Positions 1-64,000 of a stretch of 64,000 nt of DNA are shown here, piece by piece. The stretch comes from Sandaracinobacter neustonicus (GTDB lineage: Bacteria > Pseudomonadota > Alphaproteobacteria > Sphingomonadales > Sphingomonadaceae). The stretch is from positions 186,001 through 250,000 of the forward strand of contig NZ_VFSU01000024.1 in NCBI RefSeq assembly GCF_006385875.1, written 5' to 3'. How positions within the stretch are numbered: position 1 is the first letter of the stretch; each line of letters starts with the position of its first letter. The notes under the pieces were generated by a model that saw only the letters and a program-made list of their open reading frames with translations, ran no database searches and was not told the DNA's origin. The translations under genes were made by a program, and so were the position numbers.

Positions 1-2
1 TC

Positions 3-347
3 GGCCCGGTGCTGCAGATCGTGCGGGCGGAGACGTTCGAGGATGCCGTCGCGCTGCCCAGCACGCACCAATATGGCAATGGTGTCGCCATCTTCACCCG
101 CAACGGCCATGCCGCGCGCGAATTCGCGGCGCGGGTGAATGTGGGGATGGTGGGGATCAACGTGCCGATCCCGGTGCCGGTCGCCTATCACAGCTTCGGC
201 GGCTGGAAGCGCTCCGCGTTCGGCGATCACAACCAGCATGGCACCGAAGGCGTCCGCTTCTGGACGAAGGTGAAAACGGTCACGCAGAAATGGCCGGACG
301 GATCGGCGGAAGGCGGGAACAGCTTTGTCATCCCGACGATGGGGTAA
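3..347 (+). CDS. mmsA: Methylmalonate-semialdehyde dehydrogenase (CoA-acylating), C-terminal part
   Basis: The reading frame is open from the left edge, so only the last 114 or so codons are present and the start lies outside the window. The product is the C-terminal part of an aldehyde dehydrogenase of the MmsA type, which converts (methyl)malonate semialdehyde to propionyl- or acetyl-CoA in valine and inositol breakdown. Visible family features are the NVGMVGINVPIPVPVA stretch and the GGWKRSAFGDHNQHG segment near the C-terminus; the catalytic cysteine lies upstream of the window. The gene ends 5 bp before mmsB, which acts one step earlier in valine degradation, so the two form an operon. 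Recognition is by family motifs and by the neighbour. Confidence 0.93.
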   Translation, partial: GPVLQIVRAETFEDAVALPSTHQYGNGVAIFTRNGHAAREFAARVNVGMVGINVPIPVPVAYHSFGGWKRSAFGDHNQHGTEGVRFWTKVKTVTQKWPDGSAEGGNSFVIPTMG

Positions 348-352
348 GCGCC

Positions 353-1228
353 ATGACGACAATCGCATTCATCGGGCTGGGCAATATGGGCGGCGGCATG
401 GCCGCGAATCTGGCCGCCAAGGGGTTCGCGGTGCGCGCCTTTGACCTGTCTGCGGACGCGCTGGCGAAGGCGGAAGCGGCGGGCTGCACGCGTGCCGCTT
501 CGGCCGAAGCGGCGGTGGCGGGCGCGGATGTGGTGGTGTCCATGCTGCCCGCCGGCGCGCATGTGGCTGCCGTGTATCGCGACGCCGTGTTCGGCAAGGC
601 GGCACCCGGCACGCTGCTGATCGATTGCTCCACAATCGACGTCGCCACCGCCAAAGAACTGGGCGCGGAGGCGGCGGCGAAGGGCTATGTCGCTGTGGAT
701 GCGCCGGTTTCCGGCGGGATCGCGGCGGCGAATGCAGGCACGCTCACCTTCATGGTCGGCGGCACGGATGAGGGCTTCACCCGCGCGAAACCCGTGCTGG
801 AAGCGATGGGCAAGGCGGTGATCCACGCCGGAGACAGCGGGGCGGGGCAGACAGCGAAAATCTGCAACAACATGCTGCTGGGCGCTTCGATGATCGCCAC
901 GGCCGAGGCATTCGTGCTGGCGAACAAGCTGGGGCTGGACCCGCAGCGTTTCTACGACATCGCCTCGGTGTCGTCCGGCCAGTGCTGGTCGATGACGAGC
1001 TATTGCCCCTTGCCGGGCGTGGGGCCGGAAACGCCCGCCGATCGCGGCTATCAGGGCGGCTTCGCGGTGAACCTGATGCTGAAGGATTTGCGGCTGGCGG
1101 CAGAGGCCGCGAACAGCGCCTATGCCAGCACGCCGATGGGTGCGCGGGCGCTGGAATTGTATGAAGCCTTCGCCGCCGAAGGGCAGGGCGGGCTGGACTT
1201 CTCCGCGATCATCAAGGCGCTGGACTGA
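353..1228 (+). CDS. mmsB: 3-hydroxyisobutyrate dehydrogenase
   Basis: The 291-residue product oxidises 3-hydroxyisobutyrate to methylmalonate semialdehyde with NAD+ in valine catabolism; the adjacent mmsA product takes the next step. The N-terminal Rossmann domain has the dinucleotide motif GLGNMGGGMA (about residues 8-17), followed by the conserved DAPVSGG loop and GQTAKICNN, with the presumed catalytic lysine at K169. Length is normal for the family. The ATG at 353 is chosen because the Rossmann fold starts directly at MTTIAFIGLG; an upstream extension of the frame would run back into mmsA. Cytoplasmic enzyme. Confidence 0.95.
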   Translation: MTTIAFIGLGNMGGGMAANLAAKGFAVRAFDLSADALAKAEAAGCTRAASAEAAVAGADVVVSMLPAGAHVAAVYRDAVFGKAAPGTLLIDCSTIDVATAKELGAEAAAKGYVAVDAPVSGGIAAANAGTLTFMVGGTDEGFTRAKPVLEAMGKAVIHAGDSGAGQTAKICNNMLLGASMIATAEAFVLANKLGLDPQRFYDIASVSSGQCWSMTSYCPLPGVGPETPADRGYQGGFAVNLMLKDLRLAAEAANSAYASTPMGARALELYEAFAAEGQGGLDFSAIIKALD

Positions 1229-1254
1229 GGCGCGTGATGGCATAAAAAGCGCGA

Positions 1255-1743
1255 ATGCCTGCTCGCCAATCCGGGCCTTCGCGCCCGGCCATCCTGTTCG
1301 TCTGCCTCGGCAATATCTGCCGCTCTCCGCTGGCGGAGGGGGCATTCCGCGCCCGCGCCACGGCGGCGGGGCTGGACGTCATGGCGGATTCCGCCGGTAC
1401 GGGGGACTGGCATGTCGGCCATCCGCCGGACCCGCGCGCGCAGGCCGTCGCGCGGGCGAACGGCGTGGATATCAGCGGCCTGCGCGCCCGGCAGGTGCGG
1501 CTGGATGATTTCACCCGCTTCAGCCACATTTTCGCGGCCGATCATGCCAATCTCGGCAATCTCCGCCGCCTTGCGCCCGATCCGTCGCCCGCCGAACTGG
1601 CGCTGCTGCTCGATCTGGTGAAGGGCAGGCAGGGGCAGGCCGTGGCAGACCCCTATTATGGCGACGCGCAGGATTTCGCCCGCAGTTGGGCCGAGGTGGA
1701 CGCCGCTGCACAGGCGCTCGTCGCGCGGCTTCTCAATCACTGA
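1255..1743 (+). CDS. Low-molecular-weight protein-tyrosine phosphatase
   Basis: A 162-residue LMW-PTP. The active-site loop CLGNICRS places the nucleophile at C17 and the phosphate-binding arginine at R23, and the general acid is D132 in DPYYGDA. All three catalytic residues are present, so an active phosphatase is expected. It lies 26 bp after mmsB in the same direction and could be cotranscribed with it, though no functional link is evident. Its 3' end overlaps the end of the convergent 2'-5' RNA ligase gene by 11 bp. No kinase or polysaccharide genes lie nearby, so the substrate cannot be inferred; arsenate reductases share this fold. Confidence 0.9.
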   Translation: MPARQSGPSRPAILFVCLGNICRSPLAEGAFRARATAAGLDVMADSAGTGDWHVGHPPDPRAQAVARANGVDISGLRARQVRLDDFTRFSHIFAADHANLGNLRRLAPDPSPAELALLLDLVKGRQGQAVADPYYGDAQDFARSWAEVDAAAQALVARLLNH

Positions 1744-2386
1744 AAAGCCCCGGCAACGCCAGCTGCACGGGCCTTGAGACATAGCGCTCCGCCTCCTCCA
1801 GCCGGATCGCTCCCTTCATCGGCAGCCTCCAGCGCGCCAGCCGCCGCAACGGCGATCCATCGGGCCGCTTCAGCGCCAGAAACACCTCGTCCACCGTCCA
1901 GCGGATCGGCCTGTGCAGCGCGCGCGGATCGGCAAGGCCGCCGCCATAGGCCAAGGTGACATGCGGATTGAGCCGCGAGAGCGGGGTGGTGACAACGGCC
2001 TGCCGCAGCGCAGCCCGATGCAGATCATAGGCCAGATAACCGGGCAGCCGGTCCCGTCGGGAACGGGCAAGGACGATGGCATCATGGAAGGCCATCATCT
2101 GATCAAACTGCAACTCGAACGCGCCCACACGCGGTGCCAGCTTCATGCCGCACAACTTGTCCAGCAACTCCACCGGCGGCTCATCGCCCTTGTGCACGCC
2201 CAGCAGCGTGAGATGCAGCTTGTCGTGGCGAAAGCTGGCGCCAGTCCCCAGCCGCGCCCACGCATCAGACATGGGTTTGATGACGTCCGGCGGCGGCACA
2301 GCCGCGAAATAGAGGTTGGCCTTGTGCGAAGGCCGCGCCGAGCTGGCGCGGGCAAGGTTTCGGGACGGGCGCGAATCGGCGAACAT
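1733..2386 (-). CDS. 2'-5' RNA ligase / cyclic phosphodiesterase family protein
   Basis: The 217-residue product has both HxTx signatures of the 2H phosphoesterase superfamily, HLTL (H58) and HVTL (H142), at the usual spacing. Family members hydrolyse 2',3'-cyclic phosphates or join tRNA halves through 2'-5' bonds; the physiological substrate in bacteria is generally unknown. A Lys/Arg-rich segment of about 20 residues precedes the conserved ANLYFAAVPP start of the fold. There is no clear Shine-Dalgarno sequence before the ATG; instead a promoter-like -10 (2393-2398) lies only 6 nt upstream, so the message may be leaderless. A GTTC-N7-GTTC element overlaps that promoter, which suggests LexA control. 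Confidence 0.85.
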   Translation of the reverse strand: MFADSRPSRNLARASSARPSHKANLYFAAVPPPDVIKPMSDAWARLGTGASFRHDKLHLTLLGVHKGDEPPVELLDKLCGMKLAPRVGAFELQFDQMMAFHDAIVLARSRRDRLPGYLAYDLHRAALRQAVVTTPLSRLNPHVTLAYGGGLADPRALHRPIRWTVDEVFLALKRPDGSPLRRLARWRLPMKGAIRLEEAERYVSRPVQLALPGLFSD

Positions 2387-2392
2387 TCGCAG

Positions 2393-2420
2393 AGCATAGA
2401 TCAGAACATAAGTAGAACAA
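2393..2420 (-). promoter_or_regulatory. Candidate SOS (LexA) box and promoter of the 2'-5' RNA ligase gene
   Basis: Read on the minus strand, GTTC-TACTTAT-GTTC occupies 2418-2404 and matches exactly the alphaproteobacterial LexA operator GTTC-N7-GTTC. It overlaps a plausible sigma70 promoter: -35 TTGTTC (2420-2415), 16-bp spacer, -10 TATGCT (2398-2393). Transcription would start at about the A of the ATG at 2386. The match covers eight fixed bases and could occur by chance in a window of this size; the position relative to the promoter and start codon is what supports it. Confidence 0.5.
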
Positions 2421-2581
2421 ATGGGATAATCGACATAGCGTAGTCCATCGTTCGAGCACGGCTACCTGCGGGCAGGGGGCACATCCATGTGGTATGGACG
2501 GCAGCGACGATGCCTTCCTCAAGGCCGTATTCACTAAGGCCTTCCGCTGTGTAGTGGCCGAAGGTTCCATTAGCTCAGAGA

Positions 2582-3145
2582 TTATCTCAATTTTGACGGA
2601 TCCTTGATCCTGAATATTCGAAAGCTGCAGTAACCGTTCATCTTGTAGAACGTGAAGGCGGTGTGTCCTACAATCGCACCGGGACCACTTGGAAATGCTG
2701 TGTAAGGCCAAACAAGGTCTGCAGAGCTGCCAACACGATTAACTTCCCGCACGTCGTTCGCAAAATTTGGCTCAAAGCTTTTTAGCAAACTTTTGGCGAG
2801 CACGCGGGTGTTTGGCACGCCAACGCATTTTTTATCAACGACAGGAAAGCGAACTTCGTATAGTCCGATTCTTCCGGTATCGTCATATGCGATGCCTACA
2901 TATCCTTTAAGAGTGCCTAATGAGTAGACGAAAAAGGCGGGCTTGGAAAAACCTAGATAGTAGCCACCCGAATCTTTGAGCGGGGCAGGGTCGCGCCATT
3001 CGGCCCCAAAGGACTGCGTAAATGTGAGAGCCCGTTCCATATCCGGGAAGAGACCGGTCGAATCCTCAGCACAGGCGGATGTGACGCCAGCCGATAAACA
3101 TATGGCAACCGTCAACTTGAGGTAGTTCCGTCCATTCCGCGACAT
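2582..3145 (-). CDS. Hypothetical exported protein
   Basis: A 187-residue protein I do not recognise. The N-terminus has a basic stretch, a hydrophobic segment (LTVAICLSAGVTSACA) and a likely signal peptidase site around residue 26, so it is probably periplasmic; a weak lipobox reading (TSAC) is also possible. The mature part has two cysteines that could form a disulfide and many aromatic residues. The gene and its flanks are visibly richer in A and T than the surrounding DNA, and it lies just downstream of the 3' end of tRNA-Pro. Both points suggest recent acquisition. No recognisable partner gene is adjacent. Confidence 0.65.
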   Translation of the reverse strand: MSRNGRNYLKLTVAICLSAGVTSACAEDSTGLFPDMERALTFTQSFGAEWRDPAPLKDSGGYYLGFSKPAFFVYSLGTLKGYVGIAYDDTGRIGLYEVRFPVVDKKCVGVPNTRVLAKSLLKSFEPNFANDVREVNRVGSSADLVWPYTAFPSGPGAIVGHTAFTFYKMNGYCSFRIFRIKDPSKLR

Positions 3146-3410
3146 TCACAACGCTCCACACATATCTAGATATCGTGCAAGGCCACAAATCTAGAAACCC
3201 ATGAGTAGGTGATCGCGCGGGGCATGGTAAGATGTTTCCCGGACCGCAAACAGGTGAGGCCGACGGGGTGGGCTACCGTCCTTAACAACATTTTGGGCGG
3301 CCCCCGCTGCAGAGGAGGCGAGGGGCTAAGAGAAAGCGATCACCCAAACCTGCCCCACAATTTTCCAATTTTGCCGCTTAAAGCATTGTTTTTATTGCAA
3401 AAAAGGAAAT

Positions 3411-3487
3411 TGGTCGGGGAAAGAGGATTCGAACCTCCGGCCTCTGCCTCCCGAAGGCAGCGCTCTACCAGGCTGAGCTATTCCCCG
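3411..3487 (-). tRNA. tRNA-Pro (anticodon CGG)
   Basis: A 77-nt cloverleaf on the minus strand. The acceptor stem is CGGGGAA paired with TTCCCCG, the discriminator is A, and the terminal CCA is encoded (3413-3411). The D arm carries AGCCTGGTAGAGC, the anticodon stem CTGCC/GGCAG closes loop TTCGGGA with anticodon CGG (3453-3451), and the T arm contains GGTTCGAATCC. It reads proline codon CCG. The 265 bp between the tRNA and the exported orphan show no gene I can support. Confidence 0.97.
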
Positions 3488-3541
3488 GACCGAGGCGGCG
3501 GGATAGTCGCGGGGGGTGGCCGCGTCAACATGGAAACGCGG

Positions 3542-4843
3542 CTATCCAGCAAAAACAGCGCGCAATTCCTCCAGCGCCACAATCTTCTCGCGCGGGGCGC
3601 CGGTTCGTGCACGGGAAACCTCCAGTGCGTCGATCATCTGCCAGTCGGCGAAATCGGCCACCTGCACCCCGCGCGCGGCCAGCAGCGCGTCGATCCCGGC
3701 GCGGCCGGGCTTGCCGCCTGCCACCGGAGTCGCTGCGATCCGTTCCACCAGCGCGAAGCCATCCGGCCGGTTGGTGCCGATGGTGCCCGAAGGCCCGCGC
3801 CGCGCCCAGCCCACGCACCACAGACCCGGCGCAATCAGCCCGTCCACATTCACGAAACGCCCCGCCGTTTCGTCGAACGGCACGCCCGGAATCGGCGTGC
3901 TGCGATAGCCGATCGCCGCCACCACCAGCCCGCAGGGGATCGTCTCCGTCTCGCCCGTGTCGATGGCTTGGCCGTCCTCGTCCAGCCGGGTTTTCATCAC
4001 CTCCAGCGCTTCCACATGGGACCTGCCGATCACCCGCAGCGGGCGGCGGAAGAAATCGAGGCTGATTGTCACTGGCTTGGCTGCGTCCGGCCCGGCGGCA
4101 GCAAATTTGCGCAGCACCTCCACCACCCGGCGCTGGCCGCTGTCCAGCCAGCCGTCCTCCTCGGCGGGGGGGAAGTCTGCCGCGCGCACCAGCGGTGTGG
4201 CGCGGGCCAGTTCTCCCAGTTCCCCCACTTCCTTCAGCGTGAAGCTCGCCTGATGCGGCCCGCGCCGCCCCAGCACATGCACGCGGCGCACCTTCGATTG
4301 CGCCAGCGGGTCCAGCGCATGGTTCACGATGTCGCTGTCTTGCAGTTCCGCCACCGTCTTGGCGAGGATGCGCGCGCAATCGATGGCGACATTGCCATTG
4401 CCCACCACCACCGCGCTTTCCACGCCCAGCGGCGGGGCGAGATCGCGGAAATCCGGGTGGCCATTGTACCAGCCCACGAACGCGGCGGAGCCGACAACGC
4501 CGGGCAGCTCCGCGCCGGGCACGCCCAGCGGACGATCCTGCGGGGCCCCCACGGCCAGCACGACATCGTCGTAAATGCCCGTCAGCTCGGTGGCTGAGAT
4601 GTCCGTGCCGATGGCGACATTGCCCAGAAAGCGCACGCGCGGGTCCGCCGCGACCTGATCATATCGGCGCGATACAGCCTTGATGGATTGATGATCCGGT
4701 GCGACGCCCGCGCGGATCAACCCATAGGGCGTCGGCAGCCGGTCTATGATGTCGATCCGGACGTGTTCGCCCATCGCCTTCAGCGCGGCCTCTGCCGTGT
4801 AGAATCCGGCCGGCCCCGATCCGATGATCGCCAATGTGCGCAT
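3542..4843 (-). CDS. Ferredoxin--NADP+ reductase, adrenodoxin-reductase (FprA-like) family
   Basis: A 433-residue flavoprotein that transfers electrons between NADPH and a ferredoxin. FAD binding is marked by GSGPAGFYTAEA at the N-terminus, followed by the family signature LPTPYGLIRAGVAPDH (about residues 40-55). The NADP-binding fold carries VVGNGNVAIDCARIL, and the C-terminal GWARRGPSGTIGTNRPDG is typical of adrenodoxin-reductase-type enzymes. The start at 4843 is preferred because it begins just before the FAD motif and has GGAGAGAGG upstream; a longer frame to 4918 adds only low-complexity residues. No ferredoxin gene is in the immediate neighbourhood. Some relatives are annotated as glutamate synthase small-chain-like proteins, but the PYGLIRAG motif argues against that. 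Confidence 0.92.
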   Translation of the reverse strand: MRTLAIIGSGPAGFYTAEAALKAMGEHVRIDIIDRLPTPYGLIRAGVAPDHQSIKAVSRRYDQVAADPRVRFLGNVAIGTDISATELTGIYDDVVLAVGAPQDRPLGVPGAELPGVVGSAAFVGWYNGHPDFRDLAPPLGVESAVVVGNGNVAIDCARILAKTVAELQDSDIVNHALDPLAQSKVRRVHVLGRRGPHQASFTLKEVGELGELARATPLVRAADFPPAEEDGWLDSGQRRVVEVLRKFAAAGPDAAKPVTISLDFFRRPLRVIGRSHVEALEVMKTRLDEDGQAIDTGETETIPCGLVVAAIGYRSTPIPGVPFDETAGRFVNVDGLIAPGLWCVGWARRGPSGTIGTNRPDGFALVERIAATPVAGGKPGRAGIDALLAARGVQVADFADWQMIDALEVSRARTGAPREKIVALEELRAVFAG

Positions 4844-4899
4844 CGCGCCTCTCTCCCGCAGTCTCCCGGTGGCAAGAGTGGCCGCAATGCGCGCGCTGC

Positions 4900-4926
4900 G
4901 CAACCTATTGGTCTGCAACCTATTGG
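4900..4926. repeat. Short tandem duplication between two genes
   Basis: GCAACCTATTGG occurs twice with a 15-bp period (4900-4911 and 4915-4926). The second copy spans the stop codon of the MarR-like gene. It is probably a small local duplication. Confidence 0.6.
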
Positions 4927-5753
4927 CCGGGCTGGTTCAGCACCGCCTCCAGGCAGCCCTCCATCGCCTTGGCGCTGTGCGTCGTCAGCGCGATGAAGCT
5001 GCGCCGTGCGTCCGCCGGATCGCTGCGCCGTGTCAGCATGCCGCGATCCACCATCATCTTGATCGTGCGCAGCGCCGTGGTGGTCGGCACGGCGGCGGCG
5101 ATGCACAGGCTGGAGACGCTGACGGGCCGCTCCTCCATCCGGGCGGCGGCGAGATCCAGCAGGATGTCCCATACCGGATCGGACAGCAGGTCTGCCGCGA
5201 AGAAGCGTTCGCGGTTGCGCCGGGCCTTGATGTGCGCGCGGATTCGCGCCGCCGTCACGGCACGCGCCTGTTCCGCGCCGCGCAGCCCTGCCAGATCGGC
5301 GAGCGCCGCCGCCACCCGCTCGGCATCGCGCTTCAGCGCTGCCAGCCGCTCGTCCGCCTCATATTCGGAGCGCGCGTCTGCTGCCCCACCGGACAATCCG
5401 GCCGCGATTTCGGCGGCGGCCGCTGCAAGATGCTCGGGCTGGCCGACGATTTTCAGTGGTCGTTCCAGCAGCAGGCCGACCGCTTCGGCATCTGCGTCTC
5501 CGGCCAGCAGGATCAGCGGGATGTGGGCGAATTCGGGCGATTGCAGCGTCGCGGCGAGGTCTGGTTCCACCTCTGCTGCGTCGATCAGCAGCAAGTCCGG
5601 CCGCTCGCGGCGCAGTTGGGCCGAAATGTCGCTCTCGCCCGTAACCAATTGCCATTGCCGCAGATCCGCCAGCGGCAAGCCGGTTCCGAGCAGCAAAATC
5701 TTCAGTGGATAACTGGTGGAACAGTTCATTCCGGATGTATCATAATCGGCCAA
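4920..5753 (-). CDS. Receiver-like / MarR-type winged-helix fusion transcriptional regulator
   Basis: A 277-residue protein in two parts. Residues about 15-110 look like a degenerate response-regulator receiver (ILLLGTG..., PDLLLIDAAE, HIPLILLAGD): an Asp (LLID) sits near the phosphoacceptor position, but the acidic pair at the start is missing, so phosphorylation is doubtful. A helical Ala/Arg-rich linker follows, then a C-terminal winged helix (about residues 185-277) with SVSSLCIAAAVPTTTALRTIKMMVDRGMLTRR and DARRSFIALT, characteristic of MarR-type DNA binding. It probably acts as a transcription factor. A perfect 14-bp palindrome 21 bp upstream of its start could be its own operator. Confidence 0.75.
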   Translation of the reverse strand: MADYDTSGMNCSTSYPLKILLLGTGLPLADLRQWQLVTGESDISAQLRRERPDLLLIDAAEVEPDLAATLQSPEFAHIPLILLAGDADAEAVGLLLERPLKIVGQPEHLAAAAAEIAAGLSGGAADARSEYEADERLAALKRDAERVAAALADLAGLRGAEQARAVTAARIRAHIKARRNRERFFAADLLSDPVWDILLDLAAARMEERPVSVSSLCIAAAVPTTTALRTIKMMVDRGMLTRRSDPADARRSFIALTTHSAKAMEGCLEAVLNQPGQ

Positions 5754-6177
5754 GTCGCGCTCCTAACCCAAAGAAAACCATATGGTTTCCCCGGTCAGAT
5801 TCACGCCGCGCCGCCCTCCGGCCATGGCAAATCCACCAGAGCGGTCGTATCGCGGCTCAAGGCTGCCCGCCAGCCGTGCCACAGATCGTCCGCCGACCCG
5901 CAGACAGCTATGCCGGTCGGCAGGAAAAGGTCAACGGCAACTGCCCGCAGAACGGCCTTAACGGCGGTTTCGGGCACGGGTTGAAAGGCAGCATCTGAGC
6001 GGTTCCGGCAAGCGCATCTGATGGTTCAGGCACCCGCCGCAAGGCGGCCGCTGGAAGGAGCGGGCCTGAAGCAAGATATGGATTTCAGCCTGGCGCGATC
6101 CCGAAAGGGCCGGGCAGGCACGTCGCAAAAATGGGTCGATCAACTTCAGCAAACACCCCCGGCAGGAGCATAGAGGG
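5754..6177. other. Intergenic region without a supported gene (424 bp)
   Basis: This gap separates the divergently transcribed MarR-like regulator (minus) and the sigma54-type activator (plus). Apart from the palindrome at 5775-5788 and a small CCGCC/GGCGG hairpin near 6031-6045, I see no coding signal, RNA gene or convincing sigma54 (-24/-12) promoter. It presumably holds both promoters. Confidence 0.6.
5775..5788. promoter_or_regulatory. Perfect 14-bp palindrome, candidate operator
   Basis: AAACCATATGGTTT is a perfect inverted repeat located 21 bp upstream of the MarR-like start codon, a position suited to autoregulation. The assignment to that regulator is inference from position only. 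Confidence 0.45.
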
Positions 6178-7245
6178 ATGGGCGAAGTTCCGATGTCCGG
6201 CGCGGGCAGCCTGCCAAGGGGGCCGCGCGCGTCTGCAGAGCTGATCGGCGGCTCCGCCGCCATGCGCCGCCTGCGCGAAACCATTGCCCGCGTCGCGCCG
6301 TCAGACGCGACCGTGCTGCTCACCGGCCCGTCCGGCAGCGGCAAGGAAAATGCCGCCCGGGCGCTGCACGCCGCAAGCCCGCGCGCCACCGGCCCGTTCG
6401 AGGCCGTGAACTGTGGCGCGATCCCGCACGATCTGGCCGAAGCCGAGCTGTTCGGCGCGGAAGCCGGGGCCTACACCGGCGCCAGCCGAACCCGCATCGG
6501 CCGGCTGGAAGCCGCGCACGGCGGCACGCTGTTTCTGGACGAAGTGGGCGATCTGCCGCTGCCGTTGCAGGTGAAGCTGCTGCGCGCGCTGGAAACCCGC
6601 AGCGTCGAACGGCTGGGCGGCGGCCGCCCCATCGCTGTCGATTTCCGCCTTGTGGCTGCCACCAACGTCGATCTGGAAGCTGCGGTCGACACCCGTCAGT
6701 TCCGCGCCGATCTCTACTGGCGGCTCGCCGTGGTGCTGCTGGACCTGCCGCCGCTCGCCGCCCGGCTGGAGGATATCGAGGCCCTCGTCGCCCATTTCGC
6801 CGATGCGCAGCGCCTGCGCCTGCACCTGCCCGCAGACGGGCTGGCGCGCCTGCAGGCGCATCACTGGCCCGGAAATCTGCGCGAACTCCGCAACTTCGTC
6901 GATCGCGCGCTGGCGCTGGGCGAGCGCCTGCTGCCCGCCGAAACGGTGGACCGGCTGCTCACCCCGCGCCGCCGCACCATGGAGGCGTGGTTGCAAGCCC
7001 CCGCCGCCACGCCCGCCCCGCGCACAGCCAGTCTCGCCGACAGCCTCGCGGTGGAGGCCAACCCGCTGGCCCCCATGGCGCTGAAACAATTGCTGGCCGA
7101 AGCCGAGGCCACGCTGATCGCGCAGGCGCTCGCCGCCTCCAACGGCACCATCGCCGAATCCGCCCGCCTGCTGGGGCTGAAACGCACCACGCTGGTGGAA
7201 AAGCTGAAGCGCATGGGGCTGAAAGCCGCAAACGAGGCGGCTTGA
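6178..7245 (+). CDS. Sigma54-type AAA+ transcriptional activator without sensor domain
   Basis: A 355-residue protein. After a short N-terminal tail of about 20 residues, the AAA+ domain starts at [19 protein letters not shown], with Walker A GPSGSGKE, the sigma54-contacting loop GAYTGA, Walker [10 protein letters not shown] and an R-finger region RADLYWRL. The C-terminal Fis-type helix-turn-helix reads [25 protein letters not shown]. It lacks an N-terminal receiver, GAF or PAS domain, so activity must be set by expression or by a partner protein. FlbD/FleQ-like activators have a similar core, but no flagellar genes are in the window. The ATG at 6178 has GCAGGAGCA upstream. Confidence 0.88.
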
Positions 7246-7375
7246 GGGGAGGGCGGGCGCGGTGCGGTTTAGTGAAGGCGGTGGGGTGTTTGGTGACTCC
7301 GGCGGCCAATGGCTCTGACCTTGGAACCCGGCTCCCGGTTTTTTGCCTCCGGCGGCCGGGCTCTGCCCGGACCCG

Positions 7376-7528
7376 GCAGGGAAATGATTTCCCTGCACCC
7401 TCAACATTTGCGTTGCGGCCCACCTACCACGTCGTGCGAGTGATCCACTTTGATTGCCTGCGGCGCTACGAAGCCCTCTCCCCCTGCAAGGGGGAGAGTT
7501 GGAGAGGGGGTGTCACCGCTGGGCCTGA
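7376..7528. repeat. 153-bp interspersed repeat, copy 1
   Basis: It begins at GCAGGGAAATGATTTCCCTGC, a hairpin, passes through GATCCACTT and GATTGCCTGCGGCGC, and ends after the hairpin CTCTCCCCCTGCAAGGGGG with GAGAGGGGGTGTC and GGGCCTGA. A copy of the same length and orientation is at 37543-37695; the ends are nearly identical while the middle has diverged. Confidence 0.8.
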
Positions 7529-7598
7529 GCCTCAGAGATCACAACAAGGGGGACAGAAGCGCCTCAGGCCATAATCCAACGCTGCCCACAACCTCAGC

Positions 7599-7686
7599 GT
7601 CACCCCGGACTTGATCCGGAGGGGGGGCGCTTCATCTTCCAACGTTGCCGAAGAACAGCGGGACCCCGGATCAAGTTCGGGGTGAC
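7599..7686. repeat. Inverted pair of REP-like palindromes
   Basis: The left element (7599-7620) reads GTCACCCCGGACTTGATCCG and the right one (7658-7686) is its inverse, reading GGACCCCGGATCAAGTTCGG then GGTGAC. They are diverged relatives of the three identical palindromes around the GIY-YIG gene at 15 kb. Confidence 0.8.
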
Positions 7687-7722
7687 GTGCGGAGATTTAA
7701 CGGAAAAACAAGGAATGCGGGT

Positions 7723-7775
7723 GCAGGGAGCACGGCTCCCTGCCGGGCAAGTTTGAGGGGGCAAAGCCCCCTCAA
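7723..7775 (-). terminator. Two adjacent hairpins downstream of gltA
   Basis: Perfect stems TTGAGGGGGC/GCCCCCTCAA (7753-7775, loop of 3) and GCAGGGAGC/GCTCCCTGC (7723-7743, loop of 3) follow the gltA stop codon by about 40 bp on the minus strand, with a short T-rich stretch after the second. They may end gltA transcription or belong to the repeat family filling this gap. Confidence 0.45.
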
Positions 7776-7815
7776 CCGCAACGTCGCCGCTTCACCACGG
7801 CAACGCCGCCGAAGC

Positions 7816-9099
7816 TCAGCGCTTGGCGATATCCACATAATCCCGCTGCGCCGCGCCGGTGTACAGCTGGCGCGGGCGGCCGATCTTTTGTTCCGGGTCG
7901 CCGATCATTTCGTTCCACTGCGCCACCCAGCCCACGGTGCGGGCCAGTGCGAACAGCACGGTGAACATGCTGGTGGGGAAGCCGATGGCAGACAGGATGA
8001 TACCCGAATAGAAGTCCACGTTCGGGTAGAGCTTCTTGGAGACGAAATATTCGTCCTTCAGGGCGATCTGTTCCAGTTCGCGGGCGACATCGAACACGGG
8101 ATCGGAAACGCCCAGCTTTTCCAGCACTTCCTTGGCGGTCTGCTGCATCACCGTCGCGCGCGGATCGTAGTTTTTGTACACACGGTGGCCGAAGCCCATC
8201 AGCCGGAACGGATCGTCCTTGTCTTTCGCGCGGGCGATATATTCCGGGATGCGTTCCGGGCGGCCGATTTCGCGCAGCATGTTCAGCGCTGCTTCGTTCG
8301 CGCCGCCGTGCGCCGGGCCCCACAGGCAGGCGATGCCCGCCGCCATGCAGGCGAACGGGTTCGCGCCGGAGGAACCGGCCAGCCGCACCGTGGAGGTGGA
8401 GGCGTTCTGCTCATGATCGGCGTGCAGGATGAAGATACGGTCCATCGCCCGCTCGATCACCGGATCGACGACATAGGGCTCGGCCGGCACGCCGAAGGTC
8501 ATCTTCAGGAAATTGCCGGTGTAGCTCAGCGAGTTATCGGGATAAACGAAGGGCTGGCCGACGGAATATTTATAGGCCATCGCCGCGATGGTGGGCATCT
8601 TCGCGATCAGCCGGTTGCTGGCGATCATGCGCTGCTTGGGATCATCGACGTCGGTGGAATCATGATAGAAGGCAGACAGCGCGCCGACCACGCCGCACAT
8701 GATGGCCATCGGGTGGGCATCGCGGCGGAAGCCGCGGAAGAATTGCAGCAGCTGCTCATGCACCATGGTGTGGCGGCTGATGGTATATTCGAAGCGCTTC
8801 AGTTCTTCGGCGGAGGGCAGTTCGCCTTCGGTCAGCAGATAGGCGACTTCCATGAAGCTGGATTTTTCCGCCAGCTGCTCGATGGGGTAGCCACGGTGCA
8901 GCAGCACGCCCTTGTCGCCATCGATGTAGGTGATGGCGGATTCGCAGGATGCCGTGCTGGTGAAGCCGGGATCGAAGGTGAAGGCACCCGTCTGGCCATA
9001 GAGCTTGCGGATATCGATGACTTGCGGGCCGATGGTGCCGTCTTTCACCGGCATCGTTACGCTCTTGTCGCCGAGGGTGAGTGTGGCTTCTGCGCTCAT
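7816..9099 (-). CDS. gltA: Citrate synthase
   Basis: The 427-residue type II (hexameric-type) citrate synthase condenses oxaloacetate with acetyl-CoA at the entry to the TCA cycle. Catalytic segments are visible: [10 protein letters not shown] (first active histidine), [12 protein letters not shown] (second histidine and arginine) and NVDFYSGI (active aspartate). The N-terminal beta-rich domain with [20 protein letters not shown] is typical of the Gram-negative allosteric type. Its length matches the family. It lies 103 bp downstream of gltX on the same strand. The upstream gap contains the inverted repeat GCGCAT-TCGT-ATGCGC. Confidence 0.98.
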
Positions 9100-9202
9100 A
9101 TCTGCCCTTCCAATCCCGTTTGCCGGGCGCGTTCAGCGCCCTTTGAACTCTGTTGCGCATTCGTATGCGCTTCGCGAACCATCCCGCTCTGCGGCGGGTT
9201 CC

Positions 9203-10642
9203 TTACCCGAGCGCGTCGTCAATGCGCCCTATGCTTTCGTCGCGCCCCAGCGCCGCCATCACGGCGAACACGCTGGGGGCGTTGGGCTGGCCGGTCAGCG
9301 CCGCGCGCAGCGGCCCGGCCACCTTGCCCAAACCCAGCCCCCGGTTTTCGGCCACCGCCTTGGCGGCCGTTTCCAGAGCTTCGCGATCCCATGAGGGAAC
9401 CGCCGCCAGCGCTGCCCGGGTTTCCGCCAGCAGCGCCTTGCCGTCGGCGTCTAGCAACTTTGCAGCGCCCTCGTCCATCGCCAGCGGGCGATTGCGAACG
9501 AGAAACAGCGCCGACGATGCCAACTCGTTGAGATTCTTCGCTCTCGGCTTCAGCTCGTCCATGCTGCGGAGCAGAATCGCGCGGCTGTCAGCGCCCAGCG
9601 GCGCGCCCAGCAGCGCCTCCATCCGGGGCGCGGCCAGATCCACAAGCCTCTGATTGTCGGCCTGTTTCATATAATGCGCGTTCACGCTCTCCAGCTTCTT
9701 CAGGTCGAAGCGGCCCGGCGAACGGCCGACGCCGTCCAGATCGAACAGCTTCACCGCCTCGTCGCGCGTGACGAGTTCGGTGTCGCCATGGCCCCAGCCA
9801 AGGCGCAGCAGGTAGTTTTCCAGCGCTTCGGGCAGGATGCCCATTTCGTCACGATAGGCTTCCACCCCCAGCGCGCCGTGCCGCTTGGACAGTTTCGCAC
9901 CATCCGGCCCATGGATCATCGGCACATGCGCATAGACAGGCTCCGGCCAGCCCAGCGCCTTGATGAGCGCCAGTTGCCGGAACGTGTTGGTCAGATGATC
10001 GTCCCCCCGGATGACATGGGAAACGGCCATGTCATGATCGTCCACCACCACGGCCAGCATATAGGTGGGGGTGCCGTCCGAGCGCAGCAGCACGAAATCG
10101 TCCAGCACCTCGTTCGCCTGTGTCACCCGGCCTTGCACCTGATCGTCGATCACCGTCTCACCCGTCTGCGGGGCCTTCAGCCGCACCACAAAGGGCAGGT
10201 CCGGAGTGTCGGTGCGATCCCGCCAGCGGCCGTCATAGCGCTGCGGCAGGCCGTTCGCCTTCTGATCTTCGCGCATCGCTTCCAGCTCTTCGGCTGTCGC
10301 ATAGCAGCGATAGGCCTTGCCTTCGGCCAGCAGCCGATGGGCTATGGCCGCGTGGCGATCCGCGCGGGCGAACTGGAACAGCGGCGGCTTGTCGGGCGAA
10401 AGGTTCAGCCAGTTCATGCCGTCGATGATCTTGGCGATGGCATCGTCGGTGGAACGCGCCCTGTCCGTATCCTCGATTCGCAGCAGGAAGCTGCCGCCAT
10501 GGTGGCGCGCATAGAGCAGGTTGAACAGCGCCGTGCGCGCCCCGCCGATGTGCAGATAGCCGGTGGGGGAGGGGGCAAAACGGGTGACGGGCCGGGGCAG
10601 GCCCGCATAGTCGGGAAGCACGGTATCGCTTGCGTCTGTCAT
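9203..10642 (-). CDS. gltX: Glutamyl-tRNA synthetase
   Basis: A class I aminoacyl-tRNA synthetase of 479 residues that charges tRNA-Glu (many alphaproteobacteria also use such enzymes to make Glu-tRNA-Gln). The HIGH-type motif is YLHIGGARTALFN near residue 30, and the KMSKS-type motif is AKLSKRHGAL. The start at 10642 is chosen because the catalytic fold begins shortly after it (TRFAPSPTGYLHIG); a longer frame to 10864 would overlap comEC and has no domain. The start lies 58 bp from the divergent comEC start. Confidence 0.96.
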   Translation of the reverse strand: MTDASDTVLPDYAGLPRPVTRFAPSPTGYLHIGGARTALFNLLYARHHGGSFLLRIEDTDRARSTDDAIAKIIDGMNWLNLSPDKPPLFQFARADRHAAIAHRLLAEGKAYRCYATAEELEAMREDQKANGLPQRYDGRWRDRTDTPDLPFVVRLKAPQTGETVIDDQVQGRVTQANEVLDDFVLLRSDGTPTYMLAVVVDDHDMAVSHVIRGDDHLTNTFRQLALIKALGWPEPVYAHVPMIHGPDGAKLSKRHGALGVEAYRDEMGILPEALENYLLRLGWGHGDTELVTRDEAVKLFDLDGVGRSPGRFDLKKLESVNAHYMKQADNQRLVDLAAPRMEALLGAPLGADSRAILLRSMDELKPRAKNLNELASSALFLVRNRPLAMDEGAAKLLDADGKALLAETRAALAAVPSWDREALETAAKAVAENRGLGLGKVAGPLRAALTGQPNAPSVFAVMAALGRDESIGRIDDALG

Positions 10643-10700
10643 CAAAGGGTCCGATTGAGGCCCCCGGGGTCGGCGGAGGCGAAGGGGCTGAAGTCGGCGC

Positions 10701-14944
<4,244 letters not shown>

Positions 14945-14953
14945 CCCCACAAC

Positions 14954-14983
14954 GTCACCCCGGGCTTGACCCGGGGTCCAGCT
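14954..14983. repeat. REP-like palindrome A
   Basis: A 30-bp element beginning GTCACCCCGGGCTTGACCC and ending GGTCCAGCT. Its core CCCCGGG-CTTGA-CCCGGGG folds into a hairpin. It is identical to palindrome C and is the exact reverse complement of palindrome B. It lies 14 bp beyond the stop codon of the GIY-YIG gene. Confidence 0.9.
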
Positions 14984-14996
14984 TTTCTTCTCAGCC

Positions 14997-15302
14997 TCAC
15001 CGCATAGCCAGTTCCTCATACAGATCACGCCAATCCGGGTTCGCTGCCTCGATCAGCTCGAACTTCCACGCCCGCTGCCAGCGCTTGATCCGCTTTTCCT
15101 GCGCGATACAGGCCCGCATATCCGGCCCCCGTTCCGCCCACACGAGCCGGTTCAGCCCGTAACGAATACAGAAATCCGAGCCTTCCCCATTGCGATGCTG
15201 AAGAACCCGCGCGGCGAGATGCGACGTCACGCCGACATAGATCGTGCCGTGATAGCGGTTGGCCATGATGTAGACCCAGCCGCCGTGTTGCTCGCGATCC
15301 AT
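14997..15302 (-). CDS. Small GIY-YIG nuclease family protein
   Basis: A 101-residue single-domain GIY-YIG protein. The signature appears as WVYIMANRYHGTIYVGVT (VYI and YVG in place of GIY and YIG), followed by the conserved arginine in LAARVLQHR and the metal-binding glutamate in AQEKRIKRW. There is no zinc finger, UvrC domain or helicase, so this is a free-standing nuclease, not UvrC. The family includes homing endonucleases and structure-specific nucleases; the function of small standalone members is not established. The gene is bracketed by two 30-bp palindromes that are exact inverse copies, with a third copy 51 bp beyond. This suggests the gene and the repeats move or evolve together. 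Confidence 0.88.
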   Translation of the reverse strand: MDREQHGGWVYIMANRYHGTIYVGVTSHLAARVLQHRNGEGSDFCIRYGLNRLVWAERGPDMRACIAQEKRIKRWQRAWKFELIEAANPDWRDLYEELAMR

Positions 15303-15321
15303 AGGGCGGAGGGTGAAAGAC

Positions 15322-15351
15322 AGCTGGACCCCGGGTCAAGCCCGGGGTGAC
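15322..15351. repeat. REP-like palindrome B (inverted relative to A)
   Basis: It begins AGCTGGACCCCGGGTCAAG and ends GGTGAC, the exact reverse complement of the element at 14954-14983. It lies 19 bp upstream of the GIY-YIG start codon, so the gene sits inside an inverted repeat pair. Confidence 0.9.
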
Positions 15352-15402
15352 GAAAAGAGGAGTTTCCACGGTTACGATTATAGCGCGGCAGTTCCTCAAT
15401 CC

Positions 15403-15432
15403 GTCACCCCGGGCTTGACCCGGGGTCCAGCT
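15403..15432. repeat. REP-like palindrome C
   Basis: An identical copy of palindrome A in the same orientation, 51 bp beyond palindrome B. Together B and C form an inverted doublet, similar in layout to REPIN structures. Confidence 0.9.
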
Positions 15433-15457
15433 TCTCTGTGCAACCGGCCGGAAGTCG

Positions 15458-16420
15458 CTACAAGCTGTCGATCTGCCACCCGCGCCCCGCTGTTTCCCGC
15501 CTTGCGCCGCGCAGCGCGGCGCGGCGATTTGCAGGCGCGTCCTTGCGGAACAGCAGCACTGGCCATTCGCGGCGCGGGGAGCGGTTGATCAGGGTCAGCC
15601 CTTGCGCGTGGTAGGCGGCGATCACCTTCCCGGCCTGCGGTTGCAGCAGCCCGGCGAGGATCAGATGCCCGCCGCGCGCCACCACGGCGGAGACGGACGG
15701 GGCCAGCGCCACCAGCGGGCCGGCCAATATGTTGGCGAACACCAGATCATAGGGCGCGCGGCCCGCGATCAGCGGATGCTCTACGCCGGGGGCTGCCAGC
15801 AGGCTGATCGCGCCCGCGCCGCGCCCCAGCGGCACACCGTTCAGCCGGGCGTTTTCCACCGCCACTTTCGCGGCCACCGGGTCCAGATCGGCCGCCGTCA
15901 GCCGGGCTTTCGGGAACAGCTTGCGCGCGGCGAAGGCGAGCAGGCCCGAGCCGGTGCCCACGTCCAGCACATTGCGTTTGCTGCCTTGCTTCGCCAGCCC
16001 GGCCGCCATGGCGATGCAGCCCGCCGTGGTGGCGTGCTGGCCGGTGCCAAACGCCAGCCCCGCGTCGATGCGGATTGGCCATTGCCCCGGCTTCTGCCCG
16101 CCCTGCGCTTCTCCGGTGTGCACATGGAAGCGGCCGATATCCACCGGCTCCAGCCCGGCTTGCGACAGCGTGACCCAATCCTCATCCGGCAACAGGGAGA
16201 CGCTCGGCGCGGCCGCCGATGACGGGGCGAGCGCCGCGAAGGCCGCCAGCAGGTCCGCGCCCGGCTCCTCCTCGTGATACAGCCGCAGTTCCCAACCGTC
16301 CGCCGTTTCGGCAGCGGCAAGGCTGGGCATCGGCTCTGCGCCGGGGAAGGGATCGTCCAGCAGCGCGGCCATGTCCGCCTCGGCACGCGAACAGGGCAGG
16401 GTGGCGAGCCAGCTGCTCAT
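15458..16420 (-). CDS. prmA: Ribosomal protein L11 methyltransferase
   Basis: A 320-residue SAM-dependent methyltransferase expected to trimethylate ribosomal protein L11. SAM-binding motif I is VLDVGTGSGLLAFAA, preceded by the family signature DAGLAFGTGQHATT, and motif IV is FANILAGPL, typical of PrmA. The start at 16420 overlaps the stop codon of the upstream kinase gene (ATGA), so translation is coupled to the pnuC-kinase pair. The C-terminal extension past residue 290 is Arg/Ala-rich. PrmA is dispensable in E. coli, and pairing with NAD salvage genes suggests only shared transcription. Confidence 0.94.
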   Translation of the reverse strand: MSSWLATLPCSRAEADMAALLDDPFPGAEPMPSLAAAETADGWELRLYHEEEPGADLLAAFAALAPSSAAAPSVSLLPDEDWVTLSQAGLEPVDIGRFHVHTGEAQGGQKPGQWPIRIDAGLAFGTGQHATTAGCIAMAAGLAKQGSKRNVLDVGTGSGLLAFAARKLFPKARLTAADLDPVAAKVAVENARLNGVPLGRGAGAISLLAAPGVEHPLIAGRAPYDLVFANILAGPLVALAPSVSAVVARGGHLILAGLLQPQAGKVIAAYHAQGLTLINRSPRREWPVLLFRKDAPANRRAALRGARRETAGRGWQIDSL

Positions 16421-16938
16421 GCCTGCACCCGCAGCGCGGCTTCGATGGCGGCTTCGGCTGCCGCCTTGCGCCCGGCCCATGTGCCGGAAATCACTTGCGG
16501 TTCGATCCCGCGCGCCTTGAATTCCGCCAGCACCAGTTCATGGAAGCGCTGCCGCTGCGTGTCCTGCCCGAACATGCGCACCGGGTCTGCGACGAAGGGC
16601 ACATCGGGCAGCAGCAGCAGGTGCAGGTCTGCCCGGCTGGCGCGGCTCGCAAGGATGGGGTCGCGCGCGCCGAACAACATGCTGGCCCACACCGTGGTCA
16701 TCACGATGTCGGTATCCTCGATCAACACCGGCGGGTTGGCGGCGGCGGCCTGATCGGCGGCGATCTCATGCCCCTCGGCGATGGCGTAATGATCTTCCAG
16801 CGTGAGGTCGCGGCGCAGCCGTTCCGTGTAGGTGCGGCCGAATTCCGGCACCAGCAGCCCGCGATATTGCTTCGCCAGCATCGCCGCGAGGGTGGATTTC
16901 CCCACCGATTCCACCCCAGACAAGACCACCCGCAGCAT
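16417..16938 (-). CDS. NadR-like ribosylnicotinamide kinase (AAA ATPase)
   Basis: A 173-residue P-loop protein matching the C-terminal kinase domain of NadR, without the N-terminal regulator and adenylyltransferase parts. The Walker A is GVESVGKST (residues 8-16, K14), followed by PEFGRTYTE and LIEDTDIVMTTVW, both typical of ribosylnicotinamide kinases. It probably phosphorylates imported nicotinamide riboside to NMN. It overlaps pnuC by one base upstream (TGATG) and prmA by four bases downstream. The transporter neighbour strongly supports the NAD salvage role. Confidence 0.88.
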   Translation of the reverse strand: MLRVVLSGVESVGKSTLAAMLAKQYRGLLVPEFGRTYTERLRRDLTLEDHYAIAEGHEIAADQAAAANPPVLIEDTDIVMTTVWASMLFGARDPILASRASRADLHLLLLPDVPFVADPVRMFGQDTQRQRFHELVLAEFKARGIEPQVISGTWAGRKAAAEAAIEAALRVQA

Positions 16939-17504
16939 CAAACCTGTTCCCGTTCCACCCGGCGCCATTCCCGCCAGCCATAGAGGGCGACCGCCAGCAG
17001 CACCGCATAGACGGCGCTGGTGAACCACAGCCCCTGAGAGGCATACAGCCCCACGGACACAAGGTTCACGAGGCACCACAGCACCCAGGTCTCCACCCGG
17101 CGGCGGGCCTGCCAGAACTGCGCGGAGAGCGCCAGCGCCGTGTTCAGGCTGTCTGCAAAGGGAACGGCGGCATCCGTCGTCAGGTGCAGCAGCAGCCCCA
17201 CCAGCAGCGCGATCTTCAGCGTGCCGCCCAGCGTGAGCCATTTTTCCAGCCTGCTCATCCGCAGCACCGGCACTTCGCCGGTTGCCGCCATGGAGCGCCG
17301 CCAGTTGATCAGTCCATACAGATTCAGCGCCAAAAACAGGAATTGCAGGCCGAAGGCGGCATAAAGATGCGCCCGCCAGAACACGACCGCATAGAGGCTG
17401 ACGGCGGCAATCCCGAAGGCATAGTTCCACATGGAGCGGCGCGCGACGAGCCACACATTGGCCAGCAGCAATGCAGAGGCGACCGCCTCGATCTGCCAGT
17501 TCAC
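16938..17504 (-). CDS. pnuC: PnuC-type nicotinamide riboside transporter
   Basis: A 188-residue membrane protein with about seven hydrophobic segments and the PnuC pattern (NVWLVARRSMWNYAFGIAAVSLY, FLALNLYGLINWRR, LVNLVSVGLYASQGL). It imports nicotinamide riboside by facilitated diffusion driven by the following kinase. The GTG start at 17504 is favoured because membrane segment 1 follows within about 10 residues and GGGGAG precedes it by 11 nt; an ATG at 17573 would add a non-conserved Arg-rich tail. PnuT thiamine transporters look similar, but the adjacent NadR-like kinase argues for nicotinamide riboside. I see no NAD riboswitch in the 139-bp divergent gap upstream. Confidence 0.88.
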   Translation of the reverse strand: MNWQIEAVASALLLANVWLVARRSMWNYAFGIAAVSLYAVVFWRAHLYAAFGLQFLFLALNLYGLINWRRSMAATGEVPVLRMSRLEKWLTLGGTLKIALLVGLLLHLTTDAAVPFADSLNTALALSAQFWQARRRVETWVLWCLVNLVSVGLYASQGLWFTSAVYAVLLAVALYGWREWRRVEREQV

Positions 17505-17643
17505 TGCCTGCGGCTCCCCGCAATGGCAGGTTGTCGAACCGGCACGCCGCCCCCAAGGCTCGGCGCGGGACATAGGGAAAGGTGCGGCATGGCGGGTTAT
17601 CGGTGGCGGCAAAGGGGATGGCGTGTCAATCGAGGTCTGCACC

Positions 17644-18630
17644 ATGCTTGATCCGATGCGCGACGGGAAGGCGGCGTTGCAGGCGCTGATCGAGCGCGGG
17701 CTGGCGGAATCCGTGACGGTGGGAGATGTCGCGCAATTGACCGGCGGAGCCTCCAGCGCGACCTACCGGGTGGAGATCGAGGATGGCAGCGGCCCGCGCC
17801 TGCTGATCTTCCAGCGCACCGCCGGAGACATGAATGACAGCGCGCCGCGCAGCGTGCAGGCCGATGTGCAGGCCCGCGCCGGGGCGCTGGGCGTGCCGGT
17901 GGCGCGAGTGATCGCGAAAACCCTGCCGTCCGATGATCTGGGCGACGGCGTGGTGACGGAACTGGTGGAAGGCGAAGGGCTCGCGCCGCGCTGGCTGCGC
18001 GGGGAGGGCTATACGGCTGCGCGCGCGGCGCTGACGGGCCAGTGCGCAGAGGCGCTGGCGCGGCTGCATTCGGCCCCCGTCAGCCATTGGGCTGACCTGC
18101 CGCTGAAGGGTGGTTCCGGCGCGGAGCTGCTGGCAGACATGTTCGGCTGGTATCGGCGGCTGGGGGTGGATGTGCCCGCCTTCGATCTGGCCTTCGCATG
18201 GCTGAAGCCGCGCATGCCGCAGACGCCCGCCAGCTGCCTAGTCCATGGAGACTTCCGCTCCGGCAACATCCTTGTCGGGCCTGAGGGGCTGACGGCGGTG
18301 CTGGACTGGGAGCTGACGCATCTCTCTGTGCCGGCCGAGGATCTGGCGTGGCTGTGCGTGCAGGCCTGGCGCTTCGGGCAATGGCAGCTGCCGGTGGGCG
18401 GCTTCGGCACCCGCGCGGCGTTGCTGGAGGCCTATGGCGGCGGCGTGACGGCAGGCGAACTGCACATCTGGGAAGTCTATGGCAATCTGAAATGGGGCAT
18501 GAGCTGCCTGCAACTGGCCGACGATCATGTCTCTGGCCGGGTGCCATCTGTGGAGCGCGCCGCCATCGGCCGGCGGGTGAGCGAAGTCGCAGCCGATCTC
18601 ACCTATCTTCTGACTTTCGGGGAGCTTTGA
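17644..18630 (+). CDS. APH-type phosphotransferase family protein (ACAD10-like)
   Basis: A 328-residue protein of the aminoglycoside-phosphotransferase/choline-kinase fold. The Brenner-type catalytic loop is HGDFRSGNILV and the metal-binding motif is VLDWELTHL. These proteins are usually not resistance enzymes; relatives fused to or near acyl-CoA dehydrogenases (ACAD10/11 type) phosphorylate 4-hydroxy acyl-CoAs. No dehydrogenase lies next to it here, so the substrate is open. The ATG at 17644 is preceded by GAGG at 8 nt. The following DUF6285 gene begins one base after the stop codon, a pairing I recall from other alphaproteobacteria. Confidence 0.82.
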   Translation: MLDPMRDGKAALQALIERGLAESVTVGDVAQLTGGASSATYRVEIEDGSGPRLLIFQRTAGDMNDSAPRSVQADVQARAGALGVPVARVIAKTLPSDDLGDGVVTELVEGEGLAPRWLRGEGYTAARAALTGQCAEALARLHSAPVSHWADLPLKGGSGAELLADMFGWYRRLGVDVPAFDLAFAWLKPRMPQTPASCLVHGDFRSGNILVGPEGLTAVLDWELTHLSVPAEDLAWLCVQAWRFGQWQLPVGGFGTRAALLEAYGGGVTAGELHIWEVYGNLKWGMSCLQLADDHVSGRVPSVERAAIGRRVSEVAADLTYLLTFGEL

Positions 18631-18631
18631 G

Positions 18632-18970
18632 ATGAGCCATCCAAGCGCGATCCAGCTGATCGAGGCCGTGCAAATCTTTCTGAAAGAGGCGGAAGCCGAA
18701 CTGGACGGGCGGCTGGGCTTCCATGCGCGGGTGGCGGGAAACGCGCTCGCCATCGTGGCGCGCGAACTGGCGCAGCAGCCCGACGCGGCAGAGGCAGCGG
18801 CGCTGGCCCCGCTGGGCGGCGCGTCGGCCTTGTGCGAGGCGCTGAGGGCCGGGCAGCTCAGCCCGGATGACCCTGCGGTGCTGGGGCCGGTTCGGGCTGC
18901 CGTGCTGGCGCGGCTGGCGGTGGACAATCCACGCTATGCCACCTTTGCAAGGCTGCGGGATCGGGGTTAA
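18632..18970 (+). CDS. DUF6285 domain-containing protein
   Basis: A 112-residue, mostly helical protein matching the small DUF6285 family, whose function is unknown. Recognisable parts are LIEAVQIFLKEAEAEL and LGFHARVAGNALAIVARE near the N-terminus and LAVDNPRYATF near the C-terminus. It is predicted cytoplasmic, with no signal peptide or membrane segment. It starts one base after the APH-type kinase stop, so it is surely cotranscribed and may be a partner subunit of that kinase (inference). Confidence 0.75.
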   Translation: MSHPSAIQLIEAVQIFLKEAEAELDGRLGFHARVAGNALAIVARELAQQPDAAEAAALAPLGGASALCEALRAGQLSPDDPAVLGPVRAAVLARLAVDNPRYATFARLRDRG

Positions 18971-18973
18971 AAA

Positions 18974-19020
18974 GTTGCGAATGCGTCGCAACAGCAGCCA
19001 TGCGCCTGTGGCATGGCTGC
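18974..19020 (+). promoter_or_regulatory. Two inverted repeats upstream of sdhCDAB
   Basis: GTTGCGA-ATGCG-TCGCAAC (18974-18992) is a compact operator-like palindrome, and GCAGCCATGC-N7-GCATGGCTGC (18994-19020) is a perfect 10-bp hairpin next to it. They lie about 110 bp upstream of sdhC and just after the DUF6285 stop codon. The first resembles iron-regulator (Fur-type) palindromes as I recall them; the second could end the upstream transcript, although no T run follows. Confidence 0.5.
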
Positions 19021-19126
19021 CACGTTCACTTCGCAGGTGGTGCGACCATCGTCTCGACTGTTGCAACCGGGCAAAAACCGCCGCAATGCAGCCTGCGATA
19101 AGGGGATAGAAGGAAATAATCGCGCC

Positions 19127-19522
19127 ATGGCTTCCAGCCGACCGCTGTCGCCGCACCTCTCCGTCTGGAAATGGCGGGTGCATGCGATCACTTCGATTAC
19201 GCACCGGATCACCGGGAACGGCCTCGCCTTTGTGGGCCTTGCGCTGTTCGCATGGTGGCTGGCCGCCGCCGCGACCTCCAAAGAGGCGTATGAGACGTTC
19301 CTGTCCGTCGCGACCAGCCCGTTCGGCTGGCTGGTGTGGGTGGGGCTCAGCTGGTTCTTCTTCCAGCACCTGCTCTCGGGCATCCGCCACCTGCTGATGG
19401 ACACCGGCTGGGGCTATGAGCTGGGCGTGGCCAAAGCCAGCGCCACTTGGACGTTCGTCGGCTCCGTGCTGCTCACCGCCCTGTTCTGGGGTGCGGTATT
19501 GTTCGGGCGGGGGGCTTTCTGA
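19127..19522 (+). CDS. sdhC: Succinate dehydrogenase cytochrome b556 subunit
   Basis: A 131-residue membrane anchor of complex II. It has the SdhC start [26 protein letters not shown], which contributes to the quinone site, three membrane segments, and the heme-ligand region [15 protein letters not shown]. The ATG at 19127 is preceded by AGAAGGA; an upstream in-frame extension lacks similarity. First gene of the sdhCDAB operon; its stop overlaps the sdhD start by one base (TGATG). Confidence 0.95.
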
Positions 19523-19914
19523 TGGCCACGAAATTCCAGAGCGCCTCCGGGCTGAAGCAGGTGCGCGGCCTTGGCAGCGCTAAATCCGGCGTCCACCACT
19601 GGTGGCTGCAACGCGTGACGGCAGTGGGCACCTTCGCGCTGGCCCTGTGGTTCATCGCCTCGCTGATCCTGTTGCCTTCGCTGGATCATGGCAGCGTGGT
19701 CGCGTGGATCGGCCAGCCGCTGGTGGCGGTGCCGCTGCTGCTGTTGACGGTGTCCGTCTTCTGGCATGCGCGCCTCGGCAGCCAGGTGCTGATCGAGGAT
19801 TATGTCCATTCCGAAGGGCTGAAGCTGCTGGCAGTGGTGGCCTTGAACTTCTTCAATCTGGGCGTGGGCGCGATCGCCGTCTTCTCCATCGCCCGCATCG
19901 CCTTCGGAGCCTGA
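19522..19914 (+). CDS. sdhD: Succinate dehydrogenase hydrophobic membrane anchor subunit
   Basis: The 130-residue second membrane anchor of complex II. It has the conserved [19 protein letters not shown] start, a likely quinone-site tyrosine region ([10 protein letters not shown]) and three membrane helices; [13 protein letters not shown] carries the histidine expected to bind heme b. The start codon overlaps the sdhC stop, and the sdhA start follows 2 bp after the stop. Confidence 0.93.
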
Positions 19915-19916
19915 CC

Positions 19917-21719
19917 GTGTCGGAAGCTTACAAGATCATTGATCATACCTATGATACCGTCGTTGTCGGCGCGGGCGGCTCGGGCCTGCGCGCCACCATG
20001 GGCTCTGCCGAAGCAGGGCTGAAAACGGCCTGCATCACCAAGGTGTTCCCCACCCGCAGCCACACGGTGGCAGCGCAAGGCGGGATCGCCGCCAGCCTTG
20101 GCAACAACACGCCGGACCACTGGACCTGGCACATGTACGACACCGTGAAGGGGTCTGACTGGCTGGGCGATCAGGACGCCATCGAATATATGGTGCGCGA
20201 GGCTCCGGCTGCCGTTTACGAGCTGGAACATGCCGGTGTGCCGTTCAGCCGCAACCAGAACGGCACCATCTATCAGCGCCCGTTCGGCGGCCATATGCAG
20301 AATATGGGTGCCGGCCCGCCGGTGCAGCGCACCTGCGCCGCGGCAGACCGCACCGGCCACGCCATGCTGCACGCGCTCTATCAGCAGAGCCTGAAGTATG
20401 ACGCGGATTTCTACATCGAATATTTCGCCATCGACCTCATCATGGAAAATGGGGCCTGCCGTGGCGTGATCGCCATCTGCATGGCGGATGGCTCCATCCA
20501 CCGCTTCCGCAGCCATGCGGTCGTGCTGGCGACCGGCGGTTATGGCCGCGCCTATTTCTCCGCCACCTCGGCCCATACCTGCACCGGCGACGGCGGCGGC
20601 ATGGTGCTGCGCGCGGGGCTGCCGTTGCAAGACCTTGAGTTTGTGCAGTTCCACCCCACCGGCATCTATGGTGCGGGCGTGCTGATCACCGAAGGCGCGC
20701 GCGGGGAGGGGGGCTATCTCACCAACTCCGAAGGGGAGCGCTTCATGGAGCGCTATGCCCCGTCCGCGAAGGATCTCGCCAGCCGCGACGTGGTGTCGCG
20801 CTCGATGGCGATGGAAATGCGCGAAGGCCGGGGTGTCGGCCCCAACAAGGACCATATCTTCCTGCACCTCGATCATATCGATCCCAAGGTGCTGCATGAA
20901 CGGCTGCCGGGCATCACCGAAAGCGGCAAGATTTTCGCGGGCGTGGACCTCACGCGCGAACCGCTGCCGGTTACGCCCACGGTGCATTACAACATGGGCG
21001 GAATTCCCTGCAATTATCATGGGCAGGTCGTCACCAAGGTGGGCGATGACCCCGAAGTGGTGGTGCCGGGCCTGTTCGCGGTGGGCGAAGCGGCCTGCGT
21101 GTCGGTGCATGGCGCGAACCGGCTGGGGTCCAACTCGCTGATCGATCTGGTTGTGTTCGGGCGGGCGACTGGCCTGTTCCTGAAGGACAATCTGAAGCCC
21201 AACGCCGCCCACAAGGCGCTGCCGGCGGATTCGGCTGATCTGGCGCTGTCGCGGCTGGATCATTACCGCAACGCCAAGGGCGGTTCGCCCACGGCCGAGG
21301 TGCGGCTGCAGATGCAGCACACCATGCAGAAGCACGCCGCCGTGTTCCGCGACAGCGAACTGCTGTCCGAAGGCGTGCAACAGATGGCGCAGGTGAACAA
21401 GCGGATGCAGGACATCAGCGTTCAGGACCGCTCGCTGATCTGGAACAGCGACCTCATTGAGACGCTGGAGCTGGACAATCTGATGTCGCAGGCCGTGTGC
21501 ACCATGGTGAGCGCGGAAAACCGCAAGGAAAGCCGCGGCGCGCATGCGCATGAGGATTATCCGAACCGCGACGACGAGAACTGGATGAAGCACACGATCA
21601 GCTGGTTCGAAGGCTGGGGCGGCAAGGGCGGCAAGGTGACGCTGGGTGACAGGCCGGTGCACACCTTCACGCTCACCGACGAAGCCGAATATATCAAGCC
21701 CAAAGCTCGGGTTTACTGA
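19917..21719 (+). CDS. sdhA: Succinate dehydrogenase flavoprotein subunit
   Basis: The 600-residue FAD-bearing catalytic subunit of complex II, oxidising succinate to fumarate. The FAD-binding [12 protein letters not shown] motif is followed by SHTVAAQGG, where H49 is the expected covalent flavin attachment site. The active-site segments QFHPTGIYG and the arginine-containing [10 protein letters not shown] are present, as is [11 protein letters not shown] near the C-terminal part. The start is GTG at 19917, 2 bp after sdhD, giving [10 protein letters not shown] as the usual N-terminus. Length matches the family. Confidence 0.97.
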
Positions 21720-21726
21720 GGGTACT

Positions 21727-22512
21727 ATGGCAGAGTTCCAACTTCCCGCGAACAGCAAGATTTCCGGCAAGGGCAAGGCTTACCCTGCGCCAGCCGGGGC
21801 GAAGCGCCCGCGCACCTTCAAAATCTATCGCTGGAGCCCGGACGACGGGCAGAACCCGCGTTACGACAGCTACACCATCGATCTCGCCGAGTGCGGGCCG
21901 ATGATTCTGGACGCGCTGATCAAGATCAAGTCAGAGCTTGACCCGACGCTGACCTTCCGCCGCTCATGCCGGGAAGGCATTTGCGGCAGCTGCGCGATGA
22001 ACATCGACGGCTCCAACACGCTCGCCTGCACCATGGCGATCGAGGATGTGAAGGGCGACATCACCATCACCCCGCTGCCGCACATGGAAGTGGTGAAGGA
22101 TCTGGTGCCCGATCTCACGCATTTCTATGCGCAATATGCCAGCATCAAGCCGTGGCTGCAGACGGTCACGCCCGAACCGGCGCTGAAGGAGCGCATCCAG
22201 TCCCCTGAAGACCGGGAAAAGCTGGACGGCCTGTACGAGTGCATCCTGTGCGCCTGCTGCTCCACCTCCTGCCCAAGCTATTGGTGGAATTCCGACCGCT
22301 TCCTGGGCCCGGCGATCCTGCTGCAAGCCTATCGCTGGCTGGCGGACAGCCGCGACGAATATACCGGAGAACGGCTGGACGCGCTGGAAGACCCGTTCCG
22401 CCTGTATCGCTGCCACACGATCATGAACTGCGCGAACGTGTGCCCGAAGGGGTTGAACCCGGCGAAGTCGATCGCGGAGATCAAGAAGATGATGGTGGCG
22501 CGAGCCGTATGA
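21727..22512 (+). CDS. sdhB: Succinate dehydrogenase iron-sulfur subunit
   Basis: The 261-residue electron-transfer subunit of complex II. The N-terminal domain binds a [2Fe-2S] cluster through [10 protein letters not shown] and the later NTLAC cysteine. The C-terminal domain carries [11 protein letters not shown] and [15 protein letters not shown] for the [4Fe-4S] and [3Fe-4S] clusters. It starts 7 bp after sdhA and closes the operon; three hairpins follow within about 110 bp, the last a good intrinsic terminator. Confidence 0.97.
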
Positions 22513-22521
22513 CGGCTGCGA

Positions 22522-22593
22522 TTAGCGCGTAGCGCTAACTCGCAGACTCGTCATGGCTCGCGGCCGGCGGAATCGGCGATCTCTCTCGCCGAT
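22522..22593 (+). other. Two stem-loops downstream of sdhB
   Basis: TTAGCGC-GTA-GCGCTAA (22522-22538) begins 9 bp after the sdhB stop, and ATCGGCGA-N6-TCGCCGAT (22572-22593) follows. Neither has a T tract. They may protect the 3' end of the sdh message or be remnants of repeats. Confidence 0.5.
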
Positions 22594-22604
22594 CCGTCCG
22601 ACGG

Positions 22605-22629
22605 AGGCGGGCTATGCCCGCCTTTTTCT
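22605..22629 (+). terminator. Intrinsic terminator of sdhCDAB
   Basis: The 8-bp stem AGGCGGGC/GCCCGCCT with a 3-nt loop is followed directly by TTTTCTT, a classic rho-independent terminator on the plus strand about 95 bp after sdhB. Confidence 0.85.
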
Positions 22630-22743
22630 TCCTTTCCCTTCAAACCCCCAAAGCGGACTCGTCAGCTTGGCTGACGGCCGCGCCCAACGCTTGCCCCCAC
22701 ACCCCCACCCCGCCTAAACCACGCAAACCAAAGGGGGTCCCAA

Positions 22744-23550
22744 ATGCGCCAACGCAATCTCACCGCGCTCACACTCACACTCGTGCTCGCCGCCTGTTCA
22801 ACCCCCCGCGGCACGCCTACCCCCACCCCTGAACCTGCGCGCCCGGCCCCGGCCCCCGCACCTCTCTCCCCCATCCACCAGAATCTCGATCCGCTGGAAA
22901 CGGTGTGGCACGTCCGCGCCGGGCTGAACGTGGCGGCGCTCAGTTGCGCGCAGCGGGTGGGGCCGGGGATCGTCACCGATTACAACGCCTTTCTGAAGGC
23001 GAAGAAGGATCTGCTGACACAGGCCTATAATGCGCTGTCAGACGAGTATCGCGCCAAGGGCGGCAATTGGCAGCGCGCGCTCGATACGGATATGACGAAG
23101 CTTTACAACCACTTCGCCTCGCCGGATGCGCAGGCGGGGTTCTGCGATGCGGCCGCCGTGGAAGTGAAGCGCGCCATCGCCGCCACGCCGGATGAGCGGC
23201 AGGCATGGGCGGAAACCACGCTCGCCACGCTGGACAAGCCCTTCACTGCCCCGCGCATGATGGCGGCGCGCGGCCTGCTGGCGATGCCGGTGGCGGAACC
23301 CGCCGTGCCGGCGGGCTGGCGCATCCAGCTGGGCGCGTTCGGCAGCCAGCAGGCGGCGGAAAAGGCGTGGACGAATGTGCAGTCGCGCAGCGCCGAACTG
23401 GGCGGCCTGACGCCGCATTTCGAACCGGTGCCCGGCAAGCCGCTGATCCGGTTGCAGGTGAAGGGCGTGAACAGCCGGGCAGAGGCGATCACGCTGTGCG
23501 CCCATGCGGCGGCTGCCAATTTCGACTGCATCCCCGTGAAAGAGGGGTAG
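22744..23550 (+). CDS. SPOR-domain lipoprotein
   Basis: A 268-residue predicted lipoprotein: the signal peptide ends in the lipobox LVLAAC (about residue 18), then a Pro-rich linker. A central region (residues about 50-165) is not recognised. A C-terminal SPOR-like domain (about 190-265; WRIQLGAFGSQQAAEKAW and the closing ALTLCAHAAAANFDC-type repeat) would bind glycan strands stripped of peptide stems, usually at the division septum. It lies between sdh and a thioesterase gene, so context says little about its role. A purine-rich AAAGGGGG precedes the ATG. Confidence 0.75.
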   Translation: MRQRNLTALTLTLVLAACSTPRGTPTPTPEPARPAPAPAPLSPIHQNLDPLETVWHVRAGLNVAALSCAQRVGPGIVTDYNAFLKAKKDLLTQAYNALSDEYRAKGGNWQRALDTDMTKLYNHFASPDAQAGFCDAAAVEVKRAIAATPDERQAWAETTLATLDKPFTAPRMMAARGLLAMPVAEPAVPAGWRIQLGAFGSQQAAEKAWTNVQSRSAELGGLTPHFEPVPGKPLIRLQVKGVNSRAEAITLCAHAAAANFDCIPVKEG

Positions 23551-23583
23551 CAAGCCGCCGCCCGCCTTTGCTAGGCGCAGGTC

Positions 23584-24024
23584 ATGGCAGCGAAACTGGT
23601 GGAAGAAGGCCCGTGGAAGGGTTGGCATGCGTGGCATGCAAGGCCGGAAGGCCGCTTCGTGGACGGGCTTGGCAGCGTCTATTACCGCGACGAGCCGCCC
23701 GGCATTCTGTCCTGCATCGAAACTGGGCGGCAGCACAGCAACGCGCTGGGCTTTCTGCATGGCGGCTTCCTGATGGGCTTCATAGATGTGACGATGTTCG
23801 CCGCCATCCGTGAAAAGCTGGTGCAATCCGCTGCCGTCACGCTGCAATGCTCCACCGATTTCATGGGCGCGGGCACCATCGGCAAGCCGCTGGAAGGGCG
23901 CGGCCATGTGGTGAAGGAAACCGGCAAGCTGGTGTGGGTGGCAGGCACGCTGACGCAGGACGGCGGCGAAACGCTGCTCTGCCAGTGGCACGGGTTGCTG
24001 CGGAAGGTGCCCAGAAACAGGTGA
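23584..24024 (+). CDS. PaaI-type hotdog thioesterase family protein
   Basis: A 146-residue hotdog-fold protein. The conserved LGFLHGGFLMGFIDVTMFAAI helix and the beta-strand region VTLQCSTDFMGAG match the PaaI/YbgC-like acyl-CoA thioesterase family, which hydrolyse acyl-CoA; HGG marks the acidic/glycine active-site helix start. The specific substrate cannot be told. The stop codon overlaps the zapE GTG start (GTGA), so the two are translated together. Confidence 0.82.
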   Translation: MAAKLVEEGPWKGWHAWHARPEGRFVDGLGSVYYRDEPPGILSCIETGRQHSNALGFLHGGFLMGFIDVTMFAAIREKLVQSAAVTLQCSTDFMGAGTIGKPLEGRGHVVKETGKLVWVAGTLTQDGGETLLCQWHGLLRKVPRNR

Positions 24025-25139
24025 ACGCGGTTCGCAAAGCCTATGACGCGCTGGTCGCGGGTGGGGAACTGCGGCCCGATCCGGCGCAGGCGGCCGTTGC
24101 AGACCGGCTGGGCCGGCTGGCGGAGGAGTTGGCGCGCCCCCGCCCGAAACAGGGCCTGTTCGGCAAGCTGTTCGGTGGCGAGGCTCCGCCTGCGCCCAAG
24201 GGGCTTTACCTGTGGGGCGGGGTGGGGCGCGGCAAGTCCATGTTGATGGACCTGTTCTTCACCCATGCGAACGTGGAGCCGAAAACGCGGATTCACTTCC
24301 ACCAGTTCATGCTGGAAACCCACGCCCGCATCTTCGCGCACCGGCAGAGCGACCCCGGCGACCCCATTCCGCCGGTCGCCAAAAGCTGGGCGGATGAGGC
24401 GCGGCTGCTCTGCTTCGACGAGCTTCAGGTGAACAATATCGCCGACGCGATGATCCTGTCCCGGCTGTTCACCACCTTGCTGGCCTCGGGCGTGACGGTG
24501 GTTGCGACTTCCAACCGGGTGCCTGCCGATCTGTACAAGGACGGCCTCAGCCGCGAGCTGTTCCTGCCCTTCATCGCGTTGATCGAGCAGCAGCTGGAGG
24601 TGATCCCGCTGGACGGCCCCACCGATTACCGGCTGCACCGCATGGGCGGCATGCCCACCTATTACACCCCCAACGGCCCCGAAGCGACAAAGGCGCTGTC
24701 AGAGCTGTTCTTCCGCCTGACCGACTTTCCCGTGGAGGATCGCAACAATGTGCCGTCCGCCGATCTGGGCCTTGGTGGCGGACGCATCCTGCATGTGCCC
24801 AAAAGCCTGAAGGGCGTCGCTGTCTTTTCCTTCAAGCGCCTCTGCGGGGAGGCGAGGGGGGCGGCTGATTATCTGGCCGTCGCGCGCGCCTATCACACCG
24901 TCATTCTGGTCGGCGTGCCGCGCCTGGGCCCGGAAAATCGCAATGAAGCCAGCCGCTTCGTCACGCTGATCGACGCGCTGTACGAATGGCGCTGCAAGCT
25001 GCTGATCGCCGCCGACGCCCCGCCGGAGGAGCTGTATATGGCAGGCGACGGCCGCTTCGAGTTCGACCGCACCGTGTCCCGGCTGATGGAGATGCAGTCC
25101 GCCGATTATCTGGCCGAAGGGCATGGCCTGAGAGTTTAG
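24021..25139 (+). CDS. zapE: Cell division protein ZapE (AFG1-family ATPase)
   Basis: A 372-residue AAA+-like ATPase that in E. coli binds FtsZ at the constricting ring. Walker A is GGVGRGKS (K72), Walker B is LLCFDELQV, and the family segments IHFHQFMLETHARI, VATSNRVPADLYKDGLSRELFLPFI and FDRTVSRLMEMQSADYL are all present. The GTG at 24021 overlaps the thioesterase stop codon; no better downstream start keeps the N-terminal helix. zapE between sdh and mdh is a common alphaproteobacterial arrangement. Confidence 0.93.
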   Translation: MNAVRKAYDALVAGGELRPDPAQAAVADRLGRLAEELARPRPKQGLFGKLFGGEAPPAPKGLYLWGGVGRGKSMLMDLFFTHANVEPKTRIHFHQFMLETHARIFAHRQSDPGDPIPPVAKSWADEARLLCFDELQVNNIADAMILSRLFTTLLASGVTVVATSNRVPADLYKDGLSRELFLPFIALIEQQLEVIPLDGPTDYRLHRMGGMPTYYTPNGPEATKALSELFFRLTDFPVEDRNNVPSADLGLGGGRILHVPKSLKGVAVFSFKRLCGEARGAADYLAVARAYHTVILVGVPRLGPENRNEASRFVTLIDALYEWRCKLLIAADAPPEELYMAGDGRFEFDRTVSRLMEMQSADYLAEGHGLRV

Positions 25140-25351
25140 GCTCCTCGCGCATGGCTGCTGCGCAACCGCTGAGCGCATCTCACAATCACGGACAACTTGT
25201 CGACACCGCAGGTGCAGCATAAGGTCCGCGCCGATGTTTCGAGTCGCACTCAATAGCCAGTTTGCACCGGTATTCGGTGCGGGGTGGAATTGCGTCTCCA
25301 AGCCGTTTCACCAGCTTACCCGCGCCCCCCGCGACCGATAGGTTTTTGCCC

Positions 25352-26389
25352 ATGAGCCGTATCCGTAACCATATTTTTCCGATCATTGTTGGCGTTCTGG
25401 CGCTGCTGGCGATCGGTTTCGGCCTCTGGTGGTATCTGGAAGGCCGTTTCTGGCAATCGACAGACAATGCCTATGTCGAAGCCGACATGGCGGTGATCGG
25501 CGCGAAGGTGACGGGCTATGTCGCCTCGGTGGACGTGAAGGACAATCAGCCGGTGAAGGCCGGGCAGCCGCTGGTGCATATCGTCGATGCCGACTATCGC
25601 GCCGCGCTCGCCAAGGCGGAGGCGCAGGTGGAGCAGCTGGCGCGCGCGTGGGGCAGCAGGCTCCCGCGCGGTGGCGCAGGCGGGCGCGATCAACGAGGCG
25701 GAGGCTTCCTTGCGGGCGGCTGAGGCGGATGCGCGACGGGCCGCAGCGGATGCGGCCCGGGCGGAAAATCTGCTGAAGCAGGGCTTCGCCACCCGTGCCA
25801 CCGTCGATCAGCGCCGGGCGGATGCGGAATCGACGGCTGCGCTGGTGGCCGAACGCCGGGCCGGTGTGGCCGCCGCCCGCGCGGGGCGCGACGCTGCCAG
25901 CGCCGACACCGGCGGGGCAGGGGCGGCGCTGAAGGCCGCGATCGCCGCGCGCGATGCCGCCGCGCTCGATCTGGAAAACAGCGTGATCCGCGCGCCTTAT
26001 GATGGCATCGTCGGCAACCGCACCGTCCGCACCGGCCAGTTCGCCCGGCAGGGGCAGCAGATGATGGTGGTGGTGCCGGTTCAGCAGGCCTATCTGGTCG
26101 CCAATTTCAAGGAAACGCAGATCGCGGGGATGAAACCGGGCATGCCGGTGGAAATCACGCTGGACGCCTGGCCGGATCAGCCGCTGAAGGGCCGGATCGA
26201 CAGCCTGTCGCCTGCCTCCGGCTCGCGCTTTTCGGTGATCCCGCCCGAGAATGCGACGGGCAATTTCACCCGCATCGTGCAACGCGTGCCGGTGAAGATC
26301 GTGCTGGATCACCCGCTGCCGGAAGGGGTCCGGCTGACGCCGGGCATTTCGGCCAAGGTGGAAATCGATCTGCGCCGCCAGCCCGGCGA

Positions 26390-26393
<4 letters not shown>
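25352..26393 (+). pseudogene. EmrA-type membrane-fusion protein of a multidrug pump, frameshifted
   Basis: This is an HlyD/EmrA periplasmic adaptor whose reading frame breaks. Codons from the ATG at 25352 give a membrane anchor (residues about 10-30), the QSTDNAYVEADMAVIGAKVTG biotinyl-lipoyl-like segment and the start of the coiled-coil hairpin. Between about 25640 and 25680 the frame moves by +1. The second frame then continues the hairpin (AVAQAGAINEAEASL), the second lipoyl half (SVIRAPYDGIVGNRTVRTGQFA) and the beta-barrel to the stop at 26393. The intact protein would be about 345 residues. It overlaps emrB (ATGA). One extra base, or two missing ones, would explain it: a real mutation or a sequencing error in a GC-rich run. 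Confidence 0.85.
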
Positions 26394-29055
<2,662 letters not shown>

Positions 29056-29065
29056 GGGGACAGAC

Positions 29066-30265
29066 ATGAACATTCACGAATATCAGGCGAAGGAACTGCT
29101 CGCCAAATGGGGCGTGCCGATTCCGAAGGGCGTGGCTGCCTTCTCCGTTGAGGAAGCCGTTGCAGCCACCAAGCAACTGCCCGGGCCGCTCTATGTGGTG
29201 AAGGCGCAGATTCACGCCGGTGGGCGCGGCAAGGGCAAGTTCAAGGAACTGCCCGCCACGGCCAAGGGCGGCGTTCGCCTCGCGAAGTCGGCCGAAGAAG
29301 TCGGCTTGGCCGCCGCAGACATGCTGGGCAACACGCTGGTGACGATCCAGACGGGCGATGCCGGCAAGCAGGTGAACCGCCTGTATGTGACGGACGGCGT
29401 GGATATCGCCAAGGAATTCTACCTCGCGTTCCTCGTGGACCGCGCCACGGGCCGGGTGGCCTGCGTCGCCTCCACCGAAGGCGGGATGGACATCGAAACC
29501 GTCGCGCACGACACGCCGGAAAAGATCCAGACCTTCACCATCGATCCGGCCACCGGCTGGCGCGCGCACCATGGCCGCTCCGTCGCTGCCGCGCTCGGCC
29601 TGTCGGGCGATCTGGCGAAGCAGGCGGCCGATACCGCTGCCAAGCTCTATGCCGCCTTCATCGGCACGGATGCCTCGCAAATCGAAATCAATCCGCTCGC
29701 CGTCACGGATGATGGCAAGCTGATGGTGCTGGACGCCAAGGTGGGCTTCGATCCCAACGCGCTGGGCCGTCACCCCGATCTGGTTGCCCTTCGCGACCTG
29801 ACCGAGGAAGACCCCGCCGAAGTCGAAGCGTCCAAGTATGACCTCGCCTTCATCAAGCTGGATGGCAACATCGGCTGCCTCGTGAACGGCGCTGGCCTCG
29901 CGATGGCGACGATGGACATCATCAAGCTGAACGGCGCGTTCCCGGCCAACTTCCTCGATGTTGGCGGCGGCGCAGACAAGGAGAAGGTGACGAACGCCTT
30001 CAAGCTGATCCTCGCCGATCCGGCGGTGGAAGGCATCCTCGTCAACATCTTCGGCGGCATCATGCGCTGCGATATCATCGCGGAAGGCATCATCGCGGCT
30101 GCCAAGGAAGTGAACCTCGGCGTTCCGCTGGTGGTGCGGCTTGAAGGCACCAATGTGGAACTCGGCAAGGAAATCCTCGCGAATTCGGGCCTGCCCATCG
30201 TGAGCGCAGACGATCTGGGCGACGCAGCCCGCAAGATCGTCGCCGAAGTGAAGAAGGCGGCCTGA
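29066..30265 (+). CDS. sucC: Succinyl-CoA synthetase subunit beta (ADP-forming)
   Basis: The 399-residue subunit carries an N-terminal ATP-grasp domain ([18 protein letters not shown], then [12 protein letters not shown]) and a C-terminal CoA-ligase domain ([34 protein letters not shown]). With SucD it makes ATP and succinate from succinyl-CoA. It starts 10 bp after mdh and lies 3 bp before sucD. Confidence 0.98.
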
Positions 30266-30268
30266 ACC

Positions 30269-31153
30269 ATGTCCATTCTCGTCAACAGCAACACCAAGGT
30301 CATCACCCAGGGCTTCACCGGCAAGCAGGGAACCTTCCACTCCGAAGCGGCCATTGCCTATGGCACGAAGATGGTCGGCGGCGTGGCACCGGGGAAGGGC
30401 GGGCAGACCCACATCGGCCTGCCCGTGTTCGACACCGTGCTGGAAGCCAAGGAAGTCACCGGCGCAGACGCATCGGTGGTCTATGTGCCGCCGTTCGGCG
30501 CGGCAGACGCCATCCTTGAAGCCATCGCGGCGGAAATCCCGCTGATCATCTGCATCACCGAAGGCATTCCGGTGCTGGACATGGTGCCGGTGAAGCGCGC
30601 GCTGCAAGGCTCCAAATCGCGCCTGATCGGCCCGAACTGCCCCGGCGTTCTCACCCCGAACGAGTGCAAGATCGGCATCATGCCCGGCTCCATCTTCTCC
30701 AAGGGCTCGGTGGGCGTGGTCTCGCGTTCGGGCACGCTCACCTATGAAGCCGTGTTCCAGACGACGAACGAAGGCCTCGGCCAGACGACGGCGGTGGGCA
30801 TCGGCGGCGATCCGGTGAACGGCACCAACTTCATCGACATGCTGGAGCTGTTCCTTGCGGATGATGCCACCAAGTCGATCATCATGATCGGTGAAATCGG
30901 CGGTTCGGCGGAAGAAGAAGCCGCCCAGTTCCTGCGCGACGAAGCCAAGCGCGGCCGCAAGAAGCCGATGGTGGGCTTCATCGCCGGCACCACGGCTCCT
31001 CCGGGCCGCCGCATGGGCCATGCCGGGGCCATCGTTTCGGGCGGTCAGGGCAAGGCGGAAGACAAGATCGCGGCCATGGAAGCGGCCGGGATTCGCGTCA
31101 GCCCCAGCCCCTCTGAACTGGGCCGCACACTGAAAGCCGTGCTGAAGGGCTGA
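30269..31153 (+). CDS. sucD: Succinyl-CoA synthetase subunit alpha
   Basis: The 294-residue subunit binds CoA through its Rossmann domain ([20 protein letters not shown]) and carries the phosphorylated active-site histidine in [10 protein letters not shown] (H251). The [10 protein letters not shown] segment is conserved. It follows sucC by 3 bp. Downstream, 177 bp with two strong hairpins separate it from sucA. Confidence 0.98.
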
Positions 31154-31168
31154 GCCTTCAGCCCCCTG

Positions 31169-31200
31169 TTTTCCGGCCGGTTGTCATGCCGGCCGGAAAA
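31169..31200. other. Perfect 12-bp hairpin after sucD
   Basis: TTTTCCGGCCGG (31169-31180) pairs exactly with CCGGCCGGAAAA (31189-31200) across an 8-nt loop, starting 16 bp after the sucD stop. No T tract follows the stem, so it is more likely a partial terminator, attenuator or RNA-processing site inside the operon than a full stop. Confidence 0.6.
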
Positions 31201-31243
31201 ATCAGGGCAACTTTGGTCGCATGGCAGCCATGATGATGGCGTA

Positions 31244-31272
31244 AGCGGTTGAGGAACCTGTCCTCAGCCGCT
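31244..31272 (+). other. Hairpin in the sucA leader
   Basis: AGCGGTTGAGGA (31244-31255) pairs with TCCTCAGCCGCT (31261-31272) across a 5-nt loop, with one G-T pair. It lies 58 bp upstream of the sucA start, so sucAB-lpd may have its own promoter and leader here. No T tract follows. Confidence 0.5.
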
Positions 31273-31330
31273 ATCTGCGGGTTTACAAGGCCCTTGATGG
31301 TGATTTGGGCCCCTAAAGGTGATTTGAAAG

Positions 31331-34174
31331 ATGCAAGACGAGCAGGGATTTCCCGACACCCTGCCACGCCCGAGCTGGGCGCGGCCAAGCTGGCCCCTGA
31401 TCCCGGATGACGAGCTGACGCTGGCGTTGGACGCCGGTCTGCCCGGCAAAGCGGCTGCCGCAATCGCCAAATCCGCAGGCAAGCCCGCCCCGGCCGTGGA
31501 TTCCGGCGAAGCCCGTCGCGCCGCGGACGATACGGTGAAGGCGACGATGATGATCCGCACCTACCGGGTGCGCGGCCATCTCGCGGCCAATCTCGATCCG
31601 CTGGGTCTGGCAGACCGGCCGATGCCCGCCGATCTCACGCCGGACTATCATGGCCTCACCGATCCGAACCGCACCGTCTATATCGGCGGCCTGTTCGGCG
31701 GCATCGAAACCGTCACCGTCTCTGAACTGGTCGAAATCCTGCGCCGCAACTACTGCGGCCATGTCGGCCTTGAATATATGCACATCAACGATGTGGAAGA
31801 GCGCCGCTTCCTGCAGGAGCGCTTCGAGGGGCGGGACAAGGAAATCCAGTTCACGCCCGAAGGCAAGAAGGCGATCCTGAACAAGCTGATCGAGGCGGAG
31901 CAGTTCGAAAAATTCCTCGCCCGCAAATATGTCGGCACCAAGCGCTTCGGCCTTGAAGGCGGCGAAGCGGCGATTCCGGCGCTCGAATCCATCATCAAGG
32001 TGGGCGGCGCGAACGGCGTGAACGAAATCGTCATCGGCATGCCGCACCGTGGCCGCCTGAACGTGCTCGCGAACGTGATGCGCAAGCCCTATCGCACCAT
32101 CTTCTTCGAATTCTCCGGCGGCTCCTCCAACCCGGAGGATATCGGCGGCTCGGGTGACGTGAAATACCACCTCGGCGCGTCGACGGACCGCGAGTTCGAC
32201 AACAACAAGGTCCACCTGTCGCTCGCCCCCAACCCGTCGCACCTTGAAGCCGTGAACCCGGTCGTGCTGGGCAAGGCCCGCGCCACGCAGCGGCTGAAGG
32301 GGCTGAACGTCGCCTCGCCGGCATGGTCCGATCTGCAAAATCAGGTGCTTCCCGTGCTGCTGCACGGCGACGCCGCCTTTGCAGGGCAGGGCATCGTCGC
32401 CGAATGCCTCGGTTTCTCGGGCGTGCGCGGCTATTCTTCGGGCGGGACGATCCACTTCATCGTCAACAATCAGGTGGGCTTCACCACCTCGCCTGCGTTC
32501 GCGCGGTCCAGCCCCTATCCGTCGGACGTGGCGAAGATGGTGCAGGCACCGATCTTCCACGTCTATGGCGATGATCCCGAAGCCGTGACTTTCGCCACCA
32601 AGGTCGCCACCGAATTCCGCCAGAAGTTCCACCGCGACGTGGTGATCGACATGTGGTGCTATCGCCGCTTCGGCCACAACGAAAGCGACGAACCGGCCTT
32701 CACCCAGCCGCTGATGTATGCCCGCATCCGCGATCACAAGTCGGTCGCCGCGCTCTATGGCGAACGGCTGGTTGCCGAAGCGCAGGTGACGGCAGACGAT
32801 ATCGCCGCGATGGAAGCCAACTTTATCGCCCGGCTGGAAGCCGATTTCGAAACCGCTTCGTCCTTCCGCGCCGACAAGGCCGACTGGTTCGGCGGCCGCT
32901 GGATGGGCCTGCATCAACCGGCAGACCCGGTAACAGCGCGCCGTTCGGCAGACACCGGTGTCGCGGTCGAGCAACTCCGGGCGCTCGCCTACAAGCTGCA
33001 CACGGTGCCCGAAGGCGTCACCATCCACCGCACGCTGGAACGGGTGGTGAAGGCGCGCGAAGCCACGGTTCTGGCGGGTGAGGGGCTGGACTGGGCGACG
33101 GCGGAAAGCCTCGCCTTCGCCACGCTCGTCACTGAAAAGCCGGAAAGCTACGGCGTCCGCCTGTCCGGGCAGGACAGCGGGCGCGGCACCTTCTCGCAAC
33201 GCCACGCCGTCTGGGTCGATCAGAACAGCGGCCAGAAATATATCCCGCTCAACAATCTGGGCGGCGATTTCGAAGTCTATGACAGCCCGCTGTCCGAATT
33301 CGGCGTGCTTGGCTTCGAATATGGCTATGCCATGGCCGATCCGAAGAAGCTGGTGTTGTGGGAAGCGCAGTTCGGCGATTTCGCCAACGGCGCGCAGGTC
33401 ATCATCGATCAGTTCATCGCCGCGGGCGAAGCCAAGTGGCTGCGCGCCAACGGCCTCGTGATGCTGCTGCCGCACGGTTACGAAGGGCAGGGGCCGGAAC
33501 ATAGTTCGGCGCGTCTGGAACGCTATCTGCAGCTGTGCGCTGAAGACAATATTCAGGTCGCCAACTGCACCACGCCCGCGAACTATTTCCACATCCTCAG
33601 GCGGCAGATGCTGCGGCCGTTCCGCAAGCCGCTCATCATCATGACCCCGAAGTCGCTGCTGCGCCACAAACGCGCGGTGTCGTCGCTGGCGGAGATGGGC
33701 GAAGGCTCCACCTTCCACCGCTGCCTCGACGATCTGGCCCCGGCCGATCCGGCGAAGATCAAGCGGCTGATCCTCTGCTCGGGCAAGGTCTATTACGATC
33801 TGGCGGATGAACGCGATGCCAAGGGCCGCGACGATGTCTATATCCTGCGGGTGGAACAGCTCTATCCGTTCCCGGGCGATGTGCTCGCGGAGTATGTGAA
33901 GCGCTTCCCGAAGCTCGAAACCGTGGTCTGGTGCCAGGAAGAGCCGAAGAATGCGGGCAGCTGGAGCTTCGTCGATCCGATGATCGAAGAAGCCATCGGC
34001 CAGCGCGCCATCTATGCCGGTCGCGCTGCGGCCGCCGCCACTGCCACGGGTCTTGCCCGCCGCCACGCGGCCGAACAGGCCAAACTCATTCTTGAAGCGC
34101 TTGGAGAGGATAAGAAGGCGGTTCGCGCCGCCATCCGCTCCAGCCTGAAATCGTCGGCCACCAAGGCCGCCTGA
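31331..34174 (+). CDS. sucA: 2-oxoglutarate dehydrogenase E1 component
   Basis: The 947-residue thiamine-diphosphate enzyme decarboxylates 2-oxoglutarate and passes the succinyl group to the lipoyl arm of SucB. It has the N-terminal segment for E2 binding, the [14 protein letters not shown] region, [19 protein letters not shown], the ThDP-Mg motif [13 protein letters not shown]...NNQVGFTT, and the C-terminal transketolase-like domain with [19 protein letters not shown]. The ATG at 31331 follows AAAGGTG at 9 nt. sucB starts 10 bp after its stop. Confidence 0.98.
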
Positions 34175-34184
34175 GGGGACGACA

Positions 34185-35429
34185 ATGGACGTTGTGATTC
34201 CGGCGCTCGGCGAAAGCGTCACCGAAGCAACCATCGGCCAGTGGCTGAAGAAGGTGGGCGACGCGGTGAAGGCCGACGAGCCGATCGTCAGCCTTGAAAC
34301 CGACAAAGTGGCGGTGGAAGTGAATGCGCCCGCTGCGGGCGTGCTGACATCGCTGGCCTTCAAGGAAGGTGACACGGTAACGGTGGGGGCGGTGATCGCC
34401 ACGCTGGAAGCTGGCGCTGCTGCGGCTGCGGTCCCCGCCGCTTTGGCCCCGGCCCCGGCGGCACCCGCGCCTGCTGCTGCGCCTGCGCCTGCGCCGGCCG
34501 CCGCCGCGCCTGCGCCGGTCGCTTCAGCTGCACCGTCGGCCTATGAAGCCATCGCGCCCGCCGTTCGCGTGCTGATCGAAACCTACAACCTCGATCCCGC
34601 CAGCATCAGCGGCACCGGCAAGGATTCCCGGCTGACGAAGGGGGACGTGCTCGCCGCCATCGAAGCGGGCACCGCCAAGGTGAAGGGCGCGGCCGCCCCG
34701 GCCCCGGCCGCCGCCGCCCCGGCCGCCGCCCGCACGGAAGAGCGCGTGCGCATGACGCGCCTCAGGCAGACCATCGCGCGCCGCCTGAAGGAAGCGCAGA
34801 ACACCGCCGCCATGCTCACCACGTTCAACGATGTGGACATGACCGCCGTGATGGACGCCCGCAACCGCTACAAGGACGCGTTCGAGAAGAAGCACGGCGT
34901 TCGCCTCGGCTTCATGTCCTTCTTCGTGAAGGCCTGCGCGCTCGCCGCGAAGGACGTTCCCAGCGTCAACGCCCGCATCGAGGGCGACGAAATCGTCTTC
35001 CACAATTATTTCGACGTCGGCGTGGCGGTCTCCTCGCCCGGCGGCCTCGTGGTGCCGATCCTGAAGGACGCGAACGCCAAGAGCTTCGCCGAGATCGAGC
35101 TGGAAATCGCCGACTTCGGCAAGCGCGCCCGCGACGGCAAGCTGAAGATGGAGGAAATGCAGGGCGGCACTTTCACCATCTCCAACGGCGGCGTGTTCGG
35201 TTCGCTGATGTCCACGCCGATCATTAACCCGCCGCAATCCGGCGTGCTGGGCATGCACCGCATCGAGGATCGCCCCGTGGTGGTGAAGGGCCAGATCGTG
35301 ATCCGCCCGATGATGTATCTGGCGCTCAGCTATGATCACCGCCTGATCGATGGCCGCGAGGCCGTCACCTATCTGGTGCGCATCAAGGAAGCGCTGGAAG
35401 ATCCTACGCGCCTCGTCATCGATCTGTAA
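34185..35429 (+). CDS. sucB: Dihydrolipoyllysine-residue succinyltransferase (E2 of 2-oxoglutarate dehydrogenase)
   Basis: The 414-residue core subunit of the complex. The lipoyl domain carries [11 protein letters not shown] with the lipoylated lysine at K41. A long Ala/Pro-rich linker (about residues 84-125) follows, then the E1/E3-binding domain ([21 protein letters not shown]) and the catalytic acyltransferase domain, with the active histidine in SYDHRLIDG. All domains are complete. It lies between sucA and lpd, giving the whole complex in one operon. Confidence 0.98.
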
Positions 35430-35455
35430 GCTCAAGTTTTCGCAGGAATTTCGTC

Positions 35456-36847
35456 ATGGCCGACTACGACGTCATCATCATCGGCTCCGGCCCGGGCGGC
35501 TATGTCGCCGCGATCCGCGCCGCGCAGAACGGGCTGAAGACGGCCTGCGTCGAATCTCGCGAGACACTGGGCGGCACCTGCCTGAACATCGGCTGCATCC
35601 CGTCGAAGGCGCTGTTGCACGCGTCGGAACTCTATGAGGAAGTGTCGGCCGGGCATCTGAAGAAGTTCGGCATCACCGCCAGCGCCAAGATCGACCATGG
35701 CGAGCTGCTCGCCTCCAAAGACAAGGCCGTGAAGGGCCTGACGGACGGCGTCGCCTTCCTGTTCAAGAAGAACAAGGTGGATTGGCTGAAGGGCCATGCC
35801 AGCTTCGAATCCAAGAACAGCATCAAGGTGGGTGATACGGTCTACACCGCGAAGAACATCGTCGTCGCCACCGGCTCCTCCGTCACGCCGCTCCCCGGCG
35901 CGGATGTGGATAACGACAAGGGCGTCATCGTCGATTCCACCGGCGCGCTCAGCCTGAAGAAGGTGCCCGGCCACCTCGTCGTCATCGGCGGCGGCGTGAT
36001 CGGGCTGGAACTCGGCTCGGTCTGGCGGCGTCTGGGGGCCAAGGTCACCGTCGTCGAATATCTCGACCAGATCCTGCCCGGCATGGATGGCGAAGTGCGC
36101 AAGGAATCCGCCAAGCTGCTGAAAAAGCAGGGCATGGAATTCCTCACCTCCACCAAGGTGACGTCGGTGAAAACCGGCAAGTCCGGCGCGACGCTCACGT
36201 TGGAACCCGCCGCTGGCGGAGAAGCGACCACGCTGGAAGCCGATGTGGTGCTGGTTTCCATTGGCCGCCGCCCCAACACCGAAGGCCTCGCCCTCGAAAA
36301 ATCCGGCCTCGCCCTCAACAAGCGCGGCCAGATCGAAGTCGATCATTATCTCGCAACCGCCGTGCCCGGCATCTGGGCCATCGGCGATGTCACCCCCGGC
36401 CCGATGCTCGCCCACAAGGCGGAAGACGAAGGCATTGCGGTGGCAGATAATATCGCGGGCCTCACCGGCTATGTGAACCATGATGTGATCCCGTCCGTCG
36501 TCTACACCATGCCCGAAATCGCCGGTGTCGGCCTCACCGAGGAAGCGGCGAAGGAAAAGGGCGAAGTGAAGGTCGGCAAATTCCCCTTCCTCGGCAACAG
36601 CCGCGCCAAGGCCAATCAGGATACCGACGGTTTCGTGAAGATCATCGCCGATGCCAAGACGGACCGCGTGCTGGGCGTCTGGATCGTCAACCGCCTCGCG
36701 GGCACACTGATCGCCGAAGCCGCGCTGGCCATGGAAATGGGGGCGTCCTCCGAAGACATCGCGCTCACCTGCCACGCCCACCCGACGCATGCCGAGGCGC
36801 TGAAGGAAGCGGCCATGGCGGTGACGGGCAAGCCGATCCACATCTAA
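35456..36847 (+). CDS. lpd: Dihydrolipoyl dehydrogenase (E3)
   Basis: The 463-residue flavoprotein reoxidises the dihydrolipoyl arm with NAD+. It has FAD motif IIGSGPGGYVAAIRAA, the redox disulfide GGTCLNIGCIPSK (C42/C47), the NAD motif VIGGGVIGLELGSVW, and the C-terminal His-Glu segment HAHPTHAEA. It follows sucB by 26 bp and may also serve other lipoyl complexes, although its position ties it to 2-oxoglutarate dehydrogenase. Confidence 0.98.
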   Translation: MADYDVIIIGSGPGGYVAAIRAAQNGLKTACVESRETLGGTCLNIGCIPSKALLHASELYEEVSAGHLKKFGITASAKIDHGELLASKDKAVKGLTDGVAFLFKKNKVDWLKGHASFESKNSIKVGDTVYTAKNIVVATGSSVTPLPGADVDNDKGVIVDSTGALSLKKVPGHLVVIGGGVIGLELGSVWRRLGAKVTVVEYLDQILPGMDGEVRKESAKLLKKQGMEFLTSTKVTSVKTGKSGATLTLEPAAGGEATTLEADVVLVSIGRRPNTEGLALEKSGLALNKRGQIEVDHYLATAVPGIWAIGDVTPGPMLAHKAEDEGIAVADNIAGLTGYVNHDVIPSVVYTMPEIAGVGLTEEAAKEKGEVKVGKFPFLGNSRAKANQDTDGFVKIIADAKTDRVLGVWIVNRLAGTLIAEAALAMEMGASSEDIALTCHAHPTHAEALKEAAMAVTGKPIHI

Positions 36848-36857
36848 AGGCCCGGCG

Positions 36858-37487
36858 TTGGACGCCGAAGCGCTCGACCAGCTCCGGCGCATCTTCCTTG
36901 CGCTGGATTTCGTCGGCGTGTTCATCTTCGCCGTCACCGGCGCGCTGGTTGCCGCGCGCGTGCGGCAGGATTTCGTCACCTGCGCCTTCTTCGCGGGGAT
37001 GACAGGGATGGGCGGCGGCACCATCCGCGACCTGCTGATCGGTGCCCCCGTGTTCTGGATGGGCCATGGCTGGTTCATCGCCGTCTGTCTGCTCGCCACG
37101 CTTGCCGTCTGGGTGCTCCGCACGGATCAATGGCCCGGCAAACCCCTGCGCTGGCTCGACGCCATCGGCCTCTCCGCCTATTGCGCCTTCGGCTCGCTGA
37201 AAGCGCTCAGCTTCGGTGTCGATCCCATCCCCGCAGTCGTGATGGGCGTGATCACCGCCACCTTCGGCGGTGTCATCCGAGACGTGGTGGCAGGCCAACC
37301 CTCCATCCTGATGCAACGCGAAATTTACGTAACCGCAGCCATCGCGGGCGCCACCGTCACCGTGCTGCTCTCGGCAGCCGGAAACCTCAACGGCTGGATC
37401 GCAGGCACCGCCGGAGCCGCAATCGCCCTCATCATCCGAGCCGGTGCCATTGCGCGTGGGTGGAAACTGCCGATCCATCCGGGGTGA
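36858..37487 (+). CDS. TRIC-type cation channel family protein (YicG/UPF0126-like)
   Basis: A 209-residue membrane protein made of two homologous halves of three helices each. Each half has the glycine-rich signature: GMTGMGGGTIRDLLIG in the first and ITATFGGVIRDVVAGQP in the second. Bacterial TRIC relatives form trimeric potassium-selective channels in vitro; their physiological role is unclear. The start is TTG at 36858, with AAAGG 7 nt upstream and only 10 bp after lpd, so it is the last gene of the TCA operon. Confidence 0.86.
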   Translation: MDAEALDQLRRIFLALDFVGVFIFAVTGALVAARVRQDFVTCAFFAGMTGMGGGTIRDLLIGAPVFWMGHGWFIAVCLLATLAVWVLRTDQWPGKPLRWLDAIGLSAYCAFGSLKALSFGVDPIPAVVMGVITATFGGVIRDVVAGQPSILMQREIYVTAAIAGATVTVLLSAAGNLNGWIAGTAGAAIALIIRAGAIARGWKLPIHPG

Positions 37488-37542
37488 CGGGCGGGGAGGG
37501 GGTGTTTTGCGCGCCGCGCGGCAGGGCTTTGCCCTGCACCCA

Positions 37543-37695
37543 GCAGGGAAATGATTTCCCTGCACCCTCAAAATTCACATCGTGTCCAAACTCCAACGCC
37601 GTGGACGTGATCCACTTAGATTGCCTGCGGCGCACCGCATCTCTCTCCCCCTGCAAGGGGGAGAGTTGGAGAGGGGGTGTCCCCGCCGGGCCTGA
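37543..37695. repeat. 153-bp interspersed repeat, copy 2
   Basis: Same length and direction as the copy at 7376-7528: it starts at GCAGGGAAATGATTTCCCTGC, shares GATCCACTT, GATTGCCTGCGGCGC and CTCCCCCTGCAAGGGGGAGA, and ends GGGCCTGA. It fills most of the 283-bp gap between the TRIC gene and the convergent permease gene. Confidence 0.8.
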
Positions 37696-37723
37696 TCCAC
37701 AACATCCCCACCAACCTCACACA

Positions 37724-37749
37724 TCACCCCGGATCAAGTCCGGGGTGAC
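37724..37749. repeat. REP-like palindrome
   Basis: CACCCCGGA-TCAAG-TCCGGGGTG (37725-37747) is a perfect hairpin related to the palindromes at 7.6 and 15 kb. As at 7.6 kb, it lies shortly after a 153-bp repeat copy. Confidence 0.8.
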
Positions 37750-37770
37750 GGGTGGAGAACATCGGGTAGC

Positions 37771-39060
37771 CTAAGAATCCGCCCTCTCACCCCCCAAACG
37801 TCCCCGCCGCGCCACGAAAAACAACCCCGTCCCCACAGCCACGCTCCCGACCAGCATCGCCCACGCGTCCGCCTCCACCTGCAAAATCGCCCACAGGCAC
37901 AGCCCTGTCGCGATCAGCAGCACCACAGTCAGCCCCACATCCGGCATCGCCCGCTCGCCCGCATCGCGGCGCAGCTTGGGCAGGCTGGCATAGACCATCA
38001 GGAACAGGAACAGTCGGGCGATGGTGCCCAGCACCGCCAGAAACACGAAGCTGCCGGTCAGAGCCAGCAGCAGCGCCATCCCGGCAAAGGCTAGCACGGC
38101 GTTGGCGGGCGTGCCGAACCGCGCATGCACCCGCCCGAACCACGCGGGCAGCACGCGCCGTTCGGCCATGGCGAACAGCAGCCGGGGGGATGACAGGATG
38201 TTGCCGTGCAGATTGCCCGTCAGAGACGCCAGCACCACCAGCGTCATCACCAGCGCGCCCGCCGCACCCGCCACCTTCGCGCCGAAGGCGATCATTGGCG
38301 CATCCTCGCTCGCAGGCGGATCGGCGGCCAGAAAACCGAACTGGATCAGCATGTAGAAGCTGGTCGTCAGCACCAGCGTCAGCACCAGCGCGCGCGGAAT
38401 GGTGCGGCGCGGGTCGCGCGTTTCCCCGGCCGGCACCAGCACATTCTCAAAGCCCACAAAGGCATAGAGCAGGATCAGCGCGCTCGCCTCCACCTGCGAA
38501 AGCGGTGGAAACGGCCCCGGCGCGGGCAGGGCACCACCGAACATCCACAGTGCCGCCAGCACCAGCAGCAACACCGGCAGCACCTTCAGCACCGAAATCG
38601 CCGTCAACAGCCGGATAGATTGCTTCACCCCAACCACATTGGCCGCCGTCAGCGCGCCGATCAGCAGCAGCATCGAAAGCGGCCCGATGATCGCCGCGTT
38701 CAGCCCCGGAAACAGCCCCGTCAGATAGGATGCGAACACATTCGCATTGGCCGCCAGCGCCGTCAGCTTGGCCAGCGTGAACAGCCAGCCCGCCTGAAAC
38801 CCCGCGAACGGGCCGAAGGCGCTCGCCACATAGGCGACCGGCCCGCCGTTCACGTCGAAGCGCGCCGCGACTGCCGCCAGCGGCAGCACCATCATCAGCA
38901 TCACGCAGCCGAACAGCGGGAACAGCCACGGCCCGAACGCGCCGAACCTGTCATGCACCAGCCCGGGCAGCATGAAGATGCCCGCCCCCACGATGCCGTT
39001 GAAGGCGATCAGCGCCGCGCCCAGCGGCCCGATCCCGCGCGTGAGGGTTTCAGTCTGCAA
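37771..39060 (-). CDS. APC-family amino acid permease
   Basis: A 429-residue inner-membrane transporter with about 12 hydrophobic segments. The amino acid-polyamine-organocation family is marked by the segment-1 glycine motif NGIVGAGIFMLPGLV and by YAFVGFENVLVPAGETRDPRRTIPRAL in the middle. The substrate cannot be told from sequence. Its 5' end overlaps the 3' end of sppA by 11 bp, so the two are probably cotranscribed from upstream of sppA. Confidence 0.88.
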   Translation of the reverse strand: MQTETLTRGIGPLGAALIAFNGIVGAGIFMLPGLVHDRFGAFGPWLFPLFGCVMLMMVLPLAAVAARFDVNGGPVAYVASAFGPFAGFQAGWLFTLAKLTALAANANVFASYLTGLFPGLNAAIIGPLSMLLLIGALTAANVVGVKQSIRLLTAISVLKVLPVLLLVLAALWMFGGALPAPGPFPPLSQVEASALILLYAFVGFENVLVPAGETRDPRRTIPRALVLTLVLTTSFYMLIQFGFLAADPPASEDAPMIAFGAKVAGAAGALVMTLVVLASLTGNLHGNILSSPRLLFAMAERRVLPAWFGRVHARFGTPANAVLAFAGMALLLALTGSFVFLAVLGTIARLFLFLMVYASLPKLRRDAGERAMPDVGLTVVLLIATGLCLWAILQVEADAWAMLVGSVAVGTGLFFVARRGRLGGERADS

Positions 39061-40939
39061 GGAGCGCTTTCAGCGTGGGCAGCAGCTCCGCCGGGGCCGC
39101 CGCGCGAGACGGGATGGAATAGCCCATGCACGTCAGGCAATGCACCTGCACCGTCGGCCCGCTGGCAACCGAAATGGCGGCCTGCACCTGCGCTGCCGCG
39201 CGCAGCCGCGAAATCGCCACCGCCCGCGCCATGGCGTCGCGGTTCATCGCGCTCGCATGCGCGGCCTCGCCACCTTCCAGCTTCGACAGTATCTCCACGA
39301 GGAAGGATTTCGGCGGCGTCATCACCTTGATTCGCGGCTCGCCCTTCAGTTCGGCGCGCCGCCCGGCTTCGCGGACGGCATCCTGCAGATCGCCATAACG
39401 GTCGATCAGCTTCAGCTCTTTCGCCCGGGTGCCGGACCAGACGCGCCCTTCGGCGATCGGCTCCACCTGCGCCACCGGCAGTTTGCGCGCCGCTGCCACC
39501 AGCCCCACAAACTCGCGATAGACATCCTGCACGCCCGCCTGAATCAGCGTGCGCGTCGGGTCGTTCAGCCCGCCCACCACGTCGGGCTGGCCGGAAAAGG
39601 GCGTGGTCTTCACGCCGTCCGTCGAAACGCCCAGCTGCTTCAGCGTGCCTTCGAAGGTGGGGATCACCCCGAACACGCCGATGGAGCCGGTGATCGTCGC
39701 CGGGCTGGCGAAGATCATGTCCGCGCCGGTGCCCACCCAATAGCCGCCGCTCGCCGCCACCGGGCCGAAACTGGCGATCACCGGCAGCTTCTTCGCCCGT
39801 GCTTCCAGCAGCGCCTGCCGGATTTCCTCGGATGCCAGCACGGAACCGCCGCCGGAATCCACCCGCACCACGATGGCCTTCACATCGCCATCGGCCACGG
39901 CATCCTCGATCAGTTCGCGAACCGTCGCGCCGCCTGCCGTTCCGGGGGGGGCTTCGCCGTCCACGATGCTGCCCGTCACATGCACCACGGCGACGGCAGG
40001 GCCGCTTTCGCCCACAGGCCGTCGTGCCGCCCAATAATCCCGCACGTCGATGCGCTTGAAATCGCCCGGACGATCCGCGTCCTCGCCTTCGCCCAGCCGC
40101 TCCCGCAGCTTCGCGCGCCAGGCGTTTTCGCTGATCACCACGTCCACGAACCCGGCGTTTTTCGCCAGTTCGGCCTGCGTCTGGTTCGCGCCCGCCACGC
40201 GTTGCGGCCAGCTGGCCAGCGTGGCGGCCACGTCCAGTTCCTGCCGCTCGCGTTGCACGGCGGTGCGCCATGTCGCCCACAGGTCGTTCGCCAGCACCTG
40301 ATCGGCCTCTTTCGCTTCCGGGGAGGCCTGATTGCGCGTGAACGGCTCCACAAAGCTCTTGTAGGTGCCCACGCGGAACACCTCCACATTCACCTTCAGC
40401 TTATCCAGCGCATCCTTGAAATAGAGCCCGCTGCCGCCCGGTCCGCTCAACGCCATCGCCCCCAGCGGCGAGATGCCGATGCTGTCGGCATGGGCGGCCA
40501 GATAATAGCCGTCGTCGGTATAGGCGGTGGCCCAGGCCTCCACCTCTTTCTTCTTGGCGCGGAAGCGCTTCAGCGCGGCCCCCACGCTTTCCAGATTGGC
40601 CTGGCCGCCGCCCATGAAGCCGTCCAGATTCAGCGTGATCATGCTGATCGCCGGATCGTCTGCGGCCTTGTCGATGGCGCGCACCAGCGCCAGCGTTTCC
40701 GTTTCGGGGATCACCTGCTGCCCGCCCAGCAGAGTCAGCGGGTCCACTTCGGTGGCCTGATCCACCAGCAGCCCGTCCATATCGATGTTCAGCGCCGCGC
40801 CCTGCGGCACCGTCACCGCCGAACGCCCGCCCATCGAAAGCCCGGCCCACAAAAGGCCGAAAACAAGCAGCATGAAGATCAGCACAAGGGCATCCTTCAC
40901 ACCGACAAGGAACGTCCAGACACCCTTCAGGAACTGCAT
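39050..40939 (-). CDS. sppA: Signal peptide peptidase SppA, 67-kDa type
   Basis: The 629-residue membrane-bound serine protease degrades cleaved signal peptides. There is one N-terminal membrane anchor (about residues 17-36), then two tandem ClpP-like domains. The general-base lysine lies in the first domain (FRVGTYKSFVEPFTR) and the nucleophilic serine in the second (FGPVAASGGYWVGT), as in the E. coli enzyme. The substrate groove segment SPATITGSIGVFGV is conserved. Length matches the long form. Confidence 0.95.
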   Translation of the reverse strand: MQFLKGVWTFLVGVKDALVLIFMLLVFGLLWAGLSMGGRSAVTVPQGAALNIDMDGLLVDQATEVDPLTLLGGQQVIPETETLALVRAIDKAADDPAISMITLNLDGFMGGGQANLESVGAALKRFRAKKKEVEAWATAYTDDGYYLAAHADSIGISPLGAMALSGPGGSGLYFKDALDKLKVNVEVFRVGTYKSFVEPFTRNQASPEAKEADQVLANDLWATWRTAVQRERQELDVAATLASWPQRVAGANQTQAELAKNAGFVDVVISENAWRAKLRERLGEGEDADRPGDFKRIDVRDYWAARRPVGESGPAVAVVHVTGSIVDGEAPPGTAGGATVRELIEDAVADGDVKAIVVRVDSGGGSVLASEEIRQALLEARAKKLPVIASFGPVAASGGYWVGTGADMIFASPATITGSIGVFGVIPTFEGTLKQLGVSTDGVKTTPFSGQPDVVGGLNDPTRTLIQAGVQDVYREFVGLVAAARKLPVAQVEPIAEGRVWSGTRAKELKLIDRYGDLQDAVREAGRRAELKGEPRIKVMTPPKSFLVEILSKLEGGEAAHASAMNRDAMARAVAISRLRAAAQVQAAISVASGPTVQVHCLTCMGYSIPSRAAAPAELLPTLKALLAD

Positions 40940-41055
40940 GCGACCGGCTCCAACCTTCGATATCGGCCAGCCTTAGCGCTTGCCCGGCAAACTGCAATGC
41001 ACCGGGGGCAGGGTTGGCGTTGACTTGCGCGGCCACCGACGCGATTCTGCTGCAC

Positions 41056-42138
41056 ATGGATATCCGCACCGAAGATCTGGATGCCGCCGTAGAGGCCGGC
41101 GTTATCGACGCCAACGCGCGGGACAGGCTGATCGCCTTCGCCCGAACCCGCCTTCAAGGTGCCAGCCCGGATAACGAGAGTTTCCGCCTGCTGACAGGCT
41201 TTAACGACATCTTCGTGGCGCTGGCCTGCCTGCTGATGCTGGGGGCGCTTCCGGCGATGCTGCCCACGTTGCCCGCCGCCTTGCTGACGGCGGCGCTGAG
41301 CTGGGGGCTGGCGGAATATTTCACCCGGAAACGGCGGATGGCGCTGCCGTCGATCATCCTGCTGCTGGCCTTCGTCGGCTCGATTTTCGTCGCCACCTTC
41401 ACGGCCATCACGATGGGCGGGCACTGGGATCTCGCCATGCAGCAGTTGATGTTGCATCAGCAATTCGCAGCAGTGCTCGCGCCCACCATGGTGGCGGGGC
41501 TGGCGGCTGCTGCTGCCGCCGCGCTGCACTGGCGGCGCTTCCGCGTGCCGATCACGCTGGCGGCGGGGGCGGGCGCGCTGGCGATCGGCGCGGTGGCGCT
41601 GGCCGGTGCCGTGATCCCCTCCACGCTGGCAATGCGCGGCGCGGCGTTGCTCTCTGGCCTCGCCATCTTCGCGGTGGCGATGCTGTATGACATGCGGGAT
41701 CGCGAGCGCCTCACGCGCAATACCGATATCGCCTTCTGGCTGCACCTGCTGGCCGCGCCGCTGATCGTGCACAGCGTGTTCAAATTCACCGGCATGCTGG
41801 ATGCCGGTGCCAGCCCGGCCGGGGCGGCGGTCGTGCTGCTGCTCTATGCGGCGCTCACCCTCGTCGCGCTGGTGATCGACAGGCGGGCACTGCTGGTCTC
41901 AGCGATGATCTATGTGCTGTTCGCGCTGCAAAGCCTGTTCGAGGCCGGACGGGTGGCGGCCGGATTCGGCCTCACCGCGCTGATCCTCGGCAGCTTTCTG
42001 GTGATGCTGTCGGCGGGCTGGGCTAGTCTTCGCCGTCGCCTTCTTGCACATTTGCCGGCCGGCTGGAGCGCGCGGCTGCCAGTTGCTGGCTTGTCAGCAC
42101 ATTTTGGTTCATCGCCTGCTGAGTCGGCGCAGGCCTGA
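41056..42138 (+). CDS. Polytopic membrane protein (DUF2157/DUF4401-like), function unknown
   Basis: A 360-residue protein with a cytoplasmic N-terminal segment (MDIRTEDLDAAVEAGVIDANARDRLIAFAR), typical of DUF2157-like proteins, followed by about ten hydrophobic helices. No catalytic motif is visible. The ATG at 41056 is preferred to an upstream TTG at 41014. The last 38 codons overlap the 3' end of a lipoprotein gene on the opposite strand, so the final stretch (about AHLPAGWSARL onward) may be a non-conserved tail. Confidence 0.7.
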   Translation: MDIRTEDLDAAVEAGVIDANARDRLIAFARTRLQGASPDNESFRLLTGFNDIFVALACLLMLGALPAMLPTLPAALLTAALSWGLAEYFTRKRRMALPSIILLLAFVGSIFVATFTAITMGGHWDLAMQQLMLHQQFAAVLAPTMVAGLAAAAAAALHWRRFRVPITLAAGAGALAIGAVALAGAVIPSTLAMRGAALLSGLAIFAVAMLYDMRDRERLTRNTDIAFWLHLLAAPLIVHSVFKFTGMLDAGASPAGAAVVLLLYAALTLVALVIDRRALLVSAMIYVLFALQSLFEAGRVAAGFGLTALILGSFLVMLSAGWASLRRRLLAHLPAGWSARLPVAGLSAHFGSSPAESAQA

Positions 42139-42313
42139 TCGCCGCCCACACCGGCTCGCCACGCGCGTCGCGCGGAATCTCGCCCCAGGTCACCGCGCCG
42201 CGTTGCAGCCCGCTTGACGTATAGAGAGGGGCGGGCGCACAGGCTGCCACGCCGATCAACGATGCAAGCACCGCAACCGAACCGCCCAGCTTCGCTCCCC
42301 GGATCATGTTCAT
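42023..42313 (-). CDS. Small predicted lipoprotein
   Basis: A 96-residue protein with a type II signal peptide: basic start, hydrophobic core and lipobox GVAAC (C25 approx.). The mature part is Pro/Gln-rich, with no known domain. The gene overlaps the end of the plus-strand membrane protein gene by 116 bp, tail to tail. The lipobox makes it credible as a real gene, but there is no strong ribosome binding site. It is divergent from the RNA methyltransferase gene. Confidence 0.6.
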   Translation of the reverse strand: MNMIRGAKLGGSVAVLASLIGVAACAPAPLYTSSGLQRGAVTWGEIPRDARGEPVWAAIRPAPTQQAMNQNVLTSQQLAAARSSRPANVQEGDGED

Positions 42314-42358
42314 TCGTTTCTGTCCATTAACACCAACAGGATAAGCTTCCTTTCTCAT

Positions 42359-43567
42359 ATGACAGGCGCGTTGCATAGCATCTTGATCGAACGCTTCGCC
42401 GCGCGCGGGGATGGTGTCGCCGCAGACGGGCGTTTCGTGCCCGGGGCGGTTCCGGGCGATCTGCTGCTGGCTGATGGCAGCCTGCAACATGGCCCGGATC
42501 ATGTTGCGCCGCCATGCCCGCACTTTGGCGAATGCGGCGGCTGCCAGCTGCAACATGTGTCGGATCGGCTGATCGCGGAGTTCGCGCGGGATCGCATATT
42601 GGCCCCGCTGGCGCGCTCGGGAATCACGCCCGAACAGGTGATGCCGGTGCATGTCTCGCCCGAAGGCAGCCGCCGCCGCGCGGCGCTGCGCGCCACCCGC
42701 ACGGAAGGGCAAGTGCGGCTGGGCTTCAACGCCGAAGGCGCGCACCGGCTGGTGAATATGGCGCAATGCCCGGTGATGCACCCGGCGCTGTTCGCGCTGA
42801 TCGGGCCTTTGCGCGATCTGCTCGGCCCGTGGCTGGCAGAACGCTCGGCCATCGGCATCACCATGACGCTGACGGACAATGGCGTCGATCTGCTGCTCGC
42901 CAATCTTCAGGCCAACAGCCTGCCCCGGATCGAGGGGCTGACCCGATTCGCAGCGGATCAGCGGCTCGCCCGGCTGTCGGTGGAAGGGCCGATGGGGGTC
43001 GAAACCCTCGTCGCCAATGCCGAGCCGGTGCTGACCATGGGCGGCGTGCGCGTCACCCTGCCGCCTGCCGCTTTTTTGCAAGCGACGGCGGACGGCGAAG
43101 CGGCGCTGGTTTCCGCCGTCACCGCCATATTGGGCGATGCGCCGAAGGTGGTGGATCTGTTCGCCGGAAGCGGCACCTTCAGCTTCCCGGCCAGCCGCCG
43201 GGCGCAACTGCACGCCGTGGACGGCGCAGGCCCGGCCATCCGCGCGCTGGGCGAAGCCGCGCGCAGGGCAGGGCGGCAATTGAGCACCGACCACCGGGAC
43301 CTGTTCCGCAAGCCCTTGAGCGCAGATGAATTGTCCCGCTTCGATGCCGCCATCATCGACCCCCCGCGCGCCGGAGCCATCGCCCAGACGGAGCAACTCG
43401 CCGCCAGCACGCTGCCCGTGGTGGCCGCCGTCAGCTGCAACCCGGCCACCTTCACCCGCGATGCCGAGCGGCTGGTGGCGGCTGGCTTCCGGCTAGGGCG
43501 GCTGTGGCCGGTCGCGCAGTTCCGCTGGTCCACCCATGTGGAGCTGGTCGCCGAATTCCGGCGCTGA
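42359..43567 (+). CDS. Class I SAM-dependent RNA m5U methyltransferase (RumA/TrmA family)
   Basis: The 402-residue product belongs to the family that makes 5-methyluridine in 23S rRNA or tRNA. An N-terminal region carries the iron-sulfur cysteines CPHFGECGGCQLQH, with the fourth in NMAQCPV. The methyltransferase core has motif I VVDLFAGSGTFSFPASR, the catalytic DPPRAG motif and SCNPATFTRD, whose cysteine is the expected nucleophile. The usual TRAM domain is shortened. Which uridine is modified cannot be decided here. EamA follows 6 bp after the stop. Confidence 0.87.
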   Translation: MTGALHSILIERFAARGDGVAADGRFVPGAVPGDLLLADGSLQHGPDHVAPPCPHFGECGGCQLQHVSDRLIAEFARDRILAPLARSGITPEQVMPVHVSPEGSRRRAALRATRTEGQVRLGFNAEGAHRLVNMAQCPVMHPALFALIGPLRDLLGPWLAERSAIGITMTLTDNGVDLLLANLQANSLPRIEGLTRFAADQRLARLSVEGPMGVETLVANAEPVLTMGGVRVTLPPAAFLQATADGEAALVSAVTAILGDAPKVVDLFAGSGTFSFPASRRAQLHAVDGAGPAIRALGEAARRAGRQLSTDHRDLFRKPLSADELSRFDAAIIDPPRAGAIAQTEQLAASTLPVVAAVSCNPATFTRDAERLVAAGFRLGRLWPVAQFRWSTHVELVAEFRR

Positions 43568-43573
43568 CCCAAG

Positions 43574-44476
43574 ATGTTGAGCGGCCCAAAACTCGGAATC
43601 GCGCTGCGCATCCTCTCGGCCGTCAGCTTTTCGGTGATGGGAGCGCTGTTCAAGCTGGCGACCATGCAGGGGGCCAGCGCACCGGAACTGCTGTTCTATC
43701 GCGCTCTGGTGGGCATCCCGGTGCTGCTGATCTGGGTGCTGATGGGGCCGGGCCTGTCGCAGCTGGGCACGAAGCGGCCGATGATGCACGCGGGTCGGGC
43801 GCTGTTGGGCAATGCCGCGATCCTGTGCACCTTTCAGGCGCTGACGATGCTGCCGCTGGCGGAAATCACCACCATCGGCTTCATGGCCCCGGTGTTCGCC
43901 ACCATCCTGTCGTTCCTGATCCTGCGCGAACAGGTCGGCCCGCACCGCTGGTTCGCGGTGGCCTGCGGCTTCGCCGGCGTGGCGATCATCCTGCAGCCGG
44001 GCCAATCCGGGCAGTCGCTGCCCGCAGTGGGGCTGGCGCTCGCGCTGATCGGCGCGCTGGGCGCAGCGGGCGTCACCATCGCCGTTAGGCAGATGCGCGG
44101 CGAGCATGTGGCGGCGATCGTTTTCTGGTTCATGTCCTTGTCGCTCGTCACCAGCGCGCTGATGCTGCCTGTGTTCGGCCATTGGCACAGCTGGCCCACG
44201 CTGCTGTTGCTGCTGGGCGGCGGCGCGGCGGGGATCGTCGCGCAGATTTCCATGACCAGTTCGCTGCGGCACGCCGCCGTGTCGGTGCTGATGCCGTTCG
44301 ATTATATCCAGTTGCTGGGCGCGATCCTGTTCGGCTGGTTCCTGATGTCGGACGTGCCCGGCCTCACCACGCTGGCGGGCGGGGCGCTGATCGCGCTTTC
44401 GGGCCTCTACACCGTGTGGCGCGAATATCGGCTGCAACGCGCGCAGGATGTGCGGCCGCCGCAGTCTGTGGGATAA
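43574..44476 (+). CDS. EamA/DMT-family transporter
   Basis: A 300-residue drug/metabolite transporter with ten predicted helices in two EamA repeats. The first repeat starts at ALRILSAVSFSVMGALFKLA and the second near AVGLALALIGALGAAGVTIAVRQM. Family members export amino acids, nucleosides or drugs; the substrate here is unknown. It follows the RNA methyltransferase by 6 bp. Confidence 0.85.
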   Translation: MLSGPKLGIALRILSAVSFSVMGALFKLATMQGASAPELLFYRALVGIPVLLIWVLMGPGLSQLGTKRPMMHAGRALLGNAAILCTFQALTMLPLAEITTIGFMAPVFATILSFLILREQVGPHRWFAVACGFAGVAIILQPGQSGQSLPAVGLALALIGALGAAGVTIAVRQMRGEHVAAIVFWFMSLSLVTSALMLPVFGHWHSWPTLLLLLGGGAAGIVAQISMTSSLRHAAVSVLMPFDYIQLLGAILFGWFLMSDVPGLTTLAGGALIALSGLYTVWREYRLQRAQDVRPPQSVG

Positions 44477-44518
44477 GTCTTTCACGTCACCACATTGCGC
44501 AGATGTTACATACACTGG

Positions 44519-44591
44519 TTGACAGAAATCCTTGTGATTCCCGGATAAAGACGCCTCAGCCCGAAGCTGATCCAGGGTCGGCGGCTTCGGG
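44519..44591 (+). promoter_or_regulatory. Promoter-like site and leader hairpin before the first PEP-CTERM gene
   Basis: TTGACA (44519-44524) is a consensus -35 box; GGATAA (44543-44548) after an 18-bp spacer is a weak -10. CCCGAAGC (44560-44567) and GCTTCGGG (44584-44591) can pair in the leader just upstream of the AGAAAGG ribosome binding site. Confidence 0.35.
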
Positions 44592-44608
44592 TGAGAAAGG
44601 GTCGAACA

Positions 44609-45190
44609 ATGAAACTGAATATCCTGATCGCGGGCGTCGCCTGCGCCTTGCTGGGAACGGCGGCAAGCGCGGCAACCCTGTTCACGCAAGGCGCGCCCAC
44701 CGGCGCAATGACGAGCCCCGGCTCCGTCAGCTACCAGTTCGCCGCCAATGCCGGGGCCGGTCTCACCAGCTTCACGCTGAACGGCTTCAACTCGCTGGAT
44801 GGCGAGGGCAATGGCTATACCGATGTCTTCACGTTGAAGCTGAACGGCACCGACATCCTGTCGGGCAGCTACAATCTGGGCGGTGGCGGCTATGACATCA
44901 CCTATTTCGCCCCCGTCGGCAGCAGCGTCTCCGTCAGCACGCCGGGCAGCTGGCAGGGCGGCACCGGCCTGTTCAGCATTCCGCTGGGGCTGGCGCAGGG
45001 CACCAACACGCTGACGCTCAGCTATTCCGGCAATGCGCAAGGTCTGGGCGACGAAGGCTGGGGGGTCTCCAACCTCTCCGTCACCGGCGGCGTGCCGGAA
45101 CCGGCGACATGGACGATGCTGATCGCGGGCTTCGGCTTCGTCGGTGCCTCGCTGCGCCGCCGCAAGCCGGCTCTGGCGACGCTCTCCTAA
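44609..45190 (+). CDS. PEPxxWA-CTERM sorting domain-containing exported protein
   Basis: A 193-residue secreted protein: signal peptide (residues 1-20, cleavage near AASAA), a beta-rich Gly/Ser/Thr-rich body and a C-terminal sorting signal VPEPATWTMLIAGFGFVGASLRRRK. The signal comprises the PEP motif, a membrane helix and an arginine tail. Such proteins are processed by an exosortase (none in the window) and are thought to be surface or matrix components. The ATG at 44609 has GAAAGG 8 nt upstream. The body has no recognised domain. Confidence 0.87.
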   Translation: MKLNILIAGVACALLGTAASAATLFTQGAPTGAMTSPGSVSYQFAANAGAGLTSFTLNGFNSLDGEGNGYTDVFTLKLNGTDILSGSYNLGGGGYDITYFAPVGSSVSVSTPGSWQGGTGLFSIPLGLAQGTNTLTLSYSGNAQGLGDEGWGVSNLSVTGGVPEPATWTMLIAGFGFVGASLRRRKPALATLS

Positions 45191-45260
45191 GGGCTGCAAA
45201 GGGCTTCTCCTCCCCTCTCGTGGCTGCTACATCGGCCGCGAGAGGGGTTGGAGGACATTC

Positions 45261-46328
45261 ATGCGCCTGACCTTTCTCGCTGCCTTGCTGGGCAGTCTTG
45301 CCTTCCTTCCCGCCCATGCCGCCGGATTCGATCCGCGCGAGCACCGCGCACCACTGGCTGGCGAATCCACACAAGTGATGGTGCTGGGCACCCCGCATCT
45401 TTCCGGCCTGCCCAAGGATTTTCAGCCGCAGACGCTGTCGCTGTTGCTGGACCGGCTGGCAGGCTGGAAGCCGGACGCCATCGCCATCGAAGGCGTTTCC
45501 GGCCTGCAATGCGAACAATATCGGCAGAACCCGGCGATCTGGCCCGGCGTGGCAGACGCTTACTGTGTGGATCTGGCCGCAGCCGCCAAAGCCTCTGGCA
45601 TGACCGTCCCCGCCGCCACGGCGGAGGCCGCCCGCCTGCTCGCCGCATGGCCCGCCACCCCCACGGCGTCTCAGCGGCGGCATCTGGCGCTTAGCTTCCT
45701 TGCCGCCGGGGAACCGGCGTCTGCTGTGGTGCAATGGCTTCGGCTTCCCCCTGCCGAACGCATCGCGCAGGACGGGCTGACGCCGGAACTGGTGGAGTGG
45801 CTGGATGCCCGCATCAATCGCCGCAACGAAAATTACCTGATCGCCGCCGCGCTGGCCGCCCGGCTCGGCCATGAACGGGTCTGGTCCACCGACGATCACA
45901 GCGCCGACAGCCTGACAGCAGCAGATGACCCGGATTTCGAAAAGGCGATGCAGCGCATCTGGAGCGGCCCGGAAAGCGATGCGCGATCTGCAGCCGCGAA
46001 GGCCATCAACGCACAAATGCAGACACAGCAGGCAGTGCTGAAAGCCTATCGCTACTACAATGATCCGGCCGAGGCAGACCGCGCCTTCGCCACCGATTTC
46101 GGCAAGGCGATGGCGGATGCCACGCCGCAAAACTATGGCCGCCGCTACCTCGGCTGGTGGGAAACCCGCAATCTGCGCATGGCCGGTAACGTCCGCGAAG
46201 TGGCGGCACTGAAGCCCGGCGGCCGTGTGCTGGTCCTCACCGGGGCCAGCCACAAGGGCTATCTGGATGCCTATCTGGGCATGATGCACGACGTGAAGAT
46301 CGCCGACCCGCTGCCGCTTCTACAATAA
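45261..46328 (+). CDS. DUF5694 domain-containing exported protein
   Basis: A 355-residue protein with a cleavable signal peptide (residues 1-20, ending AHAAG). The body starts with VMVLGTPHLSGLPKDF and ends with GGRVLVLTGASHKGYLDAYLG, a pattern shared with DUF5694 proteins that resemble the TraB/GumN fold, with a GTPH motif near the start and GASH near the end. Function is unknown. GGAGGACATTC places a good ribosome binding site before the ATG at 45261. Confidence 0.72.
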   Translation: MRLTFLAALLGSLAFLPAHAAGFDPREHRAPLAGESTQVMVLGTPHLSGLPKDFQPQTLSLLLDRLAGWKPDAIAIEGVSGLQCEQYRQNPAIWPGVADAYCVDLAAAAKASGMTVPAATAEAARLLAAWPATPTASQRRHLALSFLAAGEPASAVVQWLRLPPAERIAQDGLTPELVEWLDARINRRNENYLIAAALAARLGHERVWSTDDHSADSLTAADDPDFEKAMQRIWSGPESDARSAAAKAINAQMQTQQAVLKAYRYYNDPAEADRAFATDFGKAMADATPQNYGRRYLGWWETRNLRMAGNVREVAALKPGGRVLVLTGASHKGYLDAYLGMMHDVKIADPLPLLQ

Positions 46329-46341
46329 GCCGAGCCAAAAT

Positions 46342-46363
46342 CCTCTCCCGCTTGCGGGAGAGG
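46342..46363. terminator. Hairpin between convergent genes
   Basis: CCTCTCCCGC-TT-GCGGGAGAGG is a perfect 10-bp stem 13 bp after the DUF5694 stop, in the gap with the convergent deoxyhypusine-synthase-like gene. It is symmetric and could stop transcription from both sides, but no T tract follows; it also resembles a dispersed repeat. Confidence 0.4.
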
Positions 46364-46450
46364 CGACTCGCGCGCCAGCGCGGCGGGTGAGAGTGACCCC
46401 AAACCAAGGCCTGGAACACCCGGCCCGCCGCCTGTTGCCGAGTTTGGACT

Positions 46451-47502
46451 TCAGGCTGCGAACAGCTTCGCCCAGCCGCGCTTGGCGCGGGCCTTCCAGT
46501 GGCCGCGATGATAAGCGTCAGAGGCCAGCAGCGGCATCACGCTGCCCGCTTCGGCGAACACCATCTGCTCGATGCCGGTGTTCACCTTGCCCCAGCTGGC
46601 TGCCTCTTGCAGCGTGGAGGAGGAGCAGGCACCGTCGCGCACGTCTGCAACCGTGATCTGCACGGCATATTTGTGCACTTCCACATCCTCATGGCCGAGG
46701 ATTTCCGCGCACACCACGGTGTCCTGAATGAAGTTCTTCGGCACGCCGCCGCCGATCATCAACAGGCCGGTGGTGCCCGCCTTGATCTTGATGTCCGTCA
46801 GTTCGCGGAAGTCTGCAATCGCGTCCAGCACCATATAGGGCTGGCCTTCCTTGGCGCGGTCCACCTGATGCTTCACCAGCCCGAATCCGGCCGACGAATC
46901 GACGAACGCCGGGCAGAAGATCGGCACGTCATGCTCGTACGCCAGCTTGACGAGGCTGTTGTCCTTCTTGCCATGCTCTTGCAAGTATTTGCCCATCTCG
47001 CGGATGAAGGCGCGGCTGGAATAGGCGCGCGGTTCCAGTGAGTTGGCGATCTTGTTGATGGTGAAGTCGCAGTCCTGAAGCTGTTCTTCGTCGATGTAGG
47101 TATCATAGATACGATCGATATAGAGCGAGCGCAGGGTATCATCGTCCGGGATTTCCAGCGCCTGATAATGCTTGTGGCCAAGGCCTTCGAAGAAATCCAT
47201 GTCCACGATGGTGGCACCCGTGGCGATCACCACGTCCACCATATTGTTGCGGATCAGTTCGGCATACAGGTCCATGCAGCCGCCGGCCGAGGTGAACCGG
47301 CGATCACCAGGCAGACGGTGCAGTCCTTGTCTTCCAGCATCTGGTTGTAGATGCCGGTGGCGCGCGCGAGGTCGCGGCTGGTGAAGCTCATGTTCGCCAT
47401 CTGGTCGATGATCGGCCGGGCGTCGAAGCTCTTGATGTCGATATGCTCGACCTTCTTGGACAGAAGTTCAGCCTTCCGCTGTGCGTTCACTTGCTCGCTC
47501 AT
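46451..47502 (-). pseudogene. Deoxyhypusine-synthase-like protein (probable homospermidine synthase), frameshifted
   Basis: The family is clear but the frame is broken by one base. The first frame starts at ATG 47502 (GGAG upstream) and encodes about 68 residues up to CTVCLVIAGS. Near 47293-47298 a single base is missing. The next frame continues with CMDLYAELIRNNMVDVVIATGATIVDMDF, NAD-site segments (GGGVPKNF) and the catalytic lysine region LQEAASWGKVN, to 46451. Restoring one base rejoins the expected S-T-S-A-G-G-C-M. The full protein would be about 350 residues. Bacterial members make homospermidine from putrescine or spermidine, which fits the decarboxylase gene upstream. Either a disabling mutation or a sequencing error. 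Confidence 0.88.
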
Positions 47503-47514
47503 GTTCGTCTCCAA

Positions 47515-47547
47515 CAGAAATAGAACCCCACCGCCGAAGCGGTGGGG
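47515..47547 (-). terminator. UUCG-capped intrinsic terminator between decarboxylase and deoxyhypusine-synthase-like gene
   Basis: On the minus strand CCCCACCGC (47547-47539) pairs with GCGGTGGGG (47534-47526) around a TTCG tetraloop, followed by TTCTATTTCTG. This is a strong terminator 53 bp after the decarboxylase stop and just before the next gene start, so expression of the second gene would need read-through or a separate promoter. Confidence 0.75.
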
Positions 47548-47600
47548 GAAAAGAATGAAACCTTGATGACGCGCTTAGTTGCGCGTCCATTCTGACGGGC

Positions 47601-48818
47601 TTACACCCGAGCCGCAACTCCCAGCGGCACGACATTGGCCGGAACCACGGCCTCGCCGCCCATCGGGATCAGGCTCGCCATCGGTGCGTCCGTCACGATC
47701 ACGGTGTCGCCGTTGGTGAAACCGTTGAAGCCCGTGCGCATGGCTTGCCCATAGGCACCCAGCTGGCCGATCTCGATATAATCGCCCGCCTTCACATCCG
47801 CCGGCAGTTCGAACGGACCCTTCATATGATCCATGTCGTCGCAGGTCGGGCCGTAAAAGGCGAAGTCCATCGGTTCGGCCTGCGAGGCATCCGCCCGCAC
47901 CAGCTTCACCGGATAGCGCCACTCCACATGGGCTGCATCGAACAGCGAGCCATAGGCCCCATCGTTGATGTAAAGCTCTTCACCGCGCCGCTTTTCCACC
48001 CGCACCAGCACGCTGGCATAATCGGCGGACAGCGCCCGGCCCGGCTCGCACCACAACTCGGCGGAGTAAGAAATCGGCAGCGATTCATAAGCCCGCTCGA
48101 TCACCGCGAAATAGGTCTCAAGGCTGGGCGGTTCCATGCCCGGATAGCGGCTGGGGAAGCCGCCGCCCACGTCGATCACGTCCACGGTCACGCCCGCTTC
48201 CACGATCGCCGCACGCACGAAGGCCAACGCATCCGCATAGGCCGCCGGGCTCATCGCCTGCGATCCCACATGGAAGCAGATGCCCAAGGCGTCCGCTGCC
48301 TGACGCGCCGCCAGCAGCAGGGCAGGGGCATCGGCCACGCCGATCCCGAACTTGGAGGCGAGGCTCAGCTTGGAATAGCCGGACGACACCTTCAGCCGCA
48401 CGCACAGCGTGAGGTCAGCCGCGGGCACGCCATCGGTCGCGCAGGAACGGACGATTTTCGCCAGTTCCTCATGCGTATCCAGCGAGAAGATCCGCACGCC
48501 ATGCACATGATAAGCCTCGGCAATCGCCTCCTCGGCCTTCACCGGGTGCATGAACGCCAGCACGGCTTGCGGCAGCAGCCCGCGCACCAGACGCACTTCC
48601 GCGATGGAAGCGACGTCGAAATGGCGGATGCCACCTTCCCACAGCGTCTCGATCAGGTGCGGCGAAGGGTTTGCCTTCACGGCATAGAAGCTCTTGCCCG
48701 GAAATGCCGAAGCAAAGAAGCGCGCCGCATCGAGAGCAGCATCAGGACGGACGAGGGTGACCGGGGCTGCAGGCTGCAGCTCGGTCGCTACCCGAAGCGC
48801 GTTATGATGGTTGTGCAA
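47601..48818 (-). CDS. Type III PLP-dependent ornithine/lysine decarboxylase
   Basis: A 405-residue alanine-racemase-fold decarboxylase. The PLP lysine is in FYAVKANPS (K48); later motifs are HVGSQ, the glycine loop DVGGGFPSRYPG, EPGRALS and the C-terminal YGPTCDDMD with the cysteine that completes the dimer active site. This eukaryote-like ornithine decarboxylase group makes putrescine and/or cadaverine. I place the start at TTG 48818 because GGAGG lies 9 nt upstream and the protein family begins at about this point (HNHHNALRVATEL); the open frame upstream runs through the structured leader. The following gene is a polyamine-modifying synthase, supporting the pathway. Confidence 0.88.
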   Translation of the reverse strand: MHNHHNALRVATELQPAAPVTLVRPDAALDAARFFASAFPGKSFYAVKANPSPHLIETLWEGGIRHFDVASIAEVRLVRGLLPQAVLAFMHPVKAEEAIAEAYHVHGVRIFSLDTHEELAKIVRSCATDGVPAADLTLCVRLKVSSGYSKLSLASKFGIGVADAPALLLAARQAADALGICFHVGSQAMSPAAYADALAFVRAAIVEAGVTVDVIDVGGGFPSRYPGMEPPSLETYFAVIERAYESLPISYSAELWCEPGRALSADYASVLVRVEKRRGEELYINDGAYGSLFDAAHVEWRYPVKLVRADASQAEPMDFAFYGPTCDDMDHMKGPFELPADVKAGDYIEIGQLGAYGQAMRTGFNGFTNGDTVIVTDAPMASLIPMGGEAVVPANVVPLGVAARV

Positions 48819-48823
48819 TTCAA

Positions 48824-48874
48824 GGGACCTCCGGGGTGCAGTTTCAGAATCGACTGCCTTGCGGTGGAAGTCCC
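48824..48874 (-). promoter_or_regulatory. Leader hairpin that can mask the decarboxylase ribosome binding site (speF-motif candidate)
   Basis: On the minus strand GGGACTTCC (48874-48866) is complementary over nine positions, with one G-U pair, to GGAGGTCCC (48832-48824), which contains the Shine-Dalgarno GGAGG. Between them GCAGT and ACTGC form an inner stem. A conserved 'speF' RNA motif is known upstream of ornithine decarboxylase genes in alphaproteobacteria; I cannot confirm from memory that this sequence is a member. Confidence 0.55.
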
Positions 48875-49007
48875 ATGGGGCAGCGGAGCGCGCATATGGG
48901 GACGAAGCCCCCCCATGTAAAGTGGAAAATTGTGACAATGCTATCGACTGTTAGCCCGTGCCGACGAAGCGGGTGGCAGCGTGGCGATATGCAGCCGATG
49001 ATGCAGT

Positions 49008-49532
49008 TCAGGTGCAGCGAAATAGCGGCCCGCCGTCAGCGGTGATTATCTTATAGCGGACCCGGTAGGCATTGGGGTCAAACTCCGTCTCGTAGGGAGA
49101 CGATAAAAGCTCCCGCAGCTCCGTCAGGCCATGCTTCTGATCGTAGAACATCAGCGCGGTGGGCAGCGCTTCCAGAATGTAGGTTCCGCTGGGCAGGCCA
49201 TAGTGCGCCATCGGCGCGACAACAAAAACGCGGCCAGCAATTTTCGAATGCGGGATACTCGCTCTCTCAGCTTTTGTGAGATCGCACTTTCGAGCAAATG
49301 CCAGAGCCACTTTGTCCGGCACCGAGATGCAGTTGTAATTCGCATCGGAGCAATCAACGAATTGACTGCTCCAGTCATCGGTTGAGATTGTCCGGGTCTC
49401 GAAGTTTACCAGCATCCGTTTCAGGTCGGGGGCAACCATCGTTGCCGCCTTATTGTTGCTGGAAGCAGTCGCGTTGCCCGCCGACAGGGCGGCAATGACG
49501 CCCAAAACGATCAGCCGAACAAAAGCGAGCAT
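49008..49532 (-). CDS. Hypothetical exported protein
   Basis: A 174-residue protein I do not recognise. The N-terminus is a clear signal peptide (LAFVRLIVLGVIAALSAGNATA), so the protein is probably periplasmic. The mature part has four cysteines, compatible with disulfides, and no known motif. Like the orphan at 2.6-3.1 kb, it is visibly less GC-rich than its neighbours, suggesting horizontal origin. It lies between the decarboxylase leader and an acyl carrier protein gene, with no obvious partner. Confidence 0.62.
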   Translation of the reverse strand: MLAFVRLIVLGVIAALSAGNATASSNNKAATMVAPDLKRMLVNFETRTISTDDWSSQFVDCSDANYNCISVPDKVALAFARKCDLTKAERASIPHSKIAGRVFVVAPMAHYGLPSGTYILEALPTALMFYDQKHGLTELRELLSSPYETEFDPNAYRVRYKIITADGGPLFRCT

Positions 49533-49589
49533 GGGTCAACCGTCTTTCCGAGAACCGGAAAAAAGGGTTCCCTCAATCGGTCGGGCAGG

Positions 49590-49889
49590 TCAACCTGCCA
49601 GCTTCGCCGAAACGAAGTCCGACAGGGTGCCGACGCTCTCGAACAATTCGCCGGAAACCTCGTCATCGTCGATCAGGATGCCAAAGCGATCCTCCAGCGC
49701 CGTCAGCACCGTGGCGACCGCCATCGAATCCAGTTCGGGCAGGCTGCCGAACAGCAAAGTCTCGCGCGTCAGCCCCTCGGCCACGTCAGGCGTCAGCGAC
49801 AGCGCGTCGACCAGCGTTGCCGCGACATCCTCCACGATCTGGTCAGGCGTAACAGACAGGCTTGCCACCTCGGTGCTCGCTCCCCGCAT
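49590..49889 (-). CDS. Acyl carrier protein
   Basis: A 99-residue ACP-like protein. The phosphopantetheine-attachment site is S55 in LPELDSMAVATVL, followed by helix III (ALEDRFGILIDDDEVSGELFESVGTL). The sequence differs from the housekeeping AcpP (which has DSLD), so it is probably a specialised carrier for lipid, polyketide or exopolysaccharide synthesis. Related ACPs occur in exosortase-associated loci of sphingomonads, but no acyl-AMP ligase or synthase is next to it here. Confidence 0.85.
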   Translation of the reverse strand: MRGASTEVASLSVTPDQIVEDVAATLVDALSLTPDVAEGLTRETLLFGSLPELDSMAVATVLTALEDRFGILIDDDEVSGELFESVGTLSDFVSAKLAG

Positions 49890-50039
49890 GCGGTTCCAAA
49901 GGGGGCCACGGGTGCATCGCCCGGGCGTCCTCCAAGGTCGCGCGCCTTACGCCTGCCTGCGCTGCAATGCAACAGGCGGGGGCAACAGGGAGGGGGAGGG
50001 CATTGCAACCGGCGCGCCCGCCCCATAGATGCAGGCCCC

Positions 50040-50834
50040 ATGGCGACAGCCTTTCTGAAGATGCACGGGGCCGGCAATGATTTTGCCATCTTCGATGCCC
50101 GGCAAGTGGCGCTCGCCATGCCGCCGGAACGCGTCCGCCGTCTGGCAGACCGGCATCGCGGCATCGGCTGCGACCAGCTGATCGTGATGGAACCCTCCAC
50201 CCGCGCAGACGTGTTCATGCGCATCTTCAACCCGGACGGCAGCGAATCCGGCGCTTGCGGCAACGCCACCCGTTGCGTCGCCCGGCTGCTGGGCGGGGCC
50301 GCCACCATCGAAACGCGCGGCGGCATCCTCACCGCCGCCAACGCCGAACAGGGCGTGACGATCGACATGGGCAGCCCCCGCTTCGGCTGGGAGGAGATTC
50401 CGCTCGCCTACGCAATGGACACCGCCGACATGCCGGTCGCATGGTCTGAGTTGGAACGCCCCTCCGCCGTGAACATGGGCAACCCGCATGTGATCTTCTT
50501 CGTGGCCGATGCCAACGTCGTGCCGCTGGAAAGCCTCGGCCCGGAGATCGAGCATGACCTGATCTTCCCCGAGCGCGTGAATGTGAACATCGCCACCGTG
50601 CTGAACCGCAGCCACATCCGCCTGCGCGTGTGGGAACGCGGCGCGGGCCTTACGCTCGCCTGCGGCACCGGGGCCTGCGCCACCTTCGCCGCCGCCCGCC
50701 GCCGCGGCCTTGTGGATGACAGCGCCACCATCAGCCTGCCCGGCGGAGACCTCATCATCGCCGAAACCGCAGGCGGCGGCATCAGCATGACCGGCCCCGT
50801 CTCCACCGCCTACCGGGGCGAGACCGACCTTTGA
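50040..50834 (+). CDS. dapF: Diaminopimelate epimerase
   Basis: The 264-residue enzyme interconverts LL- and meso-diaminopimelate for lysine and peptidoglycan. The two catalytic cysteines are C73 (SGACGNATR) and C208 (LACGTGACA), each in its conserved context, and the N-terminus FLKMHGAGNDF is typical. The stop overlaps the mtaB start (TTGA). The dapF-mtaB-ftsY order is common in alphaproteobacteria. Confidence 0.97.
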   Translation: MATAFLKMHGAGNDFAIFDARQVALAMPPERVRRLADRHRGIGCDQLIVMEPSTRADVFMRIFNPDGSESGACGNATRCVARLLGGAATIETRGGILTAANAEQGVTIDMGSPRFGWEEIPLAYAMDTADMPVAWSELERPSAVNMGNPHVIFFVADANVVPLESLGPEIEHDLIFPERVNVNIATVLNRSHIRLRVWERGAGLTLACGTGACATFAAARRRGLVDDSATISLPGGDLIIAETAGGGISMTGPVSTAYRGETDL

Positions 50835-51970
50835 CAGCAAGGGTCATCACCCACGGCTGCCGCTCCAACCTCGCCGAACGCGACGCGCTGGCCGCGCTGG
50901 CACCGGTGGGGGCCACCGTCATCAACAGCTGCGCGGTCACGGCGGAAGCCGTGCGCGACGCCCGCGCCGCCGCGCGCACAGCGGCCCGCAACGGCCCCGT
51001 CTATGTCACCGGTTGCGCCGCCACGCTGGAACCGGCACGCTTCGCTGATATCGCAACACTCATCCCCAACGCCTTCAAACTGAACGGAGACGCATGGGGA
51101 AGGGCAGGGCATCATACCCCCGTCACCCGCCAGTCGCGCGCCTTCGTCGCCGTGCAGGACGGTTGCGACCATGATTGCACCTTCTGCGTCACCCGCCTCG
51201 CGCGCGGGCGCTCGCGCTCGGTGCCGCTGGAAACCGTGGTCGCGCGCATCGCTGCGCTTGCCGCACAGGGCGTAAACGAGGTGGTGCTGACCGGCATAGA
51301 CGCCACCAGCTATGGGCAGGACCTTCCCGGCACCCCCGCGCTCGGCACGCTGGTGCAGGCGATCCTCGCCCGCACCGCCATCCCGCGCCTGCGCCTCTCC
51401 TCGCTGGATTCGGCGGAAGCCGACGAGGCGCTGATCGAAGCCTTTCAGGATCAGCGGCTGATGCCGCACGTCCATCTCTCGCTGCAATCCGGCGACGATC
51501 TGATCCTGAAGCGGATGAAGCGCCGCCACAGCCGCGCAGATGCCGTGCGCCTGTCGGAACGGCTGCGCACCGCCCGCGCCGATATCGCGCTCGGCGCGGA
51601 CCTGATCGCGGGCTTCCCGACGGAAGGGGAGGCCGCGCATGCCAACTCGCTGTCCTTGCTGGCGGATTGCAGGCTGGTGCACACCCATATCTTCCCCTTT
51701 TCGCCGCGCCCCGGCACGGCGGCTGCCCGCATGCCGCAGGTGCCGCCCGCCGTGGCCAAGGCCCGCGCGGCGGACTTGCGCGCCGCCGCCGCCAGCCGCC
51801 ACGCCGATTTCACCGCCGCCTTTGTCGGAAAGCCGGTCGACAGCGTCAGCGAAGGCGGGCAGGGGTACAGCGCGCATGGCCTCCGGCTGCGCTATGCCGC
51901 GCCCCGGCCGAAGGGCGCTCTTGTGCGGCTTACGCCCACCCATCTGAACGACGGACTGCTGGCTGAATGA
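50831..51970 (+). CDS. mtaB: tRNA t6A37 methylthiotransferase (MtaB type)
   Basis: A 379-residue radical-SAM methylthiotransferase that turns t6A into ms2t6A at position 37 of ANN-reading tRNAs. The N-terminal domain holds three cluster cysteines (HGCRSN, NSCAVT, VTGCAAT), and the radical-SAM cluster is CDHDCTFC. The conserved HLSLQSGDDLILKRMKRRH follows. A full TRAM domain is lacking at the C-terminus. The start is TTG at 50831, overlapping the dapF stop; its own stop overlaps the ftsY start (ATGA). MiaB, the i6A enzyme, is longer and differs in these motifs. Confidence 0.92.
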   Translation: MTARVITHGCRSNLAERDALAALAPVGATVINSCAVTAEAVRDARAAARTAARNGPVYVTGCAATLEPARFADIATLIPNAFKLNGDAWGRAGHHTPVTRQSRAFVAVQDGCDHDCTFCVTRLARGRSRSVPLETVVARIAALAAQGVNEVVLTGIDATSYGQDLPGTPALGTLVQAILARTAIPRLRLSSLDSAEADEALIEAFQDQRLMPHVHLSLQSGDDLILKRMKRRHSRADAVRLSERLRTARADIALGADLIAGFPTEGEAAHANSLSLLADCRLVHTHIFPFSPRPGTAAARMPQVPPAVAKARAADLRAAAASRHADFTAAFVGKPVDSVSEGGQGYSAHGLRLRYAAPRPKGALVRLTPTHLNDGLLAE

Positions 51971-52899
51971 ACGACGTCACGGAAAAGACAGGCTGGCTCG
52001 CCCGCATGCGTTCGGGCCTTGCCCGCTCGTCGGAAAAGCTGGCGCAGAACCTCACCTTCATGGTCGGCGGCGGCCGGATCGAGGCGGAAGACCTTGATTC
52101 GGTGGAAGATGCACTGATCGCAGCCGATCTCGGCCCGGCGGTCGCCGAACGCATCGTCATGAAGCTGGCCGCCGCCCGCCTTGCCGGGGACATCGACATG
52201 ACCCGCGTGCGGCAGGTCGCGGCGGACGAGATCGCCGCCATCCTCACCCCGCTGGCGAAGCCGCTGCTCGTCACCGCCTTCCCGCGCCCGCACACCATCC
52301 TCGTGGTCGGCGTGAACGGCACCGGCAAGACGACGACGATCGCCAAGCTGGCGCATGTTTTTCAGGAAGATGATTATGCGGTGATGATGGCCGCCGGGGA
52401 CACGTTCCGCGCCGCCGCCGTCGAGCAGCTGAAGGTCTGGGGGGATCGGCTGTCCATCCCTGTTATCTCGGGCAAGCCCGATGCCGATGCGGCGGGCCTT
52501 GCCTTTACCGCGATGGAGCAGGCCCGCGCCTCGGGCCGCGACGTGCTGATGGTGGATACGGCGGGGCGGCTGCAGAACAAGGCCGGGCTGATGGATGAAC
52601 TGGCCAAGGTGCGCCGCGTGCTGGGCAAGCAGCACCCGGGCGCCCCGCATGACACCATCCTCGTGCTGGACGCAACAACCGGCCAGAACGCCCTGAGCCA
52701 GATCGAGATTTTTCGCGAAGTGGCAGGCGTGACTGGCCTTGTGATGACGAAGCTGGACGGCACCGCGCGCGGCGGCGTTCTGGTGGCGGCAGCGGAAAAA
52801 TTCGGCCTGCCGATCCACGCCATCGGCGTGGGGGAAAAACTGGGCGACCTCCGCCCCTTCGACGCGCGCGCCTATGCCGACGCGCTCACAGGAGCCTGA
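51967..52899 (+). CDS. ftsY: Signal recognition particle receptor FtsY
   Basis: A 310-residue SRP GTPase. It has the N-domain helices, P-loop GVNGTGKTTTIAKL, the DTFRAAAVEQL motif, DTAGRLQNKAGLMDEL (G3), TKLDGTARGG (G4) and the closing GVGEKLGDLRPFD. The long acidic A domain of E. coli FtsY is missing, as usual in alphaproteobacteria. It targets signal-recognition-particle complexes to the membrane translocon. Translationally coupled to mtaB. Confidence 0.96.
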   Translation: MNDVTEKTGWLARMRSGLARSSEKLAQNLTFMVGGGRIEAEDLDSVEDALIAADLGPAVAERIVMKLAAARLAGDIDMTRVRQVAADEIAAILTPLAKPLLVTAFPRPHTILVVGVNGTGKTTTIAKLAHVFQEDDYAVMMAAGDTFRAAAVEQLKVWGDRLSIPVISGKPDADAAGLAFTAMEQARASGRDVLMVDTAGRLQNKAGLMDELAKVRRVLGKQHPGAPHDTILVLDATTGQNALSQIEIFREVAGVTGLVMTKLDGTARGGVLVAAAEKFGLPIHAIGVGEKLGDLRPFDARAYADALTGA

Positions 52900-52903
52900 T
52901 AGT

Positions 52904-53533
52904 TTGACAGAGCAACCCGTCGTGAAACCCGCCCGCCGCGAACTGGACGGCTGGAAAAAGCTCTCGGTCGATCTCGGCCCGCTGCTGGTGTTTTTCGCCG
53001 TCTATTCCCGGTTCGACGTGTTCGTCGGCACGGCGGCCTTCATGGTCGCCACCGCCATCGCCATGGGGATTTCCTGGGCGCTCACCCGCCATATCGCTGC
53101 AATGACATGGTTTTCCGCCGTGCTGGTGGGTGTGTTCGGCGGCCTGACGCTGTGGCTGCACGATGAAACCTTCATCAAGATGAAGCCGACCATCGTCTTC
53201 CTCACCCTGTCGGGCGTGCTGACCTTCGGCTTGCTGCGCGGCCGGAATTATCTGAAGACGGTGGTCGGATCCGCCTTCAACGGCCTCAGCGACGAGGGCT
53301 GGACCCTGCTCACCCGCCGCTGGGCGCTGTTCTTCCTGTTGCTGGGCCTGACCAACGAACTGCTGTGGCGCGCCTTCCCAACCAACATCTGGCTGCATTT
53401 CAAAATCTGGGGCGATTCGCTGCTGACCTTCCTGTTCATGGGGGCGCAGGTGCCGATGATGCTGAAGCATGGCCTCAATCTTGAAGATCCCAAGGAAGCC
53501 GATCCGAAGGACGAAAGCCCGCCCAAAGCCTGA
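52904..53533 (+). CDS. yciB: Inner membrane-spanning protein YciB / septation protein A
   Basis: A 209-residue protein with five or six membrane helices. Family segments are LGPLLVFFAVYSRFDVFVGTAAFM, TLWLHDETFIKMKPTIV and LTNELLWRAFPTNIWLHFKIWG. YciB/IspZ affects envelope integrity and septation. The TTG at 52904 is chosen, with AGGAG 9 nt upstream, 4 bp after the ftsY stop; an earlier frame would overlap ftsY. Confidence 0.9.
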   Translation: MTEQPVVKPARRELDGWKKLSVDLGPLLVFFAVYSRFDVFVGTAAFMVATAIAMGISWALTRHIAAMTWFSAVLVGVFGGLTLWLHDETFIKMKPTIVFLTLSGVLTFGLLRGRNYLKTVVGSAFNGLSDEGWTLLTRRWALFFLLLGLTNELLWRAFPTNIWLHFKIWGDSLLTFLFMGAQVPMMLKHGLNLEDPKEADPKDESPPKA

Positions 53534-53543
53534 TCGCGCAGCG

Positions 53544-53572
53544 CCGCCGAAGCCATCGGCGGAAAATTTCAC
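53544..53572 (+). terminator. Weak terminator after yciB
   Basis: CCGCCGA-AGCCA-TCGGCGG (53544-53562), 10 bp after the yciB stop, is followed by AAAATTTC. The T tract is short, so termination may be partial. Confidence 0.4.
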
Positions 53573-53709
53573 GGACATTGCAAAAATTTGCATTTGGGGG
53601 CTGGCATCGCGTCTGCGCCTCAGCTATGCGAATCGTAACGTTCCAGTCGAACCCGTTGAGGAACATCGGGAAAGGCATGGGCGAAACAACATTTAGGGGG
53701 TCGCACCCA

Positions 53710-54438
53710 ATGATTCATCCGTTTGCCGCTATCGCGGTCACTACGCTTGTCGGCGCGTTCGTCGCCGCAGCGCCTGCGTCTGCCGTCACCGTTGTGCTGG
53801 GCGGGGCAGTCCAGAATGTCAGCAGCGTCACCCGCAGTGCGGAAGGGGTGGATTTTACCGTCACCGCAGCCCGCTTCACCGGCAATCCTGCCACGCTGAC
53901 GGGCATGTCCAGCCTTGGCGCGCCGCTGCTCGTTTCGGTCACGACGCCCGGCCTCGGCGTGGATGGCGGCGGCTCCGCGCCGCAGATCGACACCAACCAG
54001 ACGAACCGTCGCGAAGCGCTGATCCTGTCGGCCAGCAGCCCGTTCGAAATCTCGCGGCTGAAGCTGTCGATGGTGGATGGCAATGACACGCTGATGCTTT
54101 ATGGCGTCAAAGATGACGGCAGCTTCGTTGCGCTCATCAACGCGGGCACCATCATGTCGGGCCTGAACGGCGCGGCGGGCGTGGTGAGCACGGGTGCGAA
54201 CGGCGGCACCTCGCTGCTCACCTTCGCCAACCCCTGGGGCAATTTCAGCCAATATGTCTTCACCACCCGCGTCGGCGGCGAAGTGCTTTACAACAATGAT
54301 CGCGGGCAGGGGTATCGGCTGGATTCGATCAGCTTCAACGTGGTTCCTGAACCGCGCATGTGGGCGATGCTGATCGCGGGCTTCGGCTTTGTGGGCGTCG
54401 CCGCCCGCCGCCGCCGCAAGCCGGTGGTTTCCGCCTGA
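53710..54438 (+). CDS. PEPxxWA-CTERM exported protein, tandem paralog 1
   Basis: A 242-residue secreted protein with signal peptide (residues 1-25, cleavage near ASAV), a beta-rich body, and sorting signal VPEPRMWAMLIAGFGFVGVAARRRRK, with Arg-Met where the usual Ala-Thr occurs. It shares blocks with the next gene: LGVDGGGSAPQIDTNQ, NRREALILSAS, NDTLMLYGVKDDGS, GANGGTSLLTFA, FTTRVGGEV and GQGYRLDSISF. So the two arose by tandem duplication. Function is unknown; probably a surface protein processed by exosortase. The ATG at 53710 has AGGGGG upstream. Confidence 0.87.
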   Translation: MIHPFAAIAVTTLVGAFVAAAPASAVTVVLGGAVQNVSSVTRSAEGVDFTVTAARFTGNPATLTGMSSLGAPLLVSVTTPGLGVDGGGSAPQIDTNQTNRREALILSASSPFEISRLKLSMVDGNDTLMLYGVKDDGSFVALINAGTIMSGLNGAAGVVSTGANGGTSLLTFANPWGNFSQYVFTTRVGGEVLYNNDRGQGYRLDSISFNVVPEPRMWAMLIAGFGFVGVAARRRRKPVVSA

Positions 54439-54482
54439 CGCACCGCTGCCGCTGAAGGGCGGCACGGCTTCCACCGAATGTG

Positions 54483-54518
54483 AACGCCCCCGGCAACCGC
54501 AATGGTTGCCGGGCGTTT
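54483..54518 (+). terminator. Hairpin between the tandem PEP-CTERM genes
   Basis: CCCGGCAACC-GCAAT-GGTTGCCGGG (54489-54513) is a perfect 10-bp stem, extended by AACG/CGTT around a two-base bulge, 50 bp after the first gene. Only a short T stretch follows; it is a likely terminator or attenuator. Confidence 0.55.
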
Positions 54519-54636
54519 ACGCATTCCCTGCGCCGTTAAGAACATAAGAATTGGATCGGGCGGCCGTTATAGCTCTATTTGGCCCGCAGCTATTCATCGC
54601 CTGATCCGGGCGGCGAAATCTTGCAGGGGTCTTGTC

Positions 54637-55374
54637 ATGAAAATCTTCGCTGCTGCCGCGTTTGCGGCTGCAATCGCCGTTGCGCCCGCCAGCGCCTCCG
54701 TGATCACGCTTGGCGGCCCGAACGCCAATGTGCCCAGCATCACCGGCTCGGTGGATGGGGTGGATTACAGCTTCGAAGCGCTGCGCTTCACGCTGGCCCC
54801 CACCGCGCTCACCAGCTTCAGCCAGTTCAGCACCACCTCCAGCAGCGGCGCAGCGATGAAGATCAGCGTCACGGCCCCCGGCATCGGCGTGGACGGCGGC
54901 GGATCGGCCCCGCAAGTCGATACCAATCAGGTGCGCAACCGCGAAGCGATCCTGTTCAGCACCAGCAAGCTGATCGACATCAACGCGCTGAAACTGTCTT
55001 ACATTGATGCGAACGACACGCTGCTCGTGTTCGGCGTGCAGGATGATGGCAGCCTTGTCTCGCTCACCGGTGCGGGCACCATCCTGTCGGGTCTCGGCGG
55101 CACAGTGGGCGTCAACAACAGCGGCGCGAACGGCGGCACGAGCGTTCTCAGCTTCGCCGACGCGCTGGGCAGCTACAACCGTTACATCTTCACCACCCGT
55201 GTGGGCGGCGAAGTGAATTACGGCGGGATGACGGGGCAGGGCTATCGGATCGATTCGATCGGCTTCGATACCGCCGCCGTGCCGGAACCCGCCACCTGGG
55301 CGATGCTGATCGCCGGTTTCGGCTTCGTGGGCGCTGCCGCCCGCCGCCGCCGCGCCGGAATGGTCACGAACTGA
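54637..55374 (+). CDS. PEPxxWA-CTERM exported protein, tandem paralog 2
   Basis: A 245-residue secreted protein with signal peptide (residues 1-20, ending ASAS), beta-rich body and canonical signal VPEPATWAMLIAGFGFVGAAARRRR. It is clearly homologous along its whole length to the preceding gene (GIGVDGGGSAPQVDTNQ, NREAILFSTS, NDTLLVFGVQDDGS, GANGGTSVLSFA, FTTRVGGEVNY). The ATG at 54637 has GCAGGGG upstream, and a strong terminator follows 26 bp after the stop. Confidence 0.88.
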   Translation: MKIFAAAAFAAAIAVAPASASVITLGGPNANVPSITGSVDGVDYSFEALRFTLAPTALTSFSQFSTTSSSGAAMKISVTAPGIGVDGGGSAPQVDTNQVRNREAILFSTSKLIDINALKLSYIDANDTLLVFGVQDDGSLVSLTGAGTILSGLGGTVGVNNSGANGGTSVLSFADALGSYNRYIFTTRVGGEVNYGGMTGQGYRIDSIGFDTAAVPEPATWAMLIAGFGFVGAAARRRRAGMVTN

Positions 55375-55399
55375 ACCAGATCCAAGGGGTTGGATAAAC

Positions 55400-55431
55400 G
55401 GGGCGGCGCTAAACGCGCCGCCCCATTTTTT
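55400..55431 (+). terminator. Intrinsic terminator after the PEP-CTERM pair
   Basis: The 10-bp stem GGGGCGGCGC/GCGCCGCCCC with a 5-nt loop is followed by ATTTTTT. It lies between convergent genes and ends 4 bp before the aminopeptidase stop codon. Confidence 0.9.
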
Positions 55432-55434
55432 CGT

Positions 55435-57021
55435 TTATTTCTCGTAGGATCGGATCAGCTGGTCGAACAGCCGCACGCCATAGGCGCGCAGGCCCTTGGG
55501 CACGGTCGGCAGGTCGGTCGCGGCGGTCATCACGCCCGCCATATCCACATGCGCCCAGGGCGTCGGCTCCGGCGTGAGGAAGCTGATGAAGTGCGCGGCC
55601 GTGCCCGCGCCCGCACGCCCGCCCTCGTTCGCATTCTTGATGTCGGCGATATCGCTCGCCATGTCCGCTGTGTAGCTGGGGTGCAGCGGCATCCGCCACA
55701 CATCCTCGCCTGTCAGTGCGCCAGCAGTTGTCAGGCGCGCGGCCAGATCCTCGTTGCGGGCGAACAGGCCGGAATACTCATCGCCCAGCGCTGCGCCGAT
55801 CGCGCCGGTCAGGGTGGAGAGGTTCACCAGCACGGCGGGCTTATACTGGCGGATGGCCCACTGGTTCGCATCGGCCATCACCAGCCGCCCTTCGGCATCG
55901 GCGTTGATCATCTCCACCGTCTTGCCGTTCAGCGTCCGCACCACGTCGCCGGGGCGCTGCGCCGTGCCGCCGGGCATGTTTTCCGCCAGCGCGGCGATGC
56001 CGATCACATTGGCCTTCGCCCCGCGCTTTGCTGCCGCGATGGCCGCCGCAACCGCCCCCGCCGCGCCAGACATGTCGGCCTTCATAGACCACATCCCGGC
56101 TGCGGGCTTGATGGAGTTGCCGCCGTTGTCGAAGGTGATTCCCTTGCCCACCAGCGCGATGGGGGCGGCATTTCCGGCCCCGCGATACTCCACCGCCAGC
56201 AGCCGCGAAGGCCGGGCAGAACCTTGCCCCACGCCCAGAAGCGCGCCCATGCCAAGCTCACGCATCTGCGCTTCGTTCAGCACGGTCACCCGCACATTGG
56301 GCACACCCTTCACTTCCTTCTGCACCGCCGCCACGAAGCTTTCGGGATAGAGTTCATTGGCCGGGGTGATGATCAGATCGCGGGCAAAGCGAATGGCGCC
56401 TGCCACCTGCGCCAGATCGGCGGCATAGGCGGCGGCTGCGCCTGCGTCGCTCGTCACCACCGTCACCGGGTTGGCGGGCGGCAGCTTCGGCTCGGACTTC
56501 AACCTGTCATAACGGTAACCCGCCAGCGCCGCACCATAAGCCAGATAGGGGGCAGACCCGGCGGGCAGCCCGCCAGAGAGGATCGCGATATCAGAGGGTT
56601 CGCTGCGCAGCGCCATGCTCGCCTTGCCTGCCGCATCGGCCAGCGCGGCCTCCTTCGGCGCGGTCAGGCTTTCCACGCCCACCAGCAGGATGGCGGGATG
56701 CCCGCCGATATTGTGCAGTTTCAACGTGGAGAGCGGCTTCGCATCAAAGCGTGCGGCCTTCGCCGCCGCCGCAATCGCTTCCGCCGTGGCGGCGGGCAGT
56801 TCCGGTGCGGATTTCGCGATATCCAGCGGGGCCGTCACCGGCACGATCAGCGCCGCGCCCACAGGCACGGTGGCGGCAAAGCGGATCGGCCGCTCAGGGC
56901 TGTTCTCCCGCGTGGAGGGGGCCACGCCGGATCCTATCAGCCCGGCGGGCCGGTCTTGCGCCAGCGCGGGGGCGGTGAGGGCAGTGGCGATCAGCAATGC
57001 TGCGAAAGGGGCGATCCGCAT
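55435..57021 (-). CDS. Exported leucyl aminopeptidase (M17 family)
   Basis: A 528-residue M17 metallo-aminopeptidase. The catalytic domain shows KGITFDNGGNSIKPAAGMWSMKADMSGAA (metal-binding Lys and Asp residues) and NADAEGRLVMADA with the metal-binding Asp-Glu and the catalytic Arg. The cytoplasmic enzyme has NTDAEGRL at that point. Unlike housekeeping PepA, this protein starts with a clear signal peptide (IAPFAALLIATALTAPALAQ), so it acts in the periplasm or outside the cell, probably in peptide scavenging. AAGGA precedes the ATG at 5 nt. A perfect palindrome lies 13 bp upstream. Confidence 0.9.
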   Translation of the reverse strand: MRIAPFAALLIATALTAPALAQDRPAGLIGSGVAPSTRENSPERPIRFAATVPVGAALIVPVTAPLDIAKSAPELPAATAEAIAAAAKAARFDAKPLSTLKLHNIGGHPAILLVGVESLTAPKEAALADAAGKASMALRSEPSDIAILSGGLPAGSAPYLAYGAALAGYRYDRLKSEPKLPPANPVTVVTSDAGAAAAYAADLAQVAGAIRFARDLIITPANELYPESFVAAVQKEVKGVPNVRVTVLNEAQMRELGMGALLGVGQGSARPSRLLAVEYRGAGNAAPIALVGKGITFDNGGNSIKPAAGMWSMKADMSGAAGAVAAAIAAAKRGAKANVIGIAALAENMPGGTAQRPGDVVRTLNGKTVEMINADAEGRLVMADANQWAIRQYKPAVLVNLSTLTGAIGAALGDEYSGLFARNEDLAARLTTAGALTGEDVWRMPLHPSYTADMASDIADIKNANEGGRAGAGTAAHFISFLTPEPTPWAHVDMAGVMTAATDLPTVPKGLRAYGVRLFDQLIRSYEK

Positions 57022-57034
57022 TCCTTATGTATCT

Positions 57035-57053
57035 CCTGTAACATTGTTACAGG
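57035..57053. promoter_or_regulatory. Palindrome upstream of the aminopeptidase gene, candidate operator
   Basis: CCTGTAAC-ATT-GTTACAGG is a perfect inverted repeat with 8-bp arms, beginning 13 bp upstream of the aminopeptidase ATG. The half-site spacing suits a dimeric TetR-like repressor; no such regulator is in the window. Confidence 0.5.
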
Positions 57054-57190
57054 CTGCCTAACGGCCACGCCCCCGCTTGCCAACCCGTGCAGCGCCCCCA
57101 GCGACAAATTGCGCGCCCCCTCTGAGTTGAGCGTTTTTCTGTAACCGCCGCCGCTCTACGTAGGGCAGTCAAACCTTGGGAGAGAGAGAC

Positions 57191-58630
57191 ATGCGCGAAG
57201 CCCTGAAATTCTATATCGACGGCCAGTGGGTCGATCCGGTCGAAGGCGTGAAGCCGCTGGACGTAATCAACCCCGCCACGGAACAGGCGTTCGGCCGGAT
57301 CGCCATCGGCACCGCGGCTGATGTGGACCGCGCTGCCAAGGCCGCCGCTGCCGCCTTTCCCAGCTTCAGCCGCACCAGCCGCGCCGAACGGCTGGAGCTG
57401 CTGGGGGCGATCATCGCCGAATATCAGAAGCGCCACGCCGACATCGCCGCCGCCATCACCGAGGAAATGGGCGCGCCCGCCTGGCTGGCCACGCAATATC
57501 AGGCCGCGCTGGGCATGGGGCACTTCCAGATCGCCATGGAGGTGCTGAAAGGCTACAGCTTCGAAGAGGATCGCGGCGGCACCCGGCTGGTGAAGGAGCC
57601 CATCGGGGTGTGCGGCTTCATCACGCCATGGAACTGGCCGATCAACCAGATCGCCTGCAAGGTCGCCCCGGCGATCGCCACCGGCTGCACCATCGTGCTA
57701 AAACCCTCCGAAGTGGCCCCCTTTGATGCCGTCATTTTCGCCGAGGTGATGCATGCGGCGGGCGTGCCCAAGGGCGTGTTCAACCTTGTGAACGGGGACG
57801 GCCCCGGCGTCGGCGCGGCCATTTCCAGCCATCCGCTGATCGATATGGTCAGCTTCACCGGCTCCACCCGCGCGGGAATCGAGGTGGCGAAGAACGCCGC
57901 CCCCACGGTGAAGCGGGTGGCGCAGGAACTGGGCGGCAAATCCCCCAATATCGTGCTGGATTCGGCAGACCTTGCAACTGCCGTGGGCGGCGGTATCCAG
58001 TCCATGATGCTGAACTCCGGGCAAAGCTGCAACGCGCCGACGCGCATGTTCGTGCCGCGCCCGAAGATGGAGCAGGCCAAGGCAATTGCGAAGGCCACAG
58101 CAGAGGCGATCACCGTGGGCGATCCCAACGGCAACAGCGTGATCGGGCCTGTCGTCTCTGAAGTGCAGTTCAACAAGATTCAGGGCCTGATCCAGAAGGG
58201 CATCGACGAAGGCGCAACCCTCGTCGCGGGCGGCCCCGGCCGGCCGGAGGGGCTGGACAAGGGCTATTATGTGAAGCCCACCATCTTCGCCGACGTGACC
58301 AACGACATGACCATCGCCCGCGAGGAAATCTTCGGGCCGGTGCTGGCGATGCTGCCCTATGATACGCTGGAGCAGGCGATCGCTGAGGGGAATGACACCG
58401 TCTATGGCCTCGCCGCTTATGTGCAGGGCGATGAGGCGGAGGCGCGCGACGTCGCGCGGCAGCTGCGCGCGGGCCAAGTGAACATCAACGGCGCGGCGCT
58501 GGACCTGACTGTCCCGTTCGGCGGCTACAAGCAATCCGGCAACGGCCGCGAATGGGGCGATCATGCCTTCGCCGAATTCCTGGAAACCAAGGCCGTGATC
58601 GGCTGGGGCGCGGCGCAGGCGGCGGAATGA
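57191..58630 (+). CDS. Aldehyde dehydrogenase family protein
   Basis: A 479-residue NAD(P)-dependent aldehyde dehydrogenase. The nucleotide-binding segment is FITPWNWPINQIACKVAPA, the general base is the Glu in AQELGGKSPNIVL, the nucleophile is the Cys of NSGQSCNAPTR, and EEIFGPVL and PFGGYKQSGNGREWG are conserved. The natural aldehyde is unknown. The ATG at 57191 has GGGAGAGAGA upstream. The metallophosphoesterase gene follows after 13 bp. Confidence 0.93.
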   Translation: MREALKFYIDGQWVDPVEGVKPLDVINPATEQAFGRIAIGTAADVDRAAKAAAAAFPSFSRTSRAERLELLGAIIAEYQKRHADIAAAITEEMGAPAWLATQYQAALGMGHFQIAMEVLKGYSFEEDRGGTRLVKEPIGVCGFITPWNWPINQIACKVAPAIATGCTIVLKPSEVAPFDAVIFAEVMHAAGVPKGVFNLVNGDGPGVGAAISSHPLIDMVSFTGSTRAGIEVAKNAAPTVKRVAQELGGKSPNIVLDSADLATAVGGGIQSMMLNSGQSCNAPTRMFVPRPKMEQAKAIAKATAEAITVGDPNGNSVIGPVVSEVQFNKIQGLIQKGIDEGATLVAGGPGRPEGLDKGYYVKPTIFADVTNDMTIAREEIFGPVLAMLPYDTLEQAIAEGNDTVYGLAAYVQGDEAEARDVARQLRAGQVNINGAALDLTVPFGGYKQSGNGREWGDHAFAEFLETKAVIGWGAAQAAE

Positions 58631-58643
58631 GGCTATTGGCCGA

Positions 58644-59471
58644 ATGAAGCTGCTGGCGCGGGTTCTGGGCGCTCTTCTGGCGCTCGCGCTGGCCTTCATC
58701 GGCTGGGGCTATTGGGGGGCTACTCGGCCCCCGCTGGTGGTGCCCTTCAGCTATCAGCTGAAGGGCCTGCCGCCCGGCACCCGGCTGAAGGTGCTGCTGA
58801 TCAGCGACACCCATCGCGGTCGCCCGGACATGTCCGCCGCGCGGCTGGATGCCATCATGGATCAGGCGAACGCGCTGAAGCCGGATCTGATCCTGCTGGC
58901 GGGCGACTATATCGGCGGCAATCCACTGGGCCTTGGCGGCAAGCCGCATCTGAAACCGGCGGTGCAACCGCTGGCGAAGCTGCGCGCGCCGCTGGGCGTG
59001 TTCGCGGTGCTGGGCAACCACGACAATGCCCATTGGGGGCCGATCGTCTTTGCCGCCCAACCGTCGCCGCGCCTGCTGGTGAACCAGTCGGTGGATGTCG
59101 GCCCGCTGGTGGTGGCGGGGGTGAATTCGGATGCCCATGGCGCGAACGTCCCGGCGGCGCTGTCGGCCGCCACGCCGGGCAAGCCGCTGCTGTTGCTGCG
59201 CCATGAAGGCGGCGCGCTGGCGCTGGATCCGCCGCGCCGGGACCTGTCCGTGCTGGCGCTGGCCGGGCACACCCATGGCGGGCAGATCCTGCTGCCGCTG
59301 ATCGGCGCGCCCGCTGACAGGATTCTCGGCGGTCCGCCGCTGTGCAGACGCGGTTTCTGCACCGTCAACGGCTGGCCGCTCTATGTCACCTCGGGCGTGG
59401 GCACCAGCATGGTGCCACTGCGCATCGGCGTTCCCCCGGAGATGGTGCTGATCACCCTCACGCCCGGCTGA
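58644..59471 (+). CDS. Membrane-anchored metallophosphoesterase
   Basis: A 275-residue calcineurin-like phosphoesterase. One N-terminal membrane segment (about residues 5-25) anchors the protein, with the active domain in the periplasm. Metal ligands appear in order: LISDTHRG, LAGDYIGG, LGNHDNAHWG, RHEGG and GHTHGGQILLP. It resembles YaeI/YkuE-type proteins, whose substrates include phospholipids such as UDP-diacylglucosamine or are unknown. The stop lies 3 bp from the convergent cysK stop. Confidence 0.88.
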   Translation: MKLLARVLGALLALALAFIGWGYWGATRPPLVVPFSYQLKGLPPGTRLKVLLISDTHRGRPDMSAARLDAIMDQANALKPDLILLAGDYIGGNPLGLGGKPHLKPAVQPLAKLRAPLGVFAVLGNHDNAHWGPIVFAAQPSPRLLVNQSVDVGPLVVAGVNSDAHGANVPAALSAATPGKPLLLLRHEGGALALDPPRRDLSVLALAGHTHGGQILLPLIGAPADRILGGPPLCRRGFCTVNGWPLYVTSGVGTSMVPLRIGVPPEMVLITLTPG

Positions 59472-59474
59472 GCA

Positions 59475-60392
59475 TCACTCCACCGGCAGGAAATCCGGCA
59501 CGCTCAGGTAACGCTCGCCCGTGTCATAGTTGAAGCCCAGCACCTTCGCGCCCGCGCCCAGTTCGGGCAGCTTCTGCGCGATGGCCGCCAGCGTCGCGCC
59601 GGATGAAATGCCAACCAGCATCCCTTCCATGCTGGCGGATTTGCGCGCCCATTCCTTCGCGTCGTCCGCCGCGACCTGAATCACCCCGTCCAGCAATTCG
59701 GTGTGCAGATTGCCCGGAATGAACCCGGCACCGATCCCCTGAATCGGGTGCGGCGCGGGCTGCCCGCCGGAAATCACCGGGGACAGCGTGGGTTCCACCG
59801 CGAACACCTTCAGCTTCGGCCATTCCGCCTTCAGCGCCTGCGCCACGCCGGTGATATGCCCGCCGGTTCCCACGCCAGAGATCAGCGCGTCCAGCCCCTC
59901 GGGGAAATCCGCCAGAATCTCGCGCGCGGTGGTGCGGGCGTGGATGGCGATGTTGGCCGGGTTTTCGAACTGGTACGGCATCCATGCACTGGGGGTTTCC
60001 GCCACGATCTCCTGCGCGCGGGCAATCGACCCCTTCATGCCCTTTTCGCGCGGGGTGAGATCGAAACTGGCCCCATAGGCCAGCATCAGCCGCCGCCGCT
60101 CGATGCTCATGCTTTCCGGCATCACCAGAATCAGCTTGTAGCCCTTCACGGCGGCCACCATCGCCAGCCCGATGCCGGTGTTGCCGCTGGTCGGCTCCAC
60201 GATCACCCCACCGGGCTTCAGCGCGCCCGATGCCTCGGCATCCTCGATCATCGCCAGCGCGATCCGGTCTTTGATGGACCCACCGGGGTTCTGCCGCTCG
60301 CTCTTGATCCAGACGGACTCATTGGGGAACAGCCGGGCCACCCGCACATGCGGGGTATTGCCGATGGTTTCCAGAATGTTGGCAGCTCGCAT
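59475..60392 (-). CDS. cysK: Cysteine synthase A (O-acetylserine sulfhydrylase)
   Basis: The 305-residue PLP enzyme makes cysteine from O-acetylserine and sulfide. The PLP lysine is K41 in [12 protein letters not shown], the substrate loop is [16 protein letters not shown], and the phosphate-binding glycines are in [12 protein letters not shown]. Length and motifs match CysK rather than cystathionine beta-synthase. AAGGAG precedes the ATG. It is the second gene after the MFS transporter, 12 bp downstream of its stop. Confidence 0.95.
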
Positions 60393-60404
60393 CGGAAATC
60401 TCCT

Positions 60405-61667
60405 TCAGCTTTTCAGATTGTCAGGCACGTCCAGCCTGTCGGCATCGCGCAGTTCGGGGAACAGCCGCGCCCACAGGATCGTCACGATCAGCGCCAGCAC
60501 GCCGCCGCCCACGGTGGCGGCAATCGGGCCGATGGCGGCCGCCATCACCCCGGCGCGGAATTCGCCCAGTTCGTTCGAAGCGCTGATGAACAACAGAGAC
60601 ACGGATGAAACCCTCCCGCGCATCGAATCCGGCGTGTGCAGCTGGATCAGCGAGGATCGCACATACACCGAAACCATGTCCGCCGCGCCCAGCACGATCA
60701 GGCTGACAATGGAAATCCAAAGCACGGTGGAAAGGCCGAAGGCCACGGTGGCCAGCGCGAACAGCCCCACGTTCACAAACATCTTCTGCCCTACCTTGCT
60801 GCCCAGCGGGTTGCGCGTCAGCCAGAAGGCGACAGCGGCGGCCCCCAGTGCCGGGGCGGCGCGCAGCCAGCCCAGCTCCGCCGGGCCCACATGCAGGATA
60901 TCGCGCGCATACACCGGCAGCATGGCGTTGGTGCCGGCCAGAATCACCGCGAACATGTCCAGCGACAGCGCGCCGAAGACGATGCGGTTGCCCCGCACAT
61001 AATCCAGCCCCTCTTTCACCGCCGCAAACCCCTTCGCGCCGGAGGAGGGCGACAGTTTCACCGGCGGAATCATGAACAGCGCCACAAGCGAAGCCGCCAG
61101 CAGCCCGGCGGCCAGCCAGAAGGGGAGCGCAGGGTGCCCGTCATAAGCGAATCCGCCCACCACCGGACCCAGCACCGCGCCCGTCTGCCAGCCGATGCTG
61201 TTCCACGCGATGGCCGTGGGCAGCACATGCGGCGGCACCAGATTGGGGGCCAGCGCAGAGAGGGAGGGCGCGGCAAAGGCCCGCGCCACCCCCAGCGCCA
61301 CAGCCACCGCGAACAACGGCCACAGGGCCGTCGATCCCGAAGCCGCCAGCGCCCCCAGCGCCAGCGCGCACAGCAGTTCCAGCCCGATCGCCGCACGCGC
61401 GATCACCCGCCGGTCCACCCGGTCCGCGATCACCCCCACCACAAGGCTCAGCAGGAACACCGGCAGGAATTGCGCCAGCCCTATCAGCCCCAGCAGGAAG
61501 GCCGCCTCGCGGATGGGCATGGTCTGCCGGGCGATGTCGTAAACCTGCCAGCCGATCACCACCACCATCATGATCTGCGCCAATGTGGAGCCCAGCTTGG
61601 CCACGAAAAAGGCGCGGAAGGCCGGCCATGCGAAGGGGGAGGGCGGGGGGGCGGTTTCAGCGGTCAC
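60405..61667 (-). CDS. MFS transporter (EntS-like)
   Basis: A 420-residue major-facilitator protein with about 12 membrane segments. The motif-A-like loop is VGVIADRVDRRVIARAA, and the general layout resembles the EntS/YfiS-type exporters (MFS_3), which include siderophore exporters. The substrate is unknown. It is followed by cysK 12 bp later in the same direction, so export or import of a sulfur compound or cysteine derivative is conceivable, but unproven. Confidence 0.85.
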   Translation of the reverse strand: MTAETAPPPSPFAWPAFRAFFVAKLGSTLAQIMMVVVIGWQVYDIARQTMPIREAAFLLGLIGLAQFLPVFLLSLVVGVIADRVDRRVIARAAIGLELLCALALGALAASGSTALWPLFAVAVALGVARAFAAPSLSALAPNLVPPHVLPTAIAWNSIGWQTGAVLGPVVGGFAYDGHPALPFWLAAGLLAASLVALFMIPPVKLSPSSGAKGFAAVKEGLDYVRGNRIVFGALSLDMFAVILAGTNAMLPVYARDILHVGPAELGWLRAAPALGAAAVAFWLTRNPLGSKVGQKMFVNVGLFALATVAFGLSTVLWISIVSLIVLGAADMVSVYVRSSLIQLHTPDSMRGRVSSVSLLFISASNELGEFRAGVMAAAIGPIAATVGGGVLALIVTILWARLFPELRDADRLDVPDNLKS

Positions 61668-61850
61668 GCGCGCTGCCTAGCAGCGCAGCAGTGGTTTCGG
61701 AAACGACAGTTTCGCTATGGCTGCCTGCAAGCCCCGCTATCCTCGCAGTTTGCTGATGTTTCGCTCGCGCGCGGAAACTGGGAAAAGCCGGATTGCCGGG
61801 CCGCCTTTTGGGAGAGGGGCGCGCCCGCCGCACCGACATCGGGGAGAAGC

Positions 61851-63983
61851 ATGCCAATCGTCACACGCTCGGGCGTTTCCGCCCTCACCGTCGCCCTGTT
61901 GCTGTTCACCGCCGCCTGCGGCCAGCAGAAACCCGCCGCCGCCCCTGCCGCCGCCGGGGAAGACAGCCTCGCCGCGCAAGGCTCGGCCGGGGCTGAGTGG
62001 CTCAGCTATGGCGGCACGTACGATGAGCAGCGCCACTCCCGCCTCACGCAGATCAACAAGGACAATCTCGATCAGCTCGGCGTCGCATGGACCTATGAAA
62101 TGCGCAGTGGCCGGGGCATCGAAACCACGCCCATCGTCGCCGATGGGGCGATGTATGCCACCTCCAGCTGGTCCATCCTGCACGCGCTGGATGCGAAAAC
62201 CGGCAAGGAATTGTGGGTCTATGATCCCGGCGTGGACAAGGCCGTGGGTGTCGATGCCTGCTGCGACGTCGTCAACCGCGGCGTCGCCATCAAGGACGGA
62301 GTGATCTTCCTCGGCGTGATCGACGGACGTCTGGAGGCGATCGACGCGAAAACGGGCAAGCGCATCTGGTCCGTGCAGACGGTGGACCGCTCGAAGCCCT
62401 ACACCGTCACCGGCGCGCCGCGCGTGGTGGGGGATAAGGTGCTGATCGGCAACGGCGGCGCGGAACTGGGCGTGCGCGGCTATCTCTCCGCCTATGACGT
62501 AAAAACCGGCAAGCTGGTGTGGCGCTTCTACACCGTGCCAAACCCGAAGATGCAGCCCGACGGCGCTGCCTCTGACGAAGTGCTGGCCCGCCTCGGCAAC
62601 GCCACATGGGGCAAAACCGGCCGCTGGACCACGGACGGCGGCGGCGGCACCGTCTGGGATTCGATCGTCTATGATGAACCCAACCGGCAGATCATCTTCG
62701 GCGTCGGCAATGCCTCGCCATGGAACGCCGCGCTGCGCGATCCGACGTCCAAGGGTGACAATCTGTTCGTCTCGTCCATTGTCGCCGTCGATGCGGATAC
62801 CGGCAAGTATAAGTGGCATTTCCAGACCACCCCGCGCGACAATTGGGATTACACCGCGACGCAAACGATCATCCTCGCCAACCTGCCGCTGGGCGAGAAT
62901 GGCACGCCGCGCCGGGTGGTCATGCAGGCGCCGAAGAACGGCTTCTTCTATGTGCTGGATGCGAAAACCGGCCAGTTCATCTCGGGCAACAATTTCGTGC
63001 CGCAGAACTGGACGACGGGGCTGGACGCGAACGGCCGCCCGCTGGAAACCGCAGAGGCGCGGCCTGCCAACGGCAGCAGCGTGCTGATGCCGGGGCCGCA
63101 GGGTGCGCATAACTGGCATCCGATGGCCTTCAACCCGGATCTGAACCTCGCCTTCATCCCGGCGCAGGAACTGCCGCAGGGCTATGCGCCCAAGGCTGAA
63201 GCCGACCCGCACACCAAGTGGAACACCGGCTTCAAGTTCGAGGATGGCCTGCCTGTCGATCCCGTCGATCCGGCGACGATGAAGGCCATGCGCGCCGCCT
63301 TCAAGGGGCGGCTGATCGCGTGGGATCCGATCAAACAGGCCCCGCGCTGGTCCGTCGAACTGCCCACGCCATCCAACGGCGGCGTGCTCTCCACCGCGTC
63401 CGGCCTCGTGTTTCAGGGCACGGTCGCGGGCGATCTCGTCGGCTATGACGCGGCCAATGGCAAGGAGCTGTGGCGGCGCAACCTGAAGGGCGGAATCATG
63501 GCCCCGCCCGTCAGTTACGAGATCGACGGCGAGCAATATCTCGCCATCGCCAGCGGCTGGGGCGGTGCCTATGCGCTGGCGGCGGGCTTCCTGTTCGATC
63601 CGGCGGTGCAGCCGCTCAATGGCCGGGTGATCGTATTCAAGCTGGGCGCGAAGGGCGAAATCCCCGATCATCAGGGCGTCCCCATCGACCGCAAGCCGCA
63701 GGCCGCGAAGTTCGGCGATCCGGCGATGCTGCAGCGCGGCCTCGTCGCCTACAGCCGCAACTGCATGGTCTGCCACGGGCCGATGGCGATTTCGTCCGGC
63801 GTGCTGCCCGATCTGCGCTGGTCGCCGCTGTCCGGCGATGCGGACGCCTGGCGCGACGTGGTGATCGATGGCTCCCGCAGGGAAGCTGGCATGGTCAGCT
63901 TCGCCAAACAGCTGAGCCCGGAGGATGCAGAGGCGATCCGCGCCTATGTCGTCCTTCAGGCGCACGGCCCGGCGGCGAAGTAA
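61851..63983 (+). CDS. PQQ-dependent quinohemoprotein alcohol dehydrogenase, predicted lipoprotein
   Basis: A 710-residue alcohol dehydrogenase of the methanol/ethanol type. The signal sequence ends in a lipobox-like FTAAC (C23), so the protein may be lipid-anchored. The eight-bladed propeller has repeated W-motifs, the adjacent-cysteine disulfide VDACCDVVNRG (C137/C138) over PQQ and the likely catalytic aspartate D333 in DNWDYTATQ. Threonine at +2 (no extra Asp) suggests a calcium rather than a lanthanide enzyme. The C-terminal cytochrome c domain binds heme by CMVCH (C638, C641, H642). GGGGAG lies just upstream of the ATG. A much longer upstream frame is not credible. Confidence 0.9.
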   Translation: MPIVTRSGVSALTVALLLFTAACGQQKPAAAPAAAGEDSLAAQGSAGAEWLSYGGTYDEQRHSRLTQINKDNLDQLGVAWTYEMRSGRGIETTPIVADGAMYATSSWSILHALDAKTGKELWVYDPGVDKAVGVDACCDVVNRGVAIKDGVIFLGVIDGRLEAIDAKTGKRIWSVQTVDRSKPYTVTGAPRVVGDKVLIGNGGAELGVRGYLSAYDVKTGKLVWRFYTVPNPKMQPDGAASDEVLARLGNATWGKTGRWTTDGGGGTVWDSIVYDEPNRQIIFGVGNASPWNAALRDPTSKGDNLFVSSIVAVDADTGKYKWHFQTTPRDNWDYTATQTIILANLPLGENGTPRRVVMQAPKNGFFYVLDAKTGQFISGNNFVPQNWTTGLDANGRPLETAEARPANGSSVLMPGPQGAHNWHPMAFNPDLNLAFIPAQELPQGYAPKAEADPHTKWNTGFKFEDGLPVDPVDPATMKAMRAAFKGRLIAWDPIKQAPRWSVELPTPSNGGVLSTASGLVFQGTVAGDLVGYDAANGKELWRRNLKGGIMAPPVSYEIDGEQYLAIASGWGGAYALAAGFLFDPAVQPLNGRVIVFKLGAKGEIPDHQGVPIDRKPQAAKFGDPAMLQRGLVAYSRNCMVCHGPMAISSGVLPDLRWSPLSGDADAWRDVVIDGSRREAGMVSFAKQLSPEDAEAIRAYVVLQAHGPAAK

Positions 63984-64000
63984 GCGCGGCCTAAAAGGGA

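Follow-up and report, generated by a model that had tools for sequence, protein, structure and literature searches.

One of the systems closest to the locus described here is that of the RAYT genes and the GTAG-tagged REPs, reportedly described by Nunvar in 2010. In the available part of a later study, the RAYT gene lies beside its own REP type, inverted doublets of the REP spread, and gene and repeat coevolve (Bertels and Rainey 2011, PMC3116915). The CGTC-tagged REPs form a superfamily that is mainly alphaproteobacterial and has Neisseria dRS3 as its family 1 (Di Nocera, De Gregorio and Rocco 2013, PMC3733652). The available part of that survey reports no dedicated transposase for these repeats, only fortuitous associations with transposase genes, and no RAYT gene flanked by CGTC REPs. 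The term GIY-YIG has 0 occurrences in the survey (PMC3733652). Among the matches listed in the open-licence PMC literature, no paper links GIY-YIG to bacterial REPs; the papers with both words concern, by title, restriction enzymes, mitogenomes, casposons and eukaryotic transposons. The words nuclease, RAYT and transposase do not occur in the available part of the 2025 RepRanger paper (PMC12306157).

The window analyzed is a 64,000-nucleotide stretch of the Sandaracinobacter neustonicus genome. It has a stand-alone GIY-YIG nuclease gene at positions 14997–15302 on the minus strand, which starts with ATG and encodes 101 aa. The gene is located between LigA (12767–14944) and a PrmA-like methyltransferase (15458–16480, minus strand), the latter with a best score below the family cut-off. 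Together with its flanking hairpins it forms a unit of 400 bp (14953–15352) that reads CGTC-hairpin-CCAGCTTTT, the GIY-YIG gene and CAGCTGG-hairpin-GACG. The end before the gene is CGTC-hairpin-CCAGCTTTTCTTC, and the end after it is an inverted copy with CCAGCTGTCTTTC as its inner end. The REP on the stop-codon side (14953–14977, plus strand) has an 8-bp stem, a 5-nt loop (CTTGA) and a CCA tail. The REP on the start-codon side (15328–15352, minus strand) is its exact inverted copy. A third exact REP (15402–15426, plus strand) has the orientation of the stop-side REP, and beyond it there is no tagged partner among the hairpins listed. The 21-nt core ACCCCGGGCTTGACCCGGGGT is exact at window positions 14957 (+), 15328 (-) and 15406 (+), and the CGTC tag and CCA tail are present on all three copies. 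Folding as single-stranded DNA gives each copy an 8-bp stem and a 5-nt loop, with z values of -3.2 to -3.5. The 31-nt stretches at 14953–14983, 15322–15352 and 15402–15432 are identical once oriented, and the exact inverted palindromes that an earlier note on this DNA had placed around a 101-codon GIY-YIG gene are real. The third identical copy in that note is likewise an exact match, but it follows 49 bp after the end of the second 31-nt copy and not 51 bp.

These repeats are the published CGTC-tagged REPs, a family that the earlier note had overlooked. They are like CGTC REP family 2, as it appears in the available part of the survey (PMC3733652), in the CGTC tag, the 8-bp stem, the 5-nt loop, the CCA tail and the head-to-head dimers. 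The first two stem pairs here are A-T and C-G, whereas the family given in that part of the survey almost always has A-T at both. A further difference from the CGTC REPs in the same part of the survey is that the repeat brackets a GIY-YIG gene. As with RAYTs, GTAG REPs and REPINs (available part of PMC3116915), there is a gene next to its cognate REP, there are inverted doublets, and there is coevolution. The enzyme, however, belongs to the GIY-YIG family (PF01541) and not to HUH/Y1 (PF01797), and the tag is CGTC and not GTAG as in the RAYT/GTAG REPtron. As judged from sequence comparisons, the gene and its two flanking hairpins probably form one mobile unit, in which the GIY-YIG protein would be the dedicated enzyme of CGTC-tagged REPs, as RAYT is for GTAG REPs. 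The protein may act by cutting or copying the hairpins.

The window protein is a bare GIY-YIG domain (Pfam PF01541, E 1.6e-11, 44.8 bits against a curated cut-off of 22.6), and the 26 homologs in the alignment all reach this family at E 0.001. Residues Y11, Y22, R32, H36, E69 and N88, which we take to be the GIY-YIG active site, are invariant in these 26 proteins of the order and in a second set of 25. There is no match to NCBIfam, PHROGs or PADLOC at E 0.001 and none in the phage collection; a defence role is unsupported here because no PADLOC or PHROG family is matched at that threshold. The predicted structure has a mean pLDDT of 89. In Foldseek its best match is UPF0213 protein BH0048, followed by Slx1 and UvrC, none at E 0.001. 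Two solved proteins in all match by sequence, 1zg2 (BH0048) and 1ywl (EF2693), the first of which is also the best fold match. To our knowledge, no REP association has been described for UPF0213 and other small GIY-YIG proteins. Current annotations of the gene family are GIY-YIG nuclease family protein, hypothetical protein and excinuclease subunit. In AP027312.1 and other records a small GIY-YIG gene is labelled excinuclease ABC subunit C, which is probably a misannotation.

The host genome is 3.65 Mb in size, and the window lies on its contig C24. The core, with up to three mismatches, is present in 146 copies in the genome, many of them as inverted doublets, and a reversed control pattern gives 0. 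The window itself has 5 such copies, and 100 dinucleotide-shuffled versions of it have 0. The dominant REP of the genome, ACCCCGGACTTGATCCGGGGT, is distinguished from that of the gene by a paired change of G-C to A-T in the stem. The exact variant that adjoins the gene is found only 4 times in the genome, and 3 of these are at the gene locus. The two remaining window copies, at about 7.6 and 37.7 kb, had been regarded as diverged relatives of the gene's REP; they belong instead with the dominant type. The copy at 7663–7687 (minus strand) is near that type and has 3 mismatches to the gene's REP core. The copy at 37726–37750 (minus strand) is of the dominant type and is close to the solo symmetric form, because GATG stands where CCA is expected. 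The CCA tail is present on 27 of 37 host-genome REPs examined and the solo symmetric form is seen in 5 of the 37. Many inverted pairs have cores 58–60 bp apart. In 12 doublets inspected all spacers are 37–39 bp, and six of these have exactly CCAGCTG and CCAGCTT at the inner ends, as in the gene unit, the others being near variants.

The gene unit is single in the host genome, and no Y1 transposase (PF01797) match is found there. No gene was found flanked by the dominant REP type, and a dominant-REP pair 314 bp apart (C24:66714 and 67028) has no gene remnant between its members. Other GIY-YIG genes in the genome are one on contig C18 and one in a 643-aa frame on contig C11, the latter presumably UvrC. 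No tagged hairpin is listed near either, the second small GIY-YIG gene of the genome (L001/L295) included, and C11 ends close to its gene.

At E 0.001 a homolog is present in 123 of 197 genomes of the order, with up to 8 per genome and a total of about 318 (sum of per-genome counts). Flanks were compared at 110 loci from 81 genomes. The sample is not random: it consists of the 30 top matches returned and 80 loci picked by hand down the list of about 318, a choice that favours high scorers. A tagged hairpin facing the gene, with the tag outward, is found at 89 of the 110 loci (start side 80, stop side 78, both sides 69), and 21 loci have none. At 96 of the 110 loci the flanks (150 bp on each side) share an inverted 18-mer match of 15/18 or better; this is so for 6 of 330 control placements elsewhere within those loci and for 71 of 326 pairings of flanks from different loci. 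Matches of this quality in direct orientation occur at 52 loci, as expected because the stems are palindromic. Under a strict rule, with GTC directly before the hairpin, 70 loci have hairpins on both sides, 19 on one side and 21 on none; the unit length in the 70 two-sided loci has a median of 388 bp and a range of 363–581 bp. Perfect 8-bp hairpins with loops of 4–5 nt number 189 within 150 bp of the 110 genes, and 163 of them carry a CGTC, TGTC or CCTC tag, which points outward in 122, inward in 40 and both ways in 1. More than 400 bp from the genes in the same loci there are only 26 perfect hairpins, 4 of them tagged. Outward of the tag, the flanking sequence has no more than a weak C/A bias. 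A suspected motif outside the REPs shows no enrichment: it is found at 24 of 158 ends (31 on the opposite strand), compared with 70 of 527 control windows and 16 of 158 shuffled ends. At one locus (L110, G024:C5:159053 and 159631) two equal-scoring homologs lie in tandem, 578 bp apart.

The hairpins differ between loci, and they do so together with the protein. The loop is 4 nt in 45 and 5 nt in 44 of the 89 loci with tagged hairpins. Its length is the same on both sides in 69 of 69 two-sided loci, compared with 153 of 336 pairings of sides from different genomes. The outer stem arms of the two sides have a mean identity of 0.93 against 0.63 and are the same in 42 of the 69. On a 110-row protein tree, loop class requires 5 changes compared with about 30 in shuffles, and 0 of 500 shuffles are as low; either side alone gives a similar picture, with 5 changes for 80 start-side loci and 4 changes for 78 stop-side loci. 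Resolution of the tree is poor (10 of 107 inner branches are starred) and near-copies aid clustering, so the figure of 5 should be read as a strong association rather than as a number of events. Between genomes, the more alike two proteins are, the more alike are their hairpin stems (Mantel 0.271, against 0.152 for the best of 999 permutations, from the 80 of 110 loci whose paired hairpins are at least 70% alike). One genome (G121) has 8 homologs, and the five examined have five different REP types. Because gene and matching repeat change together across many bacteria, the GIY-YIG gene is probably the long-missing mover of one great REP family.

The number of REPs per genome also follows the gene. 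Abundance was determined in the 197 genomes of the order, and counts include the REP copies at the genes themselves. Type A, defined as GTC plus either stem variant with 1 mismatch, is present in 68 of 123 gene-positive and 12 of 74 gene-negative genomes (Fisher p 4e-8). It reaches at least 5 copies in 41 of 123 compared with 2 of 74, and its Spearman correlation with gene number is 0.52. Type B is found in 38 of 123 gene-positive and 7 of 74 gene-negative genomes. Type C is present in 9 of the 197 genomes, from five genera, and in 7 of these 9 a gene is flanked by type C. The other two are G187, with homologs (read in part), and G128, with one copy and no homolog. With gene presence alone type C has no significant association (8 of 123 compared with 1 of 74, p 0.16), and for this type only the match between the gene's flank type and the genome's REP type is telling. 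The proposal of the earlier note that a small GIY-YIG nuclease is the RAYT counterpart in a non-RAYT REP system is supported by both comparisons, as most homologs are flanked by palindromes and palindrome abundance tracks the gene across the order.

The gene-repeat rule is not absolute, since some genomes rich in REPs lack the gene, among them one from the genus of the window. Four genomes (G059, G128, G166 and G190) have 9–31 REP copies and no homolog; G166 has a Y1 transposase. The congener G198 has 329 copies of the gene's REP type (counted with up to 2 mismatches; for the most part the listed ones are exactly the variant beside the gene), and no GIY-YIG homolog was found in it. Two of its contigs, C2 and C4, begin no more than 15 bp from a REP (15–38 and 2–25), so gene units may have been lost in assembly gaps. 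Loss of the gene after a REP burst would look like the gene-free G198. The reverse is seen in congeners G197 and G199, which have homologs and only 4 and 6 copies of the gene's REP type; these homologs are flanked mostly by other REP types or different stems.

The REP-rich genomes without the gene would also fit a different arrangement, in which RAYT or other transposases move the REPs. The GIY-YIG protein would then be a hairpin resolvase, either host-side or parasitic, by which the REPs are tolerated, trimmed or controlled, and gene and repeat would cotravel through substrate dependence. The predicted fold resembles Slx1 (Foldseek probability 0.82–1.00, no match at E <= 0.001), a GIY-YIG nuclease that, according to the available part of PMC6902002, cuts branched DNA. 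Slx1 differs in being eukaryotic, Slx4-dependent (same source) and larger, and the fold match is weak (E 0.037–0.55). Type B is linked to RAYT as well, with p 0.048 in the order and 0.001 in the family. This arrangement is nevertheless unlikely. A Y1 transposase is found in only 36 of the 197 genomes and is unrelated to type A (p 0.45); 28 gene-positive RAYT-free genomes have at least 10 copies of the three tested REP types together; the available part of the CGTC survey reports no RAYT gene flanked by these REPs (PMC3733652); and the GIY-YIG gene is itself a repeated unit.

Relatives that lack the unit at a given site, which the earlier note had suggested looking for in sister strains, exist in Sphingobium, in Azospirillum and at the window locus in congeners. 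In Sphingobium plasmids the unit is located between fnrL and a response regulator and is matched in 7 records, of which 4 were read. In one of the strains with a filled site, TomTYG73 (L289), the gene is frame-shifted and unannotated. Five Sphingobium are without the unit, namely TomTYG64, TomTYG74, TomTYG72, TomTYG65 and S. herbicidovorans. At the site of the unit TomTYG64 (L284) has a single CCGTC-hairpin-GACGG, TomTYG74 (L285) has the variant CCGTC-altered hairpin-GACGA, and TomTYG72 (L286) and TomTYG65 (L287) have other palindromic repeats. In S. herbicidovorans no such palindrome is present in the stretch inspected. Since other repeats occupy the site in sister plasmids, it may be an insertion hot spot.

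At the window locus the gene is absent between ligA and prmA in five congeners, and homologs in the genus lie elsewhere. The gap has a single CCGTC-hairpin-GACGG in G198 (L257), a CGTC-ATCCCCGCG-like palindromic pair of a different REP type in G201 (L258) and a GC-rich tandem array in G197 (L255), and is too diverged in the congeners to display a pre-insertion site. The solo palindromes at L257, L284 and L285 look like excision or deletion scars. In Azospirillum lipoferum 4B the gene is found in sufB-sufC between two REP doublets and not inside one. At this site A. ramasamyi, A. oryzae and A. thermophilum have neither the gene nor a visible REP in the stretch inspected, and a fourth relative, B510, has a different inserted sequence.

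The different repeats at one Sphingobium site in different strains are also what passive hitchhiking would produce, where REP-rich intergenic spaces are soft landing sites in which a small selfish or housekeeping nuclease gene ends up. REPs are known IS insertion targets, as given in the available part of PMC1525189. Hitchhiking is most improbable, however, in light of the agreement in loop length between sides (69/69) and its tie to the protein tree, the different REPs carried by paralogs within one genome, the conserved inner ends, and the three of four gene-free Azospirillum relatives that show no REP in the stretch inspected.

Evidence consistent with mobility of a unit with its cognate nuclease comes from type C and from genome G091. 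Eight type C units in seven genomes have common ends and inner borders, and their outer flanks differ by eye. Nine type C doublets of G051 agree with the gene units in having GGCT after one REP (in 8) and AGCC before the other (in 9). Genome G091 contains four gene units, one of them with an internal stop, and their proteins are 83–99% alike. The same genome has two internally deleted units between the same hairpins (242 and 226 bp between hairpin starts, compared with 343 bp) with gene remnants inside. The four similar units contrast with RAYTs, which according to the available part of PMC3116915 are single-copy and do not seem to move by themselves. In G091 the shared sequence extends about 25 bp past CGTC on the start side, so the moving unit there may exceed the REP-to-REP segment. 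Defined inverted ends, an internal gene and deleted derivatives are properties in common with insertion sequences and MITEs; near-identical copies at several sites, another such trait, occur in G091 and not in the window's genome. Unlike these elements no target-site duplication is seen, and the sites compared gave no close enough clean pre-insertion site. We know of no bacterial insertion sequence with a GIY-YIG enzyme.

GIY-YIG is a known homing endonuclease fold, and presence or absence of the unit at fixed sites fits a homing-type gene drive, in which the nuclease would cut unit-less chromosomes and propagate through recombinational repair, with the REPs serving only for recognition or as joints. 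Three of the 26 aligned members have a weak match to a group I intron endonuclease model. Site-specific homing leaves unexplained the units at several sites in one genome (G091) and the spread of short doublets without a gene, and a drive of this kind is very unlikely. The combination of gene, repeat and site patterns makes a mobile unit with its cognate nuclease the best reading.

In the mechanism proposed, the protein would recognise the CGTC foot and the hairpin, extruded as a single strand or a cruciform, and nick there. REP-gene-REP units and short REP doublets (REPINs) would thereby reach further intergenic sites, by copying or by transfer. On this view the doublets derive from gene units, are non-autonomous and have kept little more than the two ends, and solo palindromes of the form CGTC-hairpin-GACG may arise from loss of the DNA between identical stem arms of a unit or doublet. 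It is somewhat more tentatively, yet still favourably, proposed that this is a new class of mobile element, with a GIY-YIG nuclease of about 100 residues as its transposition or replication enzyme, and that bacterial CGTC REPs, including Neisseria dRS3 and the alphaproteobacterial ones, derive from it as non-autonomous elements, every REP type being matched to a nuclease lineage of its own. If so, an enzyme has been found for one of two large REP superfamilies, REP systems arose at least 2 times with unrelated enzymes (HUH and GIY-YIG), and a widespread gene now annotated only in general terms has a function. The different protein-hairpin pairs within one genome represent a ready test set for hairpin recognition.

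The association extends beyond the order. The best 80 named loci of at least 566 candidates are from many phyla and include many metagenome-assembled genomes. Among the 76 with full flanks, 45 have an inverted flank match of at least 15/18, compared with 11 of 240 controls, and hairpins on both sides are present in 54 of the 80 compared with 24 of 240 controls. Pseudomonas sp. P818 has a homolog and lacks the dRS3-type pattern. Photobacterium (L170) and R. tumorigenes (L172) have hairpins of the CGTC-REP kind on one side only. In Neisseria gonorrhoeae (NZ_CP119140.1, L171:1282–2179) a homolog is located inside a cluster of ATTCCCGC-type, ATTCCC-N8-GGGAAT repeats. This pattern has 174 matches in the Neisseria record and some in 11 of 12 genomes or records tested. 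The locus is in keeping with the statement, in the available part of the survey, that dRS3 is a CGTC-1 REP (PMC3733652). The plasmid collection gave 33 matches, of which 10 records were taken, that of Neisseria gonorrhoeae among them. A homolog with 9-bp-stem repeats is present in Sinorhizobium meliloti, and Novosphingobium aromaticivorans plasmid pNL2 carries a homolog with type C REPs.
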